Assembly: GCF_010122465.1 (NCBI RefSeq) | Contig: NZ_WLZY01000003.1 | Span: forward strand, 124,001 to 188,000 | DNA: 64,000 nucleotides | Direction: 5' to 3' | DNA from: Phytoactinopolyspora mesophila | GTDB lineage: Bacteria; Actinomycetota; Actinomycetes; Jiangellales; Jiangellaceae | Part shown: one piece after another, positions 1-64,000 of the stretch | Layout of the letters: the number at the start of each line of letters is the position of its first letter | Position numbering within the stretch: position 1 is the stretch's first letter | Position numbers and translations under genes: made by a program | Notes under the pieces: generated by a model | Database searches by the model: none | What the model was told of the DNA's origin: nothing | What the model saw: the letters and a program-made list of their open reading frames with translations, nothing else

Positions 1-1460
1 TGTCCGACGACGCCCGGACCGCCATCGACAAGGGCCGAGCCGTCATCACCGAACTCGCCGGCGACGACGAAGCCCATTACGGCGTGTCGACCGGCTTCGG
101 CGCGCTGGCCACCCGGCACATCCCCGTCGAGCGACGTGCTGCGCTCCAGCTCTCACTGATCCGCTCCCATGCCGCCGGTTCCGGTACCGAGGTCGAGCGC
201 GAAGTGGTCCGCGCCATGATGCTGCTCCGGCTGTCGACGCTGGCCACCGGCCGGACCGGGATCCGCCTCGAGACCGCGCAGGCCTATGCCGAGCTGCTCA
301 ACCACGGCATCACACCGGTGGTGCACGAGTACGGATCGCTCGGCTGCTCCGGAGACCTGGCGCCGCTCTCGCACTGTGCGCTCGCACTGCTTGGCGAGGG
401 TTGGGTACGCGACGCAAACGGCGACCGCCTACCTGCCGCCGACGCGCTGGCCAGCGCAGGACTACAGCCCGTCACACTGACGGAGAAGGAAGGCCTGGCC
501 CTGATCAACGGCACCGACGGCATGCTCGGTCAGCTGATCCTGGCCTTGCACGATCTCGATGCCCTGATGGCCATCGCGGACATTGCCGCCGCGACGAGTG
601 TGGAAGTACTGCTGGGTACCGACGCCGCCTTCGCCGCCGATCTCGTAGCGCTGCGCCCGCACCCCGGCCAGGCTGCCTCGGCCGCCAATCTGCGGGCTCT
701 GTTGGCCGGCTCCGGCATCATGGCCAGCCATCGGGTGCCCGGAGCGTGTACCCGGGTCCAGGACGCCTACTCCCTGCGGTGCAGCCCTCAGGTACACGGC
801 GCGGCCCGCGATACCTTTGCGCACGCCCGCACCGTCGCCGACCGGGAACTGACCGCCGCCATCGACAACCCCGTCGTCACCCCCGACGGCCGGGTCGAGT
901 CGAACGGGAACTTTCACGGCGCTCCCGTCGGCTACGTACTGGACTTCGCCGCGATCGCGGTCGCCGACGTCGCCAGCATCGCCGAGCGCCGCACCGACCG
1001 GATGCTCGACGTCGCCCGCAACCAGGGCATGCCGGCATTCCTCGCGGCCGACCCAGGTGTGGACTCCGGGCACATGATCGCCCAATACACCGCCGCCGGG
1101 ATTGTCTCCGAGCTGAAGCGCCTGGCCGCGCCGTCGTCGGTGGACTCGATTCCGTCGTCGGCGATGCAGGAAGACCATGTCTCGATGGGTTGGTCCGCGG
1201 CACACAAGCTCCGGCGCGCGGTCGATGGGCTCACCCGGGTCCTCGCCGTGGAGATCCTGACCGGTGTCCGCGCCATGGACCTGCGCGCACCCCTGACTCC
1301 CGCACCGGCGACGGCGGCCATCCGCGCGTCCGTACGACGCGATGTTCCCGCGCCCGGGCCCGATCGTTTCCTCACACCCGAGCTCGATGCCGTGGTCGAT
1401 CAGATCCGGTCCGGAGCGCTCACCGCGACCGTGTCCGACGTCATCGGCGAGTTGCACTGA
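1..1460 (+). CDS. hutH: Histidine ammonia-lyase, 5' end outside the window
   Basis: Removes ammonia from L-histidine to give urocanate, the first step of histidine degradation in the cytoplasm. The reading frame is open from base 3 and runs into the conserved N-terminal motif GVSTGFGAL near 79, so the true start lies upstream of the window. The MIO-forming tripeptide sits at 345-353 and reads Cys-Ser-Gly, followed by DLAPLSH; most studied members have Ala-Ser-Gly. The rest of the family core is present, including a SNGNFHG segment near 900 and MQEDHVSMG near 1167. It is followed after 232 bases by hutU on the same strand, so it belongs to the hut cluster. The family assignment is secure; phenylalanine or tyrosine ammonia-lyase is less likely because of the hut neighbours. 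Confidence 0.96.
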
Positions 1461-1579
1461 CTGCCATGAGGAGCCCGGCCTATGGAACAACGCCGCCACA
1501 CGTTACACGTGCCAATTCTCACCCGGCCGTCAACGGCGCTGCCGGTCCGTTGACGGGCACACCTTTCGTTCCCGCGTGG

Positions 1580-1620
1580 GTGACACACATGCCAACTGTT
1601 GGCGTCGGCGTCACACACAT
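1580..1620. promoter_or_regulatory. Palindrome with flanking direct repeats, possible hut operator
   Basis: In the 232-base gap between hutH and hutU, GCCAACTGTTGGC (1591-1603) is a perfect 13-base palindrome. It is flanked by the direct repeats GTGACACACAT (1580-1590) and GTCACACACAT (1610-1620), which start 30 bases apart, about three helical turns. This layout would suit a dimeric regulator controlling a separate hutU promoter. No regulator gene is adjacent and I do not recognise the motif as a known HutC or HutR site, so the role is inferred from the arrangement only. Confidence 0.35.
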
Positions 1621-1692
1621 CACACCGATGTACGTCCAGTCCCACACCGGCTCAAATCAGCACTGAGGTTTCCGCCCGAACGAGGAGTTCGT

Positions 1693-3345
1693 ATGACGCA
1701 GACCCGAATCATCCGGGCGCCGCGAGGCACCCAGCTGACCGCCCGCAGCTGGCAGACCGAGGCACCGCTGCGGATGCTGATGAACAACCTCGATCCCGAG
1801 GTAGCCGAGCGGCCCGAAGACCTTGTCGTGTACGGCGGGACGGGCAAGGCCGCGCGCGACTGGGCCAGCTACGACGCGCTCGTGCGCACGCTCGCCACCA
1901 TCGACGACGACGAGACACTGCTGGTGCAGTCCGGCAAACCCGTCGGTGTGCTGCGCACCCACGAATGGGCCCCGCGAGTGCTCATCGCCAACTCCAACCT
2001 GGTCGGAGATTGGGCGACCTGGCCGGAGTTCCGCCGCCTGGAGCAGCTCGGGCTGACGATGTACGGGCAGATGACGGCCGGATCCTGGATCTACATCGGC
2101 ACCCAGGGAATCGTGCAGGGCACGTACGAGACCTTCGCGGCGGTGGCGGCCAAGCGGTTCGGCGGTAGCCTGGCCGGCACTCTCACCGTCACCGGCGGCT
2201 GCGGCGGCATGGGTGGCGCGCAGCCGCTTGCCGTCACGCTGAACGGCGGCGCATGCCTGGTGGTGGATGTGGACGAGGCCCGGCTGGCCCGGCGCGCCGA
2301 CCAGCCCTATCTCGACACGTACACCGCCGACCTCGACGCCGCACTCGATCAGCTTGAACGGGCGAAACGGGAACGCCGGGCGCTCTCGGTCGGGCTGGTC
2401 GGCAACTGCGCCACGGTGCTGCCGGAGCTGCTGCGCCGCGGCGTCGGGGTCGATATCGTCACCGACCAGACGTCGGCACACGATCCGCTGAGCTACCTGC
2501 CCGAAGGTGTCTCAGTCGACGACTGGCACGACTACGCCGCCAAGAAGCCCGCCGAGTTCACCGACCGGGCCCGAGCCTCGATGGCCAAGCATGTCGAGGC
2601 GATGGTCGGCTTCCTCGACGCCGGGGCGGAGGTCTTCGACTACGGCAACTCCATCCGCGACGAGGCCCGGACCGGCGGCTTCGCCCGCGCATTCGAGTTT
2701 CCCGGTTTCGTCCCCGCGTACATCCGCCCGCTGTTCTGTGCGGGCAAGGGGCCGTTCCGGTGGGCCGCGCTGTCGGGTGATCCTCGCGACATCGCCGCCA
2801 CCGACGAGGCCGTGCTCGATCTTTTCGATGACGACCATCTGCATCGCTGGATCCGGGCAGCTCAGGAAAAGGTCCCGTTCCAAGGGCTACCGGCGCGGAT
2901 CTGCTGGCTGGGACACGGCGAACGGCACCTCGCCGGGTTGCGGTTCAACGAGCTGGTGGCCGACGGCCGCGTGTCGGCCCCGATCGTCATCGGCCGGGAC
3001 CACCTCGATGCCGGCTCCGTCGCCTCGCCGTACCGGGAAACCGAGGGGATGGCCGACGGGTCCGACGCGATAGCAGACTGGCCGCTGCTGAACGCACTGG
3101 TCAACACCGCATCAGGCGCCTCGTGGGTGTCGATTCACCACGGGGGCGGCGTAGGCATGGGCCGCTCCATCCACGCCGGTCAAGTGAGCGTCGCCGACGG
3201 CACCGAACTCGCCGCTGCCAAACTGGAACGGGTACTCACCAACGATCCGGGGCTCGGCGTTCTCCGGCATGTCGACGCCGGGTACCCCCGCGCCTCCGAG
3301 GTAGCGCGCGAGCACCACCTGCGCGTTCCCACGGCGGAAGCATGA
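1693..3345 (+). CDS. hutU: Urocanate hydratase
   Basis: Converts urocanate to 4-imidazolone-5-propionate with tightly bound NAD+, the second step of histidine degradation. The ATG at 1693 follows AGGAG at 1683-1687 and gives 550 residues, the usual family length. The open frame extends further upstream, but the family N-terminus (APRGTQL, then [12 protein letters not shown]) begins right after this start. The NAD-binding Gly-rich stretch [16 protein letters not shown] lies near residue 170 and the catalytic cysteine is in [11 protein letters not shown] at about residue 404. The stop overlaps the start of the next gene (ATGA), which indicates translational coupling with the M20 amidohydrolase. 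Confidence 0.97.
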
Positions 3346-4550
3346 GCGGCCTCCACGGTGTTGATCGGACGGGGCGCGAGTTCGACCGGATGTGGGGCGA
3401 GCTGGCTCCGGTGGGCCGTGGACGTGACGGTGGCTACCGGCGCTTCGCGTGGACCCGCGAGGACGCCACGTTGCGGGAGTGGTTCACCGCCGAGGCAACG
3501 CGGCGTGGTCTGACGCTGGTCACCGACCGTGCCGGAAATCAGTGGGCTTGGTGGGGAGATCCGGATACCGACGGGCCCGGGGTCGTCACCGGGAGCCACG
3601 TGGACTCGGTACCCAGCGGCGGCGCCTACGACGGTCCGCTGGGTGTGGTCTCCGCACTGCTGGCCGTCGACGTCCTGCGGGCGAACGGGTGGACGCCATC
3701 GCGCCCCATCGGCATCGCGTCGTTCGCCGACGAAGAAGGTGCCCGATTCGGGGTGGCATGCGCGGGATCCCGGCTACTGACCGGTGCGCTGCCACCCGGC
3801 CGGGCGCTGAGCCTCACCGACGAGAACGGCATCACCATGGCTGAGGCCATGCGCGCGGCGGGTCATGAGCCGGACCACGTCGATGGCGACGCCGAGGCGC
3901 TGAGCCGGGTCGCGACCTTCGTCGAACTCCACGTCGAGCAGGGGCGCGGGCTCGTCGACCTCGGTGAACCGGTGGGCGTGGCGAGCATGATCTGGCCGCA
4001 CGGCCGCTGGCGGGTCACCCTCGCCGGGCAGGCGAACCATGCCGGAACCACCCCGCTGCCCGACCGGCTCGATCCCATGCTCACCCTGGCGACCCTGATC
4101 ACCGCAGTGCGGGCGAGCGCCCTACGCCATGGCGCCCTCGCCACCGTGGGCAAGGTCAGCGTGGAACCGAACGGGGTCAACGCGATCCCTTCACAGGTCA
4201 CCGCGTGGCTGGATTGCCGTGCCGCCGACGAGGAAGCGGTCCGGCATGTCTTGGACGACCTCTCGACCTTCGGTCCGGTCCAGGAATCATGGACACCGGC
4301 CACCGTCTTCGACACCGACCTGGCCACCCGGCTAAGCGACGCCGCCTCGGAGGGAGAACCAGTGCCTGTTCTCGGCACCGGCGCCGGCCACGACGCGGGC
4401 GTGCTCAGCACGGCGGGCATACCCACCGCGATGCTGTTCGTGCGCAACCCGACCGGTGTGTCGCATTCACCCGAGGAGTTCGCCGAACGGGCCGACTGCC
4501 TGGACGGGGTCCACGCCTTGACTCGCTGCCTGGCGGAGCTGACCCGATGA
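3342..4550 (+). CDS. M20-family amidohydrolase (allantoate amidohydrolase-like) in the hut operon
   Basis: A 402-residue zinc-dependent amidase of the allantoate amidohydrolase/N-carbamoylase/ureidoglycolate group. Metal-binding motifs are visible: [15 protein letters not shown] near residues 83-97, DEEGARFG near 130, HVEQGRGL near 195 and the dimer-interface motif QANHAGTTP near 230. It starts in an ATGA overlap with hutU and lies directly before hutF. No allantoin gene is nearby. In this pathway the deiminase HutF yields N-formylglutamate, which must be deformylated, and no recognisable HutG is present in the window. I therefore infer that this enzyme may hydrolyse N-formylglutamate; the sequence alone only supports an M20 amidohydrolase. 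Confidence 0.88.
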
Positions 4551-4554
4551 CCGG

Positions 4555-4608
4555 CACACACCCCCCAACCAGCACCCACCCCCCAACCAGCACCCACCCC
4601 CCAACCAG
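4555..4608. repeat. Three tandem 18-base repeats
   Basis: Three head-to-tail copies of CACCCACCCCCCAACCAG occupy 4555-4608; the first copy has one substitution. They begin five bases after the stop of the M20 gene. Because 18 is a multiple of three, the array reads through as a Thr-His-Pro-Pro repeat, which artificially extends the hutF frame upstream. I take it as intergenic low-complexity DNA. Confidence 0.85.
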
Positions 4609-4609
4609 T

Positions 4610-4670
4610 GTTGATCATGGGCACGTGACGCCTTCTGGGCCCAAGAAAGCGGATTCCGCCCATGATCAAC
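4610..4670. repeat. Inverted repeat with TTGATCATGGGC arms
   Basis: The arms GTTGATCATGGGC (4610-4622) and GCCCATGATCAAC (4658-4670) are perfect 13-base complements around a 35-base loop. It lies between the M20 gene and the most likely hutF start. The TGATCATG core is shared with the palindromes at 7295, 33168 and 34291. It is probably an intercistronic hairpin. Confidence 0.75.
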
Positions 4671-4693
4671 TGGGGAGTAGGGAGGGCCGGGCC

Positions 4694-6097
4694 GTGCTAG
4701 GGCGCGCGGGGGCAGCGGGCGGGGCCGCGGACGAGGTGTTCTGGGCCGAGCAGGCGTGGGTCGCTCCGACGCCGGCCCACGGCGAATCTACGGATCTCGC
4801 CGGTCCGGCTCTGGCGGCGCGAGTGCGCATCGAGGTCGGCGAGGGCCGGATAACCAACGTCACGCCGGGCGTGGATCCGGAACCGGACGACGTCCGGCTG
4901 CCAGGCGTCGTCTTCCCCGGCTTCGCCAACGCGCACTCACACGCCTTCCACCGCGCACTACGGGGTCGCACCCACCGCGACGGCGGTTCGTTCTGGACCT
5001 GGCGCGAGGACATGTACACCTTGGCGGCGCGGCTCACGCCGGACAACTACTACGAGCTGGCCAAGGCGGCATACGCCGAGATGGCCCTGGCCGGAGTGAC
5101 GGTGGTAGGCGAGTTCCACTACGTCCATCACATGCCGGACGGGACACCCTACGACGACCCGAACGCCATGGGTCTGGCGATCCAGCACGCTGCCGCGGAC
5201 GCAGGGATCCGGCTGACGCTCCTGGACACCTGCTACTTACGCGGCGGAAGAGACACTGCGCTGGAAGACACCCAGGTCAGGTTCGGCGACGGCACGGCGC
5301 AGCGCTGGCGCGAGCGGGTGAATCGGCTGCGTGCCGACGTGGACTCCCCTGGTACGCGGGTCGGCGCCGCGATCCACTCGGTGCGCGCTGTGCCCGCGAC
5401 CGCCATTCCGGTGATCGCCGCGTGGGCCCGTGACGCCTCAGCCCCGCTGCACGTCCACCTGTCCGAGCAGGTCGCCGAGAACACCGCCTGCTTGGCCGAG
5501 TACGGCCGCACGCCGACGCAGCTGCTCGCCGACTCCGGCGCGCTCGGTCCGACCACCACGGCCATCCATGCCACCCATCTGAGTACCGAAGACATCGAGC
5601 TGCTCGGCGACTCTGGGACATCGGTCTGCGCCTGCCCGTCCACCGAACAGGATCTGGCCGACGGACTGTCCCCCATGGGTGATCTGGCTGCCGCAGGGGC
5701 CGGCATCTGCCTGGGCAGCGATCAGCACGCCGTCGTCGACCTCTTGACCGAGGCCCGGCTACTGGAGATGCATGAACGGCTGGCCAGCGGCCGGCGCGGG
5801 CGGTTCGGTCCGCAAGACCTGGTCACCGCGCTGACCGCCCGCGGCCACGAAGCGCTGGGGTGGGCCGGGAATGGCCGTATCGCTCCTGGCGCTGCGGCGG
5901 ATCTGGTGGCCGTACGCACCGACTCGACGCGAACCGCCGGTTCCGACGCTGCTCAGGTCATGTTCTCGGCCACCGCGTCCGATGTGGAGACCGTCGTCGC
6001 CGGCGGGCACGTCGTCGTCGACCGCGGCCAGCATCGCCTGGGCGACGTAGCCGCCCTGCTGCGGGCCAGCATCACGTCCCTATGGAATCCGTCCTGA
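4694..6097 (+). CDS. hutF: Formimidoylglutamate deiminase
   Basis: Deiminates N-formimino-L-glutamate to N-formyl-L-glutamate and ammonia. It is a metal-dependent amidohydrolase-superfamily enzyme of 467 residues from this start. The motif [13 protein letters not shown] supplies the first metal ligands, HVHLSEQ and the later HATHL supply further histidines, and [10 protein letters not shown] carries the C-terminal aspartate. I chose GTG at 4694 because GGAGG sits at 4681-4685 and family homology begins shortly after (FWAEQAWV). An in-frame ATG at 4547 overlaps the preceding stop, but its extra 49 residues are translated tandem repeats and a palindrome. hutI follows after 13 bases. Confidence 0.93.
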
Positions 6098-6110
6098 CAG
6101 TGGAGGCATT

Positions 6111-7280
6111 GTGAGCGCTACTCTCTTCACCGGCATCGGGGAGTTGGCGACCATGGACCCCGCCCACGGTCCTGGCGTCGGTCTCGTCGAACACGCTGCC
6201 CTCATCGCGGATCATGAGGCGGTGCTGTGGACCGGCCCGTCCTCAGCGGCCCCCGAGGCGGATCACCGGATCGATCTGGGCGGCCGGGCCGTCGTCCCCG
6301 GATTCGTCGACTCACACAGCCATGTCGTCTTCGCCGGGGACCGGGCTCGGGAGTTCGAGGCCAGAATGTCCGGAGAGCACTACGACGGCGGCGGGATCGC
6401 GACCACGATGGCAGCCACCCGCGCCGCCACCGATCACGCACTCGCCGACCAAGGCAGCCGGCTGATTCGCGAGATGCGCGGCCAAGGCACTACGACGGTC
6501 GAGATCAAAAGCGGTTACGGACTCACCGTGGAGGACGAGGCCCGGCTGCTGCGTGCGGCCGCCACGCTAACCCCGGAGACCACGTTTCTCGGCGCCCACG
6601 TGGTGCCTCCCGAATACCGGGACGACCGCGCCGGTTACATCGACCTGGTCGTCGGACCGATGCTCGACGCCTGCGCACCATATGCCCGGTGGGTCGATGT
6701 TTTCTGCGAACCCGGCGCTGCGTCGGCATTCGACGAGGACGAGTCGCGCACGGTGCTCGAGGCCGGGGCGCGGGCGGGCCTCGGCTTGCGGGTACACGCC
6801 GGACAGCTGGGCCCTGGGCCGGGGGTCGCACTCGGCGTGGAACTCGGTGCGGCCAGCGTCGACCATTGCACGTATCTGACCGATGCCGACGTTGACCTGC
6901 TGGCCGGGGCAGCGCGCGACGGCGGTCCAGTCGCCACGTTGCTGCCCGGCGTCGAGTTCTCCACCCGGTCCCCCTATCCCGATGCCCGACGGCTGCGGGC
7001 GGCCGGCGTGACCGTGGCCCTGGCCAGCGACTGCAACCCCGGCAGCTGCTTCACCTCGTCCATGCCGTTCTGCATCGCGCTGGCGGTCCGTGAGATGGGC
7101 ATGTCGCCCGCCGAGGCATTGTGGTCGGCGACCGTGGGCGGTGCCCGGGCGCTGCGACGGGAGGATGTCGGACACCTACGGATCGGCGCCCGCCCGGATC
7201 TGTGTGTGCTCGACGCGCCGTCGTACCGGCACCTGGCCTATCGGCCCGGGGTCCCGATCGCGTCCACCCTCGCGTGGTGA
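6111..7280 (+). CDS. hutI: Imidazolonepropionase
   Basis: Hydrolyses 4-imidazolone-5-propionate to N-formimino-L-glutamate, the substrate of the preceding HutF. The 389-residue protein starts at GTG 6111, five bases after TGGAGG (6101-6106). Amidohydrolase metal motifs are present: [12 protein letters not shown] near residue 65, KSGYGLT near 130, the H of [10 protein letters not shown] near 230 and [14 protein letters not shown] near 305. It closes the hut cluster, and a long inverted repeat starts 14 bases after its stop. Order within the pathway is H, U, I, F and then deformylation, so the gene order is not the reaction order. Confidence 0.96.
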
Positions 7281-7294
7281 CATCCTGCCGTCCC

Positions 7295-7386
7295 CTAAAT
7301 GATCATGTTTGGTGGGTTTTCTCGTGCGTCACCACGCCTGCAGGCCTGTCGACGCACGTGAAAACCCACCAAACATGATCATTTAG
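7295..7386. repeat. Long inverted repeat, family A copy 1
   Basis: Arms of 36 bases (7295-7330 and 7351-7386) pair with one mismatch around a 20-base loop containing GCCTGCAGGC. The shared core is ATGATCATGTTTGGTGGGTT, found again at 34291-34396. It lies between the convergent hutI and CGNR genes and includes the CGNR stop codon (7383-7385). It should act as a strong bidirectional hairpin, although neither side has a clear U-tract. Confidence 0.9.
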
Positions 7387-7907
7387 CGCTGGCGGCTGCG
7401 ATGGCGGGCCACCCGGGATCGGCTGGCGCACCTGGCGGAGCAGTATCGTCGCGCGCCGCCGCGACCGTCACCGATGTAGTACCGCTCACAGCCTGCCGCC
7501 TCACATCGCCCCCACGTGCGACGCCCGTGTTCCTGGATCACCCCGGCCAATGCCAGCGCACTGCTGGCCAGCAGCCAGCTGCCCCAGCCCGCGTCCGCCG
7601 GGTCCACATGGATGTGCCACGGGCTGTCGTTGTGCCGCGACAGCCGCGGCCGGGCAGCTACCTCGTCGAAGATCACATTGATCTGTTGCGCCGCCCGGTC
7701 TACGTCGTCGATCAGCAACAGCTCCCGCAACCGGACCAGCGCCGCGGTCAGGTCGGCGGCCTCGTCGAGCTCGAGCCGCTCCAGTGTCTCGCCGTGCTCA
7801 TGCAGGGCGCTGACCAGGCAAGCGGCGGTTTCCTCGTCCACCTGCCCGGCAGCAGGAGCGACGTTCACCAAGGCCTCGAGCCGGGCGAGCGGCCGGATTG
7901 TCTCCAC
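7383..7907 (-). CDS. CGNR zinc-finger protein
   Basis: A 174-residue protein of the ABATE/CGNR family, which are presumed stress-related transcriptional regulators. The C-terminal zinc finger is visible as RCEAAGCERYYIG followed about 15 residues later by RRYCSARCASRSRVARHR; the signature CGNR tetrad reads CASR here. The N-terminal part, with WHIHVDPAD near residue 95, is typical of the ABATE domain. It starts at GTG 7907 and is divergent from the MFS gene with about 30 bases between them, so it may control that transporter. That link is inferred from position. Confidence 0.85.
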   Translation of the reverse strand: METIRPLARLEALVNVAPAAGQVDEETAACLVSALHEHGETLERLELDEAADLTAALVRLRELLLIDDVDRAAQQINVIFDEVAARPRLSRHNDSPWHIHVDPADAGWGSWLLASSALALAGVIQEHGRRTWGRCEAAGCERYYIGDGRGGARRYCSARCASRSRVARHRSRQR

Positions 7908-7936
7908 CCGACCAGCGTACTGTAACGTCCTCCTTT

Positions 7937-9187
7937 ATGAGCCCGTTACGTCCCGGGTGCGGCAAGAGACGGTCGCTCCCCGTCTCCTACCTCGGCGCGG
8001 CCTTCTTCGGGCGGCTCGCGGAAGAGGGCGCCCCGGTGGTCGTCGTCCTGCTCGCGCTGGACCGCACCGGAGACGTCTGGCTCGGCGGCCTGCTCGTCGC
8101 TGCCACCACGCTTCCGCACATCGTCACCGGTCCGCTGGCCGGTCATCTGCGAGACCGGACCGGGCGCCCGGTGGCAGTGACCGCACTCGCCGCAATGCTC
8201 GTCGCGGCCGCCTACACGACGCTGGCCGCCACGACCGGCCTGGTGCCCTGGCCGTTGGCGATACTGTCCGCGCTAGCTGCCGGAGCCGCCGGTCCGCTAC
8301 TGCTGGGCGGGTTGTCCAGCCTCATCGGCGGACTGGTCACACCGGCAGGCAGGCCTGCCGCACATGCCGTCGATTCCGCCACATACAACGTCGCCGGGAT
8401 CGCTGGTCCCGGGCTGGGCGCCACGGTGTCCGCGGTCGTTTCGCCGGCGGCCGGGCTCTACTGCCTCGCGGCGGCAGCAGCGGCGGGAGCCATCTGCGCC
8501 ACTTCAATACCGCCAGGTCACGATAAGGCCCGGCAAACGCCCGGAACACCACCTGGCGGTATTGAAGTGGGGCCACGCTTGCTCGCCGGGTTCATCTGGA
8601 TCTGGCGAGTACCGGTGCTTCGGACGACGACCGTGGTCACCACCCTGGCGCATGCCGGGCTCGGCGGGCTGGCCGTGATCGCACCGCTGCTGGCCGTCCA
8701 TCTCGGCTCCTCGGAGAGCACCGGCGGGTACTTCCTGTCCGCATTCGCGGCGGGCGCGGGTGTTGGTTCGCTGCTCATGGCACACCGCAGAGCCAAAGGG
8801 CTGCCTCCGGTGCCCGTCGTTCTGGTGAGCCTGGCGCTGCTCTCCGCGGCGCTGGGACTCGGTGCGCTCGCGCCCACGCCGGCACTTGCGCTCTGTTGTT
8901 TCGCAATCGCCGGATTCGCCGACGGCCCGTTGCTGGCGATGACGCTGCTCGTACGCACCGAGGCCAGCCCGCCGACGGCTCGGACGCAGGTATTCATGGT
9001 CGGCGCCAGCCTGAAGCTGACCTTCGCCGCAGGCGGGGCCATCGCCTGTGGGTTCGCCGCCGGCGCCGGTGGGCCGACTCTGTTGTTGGCGGTAGCGGCC
9101 GTCGTCGCGGCGTCCATCCTGCCCGGCCTGCGGCATCGCGACCTACCCAGGAACAGTCGCCAGCGGCATGGAACAGTGTCCACATGA
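7937..9187 (+). CDS. Major facilitator superfamily transporter
   Basis: A 416-residue multi-pass membrane protein with about 12 hydrophobic segments and an MFS-type loop between TM2 and TM3 (GHLRDRTGRPVAV). Substrate unknown; drug or metabolite efflux would fit. I chose ATG 7937; an ATG at 7898 would overlap the divergent CGNR gene. The cytoplasmic loop between TM6 and TM7 (residues about 188-211) is encoded by a 20-base perfect inverted repeat at 8499-8570, which looks like an in-frame insertion. The stop overlaps the next start (ATGA). Confidence 0.85.
   Translation: MSPLRPGCGKRRSLPVSYLGAAFFGRLAEEGAPVVVVLLALDRTGDVWLGGLLVAATTLPHIVTGPLAGHLRDRTGRPVAVTALAAMLVAAAYTTLAATTGLVPWPLAILSALAAGAAGPLLLGGLSSLIGGLVTPAGRPAAHAVDSATYNVAGIAGPGLGATVSAVVSPAAGLYCLAAAAAAGAICATSIPPGHDKARQTPGTPPGGIEVGPRLLAGFIWIWRVPVLRTTTVVTTLAHAGLGGLAVIAPLLAVHLGSSESTGGYFLSAFAAGAGVGSLLMAHRRAKGLPPVPVVLVSLALLSAALGLGALAPTPALALCCFAIAGFADGPLLAMTLLVRTEASPPTARTQVFMVGASLKLTFAAGGAIACGFAAGAGGPTLLLAVAAVVAASILPGLRHRDLPRNSRQRHGTVST
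8499..8570. repeat. Perfect inverted repeat inside the MFS gene
   Basis: The arms CCACTTCAATACCGCCAGGT (8499-8518) and its exact complement (8551-8570) flank a 32-base loop. The structure is in frame inside the coding sequence and specifies the central hydrophilic loop of the transporter. Its form resembles the 3'-end palindromes in this window, but the location is intragenic. Confidence 0.92.
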
Positions 9188-9612
9188 ACCACGTCAACGA
9201 TCACAGCGTCATCCGGCAGCTCATCACCACACACGCCACCTGGGCCGTGGTGGGCCTTTCCGCCAACACCGCGCGGACGGCGTACAGCGTCGCCCAGTAC
9301 CTGCAGAAGGCACTAGGGATGCGCCTGGTGCCGGTCAATCCGCGTTCGGAGGACGCCCACGGCGAGAAGGGCTACGCCCGGTTGGCCGACGTTCCGGGGC
9401 AGGTCGACGTGGTCGACTGTTTCGTCAACAGTCAACGGGTCGGCGCTGTGGTCGACGACGCCATCGCCGAGAAAGATCGGCTGGGTATCAAGGCCGTCTG
9501 GCTCCAGCTCCGTGTCATCGACGAGGCCGCCGCGCAGCGCGCCAAGGACGCAGGGCTGCACGTGATCATGGACACCTGCCCCGCTATCGAGGGCCCGAAG
9601 CTGGGATACTGA
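9184..9612 (+). CDS. CoA-binding domain protein (YccU-like)
   Basis: A 142-residue single-domain Rossmann protein of the succinyl-CoA-ligase-like CoA-binding family. The N-terminal WAVVGLSANTARTAYSVAQYL is the nucleotide-binding loop and helix, and VNPRSED, VDCFVNSQRVG and KAVWLQLRVID are typical family blocks. The ATG overlaps the MFS stop, so the two are probably cotranscribed. The function of stand-alone members is not established; CoA or a related nucleotide is the expected ligand. Confidence 0.88.
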   Translation: MNHVNDHSVIRQLITTHATWAVVGLSANTARTAYSVAQYLQKALGMRLVPVNPRSEDAHGEKGYARLADVPGQVDVVDCFVNSQRVGAVVDDAIAEKDRLGIKAVWLQLRVIDEAAAQRAKDAGLHVIMDTCPAIEGPKLGY

Positions 9613-9618
9613 CAACTC

Positions 9619-10584
9619 ATGACAGCAGACACCGCTGAGCAGTACCGCGTCTTCGGTGAGCGATACGCTCGTGGGACTTCACCGACATACGAGCGACTGG
9701 CCCTGGCTGTCGCCCGCAACCGCCAGCTGACCTCGCTGATCGACGAGCTACCGCCGCCCAAGCGGCAGCCCAATCTGCTGTTCGGGGCCACCCGGTACCT
9801 GGGCGGTCCGGTGGACGACGACGACGCGTTCCATACCTGGATTCAGGCGAACTGGACCGAGGTGGCCGGCGTCATACGCGAGCGGCGCACCCAAACCAAC
9901 GAGGCCGCCCGCTGTGCCGTGCTCTTGCCGCTACTGGCCCAGCTGCCCCAGCCATTGGCGCTGCTGGAGGTCGGAGCGTCAGCGGGGCTGTGCCTCTACC
10001 CCGATGTGTATCGATACCGGTACGGCGACCACGTGGTGGGGTCCGAGACCAGTCCGGTCGAGATGAACTGCGCTCCGGCCGGGAATGTGCCGCTGCCCGA
10101 ACGCGTGCCCGAAGTGGTGTGGCGCGCGGGCCTCGATCTCAACCCGGTGGATCTGACCGACGACGACGCACTGCGCTGGCTGGACGCGCTCATCTGGCCG
10201 GAACACCACGACCGTTCCGCCCGGCTCCACGCAGCGGCCACGGCGATCCGCGCCGACCCGCCGAATATTCAGGCCGGCGACCTGCTCACGGATCTGCCGG
10301 CACTCGCCGCCCAGGCACCCGCCGAGGCTACCCTCGTGGTGTTTCACAGCGCCGTGCTCACATACGTGCCGCCGGAGTCGCGCACGACGTTCGTGCAGAC
10401 AGTCAGCGCCCTCCCCGGCCATTGGATCTCCAATGAAGGGCTGAACGTCTTCCCAGATATCCGGGCGGGTCTCGCCGCACCCGCGGAGCCCGATGGGATG
10501 TTCCTGCTCGCGCTGGACGGACATCCAGTGGCGCGGACCGAGCAGCACGGCCGGTCCATTACCTGGCTGGATTCGTCCCCCTGA
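9619..10584 (+). CDS. DUF2332 family protein
   Basis: A 321-residue cytoplasmic protein of the DUF2332 family, common in actinobacteria. LLEVGASAGLCLYPD near residue 115 resembles a SAM-binding glycine motif, and VVFHSAVLTYVPPESR near residue 240 is another conserved block. A methyltransferase fold is therefore likely but unproven. It follows the CoA-binding gene by six bases and ends 28 bases before the convergent siderophore permease. Confidence 0.85.
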   Translation: MTADTAEQYRVFGERYARGTSPTYERLALAVARNRQLTSLIDELPPPKRQPNLLFGATRYLGGPVDDDDAFHTWIQANWTEVAGVIRERRTQTNEAARCAVLLPLLAQLPQPLALLEVGASAGLCLYPDVYRYRYGDHVVGSETSPVEMNCAPAGNVPLPERVPEVVWRAGLDLNPVDLTDDDALRWLDALIWPEHHDRSARLHAAATAIRADPPNIQAGDLLTDLPALAAQAPAEATLVVFHSAVLTYVPPESRTTFVQTVSALPGHWISNEGLNVFPDIRAGLAAPAEPDGMFLLALDGHPVARTEQHGRSITWLDSSP

Positions 10585-10612
10585 CGATGCACCGGTCCGG
10601 CGCGGGGTGCGC

Positions 10613-12709
10613 TCAGGATGCCCCGCGCCGGCTCGACCGTCGCAGCAGCCACGCCAGGTACGGAGCACCCACCAGCGCCACCACCAGGCCCACCGGGATC
10701 TCGCGGGGCGCCAGGACCGTCCGGCCGACGACGTCCGCGGCCACGACAAGTACGGCGCCGAACAGTGCGGCCACCGGGATCAGCCGCCGGTGCGACGGAC
10801 CCACCAAGGCACGCGCGGAATGCGGCGCCACCAGCCCGACGAAGCCCACCGTGCCCACCACCGATGCCGCGCCGGCCGCCATCACCGCGCCACACATCAG
10901 CACGCTCAGCCGGGCCCGCCCCAAGCCCAGCCCCAGAGCCCGCGGGGTGTCCTCGCCGTAGGCCAGCAGGTCGAGCGACCGCCCGACGACGACGAGCACC
11001 ACACCCACCGCCACCGGCACGATCAGCCACTGCAGGTCGTCGAGACCACGCCCATAGGTGCTGCCGGCTAGCCAGGTCAGCGCCCGGTTCACCGCGAGCT
11101 GCGCCTGCATCGCCAGCACGGCGACGATGGCCGTGCACAATGCGCCCACGCCGATCCCCACAAGCACGACGCGGGTGGGGTCGAGCGTCAAACCGGCCGG
11201 CGGCCAGGAAAGCCGCCGTGTCCGCCCGTCGCGCCGCCCACCCGACCCGCCCGTCCAGCGACCGGCAGCCAACAGGAGCAGCAGTGTGGCGGCGATCCCA
11301 CCGGCCAGCGCCGCAAGGGGCAGCACCCAGCCCGGCGCATGCGGTGCGAGCATCAGGGACGCCACGGCACCGACGCTCGCACCGCCGGTCACGCCGATGA
11401 TGGAGGGTTCGGCGATGGGATTGTGCACGACGGCCTGCACAGCTACCCCGGCCACCGCCAGACATGCACCGGCGACGGCCGCCACCGCCAGCCGCCCGAA
11501 CCGGCGATCCACCACGGAGGTCTCCATGCCGCGCAGCCAGTTGCCGATCTCCGACCAGCTCACGGAGACGTCGCCGATCTTCAGTCCGGCCAGCACGGTG
11601 ACGATCAGCAGCCCGACGCCGGCAGCGGCCACGACGGGAAACGGCAACCGGCGGCGCGCGCCGATGGCGGCCTGATCGTCGACGTTGCCGAAGCGGATCC
11701 TTCTGGCCAGCAGGATGAACACCGGCGCCCCCACCACGGCGGTGATCACTCCTGCCGGCAGCTCCCCAGCGCTGGCCGAGCGCAGGAACGAGCGAGCGAC
11801 GACATCGGCGGCCAGCAACAGCGCGGCACCGATGATCATCGCTGATGGCAACAGCAGCGCATGACGGTGCACGCCCAGCATCCGTATGGTGACCGGAGAC
11901 ACCACCCCGACGAAGGCGATCGGACCGGCGACCGTGACGGCCGAAGCAGCCAGCAGGACGGCCAATCCGAGGGCGGCCAGTTTGACGACCGTGACGTTGG
12001 CACCGAGTGCGCGCGCCCCCTCGTCACCGATGGACAACACGTCCAACGGACGGATCAGGAAGGCGATCAGGACGCAGATGAACAGCACCGCGCCACCCAT
12101 CTGGATCGCGCGGGTGGAGTCGATCGCGGCGATGGAACCGTTGCCCCAGAAGAACAACCCTTGGGTGCTGCGTTCGAACCACACGAGCATCAGGGTCGCC
12201 AGCGACATCAGGGCCATGGTGATCGCGGCGCCGGCCAGCAGGACACGACCCCCGACGACGAGTCCGCGGCGCCCGGCGAGCGCCCACACACCCACGGCAG
12301 CAATCAGCCCGCCGAGCGTGGCGAGCCCGGCGGAAGCGAATCCGCCGAGGTTGATCCCGAAGGCGGCGACGACCACCACGGCCAAGTAGCCCCCCGCGTT
12401 GACGCCCAGTGTTTCCGGGGCGGCGAGCGGGTTGCGGGTCACGGCTTGGGCGAGGGCGCCCGAAGCCGCCAGAGCCGCTCCGGCCACCAGGCCGGTCAGC
12501 AGCCGAGGAAGCCGCGAGCCGACAAAGATGTCTCGCACGCCGGCGTCGGCGTCACCGGTCAGAAGTGCGCCGAGCTCACCAAGGCCAATCCCGGAGCTGC
12601 CCTGCCCGACGTGCAGAACCACCACACCGCAGAGGAGAACGAGCGCACCGCCGAGTACCACCAGCCCGCGGAGATGCCAGCGCACGGCTGGCGTTGTCGT
12701 CTTGAGCAC
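10613..12709 (-). CDS. Fused iron-siderophore ABC transporter permease (two FecCD domains)
   Basis: A 698-residue membrane protein with two tandem FecCD/BtuC domains in one chain, as in FhuB. Each half has the signature segment between TM2 and TM3: TRNPLAAPETLGVNAG near residue 85 and VHNPIAEPSIIGVTGG near residue 430. Each also has a C-terminal FVGLVAPH-like block. The GTG start at 12709 overlaps the TAG of the binding-protein gene by one base; an upstream ATG at 12778 would overlap that gene by 70 bases. Together with the next two genes it forms a complete ferric-siderophore importer. Confidence 0.93.
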   Translation of the reverse strand: MLKTTTPAVRWHLRGLVVLGGALVLLCGVVVLHVGQGSSGIGLGELGALLTGDADAGVRDIFVGSRLPRLLTGLVAGAALAASGALAQAVTRNPLAAPETLGVNAGGYLAVVVVAAFGINLGGFASAGLATLGGLIAAVGVWALAGRRGLVVGGRVLLAGAAITMALMSLATLMLVWFERSTQGLFFWGNGSIAAIDSTRAIQMGGAVLFICVLIAFLIRPLDVLSIGDEGARALGANVTVVKLAALGLAVLLAASAVTVAGPIAFVGVVSPVTIRMLGVHRHALLLPSAMIIGAALLLAADVVARSFLRSASAGELPAGVITAVVGAPVFILLARRIRFGNVDDQAAIGARRRLPFPVVAAAGVGLLIVTVLAGLKIGDVSVSWSEIGNWLRGMETSVVDRRFGRLAVAAVAGACLAVAGVAVQAVVHNPIAEPSIIGVTGGASVGAVASLMLAPHAPGWVLPLAALAGGIAATLLLLLAAGRWTGGSGGRRDGRTRRLSWPPAGLTLDPTRVVLVGIGVGALCTAIVAVLAMQAQLAVNRALTWLAGSTYGRGLDDLQWLIVPVAVGVVLVVVGRSLDLLAYGEDTPRALGLGLGRARLSVLMCGAVMAAGAASVVGTVGFVGLVAPHSARALVGPSHRRLIPVAALFGAVLVVAADVVGRTVLAPREIPVGLVVALVGAPYLAWLLRRSSRRGAS

Positions 12710-13755
12710 TACAAGCCGAGCGCGCTCTGTACCTCGTCGTACACCGTCACCGCCGTGACCGGGCCGCCCCAGAGCCAAGTGCCGGCGTCGATCGGGTGGA
12801 CCCGGTCCTCCTCCACGAATTCGAGACCCCGATAGATCGGGTTGTCGGCGAGCTGACCGGTGAAGATGTTGTCTTCCTCCTGTGCCACGTAGATCATGGA
12901 CGACGACGGGTCCGCCGTGGTCAAACCCTCGACGTCGGTGTCAGTCAAGCCGTAGGCGTCGGTCTCCCCGGACCAGCCGTTCTGCATGCCGGCCGCCTTC
13001 AGCAGCTCGGACGCGTAGGTCGGTTCGCCGAATACCCGCACCGTCGCCGATCCCTCGAAGGTGTAGCCCTGGGTCAACAGGAAGGTGGGGTTGCCGTCCG
13101 CATCTTCGAGCGCCTGACGGAACTCGTCAGCACCCGCGTCCAGGTCAGCGAGGACCTCGGCGGCGCGGTCTTCGGTGCCGGTCAGGACCGCAGTGTCAAC
13201 GAACGTGTCGCGCATGGCTTCGAGCTGACCGCCTTCATGGCCATAAAAGTCAGACGAGTAGGTGGGGGCGATGTCCTGCAGCTCTGAAAGGTTGACGACG
13301 GAACGGTCGTCATCGGTGACGATGAGGTCCGGCTCCAGCGCTTCGATCTGTTCGAGACTGGGTTCCTGCCGGGTGCCGACGTCGACGACGTCCTCCCCCA
13401 GCTCCGGTCCCGCGGCGACCCACAGTTCGTATCCCTCCACGTCGGCGACGCCCACTGGGTGCACGCCGAGCGCGATCAGATTCTCCGCCGACGACCATTC
13501 AAGCGCGACCACCCTGGTAGCAGGCTCGTCCAGCTCGATCGGGCCGTGGGTGGTGTCGATGGAGACCGGGCCGCCAGCTTCCGCGTCGCCGTTCTCGGAT
13601 GTATCCGGGTTGGACTCGGCATCGTCGGAGTTGCCGTTGTCGTCCGAGCCGCAAGCGGTGAGCAACCACACCGCCGAGGCCGTCAGAGCGACGGCCGTGC
13701 GGAATCCAGCCCGGCGGTGAGATGCTCCCGCGGGCGTTGTGACGACGTTTCGCAT
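12709..13755 (-). CDS. Ferric-siderophore substrate-binding lipoprotein
   Basis: A FepB/FecB-type periplasmic-binding lipoprotein of about 348 residues. The lipobox is LLTAC near residue 35, followed by an acidic, Asn/Ser-rich linker and the class III binding fold (ATRVVALEWSSAENLIALG, then IEALEPDLIVTDD). I prefer ATG 13755 because GAGGAG at 13766-13771 lies ten bases upstream. An in-frame ATG at 13773 overlaps the ATPase stop as ATGA but lacks a ribosome-binding site. It captures the iron complex for the adjacent permease and ATPase. Confidence 0.93.
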   Translation of the reverse strand: MRNVVTTPAGASHRRAGFRTAVALTASAVWLLTACGSDDNGNSDDAESNPDTSENGDAEAGGPVSIDTTHGPIELDEPATRVVALEWSSAENLIALGVHPVGVADVEGYELWVAAGPELGEDVVDVGTRQEPSLEQIEALEPDLIVTDDDRSVVNLSELQDIAPTYSSDFYGHEGGQLEAMRDTFVDTAVLTGTEDRAAEVLADLDAGADEFRQALEDADGNPTFLLTQGYTFEGSATVRVFGEPTYASELLKAAGMQNGWSGETDAYGLTDTDVEGLTTADPSSSMIYVAQEEDNIFTGQLADNPIYRGLEFVEEDRVHPIDAGTWLWGGPVTAVTVYDEVQSALGL

Positions 13756-13769
13756 GTCAGATGTACTCC

Positions 13770-14570
13770 TCATAGGGTGCTGGCCGTAGCGCGCGCGTAC
13801 GGCAGGCAGGTCGGATGACCGGTGAGTGGATGGGCGACGACGTGAACCGGCAGACCGAAGGCCGTCTCGATGGTGGCGCTGGTCAAGACCGTTCTGGGAT
13901 CGCCGACGGCCAGCACCGATCCCTCTGCCAGCACGATGATGCGGTCGGCGTACGCGGCGGCCTGGTTCAGGTCATGCAGGACGAGCCCGACGGTGATGCC
14001 GTGCTCGTCGGCCAAGCTCCGCGCCAGACCGAGAATCTCCACCTGGTAACGCAGATCGAGATAGGTGGTCGGCTCGTCGAGCAGCAGGACGCCGGTCTGC
14101 TGGGCGAGGACCATCGCTACCCAGACCCGCTGCCGCTCCCCACCGGAGAGGCCGTCCACGTGCCGGTCGGCGAACGCTGCGGTCCCCGTCACCTCGAGGG
14201 CCCAGCTCACGGCGTCGCGATCGGCCTCGCGGAGGCGCCCGATGGCACCCCGGTGTGCGTAACGTCCATGCTCGACCAGCTCCCGCACCGTGATGCCGGC
14301 CGGTACTGGCGAGCTCTGCGGAAGGAAGGCCAGCCGCCGCGCCAGGTCACGCCCGCGCAGCTCAGCCGTGTCCACACCGTCGACGGTGACAACACCGGCA
14401 TCCGGCGCGTGCAGCCTGGCCAGCGTGCGCAGCAGGGTGGATTTGCCAGAGCCGTTGGGCCCGACCAATACCGTGACCCCGCCGGTCAGGAAGGCGGCGT
14501 TGACGCCGTCGAGCACGGAACCGCTGTTGTAGCTGGCATGGATCTGCTCGGCTACGAGAGTAGAAGGCAC
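13770..14570 (-). CDS. Iron-siderophore ABC transporter ATP-binding protein
   Basis: A 266-residue FepC-type ATPase. Walker A is GPNGSGKST, the Q-loop is FLPQSS, the signature is LSGGERQR and Walker B is VLLLDEPT followed by the H-loop VLHDLNQA. GTG 14570 is preferred because GGAGGAG sits at 14577-14583; a GTG at 14585 also exists. It is the first gene of the operon and lies about 30 bases downstream of an iron-box palindrome, so it is probably iron-repressed. Confidence 0.93.
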   Translation of the reverse strand: MPSTLVAEQIHASYNSGSVLDGVNAAFLTGGVTVLVGPNGSGKSTLLRTLARLHAPDAGVVTVDGVDTAELRGRDLARRLAFLPQSSPVPAGITVRELVEHGRYAHRGAIGRLREADRDAVSWALEVTGTAAFADRHVDGLSGGERQRVWVAMVLAQQTGVLLLDEPTTYLDLRYQVEILGLARSLADEHGITVGLVLHDLNQAAAYADRIIVLAEGSVLAVGDPRTVLTSATIETAFGLPVHVVAHPLTGHPTCLPYARATASTL

Positions 14571-14597
14571 GCTCCGCTCCTCCACCGATCAAGGTAG

Positions 14598-14620
14598 TTG
14601 ATAAGGCATGCCTAATCTAA
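14598..14620. promoter_or_regulatory. IdeR/DmdR-type iron box
   Basis: On the minus strand the site reads TTAGATTAGGC followed by ATGCCTTATCAA, close to the known 19-base IdeR/DtxR consensus TTAGGTTAGGCTAACCTAA. The centre AGGCATGCCT is a perfect palindrome. It lies immediately upstream of the siderophore uptake operon, which fits iron-dependent repression of that operon. The regulator gene is not in the window. Confidence 0.75.
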
Positions 14621-14680
14621 CTTAGTCCGTGCGCATCGGCCCAATCCGCAGCTGTGGCCGTCGTCACCACCGAGCGGGCA

Positions 14681-15205
14681 CTACGTCAGCTTGCGCTGAA
14701 GCGCTTCCCCCTTGGCCCGGGCCGTTGCCTCCAGCTCCGCCCGGAACGTGTCCATCCGGGCACGCAGCTCGTCGTCGGCGGCACCGAGAATCCGGGCCGC
14801 CAGCAGGCCTGCGTTGCGCGCCCCGCCCACCGAGACGGTGGCCACCGGCACCCCGGCCGGCATCTGCACGATCGAAAGCAGCGAGTCCATGCCGTCCAAG
14901 TACTTCAACGGCACCGGCACGCCGATCACCGGCAGCGACGTCACCGAGGCAAGCATCCCGGGCAGGTGTGCCGCGCCGCCGGCACCGGCAACCAGGACAC
15001 GGAGGCCGCGCTCAGCCGCCGACGCACCGTAGTCCAGCATGGCCTGGGGCATGCGATGTGCGGAGACGACACCAACCTCGTGAGCCACCGCCAGCTCGTC
15101 CAGTGCCTCGCCGACGGCAGACATCACCGACCAGTCCGAATCGGACCCCATGACGATGCCTACCCGTGGCTCGCCCTGCCCGCGCCGGGTCACTAGCTCA
15201 CTCAT
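14681..15205 (-). CDS. purE: N5-carboxyaminoimidazole ribonucleotide mutase
   Basis: Class I PurE, which rearranges N5-CAIR to CAIR in purine biosynthesis. The 174-residue protein has GSDSDWSVM near residue 20, SAHRMP near 48 and [11 protein letters not shown] near 77, all part of the active site. The start at 15205 overlaps the purK stop by eight bases and is preceded by GAGGGG. The purK-purE order and overlap support coupled expression. Confidence 0.96.
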
Positions 15206-16349
15206 CGATATCCCCTCGGATGTAGTCCGCGGCGTGCCAAGCCCGCTCACGCAGTTCGGCCAGGTCGGAGCCATAGGCCGTGACGTGGCCGACCTTGCGG
15301 CCCGGCCGCACCTCTTTGCCGTACCAATGCACTTTGAGCCCGGGGTCGCGCGCCATGACGTGCCGATAGGCGGGGTAGATGTCCGGCAGCTCGCCACCGA
15401 GGATATTGACCATGACGGTGTACGGCGCCCGGGCGTCGGGAGAACCCAGCGGGAGATCCAGCACCGCCCGGAGGTGGTTCTCGAACTGGCTCGTGACGGC
15501 GCCGTCGATAGTCCAGTGCCCGGTGTTGTGTGGGCGCATTGCCAGCTCGTTGACCAGGAATTCGCCGCCCGTCGTCTCGAACATCTCGACGGCGAGCACA
15601 CCGACGATGCCGAGCTCGGCGGCGATCGACAACGCGATCCGCTGAACCTCGACCGCTCGCGGACCCGGCATACCGGGCGCCGGCGCGACGGTCTCGACGC
15701 AGATGCCGTCACGCTGCACCGACTCGACCACGGGATAGACGACTGCCTGCCCGTGTGGTGATCGAGCTACCAGCGCGGACAGCTCCCGCGCATATTCCAC
15801 TCGCTCCTCCGCGAGCACCGGCACGCCGGCCAGGAACGGTTCAGCGACGGTCTCTGCGGGTGTCTGCGTGTCCACGAGCCAGACGCCCTTGCCGTCGTAA
15901 CCGCCGCGGGTGGTTTTGAGGACGGCACGGCCCCCGTGCTCGCCCAGGAACGCCGCGACGTCGTCCGCATCAACGACAATCCGATGCTCCGGGCACGGGA
16001 TGCCGATAGCGGTCAGCCGCTCGCGCATCACACCTTTGTCCTGGGCGTGCAGCAGAGCTTCAGAGCCCGGACGCACCACCACTCCGGCCGCTTCCATGGC
16101 GCGCAGATGCTCCGGCGGAACATGCTCGTGATCGAATGTCAGAACGTCGCACCCTTTGGCGAACGTCATCAAGTCGGCGAGGGCTTTCTCGTCGGCGACG
16201 ACCGGATCACGCACCACTTGCGCCGCGGACTCACGCTCCGACGCGGCCAGAACAGCCAGCCGCACACCCAACGCTGTCGCGGCAGGCTGAGTCATCCGCG
16301 CCAACTGCCCGCCACCGACCATGCCGACCACTGGCCACAAAGCATTCAT
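15198..16349 (-). CDS. purK: N5-carboxyaminoimidazole ribonucleotide synthase
   Basis: ATP-grasp enzyme that carboxylates AIR with bicarbonate to N5-CAIR, the substrate for PurE. The N-terminal [13 protein letters not shown] is the family nucleotide-binding loop, and [12 protein letters not shown] near residue 150 is the ATP-grasp glycine loop. [14 protein letters not shown] near 280 is the conserved substrate and magnesium site. I chose ATG 16349 (about 383 residues), next to the family N-terminus; an ATG at 16385 would add 12 unconserved residues. No good ribosome-binding site is visible, so a leaderless transcript is possible. Confidence 0.94.
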
Positions 16350-16497
16350 CACAGGGTGTAAGGGTACGCGGCGTGGCACCAGCACCGCGCACGTACCGCG
16401 CGCAAACGACCTTCACACCCGGTGCGCCGGCCGGCTCGGATGCGTCCGAATGCAGCTAGACTGTCGATTTCGGCCCTTTGTGCCGTACCCTTGGCTG

Positions 16498-17055
16498 GTG
16501 CTCGAAACCCAGACGGTAGAGCGTCCTACGTCAAGATCTTGGCGTGCGGCCATGCTCCGGAGGGCGCTGCGCAGTTGGTACAGGCTACACCGGATCGTGC
16601 GCGAGGGCCTGAAGTTCGCGACGGTCGGCAGTGTCGGCTTCATCGTTGACATCGGCCTTTTCAATCTGCTGCTGTTCGCCGGCGGCCAGGGCCCACTGCA
16701 CGACCAGCCGCTGCTGGCCAAGACGCTGTCCGTGACCGCCGCCACCATCGTCACCTATGCCGGACACCGCCTCTGGACCTTCCGGCACCGTGCTCGGGTG
16801 AAGCTAGCCCGTGGGTACCCGTTGTTCTTCCTCTTCAACGGCCTCGGGCTGGGCATCGCCCTCGCGTGCCTGGGAGTATCGCGCTACGTTCTGGGGCTGT
16901 CCGGCCCGCTGGCCGACAACATCTCGGCCAATGTGGTGGGCCTGGCGATCGGCACCCTGTTCCGGTACTGGGCGTATCGGACCTGGGTTTTCCCCGCTCA
17001 CCCGGACGCTGATCCACGCCGGCGCGACCCCAAGGCCGAGCCCGTCCACGTATAA
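16498..17055 (+). CDS. GtrA-like membrane protein
   Basis: A 185-residue protein with four predicted membrane segments of the GtrA/DPMS family. Members are thought to help move or use polyprenyl-linked sugars in cell-surface glycan synthesis. The family start FATVGSVGFIVDIGLFNLLL is at about residue 40, and the last block FRYWAYRTWVF is near residue 160. GTG 16498 is my choice; ATG 16552 would shorten it by 18 residues and keep the whole domain. It is divergent from purK. Confidence 0.82.
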   Translation: MLETQTVERPTSRSWRAAMLRRALRSWYRLHRIVREGLKFATVGSVGFIVDIGLFNLLLFAGGQGPLHDQPLLAKTLSVTAATIVTYAGHRLWTFRHRARVKLARGYPLFFLFNGLGLGIALACLGVSRYVLGLSGPLADNISANVVGLAIGTLFRYWAYRTWVFPAHPDADPRRRDPKAEPVHV

Positions 17056-17080
17056 CCGAGTCCGCGGGCAAGGCACGAGC

Positions 17081-17368
17081 GAGTCCGCGGGCGAAGAGAA
17101 ACTCTGGCCCATGGAATCTCTCCATGGTGCGGCGGGCATCGGCGAGGGAGGCCGACGGCGAAGCCCCTCCCCGACCGAGTCCGCGGGCGAAGAGAAACTC
17201 TGGCCCATGGAATCTCTCCATGGTGCGGCGGGCATCGGCGAGCGAGGCCGACGGCGAAGCCCCTCCCCGACCGAGTCCGCGGGCGAAGAGAAACTCTGGC
17301 CCATGGAATCTCTCCATGGTGCGGCGGGCATCGGCGAGGGAGGCCGACGGCGAAGCCCCTCCCCGACC
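17081..17368. repeat. Three tandem 96-bp repeats
   Basis: Three near-identical 96-base units begin at 17081, 17177 and 17273, each starting GAGTCCGCGGGCGAAGAG. A degenerate partial copy precedes them (17057) and a truncated, altered copy follows (17369). Each unit contains ATGGTGCGGCGGGCATCGGC, the same core found at 48231 and 48341. The period is a multiple of three, so several frames remain open. I regard those ORFs as artefacts. The array fills the space between the convergent GtrA and HMG-CoA lyase genes. Confidence 0.93.
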
Positions 17369-17404
17369 GAGTCCGCGGGCGAGGAGAGATTCCATGGGCC
17401 AGAG
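17294..17404. terminator. Large hairpin at the 3' end of the HMG-CoA lyase gene
   Basis: A perfect 22-base stem pairs 17294-17315 (CTCTGGCCCATGGAATCTCT plus CC) with 17383-17404. The loop of 67 bases starts ATGGTGCGGCGGGCATCGGC and ends GGGCGA. The hairpin ends three bases before the lyase stop. The two upstream repeat units carry the same left arm and could pair with the single right arm instead. No U-tract is visible. Confidence 0.75.
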
Positions 17405-17407
17405 TCG

Positions 17408-18322
17408 CTAAGCCTGCACCGTCCGGCTCCGGGGCCCAGCTCGTAGGACCTGCGACGGCGCGGTGTGCCCGACGAAGCGTTCGGCCATCTCGGCTACCTC
17501 CAGCAGCGCGTCGAGGTCGACGCCGGTCTCCACCCCCATGTCTTCGAGCATGGACACGACTTCCTCGGTGGCGATGTTGCCGGAGGCGCCGGGCGCATAG
17601 GGGCACCCACCCAGGCCGGCCACCGCAGCGTCGAAGTCGTCGACACCGAGCTGGAGCGCCGCGTATAGGTTGGCCAGCCCGGTTCCCCGGGTGTTGTGAA
17701 AGTGCAGCCCCAGAGGCAGGTCCGGGACGGCCGAGCGGGTTTCGCCCACTAGCTGGACCACCCGCGTCGGCGTCGCCATGCCGGTGGTGTCGCCGTAGGC
17801 CAGCGAGTCGATGCCGGCAGCCATACCCTGGCGCGCCACCCAGACGACGCGCTCCACCGGAACCTCACCTTCGTACGGGCAGCCCCACGCGGTGGACACG
17901 ATGAGCTGAAGCGTGGCCCCGCCCTCGTGAGCTTTGGCCGCGAGCTCCGGTAAGGCCGCAAGGGATTCCTGGGTGGTGCGGTTGATGTTCTGGCGGTTGT
18001 GAGTGTCCGATGCCGACACCACGACCTCGAGCTCGGTGAATCCGGCCGCGAGCGCTCGCTCCAAGCCTCGCTGGTTGGGCACCAGAGCGGAGTAGCTCAC
18101 GTCGGGCGAGCGTCGTACCTGTGCCCATACCTCGTCAGCGTCGGCCATCTGCGGGATGGCTTTCGGATGGACGAAAGACACCGCTTCCACCCGGCGCAGA
18201 CCGGTGGCGGACAACGCGTTGATCAGCTCGACCTTGGCCTGCGTGGAAATGGGCTCCTCGTTCTGGAGCCCGTCGCGGGGGCCGACCTCGCGCAGGCTCA
18301 CTCGGCGTGGCAAGTCGTTCAC
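17408..18322 (-). CDS. Hydroxymethylglutaryl-CoA lyase
   Basis: Cleaves HMG-CoA to acetoacetate and acetyl-CoA, the last step of leucine breakdown. The 304-residue protein has the HMGL-like TIM barrel start REVGPRDGLQNE, the metal-binding HFHNTRG and the signature GLGGCPYAPGASGN with the catalytic cysteine near residue 236. The GTG start at 18322 follows AGGAG with nine bases spacing. An enoyl-CoA hydratase lies upstream on the same strand, consistent with a methylglutaconyl-CoA to acetoacetate pair. Confidence 0.95.
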   Translation of the reverse strand: MNDLPRRVSLREVGPRDGLQNEEPISTQAKVELINALSATGLRRVEAVSFVHPKAIPQMADADEVWAQVRRSPDVSYSALVPNQRGLERALAAGFTELEVVVSASDTHNRQNINRTTQESLAALPELAAKAHEGGATLQLIVSTAWGCPYEGEVPVERVVWVARQGMAAGIDSLAYGDTTGMATPTRVVQLVGETRSAVPDLPLGLHFHNTRGTGLANLYAALQLGVDDFDAAVAGLGGCPYAPGASGNIATEEVVSMLEDMGVETGVDLDALLEVAEMAERFVGHTAPSQVLRAGPRSRTVQA

Positions 18323-18390
18323 AACACCATTCTCCTCGTCCCGTCCGAGTTCTCACACATCGCGGTCACGACGGCAGGTCTGGCGGGTGG

Positions 18391-19173
18391 CTAGTGCCCC
18401 GGCCAGTTCGGCCTACGTTTCTCGTTGAACGCCGCGATTCCTTCGGCCCGGTCACCGCTGAATGCGGTGGTGCGCCATGCGGCGTCTTCCACGTCGAGTC
18501 CGGCCGCTAACGGGGCGTCGAGCCCGAGCCGCATAGCTCGCTTGGCGCTGCGCACACCCACCGGCGAGTTCGAGGCGATCGCCTCAGCCATCTCGAGAGC
18601 GGTGTCGCGCGCTTGCCCGGTCATGACCAAGCGGTCGGCGATACCCAGCCGGTAGGCCTCTTCAGCGTCGACGCGTCGTCCGGTGAACACAAGGTCACTA
18701 GCCCGGCCCCACCCGATCCTGCGGGCCAGCAGCTGTGTCCCTCCTCCACCAGGCACCAGTCCCACGGTCACCTCGGGCAGCCCCAGCACGGCGGAGTCGT
18801 CGACGACGATGAGGTCACACGACAGCGCCAGCTCGAATCCGCCGCCGAGAGCAAAGCCATTGACCGCGGCGATGGTCGGCACCGGCAAGTTCAACAGCCC
18901 GTTGAAGGCGTCGCGCATCACCGGACGCTGCCGCCGGAGGTCGTTGTCAGTGAACGAGCGTCGCTCTTTCAGATCGGCACCGACGCAGAATGCCTTGTCG
19001 GACGCCGACGACACCACTGCCGCACGCATGGTGCTGTCCGCCGCGAGCCCCGCCCCCACGGCAGCGATGGCCCGAGCATGCTCGGTCGAGATCGCATTGA
19101 GAGCATCTGGCCTGTTCAGAACGATTTCGACGACACCCGACGGGTCGAGTCTCCGGACCTTCACAGTCTCCAT
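18391..19173 (-). CDS. Enoyl-CoA hydratase/isomerase family protein
   Basis: A 260-residue crotonase-fold protein. The oxyanion-hole segments are AFCVGADLKER near residue 62 and NGFALGGGFELALSCD near residue 107, and LPEVTVGLVPGGGGTQLLAR contains the catalytic glutamate region. The adjacent HMG-CoA lyase suggests a methylglutaconyl-CoA hydratase role in leucine catabolism, but the carboxylase and dehydrogenase genes of that pathway are not in the window. General enoyl-CoA hydratase activity is the safe call. Confidence 0.9.
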   Translation of the reverse strand: METVKVRRLDPSGVVEIVLNRPDALNAISTEHARAIAAVGAGLAADSTMRAAVVSSASDKAFCVGADLKERRSFTDNDLRRQRPVMRDAFNGLLNLPVPTIAAVNGFALGGGFELALSCDLIVVDDSAVLGLPEVTVGLVPGGGGTQLLARRIGWGRASDLVFTGRRVDAEEAYRLGIADRLVMTGQARDTALEMAEAIASNSPVGVRSAKRAMRLGLDAPLAAGLDVEDAAWRTTAFSGDRAEGIAAFNEKRRPNWPGH

Positions 19174-19204
19174 CCGCCGACCTTACCGCCCCGCGACCCA
19201 CCAC

Positions 19205-19294
19205 GGTGATCGTCAGTGGGTTGTGGTTGCTCTGCGGTGATCGTCAGTGGGTTGTGGTGCCTGCACAGCGACCACAACCTACTGTCGATCACCG
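19205..19294. repeat. Inverted repeat, GTGATCGTCAGTGGG family (B copy 1)
   Basis: The left arm CGGTGATCGTCAGTGGGTTG (continuing TGGT) occurs twice in tandem, at 19205 and 19235. Its complement lies at 19271-19294 with two mismatches. The same arm sequence recurs at 48051-48144. It sits 18 bases beyond the stop of the GuaB-related gene and about 30 bases upstream of the enoyl-CoA hydratase start, so it may separate the two transcripts. Confidence 0.85.
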
Positions 19295-19311
19295 ATAAGG
19301 AACGCGGTGAA

Positions 19312-20421
19312 TCAGCGCAGGACGGTGACCTCGACCCGCTGGAATTCCTTGACCTCGGTGTAACCCGTGGTGGACATCGCCCGGCGCAGCGCCCCGACCA
19401 GGTTCATCGAACCGTCGGCGAGGAACGACGGACCACCCAGGATCTGTTCGAGCGGCGCGACCGTCCCGACCCACATCCGCTCGCCGCGGGGCAGGTCCGG
19501 ATGATGGGCTTCGGAGCCCCAGTGCCAGCCCCGGCCAGGCGCCTCCGCGGCCCGGGCCAGCGGCGAGCCGACCATGACCGCGTCGGCGCCGCAGGCGATC
19601 GCCTTGGCGATATCGCCGGAGCGGCCGATCGAACCGTCGGCGACCACGTGCACGTAACGCCCGCCGGACTCGTCGAGGTAATCGCGGCGCGCGGCGGCCA
19701 CGTCGGCTACCGCGCTGGCCATCGGCACGGTCACACCCAGCACCGAGCGGGTTGTGTGGGACGCGCCACCACCGAAGCCGACCAGCACACCCGCGGCACC
19801 GGTGCGCATCAGGTGCAGCGCGGCCTGGTAGGTGGCGCACCCTCCGACCAGCACCGGAACGTCGAGCTCGTAGATGAACTGCTTGAGGTTCAGCGGCTCG
19901 GCCTGACCGGACACGTGCTCGGCCGAAACCGTGGTGCCGCGAATGACGAAGAGGTCGACACCGCCCTCGATCACGGCCTGGTAGTGCCGTTTCACCCGCT
20001 GCGGCGACAGCGCTCCCGCGACGGTCACGCCGGCGTCGCGGATCTCGCTCAGGCGCTCGGCGATCAACTCTTCACGAACCGGCTGGTCGTAGATCTCCTG
20101 CAGCCGGTTGAGAGCTTTGCCTTCTTCGAGGTCGGCGATCTCGTCGAGCAGCGGCTGGGGGTCGTCGTAACGGGTCCACAGACCCTCGAGGTCCAGCACA
20201 CCGAGCCCACCGGCTTTGCCCAGCGCGATCGCCGTCGACGGCGACATCACCGAATCCATGGGCGCCGCGATCAGCGGGATCTCGAACCGGTAGGCATCGA
20301 TCTGCCAGTGGGTGGAGACTTCTTCGGGATCCCTGGTACGACGCGACGGCACCACCGCGACGTCGTCGAATGCATACGCTTGGCGGCCGCGTTTGCCTCG
20401 GCCGATCTCAACTTCTGCCAC
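19312..20421 (-). CDS. GuaB3 family IMP dehydrogenase-like protein
   Basis: A 369-residue TIM-barrel protein of the GuaB-related family found beside guaB in actinobacteria. It lacks the CBS domains of true IMPDH. At the active-site loop, where IMPDH has GPGSICTTR, it has IRGTTVSAEH, with no cysteine. The phosphate-binding block [19 protein letters not shown] is kept. Cyanobacterial GuaB3 has been described as a GMP reductase; whether the same holds here is an inference. It lies downstream of guaB with a perfect hairpin in the gap. Confidence 0.9.
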   Translation of the reverse strand: MAEVEIGRGKRGRQAYAFDDVAVVPSRRTRDPEEVSTHWQIDAYRFEIPLIAAPMDSVMSPSTAIALGKAGGLGVLDLEGLWTRYDDPQPLLDEIADLEEGKALNRLQEIYDQPVREELIAERLSEIRDAGVTVAGALSPQRVKRHYQAVIEGGVDLFVIRGTTVSAEHVSGQAEPLNLKQFIYELDVPVLVGGCATYQAALHLMRTGAAGVLVGFGGGASHTTRSVLGVTVPMASAVADVAAARRDYLDESGGRYVHVVADGSIGRSGDIAKAIACGADAVMVGSPLARAAEAPGRGWHWGSEAHHPDLPRGERMWVGTVAPLEQILGGPSFLADGSMNLVGALRRAMSTTGYTEVKEFQRVEVTVLR

Positions 20422-20496
20422 GCGACCAGGCTACCGGCAATCCGAGTGTGCACCAGCATCGCACCATCGGGGTGTCTGTCCCGGATGGCGGCTGCC

Positions 20497-20546
20497 GGTG
20501 GTTGAGGGATAAGTGTCGCCAGGGCAACACTTATCCCTCAACCACC
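20497..20546. terminator. Perfect 20-bp hairpin between guaB and its paralogue
   Basis: The arms GGTGGTTGAGGGATAAGTGT (20497-20516) and its exact complement (20527-20546) enclose a 10-base loop. It begins ten bases after the guaB stop on the minus strand and about 75 bases before the GuaB3 start. It has the geometry of a factor-independent terminator without a U-tract, so the two genes may not be fully cotranscribed. Confidence 0.8.
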
Positions 20547-20555
20547 TTCAACCGA

Positions 20556-22094
<1,539 letters not shown>

Positions 22095-22289
22095 TTACGT
22101 GATGGCGGGCCGGTGGCTCCTATGGTATGCCGTGATTCCCCATCCACCGTATGGGCTGTTCGTCTCTGAGTCGCGGCCCCGTACGGCTACCTCGTTTCAC
22201 CGGATTCAACTGGCCAGTTTGGCTATGCTCGCCTGACATACATCTCGGCGCATCCGGGCTCGCCGCCCGAAGGAGTGGGGATCGCTGAC

Positions 22290-25031
22290 ATGGCAGAACC
22301 GGCGCTGGCGCCTTTACATGGCCGGACCCGCGAACTCACGCGGCTGGTCGAGGCGGTTTCGCGGGCAGCACACGGCAGCGCCTCAGCAACCGTCGTGCAG
22401 GGCGTCGCGGGGGTCGGTAAGTCATGGTTGCTCGAGCGCATTCACCACGAGTTGCCCACGCCGTTCCTCGTTTTGCGCTGCCAGGGCCACCCAGCCGAGC
22501 AGGATTTGCCTTTCGCGGGCCTGCACCAGTTGCTCGGCCCGGTGGTAACCGAAATCGACAGTCTTTCGAAGCCGCAACGCGAGGCACTCGCGGCGGCTCT
22601 CGCGCTGAGCCCGGCCGAGCCCGCGGAGCGCTTCGCCGCCGCGGCCGGGCTGCATGCGCTGCTGACCCGGCTCGCCGAGGTCCAGCCGGTCCTGGTGCTG
22701 GTCGACGACGCCCACGTGCTGGATCACTCCACGCTCGAAGCCGTCTCGTTCGCTGCCCGCCGCCTCGACGCCGACCGAGTGGCCGTCGTCTTGGCAACAG
22801 TTCCGGACGCTGCCTCGGAGATCGAACTCCCCGGCGGCGTCATCGATCTGGAGCCTCTCGACAGCACAGTCGCGCGGGCAATCTTGAGCAGCGCGTACCC
22901 CAAGCTGGCCAGGCCAGTGGCCGAGCGCATCCTCGAGGTGGCAGCGGGTCTACCGCTCGCCCTCCTGGAAATACCCGCAAGCCTGACACCGGAACAGTTG
23001 GCCGCCACGCAGCCGTTGGGTAGATCCCTGCCGCCCGGGCGTACTCTCGAGCGCCTTTACCGGCAACGGCTGGCGGAGCTGGGCGAGCAAGGTTGCCTCG
23101 CGCTCCTGGTGGCCAGCCTCGGTGAGTTGGATCCCGTAGTCGTCGAGCGGGCCCTGACCCAGCTGGGGCTGGGGTTCGAGGATCTCGAACGAGCGGAATC
23201 CACCGGCTTGATCTCGCTCCGCGAGGCGCGCGTTCGTTTCAACCATCCGACTCTCGTCTCCGCGCTGCACAATGCCGTCACCGAATCGGCGTGGCGGCGA
23301 GCTCACCGCGCTCTGGCCGCCGTGCTCACCGACGAGCCCGCCCGCCAAGCGTGGTATCTCGACGCCGTGACGAATGGTCCGGACGAACAGGTGGCCCGGG
23401 CCCTCGCCAGCAGCGCTGAGGAAGCCATGTCCCGAGGAGCGTACGCCGAGGCCGGTAAGGCACTCGAGTCGGCAGCGGCCCGAGCCGCGACGCCCTGCGC
23501 GCGCCACACGCACCTGGTGGCAGCCGCCGAGAGCTATGCCCGCTGCGGTGCCTACGCGCCGCTGGCTCAACTCCTGGAGGAACTCGCCGCGACCGCGGGC
23601 ACCGCCCGCGAGCGGCTCCGCTGGGAGGAAGTCCTGCTCAGAACCCGGATCTGGACGACCACTGGAGTTCCCGACGCCGCCCCAGTCCTTGCCAGCGCGC
23701 TGGAGGCCGCGGCGGCAGCGCCGGCCGAGGCGAGCAGCCTCGTAACCACCCTGTCGCTGGCCTTACTCATCGCCGGCAGGCACGTCGAGGCTGCCAGCGC
23801 CATCGAACAGGCCCGCGGCATCGCGCGGGACGGGCACGTCGCCATCGTCACGCTGCGGCTCACGTGGGACATCGTGGAGGTTCTGACCGGCGTGCCGGGG
23901 GCCGGTGGAGTGCTTCAAGCACATCGACTCGACACTCTCCACGACGCCGAACTGGCCGCGCTCGACCTGCCCGTCGCGCTGGCAGCCTCCGCGCTGACAC
24001 TGCTGGACGAGCCCGCCACCGCAAACGCCGTGATCGAGCGCCAGCTGGAGACCTTCCGTTCGGTGGGGGCGCTGGGACTGCTCGGCCTCTGCCTGGCTGT
24101 GAAGGGCGCCGTCGTGGCCCGGCAAGGCGACTGGGTGAGCGCTAGGGCCAGCTTCGCGACGGGGGCCCAACTGTGCGCCGACACCGGCTTTACCGGCCCG
24201 GCGCCCCACATCGATCTGCGCTACGCGTACTTCCAGGCCGCGCTCGGCGATGCCGGGAGCTGCCGTGCCCTTGTCACCCGTGCGACGGCCCACGAGCCGA
24301 CCGTTCCGGCGGTGGCGGCACTGGCATGCTGTGTTCTCGGCCGGCTGGAGCTGACCAACGGCCACGCCGACGTCGCCGTCGAACACCTCGTCGAAGCTGG
24401 CTCGATCGAGCACTCGGCCGGACTCACCGAACCAGGGTTCTCCTCACGGGTAGGAGACCTGGTGGAGGCATTATGGCGGCTTCGCCGGGCGCGGGAGGCG
24501 CTGAAGGACGTCGAGCTCTTCGAAGGCCGGGCCGCGGCGGCAGGCCGCATCGCCGCGCGAGCGATCGCGGCACGATGCCGGGCGTTGCTCGCTGCCGATC
24601 ACGAATTCGACAAGCTCTTCGCCGAAGCGGCCGCGTTACACCGGCGTTCGCCCGAGGTGTTCGAGCAGGCCCGTACCGAGCTGGTATGGGGCCAGCGGCT
24701 ACGTCGGGCGCGCCGCAAGCGAGACGCCCGTGACCACCTGCACAACGCACTAGAAGAGTTCCAGCGTCTGGGAGCCGCGCCGTGGGCGGCGCTGGCCAAG
24801 GCGGAGCTCGCGGCGTGTGGTGAGCGTCGGCAACATGGTCTCGGCCCCGCCGCGGAACTGACCCCACGCGAGCTGGAGGTAGCCGTGACGGTGGCCAAAG
24901 GCGTCACCAATGCCGAGGCGGCCGCGGCTCTGTGTGTATCGGCACGGACCATCGAGTACCACTTGAGCAGCGTGTACCGGAAGCTCGGTGTCACGGACCG
25001 TGCGCATCTGCCCGCCACCCTCCTCAGCTGA
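22290..25031 (+). CDS. LuxR-family regulator with AAA ATPase domain (LAL type)
   Basis: A 913-residue STAND-type transcription factor. Walker A is GVAGVGKS near residue 45 and Walker B is LVLVDDAH near residue 143. A long alpha-helical, TPR-like middle follows. The C-terminal LuxR helix-turn-helix starts at LTPRELEVAVTVAKG and continues with CVSARTIEYHLSSVYRKLG. I prefer ATG 22290 with GGGGA upstream; GTG 22275 abuts the AAGGAG sequence too closely. No metabolic cluster adjoins it, so its target and effector are unknown. Confidence 0.93.
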   Translation: MAEPALAPLHGRTRELTRLVEAVSRAAHGSASATVVQGVAGVGKSWLLERIHHELPTPFLVLRCQGHPAEQDLPFAGLHQLLGPVVTEIDSLSKPQREALAAALALSPAEPAERFAAAAGLHALLTRLAEVQPVLVLVDDAHVLDHSTLEAVSFAARRLDADRVAVVLATVPDAASEIELPGGVIDLEPLDSTVARAILSSAYPKLARPVAERILEVAAGLPLALLEIPASLTPEQLAATQPLGRSLPPGRTLERLYRQRLAELGEQGCLALLVASLGELDPVVVERALTQLGLGFEDLERAESTGLISLREARVRFNHPTLVSALHNAVTESAWRRAHRALAAVLTDEPARQAWYLDAVTNGPDEQVARALASSAEEAMSRGAYAEAGKALESAAARAATPCARHTHLVAAAESYARCGAYAPLAQLLEELAATAGTARERLRWEEVLLRTRIWTTTGVPDAAPVLASALEAAAAAPAEASSLVTTLSLALLIAGRHVEAASAIEQARGIARDGHVAIVTLRLTWDIVEVLTGVPGAGGVLQAHRLDTLHDAELAALDLPVALAASALTLLDEPATANAVIERQLETFRSVGALGLLGLCLAVKGAVVARQGDWVSARASFATGAQLCADTGFTGPAPHIDLRYAYFQAALGDAGSCRALVTRATAHEPTVPAVAALACCVLGRLELTNGHADVAVEHLVEAGSIEHSAGLTEPGFSSRVGDLVEALWRLRRAREALKDVELFEGRAAAAGRIAARAIAARCRALLAADHEFDKLFAEAAALHRRSPEVFEQARTELVWGQRLRRARRKRDARDHLHNALEEFQRLGAAPWAALAKAELAACGERRQHGLGPAAELTPRELEVAVTVAKGVTNAEAAAALCVSARTIEYHLSSVYRKLGVTDRAHLPATLLS

Positions 25032-25123
25032 GCGCCATTTGCGGCCACGTTGAGATCCGCTCCCGCACACACTGGGGTTCCTCCCTGATGCGATGCCGGC
25101 CACCCGCCGGTCACACTGCCCAC

Positions 25124-25738
25124 ATGCGAACTACACGCCTGCGACGCGCTCTGGCGACGGCCGCGATACCCGTGCTGATGACGGCCACCGCCGGCGGCTG
25201 CGGCAACGACGACGCGGCGGACAGCCCTGATCCGACGGACGAGGCCGCGGCTGACGCCGACCCCACCGAGGACGACCCGGACGAGCCCGCCGACGACGAC
25301 GCTGATGCGGCCCCGGAAGACGAGCCCGCCGAGGACGACGCCACTGACGACGAACCCGACGCGGCGGGCGGCGGATCAGATTCGGGGGCCGCGTGTGCCG
25401 ACATGATCCAAGCCCGCGAGATGGTCAACGACATCCAGGCCTTGTTCGATGCCGGTGATATGGACGCGGTGGCGAGCGGCTTCCACAATGCCCGTGAAAA
25501 ACTCAACGCGGCAGACGTCCCGGAGGACATCCAAGCCGACTGGCAGCTGGCGACCGATCTGGTCGAGACGTTCGTCGCCGCGATCGAGGACGCCGGCGGA
25601 GACGTGGAAGAGGCGATGGCCACGCTCTTCGTCGAGCTTGATCTCGATGAGGTGGCGGAGCAAGAAGCCGCGGAGGACCGCGTCCATGACTACCTCGCGG
25701 ACGAGTGTGGCGTAGACCTGCCCGTGGTCCGCGACTAA
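25124..25738 (+). CDS. Acidic lipoprotein of unknown function
   Basis: A 204-residue exported protein. The signal peptide ends in a lipobox, TAGGC, near residue 27. Residues about 30-85 are a low-complexity Asp/Glu/Ala/Pro spacer, and the rest is a helical domain starting ACADMIQAREMVNDI and carrying a second cysteine near the C-terminus (DECGVDLP), which could pair with ACAD. ATG 25124 gives a clean signal peptide; an ATG at 25088 adds 12 residues. I do not recognise the C-terminal domain. Confidence 0.75.
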   Translation: MRTTRLRRALATAAIPVLMTATAGGCGNDDAADSPDPTDEAAADADPTEDDPDEPADDDADAAPEDEPAEDDATDDEPDAAGGGSDSGAACADMIQAREMVNDIQALFDAGDMDAVASGFHNAREKLNAADVPEDIQADWQLATDLVETFVAAIEDAGGDVEEAMATLFVELDLDEVAEQEAAEDRVHDYLADECGVDLPVVRD

Positions 25739-25878
25739 TGTTCTCGGACCTGTTCGCCAGCGCCGAGGACTAACTCGCAGCCCAGGCAAAGTCCGGCGAG
25801 GACGTCGAGAACGCCGTGACGACTCCGTCCCAGGGGCAGGGCGACCACCGTGGCCGCTCTGCCCTCAGGAGGCGCATC

Positions 25879-26421
25879 ATGACAAACGACCAGGTCACCG
25901 AGATCCTCAACCACCCGCTGAGCCAGGAGATGCTGGCTCGTGACCTCTGCCGCCTGGCCTATGTGGCCAAGGACGGGACACCGCGGAGCATCCCGATCGC
26001 CTTTGCCTGGAACGGCAAGGAAGCCGTGATGTGCACGTCGAGGAACGCTCCGAAGCTGGCTTCGCTCCGTCAGAACCCGGCCGTCGCCATCACTATCGAC
26101 ACCGAGGTGCACCCACCCAAGATCCTGCTCGTCCGCGGCACTGTTGAACTCGACGAGGTCGACGGCATCCCCAATGAGTACCTCGAGATGAACGGCACCT
26201 ATCAGATGACGGCCGAGCAGCGGGTCGAGTGGGAGGCCGAGGTCCGCTCGCTCTACGACGGCATGGTCCGCATCGTGATGACGCCGACGTGGGCGAAGCT
26301 GATCGACTTCGAGACGACCCTGCCCAGCGCAGTCGAGGAACTCATCCAGCAGCGTGCGGAGCGTCAGCGGGAACGTGGGAACAGCGTGCGCTCCGACGAG
26401 CCAGGAACGTCGCAGTCATGA
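25879..26421 (+). CDS. Pyridoxamine 5'-phosphate oxidase-fold protein
   Basis: A 180-residue split-barrel flavin or F420-binding family protein. CRLAYVAKDGTPRSIPIAFAWNG-type strands start near residue 25 and LASLRQNPAVAITID near residue 62 is the usual second block. AGGAGG at 25867-25872 precedes ATG 25879, so the longer frame from 25816 is not needed. The cofactor cannot be decided from sequence: FMN, F420 and heme all occur in this superfamily, and an F420-type oxidoreductase is encoded elsewhere in the window. Confidence 0.85.
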   Translation: MTNDQVTEILNHPLSQEMLARDLCRLAYVAKDGTPRSIPIAFAWNGKEAVMCTSRNAPKLASLRQNPAVAITIDTEVHPPKILLVRGTVELDEVDGIPNEYLEMNGTYQMTAEQRVEWEAEVRSLYDGMVRIVMTPTWAKLIDFETTLPSAVEELIQQRAERQRERGNSVRSDEPGTSQS

Positions 26422-26448
26422 CCATCCGGCGCCTTGGAGGGATGCACC

Positions 26449-27651
26449 TCAAGCGAGGCTGTGGCGCAGGCGCGAGAGCCGCTCAGCCGCCTCCCGCAAG
26501 ACCTCGTCACGCTTGCAATAGGCAAATCGGACCAGCGACTTCGTCGACTCCTTGTCATCGCAGAAGACCGAGACGGGCACCGCCGCCACACCGATGAGGT
26601 CGGGAAGCTGCTGGCACAGTTCGATGCCGTCATCGAAACCGAGCGCAGCGGCGTCGGTGATCACGAAGTACGTGCCTGACGTCGGGAAGACATCCAGCCC
26701 GGCTGCCCGCAGCCCGTCGACCAACAGGTCCCGCTTACGCTGCATGCTCCCCGCCAGCTCGGTGTAGAACTCGTCACCAAGTCCTAGCGCGGCCGCCACG
26801 GCGGGCTGTAGAGGGCCGCCACTGACGAACGTCAGGAACTGCTTGACCGCCCGCGCCGCCGCGACCAGCTCCGGCCGGCCGTGCAGCCAGCCGATCTTCC
26901 ATCCGGTCACGGAGAACGTCTTGCCCGCCGAAGAAATCGTGACCGTTCGATCAGCCATGCCGGGCAACGTCGACATCGGGATGTGTTTGAGATCGTCGAA
27001 GACCAGGTGTTCGTAGACCTCGTCGGTCACCACGATCGCGTCGTGCTCCACGGCCAGCTGTGCGATCAGTTCCAGTTCGGCGCGGCTGAAGACCTTGCCG
27101 GTGGGATTGTGCGGCGAGTTCAGCAGCACCACGCGCGTCCGCTCGCTGAAGGCGGCGCGAAGCTCATCGGCGTCGACGGTGAACGACGGGTGCCGCAACC
27201 GCACCGTACGTCGCCGGGCACCCGCGAGCGCGATCGAAGCGGCATACGAGTCGTAATACGGCTCGAAGGTGACGACCTCGTCGCCGGCCTCGCACAACGC
27301 CAGAATGGTGGCCGCGATGGCTTCGGTGGCCCCGGCGGTGACCAGCACCTCAGAATCGGCGTCGACGTCGAGGCCGTAGAACCGCTTCTGATGCTCGGCG
27401 ACGGCCGCCCGCAGCTCGGGTACACCCGGACCCGGCGGGTACTGGTTGGCGCCGCCGTTGATCGCCCTGGTCGCCTCGTCGAGGATGAGCTGCGGGCCGT
27501 CGGTGTCGGGAAAACCCTGGCCGAGGTTGATGGCTCCCGTCCGCACGGCCAGTGCGGTGATCTCCGCGAAAATCGTCGATGTGAACGGACGCATCCGCGG
27601 GACCAGAGCAGAGTTCGCGACGGGCGGGGAAGGCGAGCGCGTCTCGGTCAT
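26449..27651 (-). CDS. Class I/II PLP-dependent aminotransferase
   Basis: A 400-residue fold-type I aminotransferase. It has NLGQGFPDTDGP near residue 43, NSPHNPTGKVF near 180, DEVYEHLVFD near 210 and the PLP lysine in SSAGKTFSVTGWKIGW near 245. The closest subfamily by eye is the kynurenine/methionine aminotransferase and actinobacterial succinyl-DAP aminotransferase (DapC) group. Without lysine-pathway neighbours the substrate stays open. Confidence 0.92.
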   Translation of the reverse strand: MTETRSPSPPVANSALVPRMRPFTSTIFAEITALAVRTGAINLGQGFPDTDGPQLILDEATRAINGGANQYPPGPGVPELRAAVAEHQKRFYGLDVDADSEVLVTAGATEAIAATILALCEAGDEVVTFEPYYDSYAASIALAGARRRTVRLRHPSFTVDADELRAAFSERTRVVLLNSPHNPTGKVFSRAELELIAQLAVEHDAIVVTDEVYEHLVFDDLKHIPMSTLPGMADRTVTISSAGKTFSVTGWKIGWLHGRPELVAAARAVKQFLTFVSGGPLQPAVAAALGLGDEFYTELAGSMQRKRDLLVDGLRAAGLDVFPTSGTYFVITDAAALGFDDGIELCQQLPDLIGVAAVPVSVFCDDKESTKSLVRFAYCKRDEVLREAAERLSRLRHSLA

Positions 27652-27768
27652 GTCGCCACCCTAATGCCGCCCATCCAGCGCTCGGCTCCGCACCACCAAC
27701 GCACCCTCGGTTGTGGACGGCAGGATTTCAGATCATCAGCGGCTCGCATATGATGACAAACGGCCCTG

Positions 27769-27785
27769 GAGCACAACTTGTGCTC
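27769..27785. promoter_or_regulatory. Perfect 17-base palindrome upstream of the F420-0-type transporter
   Basis: GAGCACAACTTGTGCTC consists of two perfect 8-base arms around one central base. It lies 135 bases upstream of the binding-protein start in the 268-base gap after the divergent aminotransferase gene. This is operator-like, but no matching regulator is nearby. I saw no clear cobalamin riboswitch elements in the remaining leader. Confidence 0.4.
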
Positions 27786-27919
27786 TGCAGCGTCTGCCCG
27801 ATGAGTGGGTAGTTGGTCCAACGGCTGACCTGGCCGTCTTGTGACAACACATCCTGCCCTGCCTTGGCCGCACATCACCGTGGAACACGCGGCCAGCGCT
27901 CCCCATCGCTGGAGGCCCC

Positions 27920-28972
27920 GTGGCTCGCCGCCCATTGATCACCAACCGACGCAGCCGGCTGCTGTTCTCACTCGCAGCAGCCGCCGTTGTGCTCGCCGGC
28001 TGCGGCTCCGACAACACATCATCCGACGACGAGGCCGCCGCCGGTGATACCACCGCCGCGCCAGATGCGGCCGCGGCACCACTCATGATCGACAACTGCG
28101 GTTTCGACGTGACCATCGACGCCCCGCCCGAGCGCGTCGTCACCATCAAATCCACGTCGACGGAGCTCATGCTGGCTCTCGGTCTCTCCGACCGGCTGAT
28201 CGGCACCGCGTTCGGCGACGGCCCGGTCCCTGAGCAATACGCGGACGACGCCGCGGCCGTGCCGGTGCTGTCCGAGCAGGTCCCCGGCCACGAGGCGCTG
28301 CTGGCGGCCGAGCCAGACTTCGTTTACGGCGGCTGGGAGAGCAACTTCACCGTCGACACCGCCGGCGAGCGCGAGGCCCTGGCCGACTTCGGTGTCACCA
28401 CCTACGTCTCGCCGTCGGCATGCAAGGACGCCCCGTACCAGCCGGATCCGATGACGTTCGAGCTGCTGTTCGAGCACATCCACGAGCTCGCCGCCATCTT
28501 CGACGTCACCGACCGGGCCGAGGAACTTGTGGCCGAGCAACAAACACTGCTGGACAGCGTGGACGCACCAGGCACCGGCTATACCGCCCTCTGGTACAGC
28601 TCCGGTGAGGACGCTCCGTACGTGGGCGGCGACATCGGTGCCCCGGCCATGATGATGCGCGAGCTCGGCTTCGAGAACATATTCGCCGACATCGACGACA
28701 CCTGGTCCAACGTGGGCTGGGAACAGGTCATCGACCGCGACCCGGACGTCATCATCCTGGTCGACGCCGCCTGGAACACAGCCGAGAACAAGATCAACCT
28801 GCTGGAGTCCAACCCGGCCACGGCCGTGATGCCGGCCGTCGAAGAACAGCGCTATCTGACCTTGCCGTTCCCAGCGGCCGAAGCAGGTGTGCGCAACGCC
28901 CAGGCCGTCGTCGACCTCGCGGAACAACTCGACCAGATCGACTTGCCCGGCAGCGACTCGGACAGCGGATGA
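27920..28972 (+). CDS. Substrate-binding lipoprotein of a proposed F420-0 ABC transporter
   Basis: A 350-residue class III binding lipoprotein with lipobox LAGC near residue 28. The motifs MIDNCGFDVTIDAPPERVVT and the later YVSPSACK, both cysteine-containing, are hallmarks I associate with the family proposed to bind coenzyme F420-0. That role was assigned from co-occurrence with F420 genes, not by assay. Cobalamin or ferric-siderophore binding is the alternative. GTG 27920 follows GGAGG at 27911-27915. The permease and ATPase follow directly. Confidence 0.82.
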   Translation: MARRPLITNRRSRLLFSLAAAAVVLAGCGSDNTSSDDEAAAGDTTAAPDAAAAPLMIDNCGFDVTIDAPPERVVTIKSTSTELMLALGLSDRLIGTAFGDGPVPEQYADDAAAVPVLSEQVPGHEALLAAEPDFVYGGWESNFTVDTAGEREALADFGVTTYVSPSACKDAPYQPDPMTFELLFEHIHELAAIFDVTDRAEELVAEQQTLLDSVDAPGTGYTALWYSSGEDAPYVGGDIGAPAMMMRELGFENIFADIDDTWSNVGWEQVIDRDPDVIILVDAAWNTAENKINLLESNPATAVMPAVEEQRYLTLPFPAAEAGVRNAQAVVDLAEQLDQIDLPGSDSDSG

Positions 28973-28979
28973 AGCCCCC

Positions 28980-30110
28980 ATGACAGCGCCCCCGAACGTC
29001 ACCAGAAACTCAACGCCGCCACCGGCCCACCCGGCCCAGCGCGGCCGGGCGACGCAGCGCACCGAGACACAACCGCGTCCCAAGCGGCCGGTCTCCATGG
29101 CGGTGTGGACGCCGGTGATGTCCGGCGTGCTGGTGCTCTCGGTCACGGTGGCGGTCACCATCGGCTCGGCCGACATCAGCATGCTGGATGTCTGGCGCTC
29201 GATCGGGGCGCACATCGGCCTGGACCGGCTGGGACTGGAACCGGCCGCGCTCTCCCGGCAACTCGACGGAATCGTCTGGGACGTCCGGCTGCCGCGGGTG
29301 CTCACGGCCGCGGCGGTCGGAGCCGCCCTCGCGTTGTGCGGTGCGGTCATGCAGACACTCACCCGCAACCCACTGGCCGACCCGTACTTATTGGGCCTGT
29401 CCTCTGGAGCGTCGGTGGGCGCGGTCATCGTGCTTGTCCTCGGAGTGAGCCAGTTCGCCCTGCCGGTCGCGGCGTTCGGCGGCGCGCTCCTGGCTCTGAC
29501 GGCGACCTTGACGCTGGCGAACCGGCGCGGCGAACTTCCGCCGACCAGGACCGTGCTCGCCGGGCTCGCCGTGTCCTACCTGTGCTCGGCCATCACGTCG
29601 TTCGTGATCTTCTGGTCGGCCACCGGCGACTCCTACCGGGGCATCCTCAGCTGGTTGCTGGGCTCGCTCGGCGGCAAGAGCTGGGACGACGTCGCGATCG
29701 TCACCACGGCCGTCGTTGTCATCGGCGCAGCGTTGCTGACTCGCACCAGGACCCTGGACGCGTTCGCGTTCGGCGACGGCACCGCTTCAGCGCTCGGCGT
29801 CAACGTCAACGCAACGCGGTGGACCATGCTCTCCTTGGTTGCGCTGCTGACCGGAGCTGCCGTCGCGGTCAGCGGAGCGATCGGGTTCGTCGGGCTGATG
29901 ATCCCGCATGCGGTCCGGCTGATGGCCGGGGCAGGACACAAACGGGTGCTGCCGCTCGCCGCCCTGGTCGGCGCCAGCTTCATGATCTGGGCCGACACGC
30001 TGGCGCGGACCATGTTCGACCCCCGGGAGCTTCCGGTGGGCGTTGTGACCGCGTTCCTGGGCGCTCCCGCCTTCGCGATTCTGCTACGCCGACGGAGGAT
30101 GAGCCGATGA
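28980..30110 (+). CDS. FecCD-family permease of the same transporter
   Basis: A 376-residue permease with a Pro/Arg-rich cytoplasmic N-terminus of about 40 residues and around nine membrane segments. The FecCD signature is TRNPLADPYLLGLSSGAS near residue 125, and GFVGLMIPHAVRLMAG near 305 is the coupling-helix region. The ATG starts seven bases after the binding-protein stop and the gene ends in an ATGA overlap with the ATPase, so the three form one operon. Confidence 0.9.
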   Translation: MTAPPNVTRNSTPPPAHPAQRGRATQRTETQPRPKRPVSMAVWTPVMSGVLVLSVTVAVTIGSADISMLDVWRSIGAHIGLDRLGLEPAALSRQLDGIVWDVRLPRVLTAAAVGAALALCGAVMQTLTRNPLADPYLLGLSSGASVGAVIVLVLGVSQFALPVAAFGGALLALTATLTLANRRGELPPTRTVLAGLAVSYLCSAITSFVIFWSATGDSYRGILSWLLGSLGGKSWDDVAIVTTAVVVIGAALLTRTRTLDAFAFGDGTASALGVNVNATRWTMLSLVALLTGAAVAVSGAIGFVGLMIPHAVRLMAGAGHKRVLPLAALVGASFMIWADTLARTMFDPRELPVGVVTAFLGAPAFAILLRRRRMSR

Positions 30111-30940
30111 CCGCCAGCATGACGACGACTATCGACCGCGCCCGCACCGGCGTCGACGGAGCCGGGTTGCGGGTCGGCGACGTGTCGTGGTCCGTGGAGG
30201 GCGCGCTCATCGTCGACGGCGTGAACGTCAGCGTCGCGCCGGGCACCGTCACCGGGCTGCTCGGTCCGAACGGGTCGGGAAAAAGCAGCTTGCTGCGGGC
30301 CATCGCCGGGATCAGCCGTCCGGACCGGGGCAGCGTCTCGCTCGGCGGCCAGGATTTGCTCACCATGCGGCGGCGGGACCGGGCGCGCCGAGTGGCCGTC
30401 GTCGAACAAGAGACCACCACCGACGTGCCGCTGCGGGTGTTCGACGTCGTCCTGCTGGGCCGCACTCCGCACAAACCGGCGGACAACGACGAGCAAACCG
30501 CCTTGGACGCCCTCGGCACGGTGGGGCTGCGGCATTTCGCCGAACGCGACTGGCACACGCTCTCCGGCGGTGAACGCCAACGTGTTCACCTGGCTCGAGC
30601 ACTTGCTCAAGATCCGGAGTTACTCCTGCTCGACGAACCGACCAACCACTTGGACATCCACTACCAGCTGACGCTGTTGGCAAATGTGTCGAATCTGGGA
30701 GTAACGTCACTGGCAGCCTTGCACGACCTCAACCTGGCCGCGGCGTACTGCGATCAGGTGGTGCTGCTTGACGGCGGCCGGGTGGTCGCGTCCGGAACGC
30801 CAGAGGATGTCCTGGTTCCGGATACCATCCGGCGGGTGTTCGCCGTGGAGTGCGACGTCCACCGCCACCCCCGCACGGGACGCCCGGTCCTGATGTTCTC
30901 GCCGATCAGCGAAGAGGTCGCAGCGAAGCGTGAACCATAA
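30107..30940 (+). CDS. ABC transporter ATP-binding protein of the same transporter
   Basis: A 277-residue ATPase. Walker A is GPNGSGKSS, the Q-loop region VVEQETTTD, the signature LSGGERQRVHLARAL and Walker B LLLLDEPTNHLD. GGAGG at 30094-30098 precedes the ATG, which overlaps the permease stop. It completes the proposed F420-0, cobalamin or siderophore importer begun at 27920. Confidence 0.92.
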   Translation: MTASMTTTIDRARTGVDGAGLRVGDVSWSVEGALIVDGVNVSVAPGTVTGLLGPNGSGKSSLLRAIAGISRPDRGSVSLGGQDLLTMRRRDRARRVAVVEQETTTDVPLRVFDVVLLGRTPHKPADNDEQTALDALGTVGLRHFAERDWHTLSGGERQRVHLARALAQDPELLLLDEPTNHLDIHYQLTLLANVSNLGVTSLAALHDLNLAAAYCDQVVLLDGGRVVASGTPEDVLVPDTIRRVFAVECDVHRHPRTGRPVLMFSPISEEVAAKREP

Positions 30941-30952
30941 GGGTGTTGCTCC

Positions 30953-31942
30953 ATGCGACTGTCCAGTCTTTGCTTGCTGGTTGCCGCCGCCGCTGTGCTG
31001 ACGGCGTGCGACGGCGACGATCCCGGCTCCGCACCCGCGCCCCGAGACACCATCACTCCGACGCCGGCGCAGCCAACCGTGCCGGAGCGTCCAACGCAGC
31101 CGGCACCCACGGCAACAGTCGAGCCCGTCCCAGAGCCAGTTGAGTTCGATACCGACGCCGCCTTCGAGTTCATCGAGCATCTCGCCGACGGCATCGGGCC
31201 ACGCGAGGCCTCGTCGGACGCCTTCCACGAAGCTGCCGCGGACGTCGAGGACGAATTCACTGAACTCGGCTACGAGGTCACCCAGGTGCCCGTACCTGTG
31301 CCGGCGGGAGACTCGTGGGGTGTGGCAGTCCCCGAGGGCGAGTCCGCGAATGTCATCGCCGACCCGGCCGGCTTCGAACCCACCGAGGCCCACATCATCA
31401 TCGGCGCACACCTCGACACCGTGCCGCAGGCGCCCGGCGCCGAAGACAACGCCTCCGGGGTGGCCGTCATGCTCGAACTGGCCCGGATGGCCGCGGCCGA
31501 GCCACCCGGAACTCCGGTCCGGTTCATCGCCTTCGGCGCTGAAGAACCTCGTGGTCCAGGCGACGACCTCCATCACTTCGGCTCGCAGCAGTACGTCGCG
31601 GACATGCCGTCCGCGGAGCAGGATGCGCTGGTGGCGATGGTCTCCCTGGACCGGGTGGGCGTGGCCGCGGACCAGGTACCTATCTGCACCGGCGGCACCG
31701 GGACGACATCGGTCATGGACGCGTTGATCGAAGCAGCCGACGTCGCCGGCGTGGCAGCGCAGACCTGTGAGAACCGGGCCAGCGACCATTGGTCGTTCGA
31801 GAAGGCCGACCTGCCGTCGGCCCGGCTCGGCAGCGTTCCCTACGCCGGGTATCACTCGCCCGACGACGTGCCATCGGTCGTCGATACTGATCAGCTGGAC
31901 AAGGTCGGCCAGATCATGTGGTCCTGGTTGGCCGGGCTCTGA
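30953..31942 (+). CDS. M28-family zinc aminopeptidase lipoprotein
   Basis: A 329-residue exported metallopeptidase. The signal peptide ends at lipobox VLTAC near residue 19, followed by a Pro/Thr-rich linker to about residue 60. The two-zinc M28 ligands are recognisable: GAHLDT and EDNASGV, then GAEEPRG, SLDRVG and the terminal YHSPDD. Two cysteines (PICTGG and AQTCENR) may form a disulfide. It starts 12 bases after the importer ATPase, so it may be cotranscribed with it, although the functions do not obviously connect. Confidence 0.9.
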   Translation: MRLSSLCLLVAAAAVLTACDGDDPGSAPAPRDTITPTPAQPTVPERPTQPAPTATVEPVPEPVEFDTDAAFEFIEHLADGIGPREASSDAFHEAAADVEDEFTELGYEVTQVPVPVPAGDSWGVAVPEGESANVIADPAGFEPTEAHIIIGAHLDTVPQAPGAEDNASGVAVMLELARMAAAEPPGTPVRFIAFGAEEPRGPGDDLHHFGSQQYVADMPSAEQDALVAMVSLDRVGVAADQVPICTGGTGTTSVMDALIEAADVAGVAAQTCENRASDHWSFEKADLPSARLGSVPYAGYHSPDDVPSVVDTDQLDKVGQIMWSWLAGL

Positions 31943-31966
31943 TCCACCGCGCCAGGTGGATCAGAG
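31937..31966. terminator. Bidirectional terminator hairpin shared by two stop codons
   Basis: A perfect 12-base stem (CTCTGATCCACC with its complement) and a 6-base loop. The M28 stop (31940-31942) lies in the left arm and the CapA stop (31961-31963) in the right arm. One structure therefore serves both convergent genes. Confidence 0.85.
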
Positions 31967-33145
31967 TCGCGCACCGGGGTCCAGGTCGGTGCATTCCCGG
32001 AGTTCGGCGAAGTCACTGGTCATGTCCCGCGCTTCGGCCCCCTCGGTGAACTCGGGCAGGCCGTCGTCGCCGATCCGGGCCGGATCCCAGTTCTCGTCGA
32101 TCACCCGACCGTCGTGCACCGTGAGGGTCAGCACACCGGTTGCGCTGGCGGCTTCCGAGCTCTGCGTGTACCAGACGGTGTTGCCGAGGCCGTAAGCCAC
32201 GTAGGTCTCGTCGAGCAGTCCTGCGCCTTGAAGCCGGTGTGTGTGGCTTCCGACGACGACGTCCGCACCGGCCGTCGCGAGCTGCGTGGCCAGGGTGCGC
32301 TGGGAATCGCTCGGGCAGCGCTCGCCTTGCACACCCCAGTGCATGTAGACGACAACTACGTCGGCCTCGTCACGAGCCGCAGTGACCGCGTCCAGCAGCG
32401 GGTCCGGGTCCAGCGCGATCGCGACACCCGGCTCGTCGTCGCCGGCCGCCCAGTGCTCGGTGGGATCGGCGGTCGGGTCGTCCGGCGTGGACGCCCCCAG
32501 CACGGCGACCCGGTTGCCGCGGATCTCGTGGATGGCTGGAGCGAACGCGTCGTCGCGGTCGGCGCCGATGCCGATCACGGACAAGGGGTCGTCGGCCTCA
32601 GCAGCCTCCGACGCGGCCGCCAGTGTCTCGGCGAACCCGTCGGAACCGAAGTCCATCGCGTGGTTGTTGGCCATGGTCACGACATCGACACCGGCAGCGG
32701 CCAGCGCGTCGAACGCCGTCGGCGGCGCCTGGAAGGTAAACCTCTTGGGCTCCGGGGAACCACCGGTCCCGACCGCGGACTCGAGGTTGACCATCGCCAG
32801 GTCCGCCGCCGCCAGCACGGGAGCCAGTGGCGCGAGGGCGGTGTCCGGGTCGTCGAGCAACGACTCGAGGTGACCCTCGAAATGGATGTCTCCCGCGAAG
32901 GCGAGCGTCACCGGCCCGCGGGGGGTTTGGTGCGGTTCCTGCGTTGGTGAGTCACGGGGTGGTTCCGGTGAACGGTCTGGCGTCGGCGACGCCGGCGGTG
33001 GCGAAGCGTCGGCGCCGGGCGTCGTGGGGATCGGGACGGCGGGGGTCGGATCAGTGCCCGAGGCGTCGTCGTCGCCGGAACAACCGGCGATCCACGAGAA
33101 GACGACCAGAACCGCAAGCAGCCTGGCGCGGCTCAACACCTGCAT
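31961..33145 (-). CDS. CapA/PGA-capsule family lipoprotein
   Basis: A 394-residue secreted protein with lipobox WIAGC near residue 22 and a Pro/Ser/Thr linker to about residue 75. The metallophosphoesterase-like CapA domain follows: LAFAGDIHFEG, MVNLESAVG, TMANNHAMDFG, YMHWGVQGE and VVGSHTHRLQG are its conserved metal-site blocks. Family members are tied to poly-gamma-glutamate capsule synthesis, but no capBC genes are present, so its true substrate is unknown. Confidence 0.9.
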   Translation of the reverse strand: MQVLSRARLLAVLVVFSWIAGCSGDDDASGTDPTPAVPIPTTPGADASPPPASPTPDRSPEPPRDSPTQEPHQTPRGPVTLAFAGDIHFEGHLESLLDDPDTALAPLAPVLAAADLAMVNLESAVGTGGSPEPKRFTFQAPPTAFDALAAAGVDVVTMANNHAMDFGSDGFAETLAAASEAAEADDPLSVIGIGADRDDAFAPAIHEIRGNRVAVLGASTPDDPTADPTEHWAAGDDEPGVAIALDPDPLLDAVTAARDEADVVVVYMHWGVQGERCPSDSQRTLATQLATAGADVVVGSHTHRLQGAGLLDETYVAYGLGNTVWYTQSSEAASATGVLTLTVHDGRVIDENWDPARIGDDGLPEFTEGAEARDMTSDFAELRECTDLDPGARL

Positions 33146-33167
33146 GACCCTTCGACCCTACGCGCCT

Positions 33168-33224
33168 CCCATGATCATGAACACTAAGCGACCAATACGG
33201 TCATCTAGTGTTCATGATCATGGG
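33168..33224. terminator. Perfect 19-bp hairpin at the end of the LLM gene
   Basis: The arms CCCATGATCATGAACACTA (33168-33186) and its complement (33206-33224) flank a 19-base loop. The oxidoreductase stop codon (33218-33220) lies within the stem. The outer TGATCATG matches the family A palindromes and the one at 4610. Confidence 0.85.
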
Positions 33225-34213
33225 GTCAGACGGGGCAGGACCTCGCGGCCGAACACCTTGATCCAGCCCTTCTGGTCAGCGCCCACATTGTGCAGATAGA
33301 CATGGGTAGCGCCGACGTCGAGGTAACTCTGGATGTCCCGGCGGTGCTCGTCCGGGTCGGCCGAGATCAACAGTTGCCCGTCGAAGTCCTCCGGCCGCAC
33401 CAGTCTGGCCATCTGGTCAATGTCGTGCGGCGAGCGGATGTCGGCCTTGGAGAAACGCATGGCGCCGTTCGGCCACTCGCGCACGGCTTGAGCGGCGGCC
33501 TCGTCGGCATCCGGCGCCCAGGAGAGATGCACCTGGAGGATCTTCGCCATCGAAGCCGGATCCTTTCCCACGGACCGGGCACCTTCGTCGAACTTCCCGA
33601 ACAGCGAGGCGACCTTCTCCGGGCTGGTCGCGACGGTGATGATGCCGTCACACATCGCTCCGGCCCGGCGAGCAGTGACGGGCCCGGAGGTGGCGACGTA
33701 GACAGCCGGAGGCGCTTCGGGGCGGGTCCAGAGGCGGGTCCGTTCGAGGGTGAAGAAGCGGCCGTCGTGCCGGACGTCACGCCCGGTGAACAGCTTCTGA
33801 ATGATCTCGATGGCCTCGAACATCCGGGCGATGCGCTGCGGCGCTTCTGGCCAGTAGCCGCCCACGACGTGTTCACTGATGGCCTCGCCGGAGCCGATCC
33901 CCAGCCAGTGCCGGCCCGGATACATCGACTCGAGCGTCGCCGCCGCCTGCGCGACGACGGCAGGGTGCCAGCGGAACGACGGGCAGGTGGCGCCGACGCC
34001 GACCGAACCGCTCGTGCGCTCCGCCATAGCCGTCATGACGTTCCATACGAAGCCGGCCTGGCCTTGGCGCGGCGTCCAAGGCTGGAAATGATCATCGGCC
34101 ATGACGCCGTCGAATCCAGCTGCCTCCGCTTCGACCGCCAGGTCGACAACCTCGGCCGGCGGGAATCGCTCCAGCATGGCCGCATACCCGACGCGCGCCG
34201 TGGTGTCTGTCAT
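33218..34213 (-). CDS. F420-dependent LLM-class oxidoreductase (G6PDH-related family)
   Basis: A 331-residue luciferase-like TIM barrel. It has DHFQPWTPRQGQAGFVW near residue 42, a conserved F420-binding region, and PGRHWLGIGSGEAISEHVVG near residue 98, typical of the family related to F420-dependent glucose-6-phosphate dehydrogenase. The substrate cannot be read from sequence. Coenzyme F420 should be present in this organism, which gives some context to the F420-0-type importer three genes away. Confidence 0.88.
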   Translation of the reverse strand: MTDTTARVGYAAMLERFPPAEVVDLAVEAEAAGFDGVMADDHFQPWTPRQGQAGFVWNVMTAMAERTSGSVGVGATCPSFRWHPAVVAQAAATLESMYPGRHWLGIGSGEAISEHVVGGYWPEAPQRIARMFEAIEIIQKLFTGRDVRHDGRFFTLERTRLWTRPEAPPAVYVATSGPVTARRAGAMCDGIITVATSPEKVASLFGKFDEGARSVGKDPASMAKILQVHLSWAPDADEAAAQAVREWPNGAMRFSKADIRSPHDIDQMARLVRPEDFDGQLLISADPDEHRRDIQSYLDVGATHVYLHNVGADQKGWIKVFGREVLPRLTP

Positions 34214-34290
34214 GGCCCCTCTCCGCTCGCCGTCCGTCCGACGTGGTCAGTATCTCTCAGGGAGGCCGGCACGAACACAAGCCCGGCCTC

Positions 34291-34396
34291 TCGCTACCTA
34301 GATGATCATGTTTGGTGGGTTTCCTCGCGCGCCACCACCTCTGCAGGCATTGTGACGCGCGAGGAAACCCACCAAACATGATCATCTAGGTAGCGA
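34291..34396. repeat. Long perfect inverted repeat, family A copy 2
   Basis: Two perfectly complementary 40-base arms (34291-34330 and 34357-34396) enclose a 26-base loop. The inner arm contains ATGATCATGTTTGGTGGGTT and the loop CACCAC and CTGCAGGC, as in copy 1 at 7295. The outer 11 bases (TCGCTACCTAG) are private to this copy yet still perfectly palindromic. It ends one base before the DUF2891 stop and lies about 80 bases upstream of the LLM gene. Confidence 0.93.
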
Positions 34397-34397
34397 A

Positions 34398-35504
34398 TCA
34401 GGCGGTGAGGTAGCCGAGCGCGAAGGCGGCGAGCCAGTGCTCGACCATGTAGTCCCCGCCGACGACGAAGGGCAGCGACACCTCGGCGTGGCGAGCGGCC
34501 AAATCCCGTAACGCCGCCGGAGCGGAATCGGCGCGGTCTCCAGCAGGCGTGGCGCCCGAGACTCCCATGCCATCAACGCTGGCGGACGGATCACTGGCCG
34601 GCACCGCCTCGAGCGCGTCGGCGACGGCGACCATCGACCAGGCGCGGCTCAAGTTGAGCCCGGCCAGATGCGCCAGGTGACCGTCCGTGGTGTCGGGCAC
34701 CACCACGGGTTCGAACCTGGCCGGGAGCTCACCAGCGGCGGCGCCCGGCAGGAACCGGCCGAACCAATCGGCGAATTCCGCCGCCGGCAGCACCCGGCTC
34801 ATGAGCTCGGCCTCGGCCAGCGCCGGTGAGAGGAAATCGGTGCCGGACGGCTCGTAATGCGCCGGGTAATCGGTGTCGGCCAGATACCAGCGCCGCGCGG
34901 CATCGTCGATGGCGGTGAGCAGCTGGTCGTCCCCGCGGCCAGCCAGCCATTGGGCGTGGTCGAAAGAGCGCAGCAATCCGAAGGCACTGTTCTGATGTGT
35001 GCCGTGCCGCACCGGGTAGGCCTGGCCAGGCAGCCACGCCAGTATGTTGCCGACGAGCGTCCCGGCGAGCGGCTCCACGGCAGCGGCCCAGCGCAAACCT
35101 TCCTCGGGCCAGGTGTTCAGTTCATGGGCGAGCGTCAGGAGCCACCCCCAGCCATACGGCCGTTCCCGGTTCCGGCCGGGGCCTGATGCGAAGAACTCGG
35201 CCTCGGCGTGCAGGCTCGCCGAGCTCAGGTGATCGTCGAGGACATTGCGGGCCGTGTCACCCGGGACCTGATCTGGGACGAGCCGCAGCAAACGGGCCAG
35301 CACCCAGTGCATCTCGACGGCCGAGTGCCAGTCGAACGAGCCGTAGAACGCGGGGTGCTGTCGGCGGTGCTGACGGTATGGCCCGGGCTCGGTGGCGATG
35401 ACGATAGGCGCATGCGGATACTCACGGATCACACACCGCAGGGCTGTTTCGGCGTATTCACGCGCATGACGATGGAGGAACTCCGAACGCGGGTCGTCCG
35501 TCAT
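34398..35504 (-). CDS. DUF2891 family protein
   Basis: A 368-residue protein of the DUF2891 family. The characteristic HPAFYGSFDWHSAVEMHW lies near residue 50, with RPYGWGWLLTLAHEL near 115 and HGTHQNSAFGL near 168. An alpha/alpha-barrel fold similar to glycan-processing enzymes would fit the many aromatic and His motifs, but no function is established. A family A hairpin directly follows its stop. Confidence 0.88.
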   Translation of the reverse strand: MTDDPRSEFLHRHAREYAETALRCVIREYPHAPIVIATEPGPYRQHRRQHPAFYGSFDWHSAVEMHWVLARLLRLVPDQVPGDTARNVLDDHLSSASLHAEAEFFASGPGRNRERPYGWGWLLTLAHELNTWPEEGLRWAAAVEPLAGTLVGNILAWLPGQAYPVRHGTHQNSAFGLLRSFDHAQWLAGRGDDQLLTAIDDAARRWYLADTDYPAHYEPSGTDFLSPALAEAELMSRVLPAAEFADWFGRFLPGAAAGELPARFEPVVVPDTTDGHLAHLAGLNLSRAWSMVAVADALEAVPASDPSASVDGMGVSGATPAGDRADSAPAALRDLAARHAEVSLPFVVGGDYMVEHWLAAFALGYLTA

Positions 35505-35565
35505 GCCTCTACCTTATGAGGCGAGGACCAGGCGCAGGGGCTCGCGGCGGCGGCCGGACATGGTT

Positions 35566-35603
35566 CGGGGGCTCATCCGCCGCACGTAGCTGATGAGCCC
35601 CCG
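35566..35603. terminator. Hairpin downstream of groEL
   Basis: A perfect 12-base stem, CGGGGGCTCATC (35566-35577) with its complement (35592-35603), around a 14-base loop. It lies 46 bases beyond the groEL stop and upstream of the DUF2891 start, and probably ends the groESL transcript. Confidence 0.75.
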
Positions 35604-35649
35604 ATACCGCCCTAGAGTATTCAAGCAACTCCAGGGGTATACGCCTGGA

Positions 35650-37293
<1,644 letters not shown>

Positions 37294-37301
37294 TCAAGGA
37301 C

Positions 37302-37373
37302 GACGCCCCGGCACGGCGTCGGCGCCGCGGACCCGTATGGACCCGCTGGCCGCTCACGCCGTACCGGGGCGTC
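37302..37373 (-). other. Stable hairpin in the groES-groEL intercistronic region
   Basis: GACGCCCCGGCACGGCGT (37302-37319) pairs with 37356-37373 with one mismatch in 18, around a 36-base loop. It lies within the 129-base gap between groES and groEL. It may mark an mRNA processing site or partially terminate transcription so that the two chaperonin genes are made in unequal amounts. The role is inferred. Confidence 0.6.
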
Positions 37374-37401
37374 GCACTGTTGCGCTCTTGGGTTTAAGCC
37401 G

Positions 37402-37701
37402 TCACTTGTTGACGACGGCGAGCACGTCGCGGCCGGACAGAATGAGCAGCTCGTCGCCGCCGTACTTGACCTCGGTGCCGCCGTACTTCGAGTACAGAAC
37501 GACATCGCCGACCTTGACGTCGACGGGGATCCGCTTGGAACCGGCTTCGTCCCACCGGCCTTCACCGACGGCGACGACCTCGCCCTCTTGGGGCTTCTCC
37601 TTGGCGGTGTCTGGGATAACGAGTCCGGATGCAGTGGTCTGCTCAGCCTCAAGCGGCTTGACCACGATGCGATCCTCGAGTGGCTTGATGGAGACCGACA
37701 C
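37402..37701 (-). CDS. groES: Co-chaperonin GroES
   Basis: A 99-residue 10-kDa cap of the GroEL chamber. It begins [16 protein letters not shown]. The mobile loop [20 protein letters not shown] is near residue 18, and the family C-terminus [15 protein letters not shown] is intact. It is the first gene of the CIRCE-controlled operon, with the promoter about 125 bases upstream. Confidence 0.97.
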
Positions 37702-37795
37702 TAGTCTGACCTCCCCTTTCGCGGGATGTCACGGATGCTTCGTATATGGACCGGTCGGATGCCGCCGTCGTCGCGGGTGCCAGCGGTATCGACCA

Positions 37796-37822
37796 TTGGC
37801 ACTCTCACTGTGAGTGTGCCAA
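37796..37822. promoter_or_regulatory. Second HrcA-like palindrome in the groES leader
   Basis: TTGGCACTCTC and GAGTGTGCCAA pair with one mismatch around five bases. The arms resemble the CIRCE half-site TTAGCACTC, with a shorter spacer. It lies just downstream of the predicted -10, so it may be an auxiliary repressor site or an mRNA-stabilising hairpin. Confidence 0.5.
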
Positions 37823-37827
37823 GACTG

Positions 37828-37869
37828 AACTTAGCCAATGTCTTAGCACTCGGTCAAGGCGAGTGCTAG
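37828..37869 (-). promoter_or_regulatory. groESL promoter with CIRCE element
   Basis: TTAGCACTC-N9-GAGTGCTAG at 37843-37869 matches the CIRCE consensus except for the last base and is the known binding site of the HrcA repressor. On the minus strand the CIRCE spacer contains TTGACC (37852-37857), a good -35. TAAGTT (37828-37833) is 18 bases downstream as the -10. HrcA bound at CIRCE would cover the -35, so heat-inducible expression of groES-groEL is expected. Confidence 0.9.
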
Positions 37870-37947
37870 TCAGGCCCTTCCCGGCCCCCGATTCATGTGA
37901 TCGAGACGCCTTCCTCAGCGTCCGTAGACGCGAGTAGCTTGAGCGGC

Positions 37948-38394
37948 ATGTACACCCCGGCCGCAACCTTCCGTCGTACTCCTGCTGAACGCGCCGACCA
38001 ACAGCTCGCCTGGGACCGCAGCGATCAAGCATTCTTCGCCGCTGGCGCATGTCATATCCTGGCTTGGGCGTTTGCCGCCAATCGGCCCACATTCCAGATC
38101 GTCGCACTCCGAAAAGTTGGCGAGAAGCACCCCAGCCATGTCATCGCCACCAACGGCATCTGGGCGTTCGATCACGACGGCTGGACGTTGGAGTCCGAGC
38201 TCATGGCCATGACCGCGGGCTTCGAGCCTAGTACGCCGTGGGAACGTTTCGTTGTCACCGAGGACCTGACGACGTTCTGTCAGAACCACGATCACCGGCC
38301 CCCGCACTTGTACGCGGAAGATCCGCGGCCGCGAGCAGTGGCCTACATCGCGACGTTCCCACCGACGCCCTTGTGGTCGCCCCAGCCACAATAA
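37948..38394 (+). CDS. Hypothetical protein
   Basis: A 148-residue soluble protein starting MYTPAATFRRTPAERADQQ. It is rich in His, Trp and Phe and has two Cys (GACHIL and TFCQNH). No family is recognised. ATG 37948 is the first start clear of the CIRCE region and lies about 80 bases from it on the opposite strand. Codon use is typical of the neighbours, which supports a real gene; the product could be a small enzyme or nucleotide-binding protein, but nothing decides this. Confidence 0.6.
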   Translation: MYTPAATFRRTPAERADQQLAWDRSDQAFFAAGACHILAWAFAANRPTFQIVALRKVGEKHPSHVIATNGIWAFDHDGWTLESELMAMTAGFEPSTPWERFVVTEDLTTFCQNHDHRPPHLYAEDPRPRAVAYIATFPPTPLWSPQPQ

Positions 38395-38646
38395 GCTTCC
38401 TTATGGCGCCAGCTAGTGACACCGCCGACACTACGAAAGGCGCGCGATCTGCCACCCATCGTTCCGCAACCGACCGCACGGGCTCACGCCCATGCTTCAG
38501 CTCAGGCTTGTGCTGCCAATATCTCGGAGAACCGGCCGCGCCGCCGCGCGGGGTGTGTTCGCACTGGGCGCCATCCGCGAGACGTCAACCAGGCCTGGCA
38601 TCCGTTTGACATGTCAGCTGAAACCAACCGCCGCCCGGCGCCCCAC

Positions 38647-39591
38647 TCAGCGCGAGCGCTCCAGCCATGTCTCAGCGCCCATGCCCTCGACCCCCGCGGG
38701 TGTGTGGCCCTCGCGGTCACACGGGCCGCGCCCCAGCCGATCCCAGCGCAGCCAGTCGGCATCGGTCCTGGCCAGTCGCCAGCAACTGGGCGGGCTCCCG
38801 TATTGCGAGCGCCCGCCACTCATGGTCACCAAGACCTCGTCATGAGAAACGTCGTACACCGTCGTAGCTCCGGTGAACCACCCGAGACGTTGGTCGACGA
38901 TCGCTTCGGCTGCGATCAGGGCCACCGGATGCTCTGCGGTGTACTTGCCGGCCGACCAGCGATCGAGCGCCCGCTGGCGCATGTCTGCCTCGTTGTTCCA
39001 CGTCAAGGCCAGCAGGACAATGGCCGTGACCAGGAAGATGGCCAACGCACCCGCGACGGAACGGCGGGCCCAGACGCGCCGGGGAGCGTCTGGGAAGTTG
39101 AGGTCCGCGCGGATGCTGGCGGTATCGAGTGCGCCCGCCAGCAGTCGCATCGCTGCTGAATGCGGGCCTTGGCGGATGGTCAGGCGGATCGTGCTGCCGT
39201 CCGCGTGCTGGATCCACCAGCGAGGAAACCAGCCGCGTGTCCTGAACGACATTATCGAATGCCACGGCAGCCACGTGGCGTACTCATCCGCGGCGGCTAT
39301 GGCGGCGGCCCCGTCCGCGTCTATCGGCTGCGTCGTCCAGATGAGCCGCCGGTGCCGCTTCGGGACCTGGGCGCCAGAGTCGCCGTCCTCCCGGCCGAAC
39401 TGCTGGATCGGGAGGTTGGCGCGGAGGATTCCCTCCTCGAGCAGCCACAGCTGCCGGTTGTCGCTGCCCCTGGAGTCTCCGGCCAGCGTCTGCTCCGCCA
39501 GCAGCACGGCGTGCCCCGGAGGCGGCCGCAGTCTCTCCCGCGGTTCAGGCCGCTCACGCCGCACGTTTCCCTCCCGAGCGCCTCTGCTCAT
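38647..39591 (-). CDS. Hypothetical single-pass membrane protein
   Basis: About 314 residues with one strong hydrophobic segment, AGALAIFLVTAIVLLALTW, near residue 185. The N-terminal 175 residues look like a PH-like beta domain seen in actinobacterial membrane proteins (TWLPWHSIMSFRTRGWFP and RWWIQHADGSTIRLTIR are strand-like). The roughly 110 residues after the membrane segment contain two Cys (SCWRL and GPCDREG). The start is uncertain: ATG 39591 is used, while ATG 39609 and 39639 also fit. The gap 38395-38646 downstream holds nothing I can identify. It is divergent from the kinase pair. Confidence 0.6.
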   Translation of the reverse strand: MSRGAREGNVRRERPEPRERLRPPPGHAVLLAEQTLAGDSRGSDNRQLWLLEEGILRANLPIQQFGREDGDSGAQVPKRHRRLIWTTQPIDADGAAAIAAADEYATWLPWHSIMSFRTRGWFPRWWIQHADGSTIRLTIRQGPHSAAMRLLAGALDTASIRADLNFPDAPRRVWARRSVAGALAIFLVTAIVLLALTWNNEADMRQRALDRWSAGKYTAEHPVALIAAEAIVDQRLGWFTGATTVYDVSHDEVLVTMSGGRSQYGSPPSCWRLARTDADWLRWDRLGRGPCDREGHTPAGVEGMGAETWLERSR

Positions 39592-39741
39592 CTGACCTGC
39601 ATGCGACATCCTAGAAGGCGAGCCAGGCAACCCGGGCAAAAGCGACCACTAGACTCGATGGTCGCGGGACGTGGCAGTGGGGACGACCCGAGCTGTCCCA
39701 GCGCAATCCGGTCCCATGTCGCGAGGGATACTGACACCGAG

Positions 39742-41460
39742 ATGACTGTCATAGCTGATCGATACGTGCTCGGCGACCTTCTGGGCACGGGTGGCATGGC
39801 TCGCGTCGTCGCCGCGTACGACCGTGCGCTCGACCGCGACGTCGCCATCAAGCTCGTCCACGACGCCTACGCCGGCGATCCGACCAGCAGAGAGCGCATG
39901 CTGCGCGAAGCTCGTGCGGCCGCCGGGCTGCACCACCCGAACATTGTCGCCGTGTTCGACGTCGGCGAGTCCGGCGGACGCCCGTTCATCGTCATGGAAC
40001 GGGTCACCGGCGGCACCCTCACGGACCGGCTGCGGGACGGACGAGGGCTGAGCCTCGACGAGACGATCGCCATCGCAGACGCTACGCTGGCCGGTCTTCA
40101 GGCCGCTCATGCGCGCGGGCTGGCGCACCGCGACATCAAGCCGTCCAACATGCTGCTCCCCGACTCTGGGGGCGTCAAGATCGCCGACTTCGGCATCGCG
40201 AAAGCTCTCGCCGAAACCGCTGCCGGACTGACCGGAACCGGTCAGATCCTGGGCACGCCACGCTACCTGGCCCCGGAGCGCGCACTCGGCCAGCCCGCGA
40301 CGCCCGCGACCGATCTCTACTCCTTGGGCGTTGTCCTCTACCAATGCCTGACCGGCGAGGTACCTTTCAAAGCCGATACCCCACTTGCCGAAGCCCTGGC
40401 CCACCAGCGCGACCCAGTGCCCTCCCTGACGCGGGCCGTGCCACATGTGCCGCTGGGCCTGGTGCGCGTCGTGGAACGGGCCCTCGCGAAGAACCCGGCC
40501 GAGCGGTTTCCCGACGCCGGGTCCATGAGGCGCGCGCTCAGCGACTCCCGGGTTGATTCCACTCGCGTTCTCGACCGTGCTGACGGCCAGAGCGCCCCTC
40601 CCTCCAGCTGGGATGCACCGCCGACGACGGTCCTCGCCCAATCAGCCGGGCCGCCGCGGCCAGAAGAGGCCGACGCTCGTTCTCGTCGCGGCCGGCGCGC
40701 ACCGTCCGGTGGGCGGCGCTGGCTCGTCCTGGCATCCGTCGTCGGTGTCACAGCGGCGCTGATCGTCGTACTGCTCATCGCCAACCAGCCCGACGGCTCG
40801 AGCGAGCAGACCGCGACCGGCCCGGAACTACCCGCCGACGACACCGCTCACGAATCCGGTGACCCACCCGGTGACGACGATCCGGAGAACGCCGAGCCGG
40901 ACGAAACCGACGGCGACGCGGACACGGACGAGGCGGACAGGGGCCAGGTTTCTGACGACGCCGGTGACGGGCCAACTGACCTCGACCAGCTGATCTCCGC
41001 GCTGGCACTCGACGCCGCGGAAGCTGGCGAGAAGGGCGAGGACCTGTTCGACGAGCTACGTAAACTCCGGGAGGAACGTAGCGGCCCGAAGCGTGCCGAA
41101 AAAGCCCGCAAGCTCATCGAGAAGACCGGCTCGTGGATGGTCGACGGGGAACTCGACAATCAGACGGGCCGCACGGCGGTGACCGTCTTGGAATTCGAGA
41201 GCCGGCCTGACGACCCCGCGCTAGCGGACATCAGCAACCTGCATGCCGAAGTCGCCGTCGACATGGGCCGCTGGGGTGACAAGGCGGACAACCTCGTGTC
41301 CAAGCTCGATGACGTGCTGGAGACACGCAATGCCCGCCAGCGTTCGGAGGAGGCCGAAGATCTGCTCGACGATCTCGCCAAGTGGATCGCCGACGACGAG
41401 ATCGACGCCGAGCTCGGCCAGCACGCCAGAGCCGTCCTCCGCGCCGCCCGCTCGTCTTGA
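39742..41460 (+). CDS. Membrane Ser/Thr protein kinase with duplicated extracellular helical domain
   Basis: A 572-residue Hanks-type kinase. The kinase domain covers residues about 5-265: P-loop LGTGGMARV, catalytic Lys in DVAIKLVH, HRDIKPSN, DFGIAKAL and the APE-like LAPE. A linker leads to one membrane segment at about residues 328-350. The extracellular part starts with an acidic spacer and then has two similar helical repeats of about 55 residues, near 430-484 and 513-567, offset by 83. The first contains EDLFDELRKLREE and the second DNLVSKLDDVLETR. No PASTA domains are present. The N-terminal frame extends upstream, but homology begins at ATG 39742. Confidence 0.93.
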   Translation: MTVIADRYVLGDLLGTGGMARVVAAYDRALDRDVAIKLVHDAYAGDPTSRERMLREARAAAGLHHPNIVAVFDVGESGGRPFIVMERVTGGTLTDRLRDGRGLSLDETIAIADATLAGLQAAHARGLAHRDIKPSNMLLPDSGGVKIADFGIAKALAETAAGLTGTGQILGTPRYLAPERALGQPATPATDLYSLGVVLYQCLTGEVPFKADTPLAEALAHQRDPVPSLTRAVPHVPLGLVRVVERALAKNPAERFPDAGSMRRALSDSRVDSTRVLDRADGQSAPPSSWDAPPTTVLAQSAGPPRPEEADARSRRGRRAPSGGRRWLVLASVVGVTAALIVVLLIANQPDGSSEQTATGPELPADDTAHESGDPPGDDDPENAEPDETDGDADTDEADRGQVSDDAGDGPTDLDQLISALALDAAEAGEKGEDLFDELRKLREERSGPKRAEKARKLIEKTGSWMVDGELDNQTGRTAVTVLEFESRPDDPALADISNLHAEVAVDMGRWGDKADNLVSKLDDVLETRNARQRSEEAEDLLDDLAKWIADDEIDAELGQHARAVLRAARSS

Positions 41461-41607
41461 TCGGGACCTGCTCAAGAGCCGCATAGCAGCCCGATTCGCG
41501 GAACTTCGGAAGTTGGCGCCCACATCATAGACTGTCTGACGGTCGAGCCCCGCCTTTTGAGCGCGATCCAACGGAGGAAGAAGTAATCCCAAACAGAGGT
41601 ACGTTCA

Positions 41608-43323
41608 ATGGCTGTGCTGGCTGATCGCTACGAACTCGGAGAGCCCCTGGGTGCCGGCGGGATGGCCCGAGTGGTCACCGCCTACGACCACGTGCTGCAC
41701 CGCGACGTGGCCGTCAAACTGATCCACGACGCCTACGCCGGCGATCCCACGAGCCGCGAACGCATGCTACGCGAAGCCCGGGCGGCGGCTGGGCTGCAAC
41801 ATCCGAACACCGTGTCCGTTTTCGACGCCGGCGAAGCCGACGGCCGGCCGTTCATCGTGATGGAGCGCGTCATCGGGCGCAGCCTGGCCCACCGGCTCCA
41901 CGACGAAGGCGCCCTCTCGGTGGCCGACACGATCTCGATCGCCGACGCGGTGTTGTCCGCGCTCGGCGCCGCTCATTCCCGTGGCTTGGTGCACCGCGAC
42001 GTCAAACCCTCCAATATCCTGCTGCCGGACTCCGGCGGTGTGAAACTAGCGGACTTCGGTATCGCGAAGGCGCTTGCCGAGACCAGCGCGGGACTGACCA
42101 GCACCGGCCAGCTACTCGGAACCCCCCGGTACCTCTCGCCGGAACAAGTCGCGGGGCGCCCGGCCAGCCCAGCCAGCGACCTCTACGCCCTCGGGGTCGT
42201 GCTGTACGAATGCCTGACCGGTGAACCACCGTTCAAAGCCGAGACCCCGCTCGCCGAAGCCCTCGCCCACCAGCGCGAACCCGTGCCGGCCATCGCTCAG
42301 TCCGCACCACACGCCCCTGCCGCACTCGCTCGCACACTGGAACGGGCCTTGGCGAAGGAGCCCTCGGACCGATTCACCGACGCGGACGCCATGCGCCGCG
42401 CACTACACGACCCCGCGGCCACCCTGCCCCCGCCGCCTGCCGCGTCAACGTCGGCGGCTACTGCTCTGCTCGCACCCCGGGCCGCCACCACCGAGGGCCC
42501 GACGCAGGTCATGGGCGCAAACCCACCCGCACCACCGGAGACCGCGGCGATGGCGGCGAACCCACCTGCGCCGCCGGGCACTAAGGCGACCACGGCCATG
42601 GCCACGACCGAGCCGACCGCCGCGACCGAAGCGATGGCCGAGCACACCGCGGCTACGCACGTACTAACGTCGTCCACCGCCGTCGTCCCGCCGGCCGCCG
42701 GCGCGCAGACCCGCCTGCTGGGAGAAGGCGACTCTGGTGCGGACGACACCGCGGAAGAGCCCGCGCACGCCGAGTCACCGGACGGCAACCGATCGAAACG
42801 TCGCTGGCTCGTGATCGCCGCGGTAGCCGCCGTCGCCGTGCTGCTTGTCGTGGTACTTGTCATCGCCAACCGCGGCGGTGATCCCGAGGGTCCCACCGAT
42901 CCGCCGCCCGCTGACAACGGCGGAGACCCTGCCGAGGAGGATCCGCAGGACAACCCTGGCAACAATCAAGACGACGGAGGCCAGCCCGGTGGCGGCCGCG
43001 ACGAACCACGCGACTCCGACAACCAACAACCCGGCGACGACACCGACGAACCACGCGACTCCGACAACCAACAGCCGGGCGACGACACCGAGGAGCCGCG
43101 CGATCCCGACGAGGATGATCCGCCCGACGACCCGGACGAGGAAGAGCCCGGGGAAGAAGAAGACGACGCTACCGGAGACCAGGACGACGGCGAGGCCGAG
43201 GAAGACGAGGGCGACCCGGAACCTGAGGATCCTGAGCCACCCGAGGATGAATCGAACGATCCGGATGACGCCGAGAGCGACGGCTCCGCGGACGACCCAG
43301 CCGCCGGGGCACCCGCTAGCTAG
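41608..43323 (+). CDS. Membrane Ser/Thr protein kinase with disordered acidic tail
   Basis: A 571-residue Hanks-type kinase whose catalytic domain is very similar to that of the preceding gene (LGAGGMARV, DVAVKLIH, HRDVKPSN, DFGIAKAL). This implies a tandem duplication. After an Ala/Pro/Thr-rich linker there is one membrane segment at about residues 401-422. The outer part is entirely Asp/Glu/Pro-rich, with a 15-residue repeat DEPRDSDNQQPGDDT copied exactly twice and a degenerate third. The tail may bind cations or project through the wall. It lacks the helical repeats of its twin. Confidence 0.93.
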   Translation: MAVLADRYELGEPLGAGGMARVVTAYDHVLHRDVAVKLIHDAYAGDPTSRERMLREARAAAGLQHPNTVSVFDAGEADGRPFIVMERVIGRSLAHRLHDEGALSVADTISIADAVLSALGAAHSRGLVHRDVKPSNILLPDSGGVKLADFGIAKALAETSAGLTSTGQLLGTPRYLSPEQVAGRPASPASDLYALGVVLYECLTGEPPFKAETPLAEALAHQREPVPAIAQSAPHAPAALARTLERALAKEPSDRFTDADAMRRALHDPAATLPPPPAASTSAATALLAPRAATTEGPTQVMGANPPAPPETAAMAANPPAPPGTKATTAMATTEPTAATEAMAEHTAATHVLTSSTAVVPPAAGAQTRLLGEGDSGADDTAEEPAHAESPDGNRSKRRWLVIAAVAAVAVLLVVVLVIANRGGDPEGPTDPPPADNGGDPAEEDPQDNPGNNQDDGGQPGGGRDEPRDSDNQQPGDDTDEPRDSDNQQPGDDTEEPRDPDEDDPPDDPDEEEPGEEEDDATGDQDDGEAEEDEGDPEPEDPEPPEDESNDPDDAESDGSADDPAAGAPAS

Positions 43324-43374
43324 GGTCCGGAAGGACTCGTACAAGCCACCCGCCACGTCAAGGGAGCAAGCCGG

Positions 43375-44595
43375 ATGGATGTTGAAGCGCTACGCACGCT
43401 CGCATCGCCGGCGGGTGCCACGCTACTTACCGAAGCCAGCCGCTGGCACGGCATCGAGGACGAGTTCGCGCTGGGCACCAGGCTCCGCCGGGCGCATGAA
43501 CCGGAACTGGTGGCCGCGGCCCTCACCCAGGCCGAGCTTCGCCGCCGCGCCGGCGCGAAGTTCGAACAGGCCGACGTCGCCCGCATGTACTTCACGATCA
43601 ACGGATACGAGCAAGCCACCCGATCCAGCGTCGCCCGGCACCGTGCCGCCCGGATCGCCGCTGCCGGCCGCAATGGCCCCGTGCTGGACCTTTGTTGCGG
43701 GATCGGAGGCGACATGATGGCTCTGGCCCGTGCCGGGCTGGACGTCACCGGAGTGGAGTCCGACGAGCTGACCGCGGAGGTGGCCAGGCTCAACATCGCG
43801 GCTCTTGGCCTATCCGGACGCGCCCGCGTACTAACCGCCGACGCGACCACAACCGATCGCCGGGGGTACACGGCCGTGACGTGCGACCCCGCCCGCCGCA
43901 CCTCGCGCGGGAGGGTGTTCGACACCGCCGCCTATCAACCGCCGTGGCCGTTCGTCCTGGAGCTGCTGCGGGAGACGGCCTGTGTGAAGGTCGCCCCCGG
44001 AATCCCGCACGACAAGATCCCCCCTGGCACGGAAGCCGAATGGGTATCTGACAACGGCGAGGTGAAGGAAGCGGCACTCTGGTCGCAGCCGCTGGCCGGT
44101 GCCGCCCGGAGGGCGACCCTGCTGCGTTACGTCCCCTCCGCGGACGACGGCGTGGACAGCGACGCGGTGCTGCAGAGCAACACTCTGACCGAGGCCGACG
44201 ACCCTGGCGACACCGACGTGCGGGCGCCAGGTCGCTACATCTACGAGCCTGACGGAGCGGTCATCAGGGCGGGGCTCGTCACGGCCGCTGCCGCCGAGGT
44301 CGACGGTTGGCTGGTCGACCCTTCGATCGCGTATGTCAGCAGCGACACCTATGTTCCGACGCCGTTCGCCCGCGGCTACGAGGTGACCGAGGTGCTGCCT
44401 TACGACATGAAGTTGCTGCGCGGGTACGTTCGCGACAATCGGATCGGCACTCTGACCATCAAGAAGCGGGGAGTTGGAGTGGTGCCGGAGCAGTTGCGCC
44501 AAACTCTGCGCCCCAGAGGTGGCCGGAGCACCACGCTGATCATCACCCGGGTGCGCGGCAAAGCCACCGTGCTCGTCACGACCCCTCAGCGCTAG
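43375..44595 (+). CDS. SAM-dependent methyltransferase with THUMP-like domain
   Basis: A 406-residue class I methyltransferase of the actinobacterial THUMP-like family. The SAM-binding motif is LDLCCGIGGDMMALA near residue 104, followed by VESDEL. TCDPARRTSRGRVFD near residue 168 is the conserved catalytic-region block. The C-terminal 80 residues (YDMKLLRGYVRDNRIGTLTIKKRG) form the THUMP-like part, suggesting an RNA substrate. Its 3' end overlaps the convergent phosphodiesterase gene by 20 bases. Confidence 0.88.
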   Translation: MDVEALRTLASPAGATLLTEASRWHGIEDEFALGTRLRRAHEPELVAAALTQAELRRRAGAKFEQADVARMYFTINGYEQATRSSVARHRAARIAAAGRNGPVLDLCCGIGGDMMALARAGLDVTGVESDELTAEVARLNIAALGLSGRARVLTADATTTDRRGYTAVTCDPARRTSRGRVFDTAAYQPPWPFVLELLRETACVKVAPGIPHDKIPPGTEAEWVSDNGEVKEAALWSQPLAGAARRATLLRYVPSADDGVDSDAVLQSNTLTEADDPGDTDVRAPGRYIYEPDGAVIRAGLVTAAAAEVDGWLVDPSIAYVSSDTYVPTPFARGYEVTEVLPYDMKLLRGYVRDNRIGTLTIKKRGVGVVPEQLRQTLRPRGGRSTTLIITRVRGKATVLVTTPQR

Positions 44596-45328
44596 ACGAC
44601 GACGCCGTTCTCGACGTTTCGATCGCGTTCAACATGCGGTCCACATAGTCGCTGTACACGGCGTCCACGCCGGTGCCGATCAACCGGTTGAGCACGTCGG
44701 AGGTGTGTGCCTCGTAACCGAAGGCGAGCACGCCGCGCTGCTGGACCGAATCGACGCGTTCCGCGGTCCAGTCGGCCTGGTTCATGTTGAGTGCGTCGAT
44801 GCCGTTGCTGGCCAGCGTCGTCGCACGCCGCTCGATGCCCTCGCCGATACGGTGCAGCCGGGTCGAGTCGACCAGACGTACGTCGTCGCTCACCGTCCGC
44901 CAGCCGCGGACGGTGCGCCAGTCCGGGTGGCACAGCCACAGCCGGGACACCGCATCCGGACCGGCTGCCTTCGCTATCCGCAGGATCGGCTCGAATGCGG
45001 ATACATCGAGGACGTCGAGCGACAGTTCGAATCCCGTCCCGCACGTCGCGTACAACTCGTCCAGGGACGGGACGTGGCCAGGAAGCGCAGCGCGTGGCAG
45101 CTCCGCGGCGGTGCGCTGGGGTTCGTCGCCGAACACGCCGTCGTGGTCGAGTATCACCGCGCCGTCGGCGCTCAGCCACGCGTCGCTCTCCAGGCCTGTG
45201 GCCCCCATATCCAGCGCGAGCTGAAAAGCGTCGAGGGTGTTCTCGGGTGCATGTGCGCTGGCTCCCCGGTGCGCGAAGGCGATCGGGTCCGCTCGGCCGT
45301 TCGATGCCTCGAGGCGCGGCGTGGTCAT
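44576..45328 (-). CDS. Glycerophosphodiester phosphodiesterase family protein
   Basis: A 250-residue GDPD-fold hydrolase that releases sn-glycerol 3-phosphate from deacylated phospholipids. FAHRGASAHAPENTLDAF near residue 20 has the catalytic His-Arg and Glu; GLESDAWLSADGAVILDHD supplies the metal ligands and second His. No signal peptide is visible, so it is probably cytoplasmic. ATG 45328 is preferred to GTG 45337. It is divergent from the GCS2 gene with a palindrome in the gap. Confidence 0.9.
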   Translation of the reverse strand: MTTPRLEASNGRADPIAFAHRGASAHAPENTLDAFQLALDMGATGLESDAWLSADGAVILDHDGVFGDEPQRTAAELPRAALPGHVPSLDELYATCGTGFELSLDVLDVSAFEPILRIAKAAGPDAVSRLWLCHPDWRTVRGWRTVSDDVRLVDSTRLHRIGEGIERRATTLASNGIDALNMNQADWTAERVDSVQQRGVLAFGYEAHTSDVLNRLIGTGVDAVYSDYVDRMLNAIETSRTASSSSAEGS

Positions 45329-45365
45329 GGCGCACACCGCCGGGGGCGAAGGGCGGGATGGAAAA

Positions 45366-45380
45366 GTAGCAGATTGCTAC
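45366..45380. promoter_or_regulatory. Operator-like palindrome between divergent genes
   Basis: GTAGCAGATTGCTAC has perfect six-base arms around GAT. It is flanked by GGATGG (45356-45361) and CCATCC (45380-45385). It lies in the 93-base gap between the divergent phosphodiesterase and ligase genes and could regulate either. No regulator is known. Confidence 0.35.
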
Positions 45381-45421
45381 CATCCGTTCCATGTTTGGTC
45401 ACTCTATGTCACACTCCATGG

Positions 45422-46636
45422 ATGGAGATCCTTTTTGCTCCGTCTGATCGTTCCAGTCTCGGTGTGGAATGGGAACTCCAACTGATTGACCTGAACACGC
45501 GGGAACTCACGCCCGGCGCCATCGAGATCCTGGCCGATATCTGCCCACCCGGCGCCCCCGAACACCCGAAGGCCAAACACGAGCTCTTCCAGTCCACCGT
45601 CGAGATCATCACCGGCGTGTGCAGCAATGTCGCCGAGGCTCGCGCCGACCTTGCCGAGACCATGCGGACTGTCACCCAAGCCGCCGAACGGCGTGGAATG
45701 GGGGTCATCTGTGCCGGCAGCCACCCGTTCACCAGCTGGGCGGACCAGAAGATCAGCCCGAAGCCGCGTTACCAGCAACTGGTCGAACAGCTGCAGTGGC
45801 TGGCCAGGAGGTTGCAGATATTCGGCGTGCATATCCATGTCGGCATCCGCTCACCCCACAAAGCCATTCCCATCGTCAATGCTCTCACGTTCTACATGCC
45901 GCATTTCCTGGCGCTCTCGGCGTCGTCGCCCTATTGGGAAGGACACGATACGGGGCTGGCATCGGCCCGTTCGAAAGTCTTCGAGGCACTGCCCACCGCG
46001 GGGCTTCCGTACCAGCTTTCCGGCTGGGACCAATTCGAGAGCTTTATGGAGACGCTGATCTCCGCCCAGACGGTCGAGTCGGTCCGCGAGGTGTGGTGGG
46101 ACGTCCGCCCGCACCCGGACTTCGGCACCGTCGAGCTCAGGGTGTGCGACGGCCTACCCACATTCGACGAGATCGGCATCATCGCCGCACTGGCCCAGTG
46201 CCTGGTGCACAAACTCGATCACGAATTGGACCGCGGCTATACCCTGCCCAATCCGCGCAGCTGGGTGGTGCGTGAGAACAAGTGGCGGGCGGCCCGTTTC
46301 GGGCTCGACGCGGAGATCATCGCCGACGATCGCGGAATCACGTTGCCGCTGCGGACGGCAATTCTGGATTTGGCCGACGATCTCATGCCTATTGCGCGTA
46401 GACTCGGCTGCGCTGATGAACTCGCGCAGGTCGAGCATCTATTGCGCGTGGGCGCGAGTTATCAGCGCCAGCGTGCAATCGCGGAGGCCAACGGCGGAGA
46501 CCTGACCAAGGTCGTCGACGGTCTCCTCTACGAGATGAAGACAGGACTACTGGTGCCAACGGATCGCCAGCTACCCGGCATCCCGCAGCCGAGGTCCGCC
46601 ACGAGCGACGACCTCGAGCCCGACGCAGTAATCTGA
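45422..46636 (+). CDS. GCS2-type carboxylate-amine ligase (YbdK family)
   Basis: A 404-residue member of the glutamate-cysteine ligase family 2. The motifs GVEWELQLID near residue 14, HELFQSTVEIITG near 50, GVHIHVGI near 138 and the Arg-rich VRENKWRAARFG near 283 are the usual active-site blocks. Members make gamma-glutamyl-type bonds, but the true acceptor is often unknown; glutathione is not expected in actinobacteria. No ribosome-binding site precedes ATG 45422, so leaderless translation is possible. Confidence 0.9.
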   Translation: MEILFAPSDRSSLGVEWELQLIDLNTRELTPGAIEILADICPPGAPEHPKAKHELFQSTVEIITGVCSNVAEARADLAETMRTVTQAAERRGMGVICAGSHPFTSWADQKISPKPRYQQLVEQLQWLARRLQIFGVHIHVGIRSPHKAIPIVNALTFYMPHFLALSASSPYWEGHDTGLASARSKVFEALPTAGLPYQLSGWDQFESFMETLISAQTVESVREVWWDVRPHPDFGTVELRVCDGLPTFDEIGIIAALAQCLVHKLDHELDRGYTLPNPRSWVVRENKWRAARFGLDAEIIADDRGITLPLRTAILDLADDLMPIARRLGCADELAQVEHLLRVGASYQRQRAIAEANGGDLTKVVDGLLYEMKTGLLVPTDRQLPGIPQPRSATSDDLEPDAVI

Positions 46637-46738
46637 TCCGGCGAAGCGGAGTCAGAACAGCTGGCACCAGACATCATCCGCAAGCCCGGTCCGCCCAATG
46701 CGGGCGTGTCCCGGCGATGACATAACGAGGCGCAGAAC

Positions 46739-47896
46739 GTGACCACCGATTGGCTCGCGAGCTGGGTTGATGCTCATCACGACGAACTCATCACCGTGCG
46801 GCGGCAGATCCACGCCCACCCCGAGCTCGCCTTCGACGAACATGCCACCACCGATCTACTGGTTCAGCGGCTGACCAAGGCCGGCCTGAAACCGCGAGTG
46901 CTTCCACGGGGCACCGGCCTAGTTGTCGACGTCGGAGACGGCCCACGCACCGCGGCCATCCGCGCCGATATCGACGCGCTGCCTTTACAAGATCCGAAAG
47001 ACGTGCCGTACCGGTCGACAGTTGACGGCGTTTGCCATGCGTGCGGGCACGACGCCCACGCCACCATCGCTCTCGGCGCCGCCATGGCGCTGGCTGAGAG
47101 GTCCGATCTGCCAGGGCGGATCCGGATCATCTTCCAGCCGGCCGAAGAGAAGATGGGCGGTGCGCGGGAGGTGATCGCCGCCGGCGAGCTCGAAGGAGTG
47201 GAGCGGCTATTCGCGCTGCACTGCGACCCGCGGCTTCAGGTCGGCAAGATCGGGGTCAAACTCGGCCCCATCACTGCGGCCTGCGACCTCATCGAAGTCC
47301 GGGTCACCGGTCCGGGCGGGCACACGGCACGCCCACATCTGACCGTCGACGTCGTGGACACCCTGGCCCGTATCGCCGTGGACGCTCCGGCGCTGCTGGC
47401 GCGGCGTGCGGATGTGCGCGCCAGGCTGCTTCTCGCCTGGGGCACCATCCAGGCCGGCCACGCCCCCAACGCGATTCCCGGCGAGGGTGTCCTGAAAGGC
47501 ACGGTGCGAGTGCTCGACCATGCCGCGTGGGCCGAGGCGGAGAAGAACTTCCGATCCATCGTCTCCGATGTCGCTGCCGCCTGCGGCGCCGGCGTCGAGA
47601 TCCACTACGAACGCGGCGTTCCTCCGGTGGTCAACGACGACGCCTGCGTAGAGCTGATGCGCTCGGCCATCTCCGCCGAACTAGGCCCGGAGTCGGTCGC
47701 CCGTACCAACACGAGTATGGGCGGCGAAGACTTCGCCTGGTACGGCGAACACGTTCCCCTGGCGATGGCCCGGCTCGGCGTCCACCACGGTGACGTGATG
47801 CACGACATCCACCAGGGCAGCTTCGACATCGACGAGCGGGCGCTCGGCATCGGCGTGCGCGTTCTTACTCGCGCCGTCCTCGACGCCCTCCGCTGA
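46739..47896 (+). CDS. M20D-family amidohydrolase
   Basis: A 385-residue metal-dependent amidohydrolase of the N-acyl amino acid hydrolase (hippuricase/IAA-amino acid hydrolase) group. RRQIHAHPELAFDE is near residue 20, the metal site CHACGHDAH near 101, QPAEEKMGGA near 138, GGHTARPHL near 193 and MGGEDFAWY near 326. It starts at GTG 46739 and follows the GCS2 ligase by 102 bases. A cycle making and breaking amide bonds is conceivable, but this is only positional inference. Confidence 0.92.
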   Translation: MTTDWLASWVDAHHDELITVRRQIHAHPELAFDEHATTDLLVQRLTKAGLKPRVLPRGTGLVVDVGDGPRTAAIRADIDALPLQDPKDVPYRSTVDGVCHACGHDAHATIALGAAMALAERSDLPGRIRIIFQPAEEKMGGAREVIAAGELEGVERLFALHCDPRLQVGKIGVKLGPITAACDLIEVRVTGPGGHTARPHLTVDVVDTLARIAVDAPALLARRADVRARLLLAWGTIQAGHAPNAIPGEGVLKGTVRVLDHAAWAEAEKNFRSIVSDVAAACGAGVEIHYERGVPPVVNDDACVELMRSAISAELGPESVARTNTSMGGEDFAWYGEHVPLAMARLGVHHGDVMHDIHQGSFDIDERALGIGVRVLTRAVLDALR

Positions 47897-48032
47897 TCTC
47901 CCCCTCCGTTCCTCCCCTCCGTTCCTCCCCTCCGTTCCTCCCCTCCCCTCCGTCCCTCCCATCCGTCCCTCCCCTCCCCTCCGCCCCTCCCATCCGCCCC
48001 TCCCCTCCCCTCCCCTCCGTTCCTCCCCTCCC
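47897..48032. repeat. Polypyrimidine low-complexity tract
   Basis: About 136 bases that are almost all C and T on the plus strand, built from irregular copies of CCCCTCCGTTCCT and related 10-15-base units. It begins right after the M20D stop. The complementary strand is a long G/A run that could form G-quadruplex or triplex DNA. ORFs read through it give Gly/Glu/Arg repeats and are not genes. Confidence 0.9.
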
Positions 48033-48050
48033 AAGCACCCACCCTCATCC

Positions 48051-48144
48051 CCGGTGATCGTCAGTGGGTTGTGGCTGTCCCCTGGCACCTTTTGCCCCAC
48101 TTTGCCCCTGCGAGCAGCAGCCACAACCCACTGACGATCACCGG
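48051..48144. repeat. Perfect inverted repeat, GTGATCGTCAGTGGG family (B copy 2)
   Basis: Arms of 27 bases (48051-48077 and 48118-48144) are exact complements around a 40-base loop. The arm begins CCGGTGATCGTCAGTGGGTT, matching the repeat at 19205-19294 over 23 bases. It lies downstream of M20D and the polypyrimidine tract. Confidence 0.92.
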
Positions 48145-48313
48145 ACAGAGGTGTATGCGCCTCGACGCTGGAGCTGAGATCCGCCCCGCCCGCCGACGGA
48201 GGCCGAGCTCCCGCGAGGTGGATCCCGCCCATGGTGCGGTCGGGCATCGGAAGGTGTCGTCCGGCCCCTGCTGCCGCCCACTGGAACAGAGATCCCCCGG
48301 CCTACCGCGGCAC
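48145..48313. repeat. Degenerate copy of the ATGGTGCGGCGGGCATCGG repeat core
   Basis: This gap contains ATGGTGCGGTCGGGCATCGG at 48231-48250. It differs by one inserted base from the core of the 96-bp units at 17081-17368 and from the hairpin loop at 48341. A BamHI-like GGATCC context precedes both 48231 and 48341. No gene is supported here. Confidence 0.7.
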
Positions 48314-48408
48314 CGAGCGTCGGTCCTGCGGGATCCCTCCATGGTGTGGCGGGCATCGGCGAGGAACGAGCCGCTGGGCGAGGAGGGAACCCGCAGGACC
48401 GACGCTCG
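48314..48408. terminator. Hairpin with conserved loop at the end of the hypothetical gene
   Basis: CGAGCGTCGGTCCTGCGGG (48314-48332) pairs perfectly with 48390-48408; the stem extends inward to 27 pairs with one mismatch. The 41-base loop starts ATGGTGTGGCGGGCATCGGC and ends GGGCGA. The loop of the hairpin at 17294-17404 has the same start and end, although the stems are unrelated. The structure ends one base before the stop codon of the minus-strand gene at 48410. Confidence 0.85.
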
Positions 48409-48409
48409 T

Positions 48410-48763
48410 CTAACGAAGCGAGCGGCCGGGGCGGATCTCCTTGATCCAGTACTTACGCGCCATGGCGTCGACGTCCTCCTGCGTCACGTTGCGCAGGTGC
48501 AGCACGTTGTCCGTGGTGCCCTGGACCCGGCCGTACGCCTGGAGTTCGAGCATGTGGAAACGCTCGGGCGGAAACCCGAGTACGACGTCGACGGTGAACG
48601 TACCGCGGCGGTCGAGCTCCTCACCCACACCGTCGGCGACCTTGCTCATCGCAGTGACCCCGATCCAGACCTGGTAGGCGAGGATGAGCACGATCAGCAT
48701 GGCGAGCGTCCGCCCGCCGATGGTGCTCAGGACCTTACGCAGGATCCAGGTCAGCCGGGACAC
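48410..48763 (-). CDS. Small membrane-anchored hypothetical protein
   Basis: About 117 residues with one hydrophobic segment (TLAMLIVLILAYQVWIGV, near residue 20) and a C-terminal soluble part rich in charged residues, including GFPPERFHMLELQAYGRV. No family recognised. GTG 48763 has GGAG nine bases upstream; ATG 48772 directly abuts that GGAG. Its start lies inside the 3' end of the ABC ATPase gene, so it is the last member of the importer operon and may serve it. Confidence 0.65.
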   Translation of the reverse strand: MSRLTWILRKVLSTIGGRTLAMLIVLILAYQVWIGVTAMSKVADGVGEELDRRGTFTVDVVLGFPPERFHMLELQAYGRVQGTTDNVLHLRNVTQEDVDAMARKYWIKEIRPGRSLR

Positions 48764-49532
48764 CGGGCTCATCTCCTGCCAGCAGATCGGTGAGATAGGT
48801 GACCGTGTGCCGGAATTCCTGGCTGTCCAGCACTGACCGCCAGGTCCGCGGCCGCTCGAGCGGAACGGTGACGATCTCCCTCACCTGACTCGGGCGGGCG
48901 CCGAGCACGACGACCTTGTCGGCCAGGAAGACAGCCTCGTCGACGTCGTGAGTAACGAAGAAGACCGTGGGCCGTTTCGTCTCGAAGATGCCGGTGAGCT
49001 CCTCCTGGAGTTTGCGGCGGGTCTGGGCGTCGACGCTGGCGAACGGCTCGTCCATCAGCATCACTTCGGGTTCGTTCGCCAGCACCCGGGCGACGCCGAG
49101 GCGTTGCTGCATGCCGCCGGAAAGCTCGTGCGGAAACTTGCGCTCGAACCCTTCCAACCCGACCAGCTCGAGATACTGCTGCGCGATGGGTTCACGTTCG
49201 TGCCGTGGGACTCCACGCATCCGCAGCCCGAAGAGGACGTTGCCCATGACGGTTTTCCAGGGGAACAGCGCAAAGCTCTGGAATACGACGCCGCGTTCGG
49301 GGGACGGGCCGTCAACCGGCTTGCCCGCGACATGCACCGTTCCGCTGGTCTGTTTGTCGAACCCCGCCACGATGTTGAGCACGGTGGTCTTGCCGCAGCC
49401 GCTGGGGCCGAGCACCGAGATGAACTCGCCCTGTTCAACGCTGAAAGTGACGTCGCCGACAGCTACGACGGATTCGCCGGTGTAGGAGTCGACGAACTCT
49501 TTGTGCAGGTTGTTGATTTCCAGTGTGCTCAT
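48735..49532 (-). CDS. ABC transporter ATP-binding protein, nitrate/sulfonate/taurine type
   Basis: A 265-residue SsuB/TauB-like ATPase. Walker A is GPSGCGKTT, the Q-loop VVFQSFALFPWKTV, the signature LSGGMQQRLGVARVL and Walker B VMLMDEPFASVD. ATG 49532 has GGAGG seven bases upstream and overlaps the stop of the permease gene; the longer frame to 49622 lies inside that gene. It drives the importer with the two permeases and the lipoprotein upstream. Confidence 0.93.
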   Translation of the reverse strand: MSTLEINNLHKEFVDSYTGESVVAVGDVTFSVEQGEFISVLGPSGCGKTTVLNIVAGFDKQTSGTVHVAGKPVDGPSPERGVVFQSFALFPWKTVMGNVLFGLRMRGVPRHEREPIAQQYLELVGLEGFERKFPHELSGGMQQRLGVARVLANEPEVMLMDEPFASVDAQTRRKLQEELTGIFETKRPTVFFVTHDVDEAVFLADKVVVLGARPSQVREIVTVPLERPRTWRSVLDSQEFRHTVTYLTDLLAGDEPGVPADLDPA

Positions 49533-50365
49533 CGAGCCACCTCCGCGGTGCGTACCATGCCCCAGCGTTCGACGGTGCTCCGCTCGAAAGGTGCGAGGAC
49601 CAGCGCGTCGAGCGCAAACCACAGCACACCGAGCACAATCATACCGACGAACACGGGGGTCACCTCGCCAGCACGGCGAGCATCGAACATCATGAACCCG
49701 ATACCACTGGTGCCGATGATGATCTCAGCGGCGATCAGTGCCCGCCAGCCGTATCCCAGGCCGGTCCGGATGCCGGTGGCCACGGCTGGCAGGGCTCCGG
49801 GCACGATCACATCGGTAAAGACCCGGAACCGGCCGGCGCCAAGGCTGCGGGCCGCCCGGACCACGTCTCGCGGCACCTGCTCCACGCCGGCGACGATGCT
49901 GATCATCAACGGGAAGACGATGGTGTAGACGATGACGAACGTGACCGCGGTGAGGCTGAATCCGAACCACACGATCACGATGGGCAGCCAGGCGATGTCG
50001 GCGATGGCCTGGAAGAAGAGCAGCAGAGGCCAGGTGAGCCTGCGCGCCCAGAACGACATCGCCACGATGAACCCTGCCGGGATTCCGATGAGCAGGCCGA
50101 ACACCACACCGGTCCACAATCTGGTCATCGAGTCGGACAGGTAAGCCGGGAGGATTCCCTTGCGGATCATCTCCGAGAACTCGTCGATGACGGCATCCGG
50201 CCCGACGAAGAAAGCGGGCGGGAACACTTCCATCTCGGCTACGATCCACCAGAGCACCACCACCGGCACGAAAGGCCCTAGGGTGCGCACGAGCCGGTTC
50301 CGGCCGAGCCGGCCCATCCAGAGGCGAGTGTGGTGCACCCGCGGGCCCGTCTGCGTGTCCAGCAT
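49529..50365 (-). CDS. ABC transporter permease, nitrate/sulfonate/taurine type (second)
   Basis: A 278-residue BPD_transp_1 permease with about six membrane segments. The EAA-like coupling loop is ARSLGAGRFRVFTDVIVPGALP near residue 175. It is clearly related to the other permease of the operon, including the shared C-terminus FERSTVERWGM versus LERRTVERWGM. This indicates an old duplication giving a heterodimeric pore. Its start directly follows the previous stop and its own stop overlaps the ATPase start. Confidence 0.92.
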   Translation of the reverse strand: MLDTQTGPRVHHTRLWMGRLGRNRLVRTLGPFVPVVVLWWIVAEMEVFPPAFFVGPDAVIDEFSEMIRKGILPAYLSDSMTRLWTGVVFGLLIGIPAGFIVAMSFWARRLTWPLLLFFQAIADIAWLPIVIVWFGFSLTAVTFVIVYTIVFPLMISIVAGVEQVPRDVVRAARSLGAGRFRVFTDVIVPGALPAVATGIRTGLGYGWRALIAAEIIIGTSGIGFMMFDARRAGEVTPVFVGMIVLGVLWFALDALVLAPFERSTVERWGMVRTAEVAR

Positions 50366-51184
50366 CTATGCCGTCACCGCCTTCATGCCCCAGCGCTCCA
50401 CCGTTCGTCGTTCGAGCGGCGCGAGCAGAGCTCTGTCGGTGACCAGCCAGAGAACGCCGATGATGACCATGTTGGCGACGATGATGTCGGTGCGATAGAA
50501 GCGCTGCGCGAGAAAGATCGAGTACCCCAGCCCCGCTCCGGTCGCGATGATCTCGGCGGCGATCAGGCCACGCCAGCCGTAGCCGAGTCCCACCCGCAGG
50601 CCGGTCACGATGCTCGGCAACGCACCGGGCACCAGGACTTCGGTGAACATCCGAGCACGCGGGGTTCCCATGCTGCGCGCCGCTCGGAGCAATTGGGTAG
50701 GGATCTGCTGGACGCCGAGCATTGCGTTGTAAGTCAATGCGAAGAAGATCGCGTTCCAGACGATGAAGATGACCGCTCGTTCCCCCAGGCCCAGCCACAG
50801 CGTGGCCAGCGGGATCCAAGCGATACCCGCAAGCGCGACGGAGAACCGCAACAGCGGTGAGAAGAACGCCGCCGCCCAGCGGTTGGAACCGAGCAGGATG
50901 CCGAAAGGGATCGCGGTGATGACCGCGACAACGACACCGATGCCGATGCGCCGCAGGCTCGCTCCGAGGTGAGTGAACAGCTCACCTGTGTTCCACAGGT
51001 CGACGAACGCCGCGACAACATCCGTGACCTGCGGGAACGTTCGGCGCTCTACACCCGACACCTCCACGGCGATGAACCACACCGCGGCCAGGAGGACGAA
51101 CGGGACGACGAACCAAAAGGCCGACGCCAGTCGCTGTTGTAAACGAGTACCCCGGCGACTGACGGCCGTCGATGACACCACCAC
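50366..51184 (-). CDS. ABC transporter permease, nitrate/sulfonate/taurine type (first)
   Basis: A 272-residue permease with six predicted membrane segments and the EAA-like loop ARSMGTPRARMFTEVLVPGALP near residue 168. Three consecutive GTG codons (51184, 51181, 51178) could start it; the longest is given. The gap to the upstream binding-protein gene is 148 bases and contains a stable hairpin, which may lower permease expression relative to the binding protein. Confidence 0.92.
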   Translation of the reverse strand: MVVSSTAVSRRGTRLQQRLASAFWFVVPFVLLAAVWFIAVEVSGVERRTFPQVTDVVAAFVDLWNTGELFTHLGASLRRIGIGVVVAVITAIPFGILLGSNRWAAAFFSPLLRFSVALAGIAWIPLATLWLGLGERAVIFIVWNAIFFALTYNAMLGVQQIPTQLLRAARSMGTPRARMFTEVLVPGALPSIVTGLRVGLGYGWRGLIAAEIIATGAGLGYSIFLAQRFYRTDIIVANMVIIGVLWLVTDRALLAPLERRTVERWGMKAVTA

Positions 51185-51268
51185 GAGCCTTCAAACCTCC
51201 CGCCGGCAATTCTGGTCTCGAGGGCGCCATTGCCCAACCTGCTCGACCATGCAAGTAGCGCCCTGAGG

Positions 51269-51307
51269 AGGTCACGAGGTCCGGTGAAAGCCGGAGCCTC
51301 GTGACCT
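51269..51307 (-). terminator. Intercistronic hairpin after the binding-protein gene
   Basis: AGGTCACGAGGTCCGG (51269-51284) pairs with CCGGAGCCTCGTGACCT (51291-51307) with one bulged base and a 6-base loop. It lies 25 bases beyond the binding-protein stop. Such hairpins often let the binding protein be made in excess over the permeases. Confidence 0.75.
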
Positions 51308-51332
51308 CAGATGCCGGGCTGAACCAGCCGGC

Positions 51333-52541
51333 TCAGCCTTCGGGGCAGGCGCTCTGAGCTTCGCCGCGCTCGAAGACATAGTCGGCCGAGATCTGCGCTT
51401 CTTCCGGGATCTCCGGCAGGTCGTCGAACAGCTCCGGGTGCTGTTCCATGACGTTGAGGATCGGCCCGGGAACGAAGTGGTCGTTGACGTCGTACGTGCC
51501 GTCGACAACCTCCATGTCGGCGAACACACCCATCATCGTGTCGAGTGCGAGGTAGTTGCAGGCCGAGAACCGGGGATCGAGCTGAATGATGTTGTACTCC
51601 ATCGCCTCCTCGGCCACCTCGATCTCGGTACCCGGGACCCATCGGACGGTGACGTCGGCGGCATCATCCGGGTTCTCGCGCATCCAGTGATCGGCGGCCG
51701 CCCGGGCCGTCAGCAGCGCCTCGACCGTGTCCGGGTTCTCCTCCACATACTCACGCGTGGAGACGATGTAGCCGATGTAAGCGATGTAGCCACCGCCACG
51801 AACCACTTCGAAAGCGCCGTCGACAGAGTGCGTCGTCACGATCGGCCACGGGTCCCAGATCACAGCCGCGTCGAGACCATCGGTCTCCAGCGCGACCGGC
51901 ATCTCAGGCGGCGGCGTGTTCTGGATGTCGACGTCGTCCGGCGAGAGGCCGGCTTCCTCGAGGACACCGAGTAGGTACAGATGGTTGATCGAACCGATCG
52001 AGACGCCGATACGCTTGCCGGCCAGCGTGGAGAGGTCATCGGGGTCGATGCCGGATTCGGAACTGGCCACCATCGCCATCGTCTCGTCGATGCCGAGCTG
52101 GCTCGAGCTACCCGAGTAGTTGCCCAGGTACACGAGGTCCATGCCCTCGAGCACGGCACCGATACTCGGCGTACCGACCTGGACGAAGTCGACCTCGCCG
52201 GCGTCGAGCGCGTTGAGCGCGTCGACACCCGTGGGGAACGGCTGCGCTAGTTCGACGTCAAGGTCGACGTCGTCATAGAAGCCGAGATCGAGTGCGATCG
52301 CCGCCCCCATCTGGTCAACGGCCGAGACATACCCCAGCGTCACCTCGGTCAGCTCGGCAAGATCGTCGAGGTCCGCGCCCTCATCCTCGTCCTCGTCGTC
52401 ATCGCCATCTTCGTCGACTTCGCCTGCATCAGGACCCTGCGCCGCAGAATCGTCGCCATCGTCATCGGATCCGCAGGCAACCAGCAACGCAAGCGCCGCC
52501 CCACCAGCGAGAACCATCCGTAACCGCGAGGAACGGAACAC
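51333..52541 (-). CDS. Substrate-binding lipoprotein of the nitrate/sulfonate/taurine-type importer
   Basis: A 402-residue NMT1/TauA-like binding lipoprotein. The lipobox is LLVAC near residue 23, followed by an Asp/Glu-rich linker of about 40 residues. The domain has LDLGFYDDVDLDVELAQPF, VDFVQVGTPS and a later AAVIWDPWPIVTTH, typical of this class. GTG 52541 is preceded by GGGAGGG; an ATG at 52577 has no ribosome-binding site. The ligand is not readable from sequence: sulfonates, nitrate, thiamine precursors and riboflavin are all known for related systems. Confidence 0.9.
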   Translation of the reverse strand: MFRSSRLRMVLAGGAALALLVACGSDDDGDDSAAQGPDAGEVDEDGDDDEDEDEGADLDDLAELTEVTLGYVSAVDQMGAAIALDLGFYDDVDLDVELAQPFPTGVDALNALDAGEVDFVQVGTPSIGAVLEGMDLVYLGNYSGSSSQLGIDETMAMVASSESGIDPDDLSTLAGKRIGVSIGSINHLYLLGVLEEAGLSPDDVDIQNTPPPEMPVALETDGLDAAVIWDPWPIVTTHSVDGAFEVVRGGGYIAYIGYIVSTREYVEENPDTVEALLTARAAADHWMRENPDDAADVTVRWVPGTEIEVAEEAMEYNIIQLDPRFSACNYLALDTMMGVFADMEVVDGTYDVNDHFVPGPILNVMEQHPELFDDLPEIPEEAQISADYVFERGEAQSACPEG

Positions 52542-53103
52542 GTACCCTCCCTTGTTCGCAAATGTCAGCCAGAGCATTTAGAACGTGCACAAATGTCTGA
52601 ATTTTGACCAGAATCCATGACACTAGGAGCGCCTCCATGCCGTGTCAACCACCTGGCCAGCCCTTGAACCCCCTCCGCCTCGCCTCGCATTTCGCCCCCG
52701 CCGACAGCCCTAACCGTCGCGCCCACAGTCCAGCACACCAACATCAAGCAAGATCGCCCGGGTGCGGACAAAAGCCACGGCGGATCGGGCGTCCGGCCGA
52801 TCGTCAACATACTTTCGGCTCGAAACACTAGCCATTCGGACCGCCTGAACGGTAGGTTTCTCTGCGGCACTCTTGCCGATGGCAAGCCGATTTGTCATAG
52901 TGTGTCCGGCAAAAGAGACCTCTCGCCGGAAGCTGGCGAGAACAAGGCCGGTGGACAACCAAGTCTGAGCTGGCGGGGGGCTCGATGCGAGGCATCGGGT
53001 GGAGTTGTGGCTGCACGGCCAGGCGGACGTTGGCTGATCGGGCTGGCCTACCAGCACCCGCTGGTGGGTCCACAACCAAGGGGCTACCAGTAGGGAACTG
53101 AAT
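52542..53103. other. Intergenic region upstream of the MHYT-conservon operon
   Basis: A 562-base gap between divergent operons without a supported gene. A possible promoter for the MHYT gene is TTGCCG (52874-52879) with CATAGT (52896-52901), 16 bases apart; the -35 lies in a small palindrome CTTGCC-GAT-GGCAAG (52872-52886). A hairpin TCTCGCC/GGCGAGA follows at 52921-52941. The remaining leader of about 160 bases is rich in short hairpins but matches no riboswitch I know. Confidence 0.4.
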
Positions 53104-53889
53104 GTGGAGCACCTGCACCACTTCTTTCAGTACGGGCCGATAACCGCCGTTGTCGCCTATGTCATGGCGTGTGTGGGGGCGGGGCTCGGGCTGCGCTGTA
53201 TCGTCCGGGCGTTCGCTACGACCGGCCTGGCCAAACAGCGCTGGCTGCTGATCGGCGCGCTCGCCATCGGGTCCGGTATCTGGACCATGCATCTCGTCGC
53301 CATCCTCGGCTTCGGCGTCGACGGCTCGCCGGTGCGGTATGACGTGTCGCTCACGCTGCTGAGTTTGGTGGTCGCCATCTTGCTCGTCGCGGCCGGAGTC
53401 TTTGCTCTCGGCTACAGCAGCTCACGTGTGCGCGGAGCAGTCCTGGGTGGCATCGGGACCGGCGCGGGCATCGTCGGCATGCACTACGTCGGCATGTCGG
53501 CGATGGAAATCCACGGCACCCTGAGCTACGAAATCCCCACCGTCGTCCTGTCCGCTGCCATCGCAGTGGGCGTCGCGATGGCAGCACTAGCCGTCGCCTT
53601 CCTGACCGACAGCTTCCGCGGCACGGTCCTCGCGGCCCTCCTGATGGGTGCTGCGGCCAGCGCAACCGAGTACGCCGGGATTGCCGCGTTACGGCTCGAC
53701 ATCACTCCGGGCACTTCGGTCCTCCCCGGAGCGAGCGCCGTCGAGTTCGTCTTCCCGTTCATCGTTGTGTTCGGTTCATTCCTGTTCCTCAGCTCGGCAT
53801 TCGTCGCCCTGTCACCCATCAGGCACGAACCAGTTGCGGCCGCCACAGCTACGGCCGCGCCGAGCAGAGATTCCAATCTAGCGAGCTGA
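53104..53889 (+). CDS. MHYT-domain integral membrane sensor
   Basis: A 261-residue protein with about seven membrane segments. MHYT motifs are WTMHLVAILGF near residue 61 and GMHYVGMSAM near residue 126. The expected third motif reads TEYAGIAAL, losing its Met-His pair. MHYT domains are proposed to sense oxygen, NO or CO through a bound metal, probably copper. No GGDEF, EAL or kinase domain is attached. The gene ends 14 bases before cvnA, so it probably forms the input part of the operon. GTG 53104 is the start. Confidence 0.85.
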   Translation: MEHLHHFFQYGPITAVVAYVMACVGAGLGLRCIVRAFATTGLAKQRWLLIGALAIGSGIWTMHLVAILGFGVDGSPVRYDVSLTLLSLVVAILLVAAGVFALGYSSSRVRGAVLGGIGTGAGIVGMHYVGMSAMEIHGTLSYEIPTVVLSAAIAVGVAMAALAVAFLTDSFRGTVLAALLMGAAASATEYAGIAALRLDITPGTSVLPGASAVEFVFPFIVVFGSFLFLSSAFVALSPIRHEPVAAATATAAPSRDSNLAS

Positions 53890-53903
53890 TCGAGGCAAAA
53901 GAC

Positions 53904-56390
53904 ATGCGTGAACGCCAGGATGACGCGCGCGAGCGGCAAAACGGTAACGGTGAAGTGACCAGCGACGATCCACACACGGACACCGGGCCGGTCAACGTAC
54001 ACGAGGAGGACGACGACTCCGCACCCCGTTCCGGCCCACGGCACGCCTCCCGCCGAGCGGCGGCGGCCAGGAGTAGGGCAAGTAGTGGCCGCCGTCCCCG
54101 GTCCGTCCGCGCGAAGATCGTCACCGTCCTCATGGTGCCCGTGATGTCGCTGATGGCCCTATGGGGCTTCGCCACGGTCACCACCGCCCAGAACGTGTCT
54201 GAGCTTCAGCAGCTCAAAGAGGTCAACGACACCCTCCTCACCCCGATCAACGACTTCGTCGCCGCCGTGCAGAACGAGCGAGTGGCGGCTTCGGAGTACA
54301 TGGCCGCACCTGACGCCGAACCGGATGCGCTCCTCGCCGCGGGGGAAGCCACCGACGCCGCTGTGGCCGCGCTACGGGATGGCATCGCCAACAGCAGCAC
54401 CGACGCCGCCGGGCTCGACCCCCGGCTTCCTGGACGAATCGAAGGGCTCGTCGCCGCGGCCGACTCCCTCTCCGGCATCCGGGACCGCGTTGCCGAACAG
54501 AGCACCAGCTGGCTGGCCATGTTCGACGCCTACACGGCGACTGTCAGCGAAGCGTTCGGCGTCACGGGTGTGCTCACCCAGATGGATGCGCCGGGTGTGG
54601 AGTTCGACCCGCGCGTCGTACTAGAGCTCTCTATGGCGCGGGAGATGATCTCTCGCGAGGATGCCGTCATGAGCGCCGCGTACGCGGCCGAGGTGATGAC
54701 ACAGTCGCAGTATCTGACCTTGGTCGAGGCTGCCCAGGCCGGTCAGTCCATGCTCTGGACCGACATCGACGACCCGCGACCCTCGGCCGAAGCCGCGTAC
54801 CGGGACGTCCTGACCAGCCGGTCCTATCAGTTCCTCCGTGATCTCGAGGCCGATCTGACCAGCGGGCGAGCCGGCTACACGATTGTCGGCGCGGTCCCGG
54901 CCGACGCATGGAGCGAGGCTGCCGGCTCGGTCCAGCAGGAACTTGCCGCGGGTGAAGCACGTGTGACCACCATCGCGGCTGAAGAGGCCAGTCTCTTCAG
55001 CTTCGACGTCCTCGGCACCACAGGTGTGGCCGTCGTGCTCGGTCTGATCGGTGTCATCCTCTCGTTGTTGATATCGGTGCTGATCGGCCGTGGCCTCGTC
55101 GTCGAACTTGCCGGCCTGCACAACTCCGCCATGGACCTGGCCCGCCGCAAACTCCCGGCGACCTTGCGCAAGCTGAACTCCGGCGAGAACGTCGACATCG
55201 ACACAGAAGCTCCACAGGTTGCCCTGGGCGACGACGAAGTCAGCCAGGTGGCGGAGGCTCTCAACGCCGTTCACCGTTCCGCGGTGCAAGCCGCGATCGA
55301 GCGCTCCGATGTGCTCAAGGGCATCTCCGGCGTCTACGTGTACCTCGCGCGTCGGAGCCAGGTCCTGCTGCACCGGCAGCTCGCGCTGCTCGACAGCATG
55401 GAGCGCCGAATCGAGGACCCGGACCAGCTGGAAGACCTGTTCCGCCTCGACCACCTGACCACCCGCATGCGTCGCCAAGCCGAGAGTCTGATCATTCTCT
55501 CCGGGGTGCCGCCGGCCCGTCGCTGGCGGAACCCGGTCCCCATGATGGACGTCGTGCGTGGCGCCGTGGCCGAGGTCGAGGACTTCACCCGTGTCGAGGT
55601 CGCGAACATCCCGGACGTCCGGATCTCGGGCACCGCGGTCGCGGACTTGACCCATCTGATCGCCGAACTGGTGGAGAACGCGGTGGTCTTCTCGCCGCCC
55701 CACACCAAGGCTGTCGTCCGCGGCGAAGTAGTCGGCACCGGCCTAGCGCTCGAGGTCGAAGACCGTGGTCTCGGCATGAGCCAGCAGGCGATGGCCGATG
55801 CCAACCGCCGGATCCGGGATACCGACCAGGTGGACCTCCTCGAAGCCGACCAGCTCGGCCTATTCGTGGTCAACCGGCTGTCGCGCCGTCATAATGTTGA
55901 GGTGACGCTGCAGCGCTCGGCCTACGGAGGCGTCACTGCCATCGTTTTGATCCCGGACGCCCTGCTCGATCGGACCATGACGGAGCAGATACCGCCTCCA
56001 GAGCCGGCACCCGACCTGGAAAGGGCCCAGTTGACTGCTGTCGGATCGCTGTCCGCCGTCCCCGATCCGCGGTCGGGCCCGGCGACCGAACCCGGGTTGC
56101 AGGCCGTTCGCGAAACCGCCAAGGCTCTTACCGGACAGACGTCTCGCGAGGACGCGGCACCCCAGGACGCCGAGGTCGATGACCTCCCACGCAGGGTCCG
56201 TCGCGCCAGTCTCCGTCCAGAGCTCCGGAGCGATCCCCCGCCCCCGCCACCCAGCACGCCGTCGCCGAGCGAAAACCCGACCCGGACACCCGATCAGGCA
56301 CGCGCCACCTTGTCTGCGCTGCGTAACGGGTGGCTCCGAGGGCAATCCGAGAAACAAGACGAGTCGCCGCAAGAGGGAGAGAACCGATGA
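53904..56390 (+). CDS. cvnA: Conservon sensor histidine-kinase-like protein CvnA
   Basis: An 828-residue membrane protein. An Arg-rich N-terminus leads to the first membrane segment near residue 75, an extracellular nitrate/nitrite-sensing-like helical domain (about 95-370), a second membrane segment near 375-395, a HAMP-like linker and an ATPase domain (about 530-690). The N-box ELVENAVVFSPP and the G-box DRGLGM are clear. FRLDHLTTRMRRQAE may be the dimerisation helix with a His. The last 140 residues are disordered and Pro-rich. In Streptomyces conservons CvnA works with CvnB-D in a GPCR-like complex. It overlaps cvnB (ATGA). Confidence 0.93.
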   Translation: MRERQDDARERQNGNGEVTSDDPHTDTGPVNVHEEDDDSAPRSGPRHASRRAAAARSRASSGRRPRSVRAKIVTVLMVPVMSLMALWGFATVTTAQNVSELQQLKEVNDTLLTPINDFVAAVQNERVAASEYMAAPDAEPDALLAAGEATDAAVAALRDGIANSSTDAAGLDPRLPGRIEGLVAAADSLSGIRDRVAEQSTSWLAMFDAYTATVSEAFGVTGVLTQMDAPGVEFDPRVVLELSMAREMISREDAVMSAAYAAEVMTQSQYLTLVEAAQAGQSMLWTDIDDPRPSAEAAYRDVLTSRSYQFLRDLEADLTSGRAGYTIVGAVPADAWSEAAGSVQQELAAGEARVTTIAAEEASLFSFDVLGTTGVAVVLGLIGVILSLLISVLIGRGLVVELAGLHNSAMDLARRKLPATLRKLNSGENVDIDTEAPQVALGDDEVSQVAEALNAVHRSAVQAAIERSDVLKGISGVYVYLARRSQVLLHRQLALLDSMERRIEDPDQLEDLFRLDHLTTRMRRQAESLIILSGVPPARRWRNPVPMMDVVRGAVAEVEDFTRVEVANIPDVRISGTAVADLTHLIAELVENAVVFSPPHTKAVVRGEVVGTGLALEVEDRGLGMSQQAMADANRRIRDTDQVDLLEADQLGLFVVNRLSRRHNVEVTLQRSAYGGVTAIVLIPDALLDRTMTEQIPPPEPAPDLERAQLTAVGSLSAVPDPRSGPATEPGLQAVRETAKALTGQTSREDAAPQDAEVDDLPRRVRRASLRPELRSDPPPPPPSTPSPSENPTRTPDQARATLSALRNGWLRGQSEKQDESPQEGENR

Positions 56391-56815
56391 CCGAGCCCAC
56401 CCACATGTCGGGCGAGCTCAACTGGCTGCTCGATGATCTAGTTGGTCGCGTAGCCCAGATCCGGCATGCAGTCGTGCTTTCGGGCGACGGCCTGCCGGTC
56501 GGCGCCTCGAATCAACTAAGCCGGGAAGACCGCGAACGCTTCGCCGCCATAGCCTCGGGATTCCACAGCCTCGCCAAAGGCACTGGGATGCATTTCGAGG
56601 CCGGAGGCGTTGTCCAGACCATGGTGGAGCTGGAGGGTGGCTTCCTTTTTGTCGTCGCCGCCGGCGACCGCTCCTGCCTGTCAGTGTTCAGTGAGGCCGA
56701 CGCTGACATCGGTCTCATCGCCTACGAGATGGCGAGGCTGGTGAAACAAGTCCATGAGCACCTCTACGTACCGACCCGGCCAGATCAACTGGATCCCGCA
56801 GCCGCACCGAAGTGA
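56387..56815 (+). CDS. cvnB: Conservon roadblock/LC7 protein CvnB
   Basis: A 142-residue roadblock/LC7-fold protein, the family that regulates small GTPases of the MglA type. ELNWLLDDLVGRVAQIRHAV near residue 10 is the first helix, LSGDGLPVGAS the following strand turn, and FLFVVAAGDRSCLSV near residue 88 the central strands. It starts in an ATGA overlap with cvnA and precedes cvnC by nine bases. Expected to act on the CvnD GTPase. Confidence 0.94.
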   Translation: MTEPTHMSGELNWLLDDLVGRVAQIRHAVVLSGDGLPVGASNQLSREDRERFAAIASGFHSLAKGTGMHFEAGGVVQTMVELEGGFLFVVAAGDRSCLSVFSEADADIGLIAYEMARLVKQVHEHLYVPTRPDQLDPAAAPK

Positions 56816-56824
56816 TGCGCGCCG

Positions 56825-57196
56825 ATGAGTGACACAAGCCCACACTGGTACGACGACGACGCGGGGCCGATCGTCCGGCTGTTCGCAGTAACTGCGGGCC
56901 GGGCCAGGAGCACCACTGAGTCGTTCGATCTGATGGCAACTGTGCACGTGGCGTCGTCGGCACCATACGACCCCTCGCTCTCACCGGAACAGCAGCTCAT
57001 CATGCGCATCTGCAGGCGGTATCCACAGACCATCACCGATGTCGCATCCGAATCGAACTTGCCGCTCGGTGTGGTGCGGGTTTTGCTCGGAGATCTCTTG
57101 AACTCCGGCCATGTCCAGATCACGCCACCAGCTCCGCACCGAATCCCTGACAGCAATATTCTCAAGGAAGTCATCGATGGCCTCCGTGCACTCTAA
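56825..57196 (+). CDS. cvnC: Conservon DUF742 protein CvnC
   Basis: A 123-residue DUF742 protein. The N-terminal IVRLFAVTAGRARSTTESFD and the winged-helix-like ITDVASESNLPLGVVRVLLG are the family blocks, and it ends RIPDSNILKEVIDGLRAL. It has no known enzymatic activity and is the third element of the conservon. The 3' end overlaps cvnD by 20 bases. Confidence 0.94.
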   Translation: MSDTSPHWYDDDAGPIVRLFAVTAGRARSTTESFDLMATVHVASSAPYDPSLSPEQQLIMRICRRYPQTITDVASESNLPLGVVRVLLGDLLNSGHVQITPPAPHRIPDSNILKEVIDGLRAL

Positions 57197-57824
57197 ATCC
57201 GTTCCCGACGGCGTCCAGCCCCTCGTGGCCCTCAAGATCCTCGTCGCCGGGGGATTCGGCGTGGGTAAAACCACGCTGGTCGGCTCCGTCAGCGAGATCC
57301 GCGCCCTGCATACCGAGGAAGCACTCACTGGAGCAGGACAGGTCGTCGACAACACCAACGGCGTCGAACGCAAGACCACCACCACGGTCGCGATGGACTT
57401 CGGCAGGATCACCATCCGCGACGGATTGTGCCTCTACCTGTTCGGGACGCCAGGACAGGACCGCTTCTGGTTCATGTGGGACGAACTCGCCATGGGCGCT
57501 CTCGGAGCCGTGGTCCTCGCCGATACCCGCCGCCTCGAGGACTGCTTCCCGGCGGTCGACTACTTCGAGCACCGGGGGTTGCCGTTTGTCGTGGGTGTCA
57601 ACCATTTCGAGGGTTCCCGTCATTACAACCCCGAGAAGGTGAGCAAAGCCCTGGACCTCGACGACAGGACTCCGGTGGTCATGTGCGACGCCCGCGACCG
57701 CGAGTCCGGCAAGAACGTCCTCATCAAGCTCGTCGAGCACGTGAGCGAGCTCCGAAACGCGAAGGCTGAACCTGAGCCTGCCACCTCGTCGAACGGACTG
57801 CCCCGACGCCCGGTCAAGCACTGA
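57177..57824 (+). CDS. cvnD: Conservon GTPase CvnD
   Basis: A 215-residue Ras-like/ATP-GTP-binding protein. The P-loop is GGFGVGKTT near residue 25, the switch region ERKTTTTVAMDFG near 65, and FGTPGQDRFWFMWDE near 90 is the G3 region. The G4 position reads VGVNHFEG rather than the usual NKxD, as in other conservon GTPases. It is the output component of cvnABCD; no cytochrome P450 gene follows here, unlike some conservons. Confidence 0.94.
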   Translation: MASVHSKSVPDGVQPLVALKILVAGGFGVGKTTLVGSVSEIRALHTEEALTGAGQVVDNTNGVERKTTTTVAMDFGRITIRDGLCLYLFGTPGQDRFWFMWDELAMGALGAVVLADTRRLEDCFPAVDYFEHRGLPFVVGVNHFEGSRHYNPEKVSKALDLDDRTPVVMCDARDRESGKNVLIKLVEHVSELRNAKAEPEPATSSNGLPRRPVKH

Positions 57825-57830
57825 CCAGGC

Positions 57831-57846
57831 GCCGGGCCAGCCCGGC
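57831..57846 (+). terminator. Terminator-like hairpin after cvnD
   Basis: GCCGGGC-CA-GCCCGGC is a compact GC-rich inverted repeat six bases beyond the cvnD stop. It sits in the 90-base gap before the convergent glycosidase gene. There is no U-tract. Confidence 0.6.
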
Positions 57847-57914
57847 TCAGCCCGGTGATCGAGATGTGGGAGTGGTCAGGCGTCTGACGTAGCCGGGTCG
57901 TGGGAGTGCTCAGG

Positions 57915-59597
57915 TCAGGAGGGTGATTCCGGGCAGCCGAGCTGCTCGGCACCTTCGACGTCCACCGGAAGCCGCCCGTGTGCCGTCTCGTTACCACGCA
58001 GCACGTCCACCAGGGCGGCAAATGCCTGGGGCGTCCTCCCATACAACGCGATCTTCGTCGGGGCCTCGCTTGCCCCCAGCGCGTACGGCGTGTCCAGCGC
58101 TACCACGACGTCCCCGCTCCCCGGATCGGTGCCGCCCAGCAACCGGACGACATCGCCCGAACCGACGCTGAGCCCGGCCTCCTCGGCCGCTGCCGTCAGC
58201 CTGGCCCGGTCCAATTCGGTGCCGCCCACCACCTCGATGGAATCGCTCACGTAGGGGCCCTCGCATTGGCCCGCCGCGATGGTCATACCGGCTAGCGAAG
58301 CGTCGTAGGACAGCTCGCCGTGCGAGCCGACAGCGTCCGGTCCGGGAGCTTCGTCGGCCTTCTGCTGGTGCAACATGAGCGCGACGCCGCGGGTGGCGGC
58401 CGCTGCCAGCCTGTCGGTGTCCAGCCGCCCGTCCGACACCGCCTCGACGATCGCGGCATGGGCTGCACGGACATCCGCGGGCATCAGGACGACGTCGATA
58501 CCGGCCTCCAAGGCCCGCACGGCCGCCTCGGCCGGCCCGTAGGCCTCGGTGATCGCCCCCATGTCCATCGCGTCGGTGACGATGAGTCCGTCGAAGCCGA
58601 GTTCGTCTCGCAGAAGGCCGACCACGTCGCTGGACAACGACGACGGGGTACCGGGATCGACCGCTTCGACCTCGATATGCCCGACCATGACCACCGGAAT
58701 CCCCGCCTCGACAGCCTCCCTGAACGGGATGAAATCCCGGTCCTGAAGTTCCTCGAGCGACGCGGTCTGCACCGGGAGCTCTTCGTGGCTGTCAGCAGGT
58801 ACCGATCCGTGTCCCGGGAAGTGTTTGACGACCGGGACGATGCCGGCCCGGGAGTAACCTTCCAGCGACGCTGCCACCAGATCGGAGACCAGCTCTGGAT
58901 TCGACGCTGCCGAGCGGCTGCCGATGGTGGGGTCGTCCGCGCCCGTGGTGACGTCGGCGTCAGGCGCGAAGACCATAGTGAAACCCATGGCGCGCAGCTC
59001 CTGGCCGCTGGCCCGGGCGACCTCCGTGGCGAGGTCGGCCGACCGAGCGGCACCGAAGGTCATGTAGGACGGGAATTCGGTGGCGGGTTCGCGAACTCTG
59101 GCAACCCGTCCACCTTCCTGATCAACACTGACGATCAGCGGATATCCGCGGTCGTCAGCGCTTTGCACTGCCTCGGCCGTCCGGCGCAGCTGGTCCGGGG
59201 ACTCGACGTTGTCTCCCATGACGATGACGCCACCCAGACCCAACTCGGCGATCAGCTCGGTGGGAGGTTCCAAGCCGCTGTAGTTCGCGACGATCACCTG
59301 GCCGGCCTGCTGTTCGACGGACATCTCCGCGACGATCGATTCCGCTTCTTCGTATTCACTAGTGGTGGGGCCCCACGCCAGCGGCTCCGGAGCCTCTGGC
59401 GAAGGCGAAGCAGCGGTGGTCTCGTGGGCCGTAGGCGTGGAGGTGGACACAGGCGGGCTCTCCTTCGGCGTTGAATCATCGGACGCACACGCGGCGACCA
59501 TCAGAGCTACGGCGGCGGTAATCGTCAGCAACCGGCTCATCCGAGGCAGTCTGCCACGCACGGCGACCAGATCGTTCGGTGGGAGCTGACGGCTCAT
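57915..59597 (-). CDS. Glycoside hydrolase family 3 lipoprotein (beta-N-acetylhexosaminidase-like)
   Basis: A 560-residue exported enzyme. The lipobox is MVAAC near residue 36, followed by a Ser/Thr/Pro linker. The GH3 barrel has [12 protein letters not shown] near residue 132, the NagZ-type loop [18 protein letters not shown] near 230 and the nucleophile region [13 protein letters not shown] near 310. A C-terminal domain of about 190 residues follows. It probably trims GlcNAc from peptidoglycan at the cell surface. ATG 59597 overlaps the tsaD stop (ATGA) with GAGG eight bases upstream; ATG 59540 would give a shorter signal peptide. Confidence 0.9.
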
Positions 59598-60640
59598 ACC
59601 AGCACCTCGGTGACCGGCAGCGAAGAATCGGTGCCGAAGTCGAGCGAACTCGGCGGTAGACCCCGTTCGACGACCGCTGCGCCCAGCGCCGCGATCATGG
59701 CGCCGTTGTCCGTGCACAACGACAGCCGAGGTTGTCTCAGCTCGATGCCGGCCGCGGCGCAGCGCTCGCGAGTGAGATCGCGAATACGCGCGTTCGCCGC
59801 TACCCCGCCGGCGAGCACCATCGTCCGCACATCGCGCTCCTTGCACGCTAGTACCGCCTTGTGGGTGAGCACGTCGGCCACAGCCTCCTGGAATGCCGCG
59901 GCGACATCGGCCACCGGCACCGTCACACCGTCACGCTCAGCTGTCTCGACCCACCGGGCCACTGCCGTCTTCAGCCCGGAGAAGGAGAAATCATAGCGGT
60001 GCCGGTTCATATCGCGCTGGCTGGTCAGGCCCCGCGGAAAGCGGATGGACGACGGGTCGCCGCCGGCAGCCGACTTCTGGATGTGCGGCCCGCCCGGATA
60101 TGGCAGGCCGATGAGGCGGGCAACCTTGTCGAAGGCTTCTCCGGCGGCGTCGTCGAGGGTCTGCCCCAGCAGAGTCGCCGCCGTAGCGATGTCCGTGACC
60201 TCGAGGATCTCGGTGTGGCCACCGGATACCAGCAACGCCACTACCGGTTCTGTCAGCGGGCCGTTTTCGAGCTGCTCCGCCGCGACATGACCCACGAGAT
60301 GGTTGACGCCGTACAGGGGCTTTCCAAGTGCGATGGCCAGCGCCTTGGCGGCAGACACGCCCACCATGAGGGCACCGGCCAGCCCGGGGCCCGCGGTCAC
60401 GGCAATGGCGTCGACGTCGGCGAGGGTGACTCCGGCTTCGTCGAGCGCACGCTGCAGCGTGGGAGTCATCGCCTCCAGGTGTGCCCGGCTCGCAACCTCA
60501 GGCACCACACCCCCGAACCGGGCGTGCTCCTCGATGCTGCTCGCCACCGCGTTGGCGAGCAGCGTAGTGCCCCGGACCAGGCCGACGCCGGTCTCGTCGC
60601 AGGATGTCTCGATGCCCAGGATCAGGGGTTGTACGGCCAC
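59594..60640 (-). CDS. tsaD: tRNA t6A37 threonylcarbamoyltransferase subunit TsaD
   Basis: Transfers the threonylcarbamoyl group to A37 of ANN-decoding tRNAs, with TsaB and TsaE. The 348-residue ASKHA-fold protein has [13 protein letters not shown] near residue 9, the metal-binding GVNHLVGH near 110, [10 protein letters not shown] near 137 and [14 protein letters not shown] near 270. The GTG start is at 60640. The stop overlaps the start of the glycosidase lipoprotein gene, an odd coupling of tRNA modification and wall turnover. Confidence 0.97.
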
Positions 60641-60690
60641 AAGAGTCGATTATCCACGGCAGCGTTGAGCCCTGCTCAGCGCCATCGCTC

Positions 60691-60780
60691 CGGTGATCGT
60701 GAGCTGATTTCAGCGCCGCCGTCCCCATTTCAGGAGCGATTCAGGTCGTCATGACGGCAGCGAGACGCTCACGATCACCG
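60691..60780. repeat. Inverted repeat with CGGTGATCGTGAGC arms (family B-like)
   Basis: The arms CGGTGATCGTGAGC (60691-60704) and its exact complement (60767-60780) flank a 62-base loop. The outer CGGTGATCGT is shared with the repeats at 19205 and 48051, but the inner part differs. The rimI stop codon (60775-60777) is in the right arm and tsaD starts 51 bases beyond the left arm. Confidence 0.8.
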
Positions 60781-61308
60781 GGATAGCGAAAGACTCATCA
60801 CCAAGCCGTCCCGGTTTCCCCCGAAATAGCCAGGGCGCACCCCGATCTGCTCGAACCCATGCCGGGTATAGAAGGCCAGCGCGGGTTCGTTGTCCACCCG
60901 CACCTCGATGGTGAGCGACGTCGCGCCGTGTGCACGAGCCTCTTCGGCCATCACTGCCAAGAGCTTGCTACCGATGCCCCGCCGCTGCTCGTCGGTAGCC
61001 ACGGCGATGGTGTGGATGTCGGCCGGCTCTTTCCACATGGACGGCAGCCGCAGCCCGGCGTATCCGGCGATGCGCGTGTCCGGCCCGGTCCGTGGCAACG
61101 GACCTGGTTCGTCTGACCGCACGATCCGGCCGCCCGCTGGGCCCAGCTCATACTCCGCGACCACATACCATCGTGTCGCCGGCATCCCGGCCAGCTCAGA
61201 TCGGAAGATCTGAGCCGACCAGGGCGGGTCACCCGCGAACAGCTCCTGCTCGAGCGGGAGCAACGCCTCGATGTCCGCCAGCCGCATCGGCCGGATCCGG
61301 ACGGTCAC
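60775..61308 (-). CDS. rimI: Ribosomal-protein-alanine N-acetyltransferase
   Basis: A 177-residue GNAT acetyltransferase, expected to modify the N-terminus of ribosomal protein S18. Motif A is IAVATDEQRRGIGSKLL near residue 100, and the C-terminal ARAHGATSLTIEVRVDNEPA and FYTRHGFEQIG are the usual RimI blocks. About 25 extra residues (EYELGPAGGRIVRSDEPG) sit between strands near residue 55. It overlaps tsaB by four bases and is followed by a family B-like hairpin. Confidence 0.93.
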   Translation of the reverse strand: MTVRIRPMRLADIEALLPLEQELFAGDPPWSAQIFRSELAGMPATRWYVVAEYELGPAGGRIVRSDEPGPLPRTGPDTRIAGYAGLRLPSMWKEPADIHTIAVATDEQRRGIGSKLLAVMAEEARAHGATSLTIEVRVDNEPALAFYTRHGFEQIGVRPGYFGGNRDGLVMSLSLSR

Positions 61309-61997
61309 GGCTGTTGCCGCCCCGCAAGCGATGAGGCGGTTCGGCTCAGCACGCTCTTACGCTTCGACGCCGGGGTGACATCTGGCCGGCGGAGATACAG
61401 CGGGCGTGGCTCGAGGATGTCGATCGATTTGCCGGCCACGGCCAAGGCGAGGTCGGCTGCGGAAGGGTACTCGGGCATCAGCGCAGCGGCGAAAGCTTCC
61501 GGATACAGCCTGGCACCCGCGCCGGCCGCGGGTAGGCCCGGGGAAATCTCACCGGCATCGGCGGCCGGTCCGACGTCCGGGCCGCTGATTCGCCGGCCCG
61601 AGGCGTCGTATCCGGCCCAGTAGACCTCGCGGCGGCGCGCGTCGGTGGCCACCATGAATGGGCCGTCGTCATGAAAACCTCCGGCCACCACGCCGTGGGC
61701 AACGACGTCCAGGCTGCAAACTCCGCGTACCGGAACGTCCAGCGCCGCGCCCAGTGTGAGCGCGGCGGCCAGCCCAACCCGCAGACCCGTGAATGGCCCT
61801 GGGCCGACGCCTACCGCGATCTCGGAGATCTCCCGGCGGTCCGCCTTCGCAGTGGCAAGGGCGGCGAAGATGGCGGGGACGAGCAATTCGGTATGCCGGC
61901 GGGCGTCGATGGTGGTCGACTCGGCGACGACACGGTCCCCGTTGTGTAGAGCGACCGTCACCGCGGGCGTCGCTGTGTCCAGGGCTAAGAGCAGCAC
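61305..61997 (-). CDS. tsaB: tRNA t6A37 biosynthesis protein TsaB
   Basis: A 230-residue ASKHA-fold scaffold protein that dimerises with TsaD. The N-terminal LLLALDTATPAVTVAL and the signature GVGPGPFTGLRVGLAAALTL near residue 68 are clear. GTG 61997 begins right at the family N-terminus, although its ribosome-binding site is weak; ATG 62039 would add 14 residues. It overlaps rimI and together with tsaD forms the tsaB-rimI-tsaD group. Confidence 0.93.
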   Translation of the reverse strand: MLLLALDTATPAVTVALHNGDRVVAESTTIDARRHTELLVPAIFAALATAKADRREISEIAVGVGPGPFTGLRVGLAAALTLGAALDVPVRGVCSLDVVAHGVVAGGFHDDGPFMVATDARRREVYWAGYDASGRRISGPDVGPAADAGEISPGLPAAGAGARLYPEAFAAALMPEYPSAADLALAVAGKSIDILEPRPLYLRRPDVTPASKRKSVLSRTASSLAGRQQP

Positions 61998-62146
61998 GAT
62001 TGTTAACTTTACGTGGTGCGCCTGGAATCGGGTGGCCAATGTCGCTCTGTTGGGCCCTGGATGGGCTGGTGCCGAGCTCGCCGTCCGACGTTTACGCAGT
62101 CCGGCAGCCCAGGGGCACGATTCCCGGAATGCCCGCCGCGGCGGGA

Positions 62147-62194
62147 CTTAGAGGCCGCGCAGTATGGGAGTCGCCTGACAGCGAGGCCTCTAAG
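62147..62194. terminator. Hairpin spanning the pentapeptide-gene stop codon
   Basis: CTTAGAGGCC (62147-62156) and GGCCTCTAAG (62185-62194) are perfect complements around 28 bases. The stop codon of the pentapeptide-repeat gene (62190-62192) lies inside the right arm. Probably a terminator separating it from tsaB. Confidence 0.65.
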
Positions 62195-62903
62195 AAAGCA
62201 CGACGATGCCCAGATGCCCGAGGATGACCGCGGCCTGGTTACCGGAGATGACGGCACCGGCGAGCCTGTGTGCGTCCTGCAGCGGAAACTCGCCGAGGTC
62301 AGCTCCGCGCAGGTCGGCACCGTCGAGCTCGGCTGCGCGGAGTTCGGCGCCGCGCAGCCGGGAGTCGATCCACATCGTGTCTCGCAGATCAGCCCCCGCG
62401 AGGACGGCGTCATCCAGCCGCAGGCCTTCCAGCGTCTGCCCACGGAGGCTGATCCCGGACAGCGTCGCGAGCATCAGGTTGCACCTGGAGAACTGGCACC
62501 CGAGACCCCGGGTGTCGTCAAAACGGATACCGATCATCCGGCAGCCGGTGAACTTCGTCCCAGCCACCATGGCACCGGCCCAGTTGGTGTTGGCGAGGTC
62601 GACGCCCTCGAACGTGGCGTCTGTCACATCGGCCCGTTTGAGCTGGGCTTTCGGCGCTGATCCGCCCTTCCACGTGGAGCCGTCGAGGTACGCGCCGACC
62701 AAGGTCGCGTTGTCGAACCGGCAGCCCTCGAAGGTGGCCCCGACCAGCCATGCTTTCGACAGGTCGGACTCAGTGAAGTCGCAGCGGCGGAACACCCGTG
62801 GGTGGTCGAGTTCGCCAGCTAGCTCGGCCCGCAGGTCACGCTCGCTCAAGTCGGTGTCGACGATCTCGGCGCCGCTGCTGAGCTGTTCCTCGACAGATGT
62901 CAT
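62190..62903 (-). CDS. Pentapeptide-repeat protein
   Basis: A 237-residue protein largely built from A(D/N)LXX-type pentapeptide repeats from about residue 45 to 215, for example ADLRDTMWIDSRLRGAELRA and DGADLRGADLGE. It should fold as a right-handed quadrilateral beta-helix. Relatives include gyrase-protecting Qnr/MfpA proteins, but most have no known role. ATG 62903 is preceded by GAGG; GTG 62918 is an alternative. It interrupts the t6A gene group between tsaE and tsaB. Confidence 0.92.
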   Translation of the reverse strand: MTSVEEQLSSGAEIVDTDLSERDLRAELAGELDHPRVFRRCDFTESDLSKAWLVGATFEGCRFDNATLVGAYLDGSTWKGGSAPKAQLKRADVTDATFEGVDLANTNWAGAMVAGTKFTGCRMIGIRFDDTRGLGCQFSRCNLMLATLSGISLRGQTLEGLRLDDAVLAGADLRDTMWIDSRLRGAELRAAELDGADLRGADLGEFPLQDAHRLAGAVISGNQAAVILGHLGIVVLS

Positions 62904-62965
62904 TCGGGCCTCGACCACCGTTCAACCGCTTGGGCGCCATGTCGGATGTCGCCGTTTCTACCACG

Positions 62966-63451
62966 TCACACTGACAACGCCGCTCGCAGTTGGGCGTCGT
63001 CCCAGCGGATGCCGATTCCCGCAATACGAACGCGGCGCGGCTCGCCGGCGCCGTGGCCGGCATGCGCGGAGCGATCGATGTGTATCTCCAGGCGTTCACC
63101 GGCCAGGCCCTCCGCGAGCCCTTCGCCCCATTCGACGACGGTCACGGCTTCATCGAGGGTCGCTTCGAGGTCGATGTCCTCGAGTTCGTCCCAACCGCTG
63201 AGGCGGTAGGCGTCGACATGCACTAGAGGTGGGCCGTCCACCAGTGACGGATGCACCCGGGCGATGACGAACGTCGGCGATGTGATCGGCCCGCGTACTC
63301 CGAGCCCGTCGCCCAGCCCTTGGGTGAGGGTGGTCTTGCCGGCACCCAGCGCTCCCCCAAGCAGAACGAGATCGCCGGCCCGCAGAGACTTCGCCAGCCG
63401 GGTGCCCAAGCTGGCCATTTCGTCGGCGGACACCACGTCGAGTTCGATCAT
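62966..63451 (-). CDS. tsaE: tRNA t6A37 biosynthesis ATPase TsaE
   Basis: A 161-residue P-loop ATPase needed for turnover of the TsaBD complex. Walker A is GGALGAGKTTLTQGL near residue 33, followed by TSPTFVIAR, VHVDAYRLSGWDELEDIDL and VVEWGEGL. It starts in an ATGA overlap with the upstream hydrolase gene, so the two are coupled. Confidence 0.95.
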   Translation of the reverse strand: MIELDVVSADEMASLGTRLAKSLRAGDLVLLGGALGAGKTTLTQGLGDGLGVRGPITSPTFVIARVHPSLVDGPPLVHVDAYRLSGWDELEDIDLEATLDEAVTVVEWGEGLAEGLAGERLEIHIDRSAHAGHGAGEPRRVRIAGIGIRWDDAQLRAALSV

Positions 63452-64000
63452 TTCCGTCTCCAGAGCGCAAGCACGCTGGCCCGGGACCGCCGGGAAGGAC
63501 GCGGCCCGCGGCGAACTTGTTCGATCAGGGTATCCAGGTAGTCGGTGACCAGCCCGGCGCGTTCCAGCAAAACCATGTGCCCCGAGTCAGCGACTTCGAC
63601 GTACTCAGCCAACGGGAGCCCTTCCGCGATGTCACGGCTGTGCCGCAGCGGCGTCAAATGGTCGTTCTCCGCGGCGATCACCAGACCGGGTATACCCGCG
63701 AGGACCGGGAGCGCGGCGTGCGCGTCGATCCCCCAAACCACCGGCAGGAACTCGGCGAGGACGTCCACCGGCGTCGAGGCATTCATCTGGGCGGTGAACT
63801 CCACGAGAGCCGGCGATGCGCCCCGGGAGAACGAGTAGCGGCGGGTGATGACGTAGCCGAGGTCGCTACCCGCGCGCCGGCCTCGCTCGATCAGCTCCGG
63901 CCGGCGTGCCAAGGCGGCCACGAGACCCGGCGCCGAGCGAGTAGCCAGCCGCCCGAACGGCGTGGGCAGGCCGAAAGTCGATGCGTTGAGACCTTCGGCG
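63448..64000 (-). CDS. Alpha/beta-fold hydrolase, N-terminus outside the window
   Basis: The frame is open to the window edge, so about 183 C-terminal residues are visible and the nucleophile elbow is missing. The visible part has a cap region (FGLPTPFGRLATRSAPGL), the acid loop GLVIAAENDHLTPL and the catalytic-His segment EVADSGHMVLLERAGLV. It overlaps tsaE, as alpha/beta hydrolases often do in actinobacterial t6A operons. The substrate is unknown; a lipase, esterase or lysophospholipase-like activity is likely. Confidence 0.88.
   Translation of the reverse strand, partial: AEGLNASTFGLPTPFGRLATRSAPGLVAALARRPELIERGRRAGSDLGYVITRRYSFSRGASPALVEFTAQMNASTPVDVLAEFLPVVWGIDAHAALPVLAGIPGLVIAAENDHLTPLRHSRDIAEGLPLAEYVEVADSGHMVLLERAGLVTDYLDTLIEQVRRGPRPSRRSRASVLALWRRK

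Follow-up and report, generated by a model that had tools for sequence, protein, structure and literature searches.

The locus studied here raises the question of whether a stand-alone membrane protein of the MHYT family, encoded directly before a conservon, belongs to that system and supplies its input. It lies in a window of 64,000 nucleotides from Phytoactinopolyspora mesophila, by which we mean the whole stretch of DNA analyzed. The preliminary description placed a stand-alone MHYT gene 14 bases 5′ of cvnA in a complete cvnABCD set, and open reading frames together with Pfam matches bear this out:

53104-53889, + strand: MHYT gene, GTG start, 261 aa (Pfam PF03707, 97.1 bits, E 5.9e-28)
53904-56390, + strand: cvnA, ATG start (Pfam NIT, 97.6 bits; HATPase_c, 41.5 bits)
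56387-56815, + strand: cvnB, roadblock/LC7 protein of MglB type (Pfam Robl_LC7, E 1.4e-23)
56825-57196, + strand: cvnC (Pfam DUF742, E 1.7e-31)
57177-57824, + strand: cvnD, Ras-like small GTPase (Pfam PF03029, ATP_bind_1, E 1.3e-33)

A HATPase cvnA, a roadblock cvnB, a DUF742 cvnC and a Ras-like cvnD follow one another in the order that defines a conservon (AGPS), and the CvnA tail carries the motif LPRRVRRAS (residues 761-769 by alignment), of the LPxR type described for CvnA C-termini in the part of PMC4316618 used here. Core genes, order, domains and tail are the same as in known conservons; the locus differs in having a membrane MHYT gene as a fifth member before cvnA. The overlaps attributed to the conservon genes exist between cvnA and cvnB (4 bases) and between cvnC and cvnD (20 bases), while cvnB and cvnC are separated by a 9-base gap. 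In the 14 bases between MHYT and cvnA, GAGG at 53892-53895 precedes the cvnA ATG. CvnA has two transmembrane helices flanking an extracytoplasmic NIT domain, followed by a histidine-kinase-like core. The genome encodes one MHYT protein and two conservons, both with a NIT-type CvnA, and no MHYT was found within the 18 kb read around the second conservon. On the 5′ side of the MHYT operon, frame reading places divergent ABC-transporter genes (48735-52577, minus strand: an ATPase, two permease-like frames and a binding protein), and the binding-protein (SBP) gene keeps its place beside the operon in six genomes.

The MHYT protein and its motifs

The window's MHYT protein scores 97.1 bits against a Pfam gathering score of 21, and MHYT is its sole Pfam domain, with no fused output domain in the Pfam scan. 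An AlphaFold2 model built from 41 sequences (mean pLDDT 80.9; 61-70 for the other four models) predicts seven long helices (residues 11-37, 41-68, 81-103, 108-132, 144-168, 171-195 and 212-236), consistent with the approximately seven transmembrane helices of the family. No convincing solved relative was found by sequence (the best match, at E 0.0077, was a ribosomal protein), and fold comparison gave no match at E ≤0.001. The three motif positions, assigned from alignments, lie near the ends of helices 2, 4 and 6 of the model:

53287-53298, + strand: motif 1, MHLV, residues 62-65 (Met-His kept, Leu in place of Tyr/Phe)
53479-53490, + strand: motif 2, MHYV, residues 126-129 (Met-His kept)
53665-53676, + strand: motif 3, TEYA, residues 188-191 (Met and His lost)

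The three-motif Met/His/Tyr pattern of PF03707 is incomplete, with Leu in motif 1 and TEYA in motif 3. The loss of Met-His from the third motif had been pointed out before and is confirmed by the reading T188-E189-Y190-A191. One-off decay was considered and rejected as an explanation, as Glu replaces His in 6/6 genomes of the window's lineage. As judged from these alignments, the metal ligand set is altered throughout this lineage, and gas or metal sensing by the window's MHYT is a putative, unproven property that it would have inherited from its family.

Conservation of the pairing

The preliminary description held that a lack of conservation in related genomes would speak against the pairing, and surveying the neighborhoods gave the opposite result, with conservation well beyond the genus. 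Among 60 genomes of relatives, the window's own included, 22 contained MHYT, and 20 regions around MHYT places were read. MHYT-cvnABCD in the window's order was present in all four further genomes of the genus (4/4), in one from a sister genus and in genome G039, which belongs to another family. The unlinked regions comprised 10 places in genus g3 of the window's own family (two of them on contigs of only ~5 kb) plus four others. One of these g3 genes (L040, genome G010) adjoins a hydantoinase A/B gene and a CoA-transferase gene.

Within the window's family (f1), a window-type CvnA, 72-83% identical to the window's, occurred in 6/6 genomes with a linked MHYT, the window's included, and in 0/8 other members searched among the 16 others seen in the survey. 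Those eight carry other conservon CvnAs, 28-37% identical, and five of the eight have an unlinked MHYT. This joint presence and absence argues that MHYT and the window-type conservon were gained and lost together.

The genus of G039 is taken as Streptomyces because the G039 protein is as much as 90% identical to those of named loci. When named genomes were scanned with the G039 protein, conservon genes lay directly 3′ of MHYT in 80/80 of the best 80 of 428 relatives, which are orthologues chosen by similarity and not random MHYT genes; 77 of these 80 were titled Streptomyces. Among them, 76 had cvnA, B, C and D, three were cut by contig ends, and at L127 a cvnA missed in the first search was matched in a later one. 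In the genus of G039, 112 of 199 genomes had an MHYT at least 70% identical over at least 246 residues, and all eight loci read from these 112 were linked to a conservon. Matches to cvnA that overlapped MHYT were ignored in some rows of this genus and of the class-wide sample, because the query, a stop-to-stop frame, was too long. Of the 80 named loci (L054-L133; best 80 of 428 relatives), 73 carry a further roadblock gene, cvnB', 3′ of the conservon; at L054 it is Robl_LC7 by Pfam, with an opposite-strand frame between cvnD and cvnB'. Locus L242 (genome G520) is a broken copy with a partial MHYT, a cvnD remnant and a roadblock gene only.

A class-wide sample put these figures in proportion. 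MHYT was found in 113/393 genomes, and 40 chosen regions gave 5 linked and 35 unlinked, with three of the 40 cut by contig ends. With 35/40 regions unlinked, linkage to a conservon is a trait of particular lines and not of MHYT in general. The same sample does not sustain the view that MHYT normally comes with an output domain of its own: many of its places are open frames of ~255-300 aa, so that a stand-alone MHYT is not unusual.

Two arrangements and at least two origins

Adjacency of MHYT and conservon recurs in two arrangements and three families. One of the five linked regions of the class-wide sample had the reverse arrangement, cvnABCD followed by MHYT. In its family, f4, 19/81 genomes had MHYT, and in 17 of the 19 it lay directly after a conservon; the exceptions are G338 (two places, ~6 kb read on each side) and G409 (~1.1 kb read before and <0.5 kb after). 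Three f4 genomes have a tandem MHYT pair 3′ of cvnD. MHYT is kept in f4 genome G463, where no cvnD was found, and in G444, where cvnC is gone and cvnD is reduced to a stub. An MHYT frame at L253:5266-6135 begins with a CvnD-like stub (DFGRIT...LFGT), left behind when cvnC and most of cvnD were lost. Across the whole survey, L260 gave no match, and weak MHYT places (E 1e-4 to 1e-3) and G039's second MHYT place were read in part. A NIT domain was detected in 0/16 of the f4 (type II) CvnAs by scan.

The genus of G039 also has a second MHYT form, 64-68% identical and present in 17 genomes, with a further member in G473 at 67%. Eight of its loci were read: one had the full set, and seven had MHYT and cvnA only, with cvnB, C and D absent from at least 2.9 kb read after cvnA. 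NIT was present in 6/6 CvnAs scanned from these seven. The seven loci indicate that the constant partner of MHYT is the kinase CvnA and not the GTPase. The earlier proposal that the output is the conservon GTPase system therefore stands in part: it fits the operon in the window, but the GTPase is missing from the seven MHYT-cvnA loci and from two f4 loci.

Trees of MHYT (124 rows, 122 different; duplicates L161/L202 and L162/L199, leaving 62 distinct unlinked proteins) and of the CvnA kinase core (74 rows) were made by a short search with SH-aLRT support, with the groups defined in advance from gene order. MHYT-less CvnAs were sampled from 19 regions; L164, whose match was too short, was dropped from the MHYT tree, and L224 was left out of alignment A6. 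The 36 upstream-type CvnAs (types I and III) grouped together (support 96), with the 22 MHYT-less CvnAs outside, and the 16 downstream-type (type II) CvnAs formed a separate branch (support 87). Types I and III also formed a branch in the MHYT tree (support 86), and both trees had the same inner split, with the window's lineage, the MHYT-cvnA-only loci, L228, L235 and L236 on one side and the remaining Streptomyces on the other. A single clade of all linked rows was rejected by the AU test for CvnA (p 2.2e-5) and for MHYT (p 3.7e-6), the latter helped by three unlinked proteins (L196, L218 and L244) inside the f4 MHYT clade, in trees that contain long branches. Chance neighborhood is rejected by the recurrence in two arrangements and by these tests; the MHYT-conservon pairing is genuine and arose at least twice, and its conservation reaches past the genus.

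A probable role of MHYT beside CvnA

Ahead of the MHYT gene lies one candidate promoter:

52873-52910, + strand: promoter-like element, TTGCCG (52873-52878), 17 bases, CATAGT (52896-52901), overlapping an invariant 21-base block (52890-52910)

The two hexamers were read by eye and are absent from the output of a consensus promoter scan, which found no site before MHYT or before cvnA and a single one, near chance level, inside cvnA. The 21-base block is identical in 6/6 operon-bearing genomes, one copy each; no copy was found in three genomes of the family without the operon, allowing up to 3 mismatches, nor with a reversed-pattern control. Between MHYT and cvnA, conservation in the window's lineage covers the gene ends and GAGG only. 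Other conserved blocks precede MHYT in the Streptomyces loci. The gaps between MHYT and cvnA in the named loci, by homologous starts, had a median of 61 bases (range -17 to 361) in the 71/80 measured, with more than 150 bases in 10 of these 71 (best 80 of 428 relatives). Co-transcription of MHYT and cvnA is likely from this layout, and a second promoter is possible where the gap is long, as in G003 (173 bases).

The search for a contact surface was exploratory. We looked for MHYT residues that are fixed in 40 linked rows but that two unlinked sister groups (10 and 9 rows) do not share, and one helix stood out:

53737-53817, + strand: MHYT helix 7, residues 212-238, with F217, V221, S225, F228, A232 and L236 on one face

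The permutation p for this face was 0.002-0.043 over six thresholds, which were set after looking at the data. A control test on residues that set the unlinked g3 MHYTs apart also picked out a single face, here on helix 3 (p 0.017); helix 7 showed no such face (p 0.97). For CvnA, 24 linked and 21 unlinked proteins were compared, with L102 and L160 left out. The comparison gave 29 linked-specific positions. Four share a face of the second helix (p 0.02-0.03), and the others include 8 linker positions, 11/270 outside the membrane and 2/220 in the catalytic core, where a low share is expected because the core is conserved in all CvnAs. A contact between MHYT helix 7 and CvnA helix 2 is a prediction only, and the two faces show clade-specific conservation, which could reflect plain shared ancestry.

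MHYT is a conserved neighbor of these conservons, and probably a member of their operon and an input to them. In the reading that we favor, with a probability of about 0.68, it is a dedicated membrane partner and co-sensor of CvnA, in one operon with the conservon. Its ligand residues would sit on the outer membrane-facing ends of the helices, close to the extracytoplasmic NIT domain of CvnA, and ligand binding would shift MHYT; in the proven member of the family the ligand is copper with a diatomic gas. The change would then travel along the membrane helices, perhaps by MHYT helix 7 acting on the second CvnA helix, and reach the linker, which sets kinase activity; from the CvnA kinase it would go on by way of CvnB/CvnC to the GTPase CvnD. 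In this scheme we infer the co-transcription, the physical contact and its helices, and the direction of the signal. Two points count against a co-sensor: with a NIT domain of its own, CvnA does not strictly require a further sensor, and other conservons in the same genomes do without MHYT.

MHYT might instead act downstream, as an output or effector of CvnD, in the way that MfpA, the product of an extra gene beside the mycobacterial mfp conservon, interacts with the GTP-bound GTPase and with gyrase (PMC4316618, in the part cited). The f4 MHYT does lie directly 3′ of cvnD, the position that MfpA has after the mfp conservon in the same account. However, MHYT is still found with CvnA where cvnD has been lost (the seven loci and G463) or reduced to a stub (G444), and in the window's arrangement it is the first gene; it differs from MfpA in pairing with the kinase gene. 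The loci without cvnD disfavor an effector role, which we regard as unlikely. We give about the same small weight to MHYT as a co-expressed accessory that senses nothing itself and serves the assembly, stability or cofactor supply of CvnA. Such a role would suit the loss of ligand His in 6/6 of the window's lineage and at least one in 8/20 linked f4 proteins (all three in four of these), against 0/62 distinct unlinked MHYTs, a contrast suggesting that the fold is more important than the metal site. Yet the unlinked proteins outside f4 are mainly the highest-scoring places and so biased to intact motifs, and within f4 alone the contrast (8/20 linked against 0/11 unlinked, with L196, L197 and L218 of the latter read only ~1 kb on each side and places listed to E 0.001) has p 0.016 among related rows. 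All three His are also kept in 34/34 linked type I and III proteins of the tree set outside the window's lineage (G039's genus and named loci), and the third in 80/80 named loci (best 80 of 428 relatives). At L243, L245 and L246 of f4, the MHYT adjoining cvnD is without two or three His and the second tandem MHYT keeps three.

Least probable of all, and very improbable, is that the genes were merely co-inherited without any functional link. Conservation in genera g1 and g2 extends to the SBP and nagZ genes on the flanks, so synteny there counts as one event. Those flanks had no matches in the named loci, however, and the reverse order of f4, its separate origin, the mostly short gaps and the joint presence and absence all weigh against bare co-inheritance.

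A co-sensor of CvnA has parallels among accessory proteins of conservons. In the portion of PMC13343842 drawn on here, two types are described, GAF (CvnF) and P450 (CvnE), both reported with CvnAs without a sensory domain, and CvnF8 binds CvnA8 and raises its autophosphorylation (PMC13343842, 2026). The window's MHYT resembles them as a fifth gene tied to a CvnA, and genomic evidence supports its assignment as a putative modulator of the cognate CvnA. In contrast to CvnE and CvnF, which follow cvnD in that portion of PMC13343842, it is a seven-helix membrane protein encoded before a NIT-bearing CvnA. Pfam found neither a GAF nor a P450 domain in it, only MHYT. An extracytoplasmic NIT was present in all 25 CvnAs of types I and III that were scanned, counting the window's (19 + 6 scans; the single NIT-less member of the first set is the f4 protein L160). 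MHYT 5′ of a NIT-bearing CvnA is a third accessory type, against the reported sensor-less pattern.

Among MHYT proteins the closest comparison is CoxC, a fused MHYT protein with copper-dependent CO sensing (PMC11347149); its introduction also mentions single-domain MHYT proteins. With CoxC and other fused MHYTs as presented in the cited part of that paper, the window's protein shares the membrane domain with motifs at the outer face. It differs in being without a fused output, the neighboring kinase and GTPase being the likely output, and in the Glu of motif 3. The literature searched, which left most subscription papers outside, held no report of an MHYT-conservon pairing. The word MHYT is absent from the main texts of PMC13343842, PMC8510531 and PMC4316618, and MHYT with Streptomyces returned only a paper that by its title concerns a Pantoea diguanylate cyclase. 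The sensory inputs of conservons are called largely unexplored in the consulted part of PMC13343842. MHYT, from a family with a proven ligand (CO and copper in CoxC), offers a concrete, testable one.

More speculatively, a seven-helix MHYT receptor may have been coupled to a conservon kinase at least twice through helix-helix contact, several lineages having since outgrown the metal site to become receptors for something other than copper and gas; we consider this possible but rather doubtful. If true, a seven-helix receptor would signal to a kinase and the kinase to a Ras-like G protein, a chain broadly resembling a GPCR and its G protein with a kinase between them. Natural MHYT-cvnA pairs without the GTPase would let the kinase input be studied alone. 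A secreted-type amidase gene lies beside such pairs, before or after them, at L223 and L226 (Amidase_2 by Pfam) and at L227 and L229 (by a similar N-terminus).
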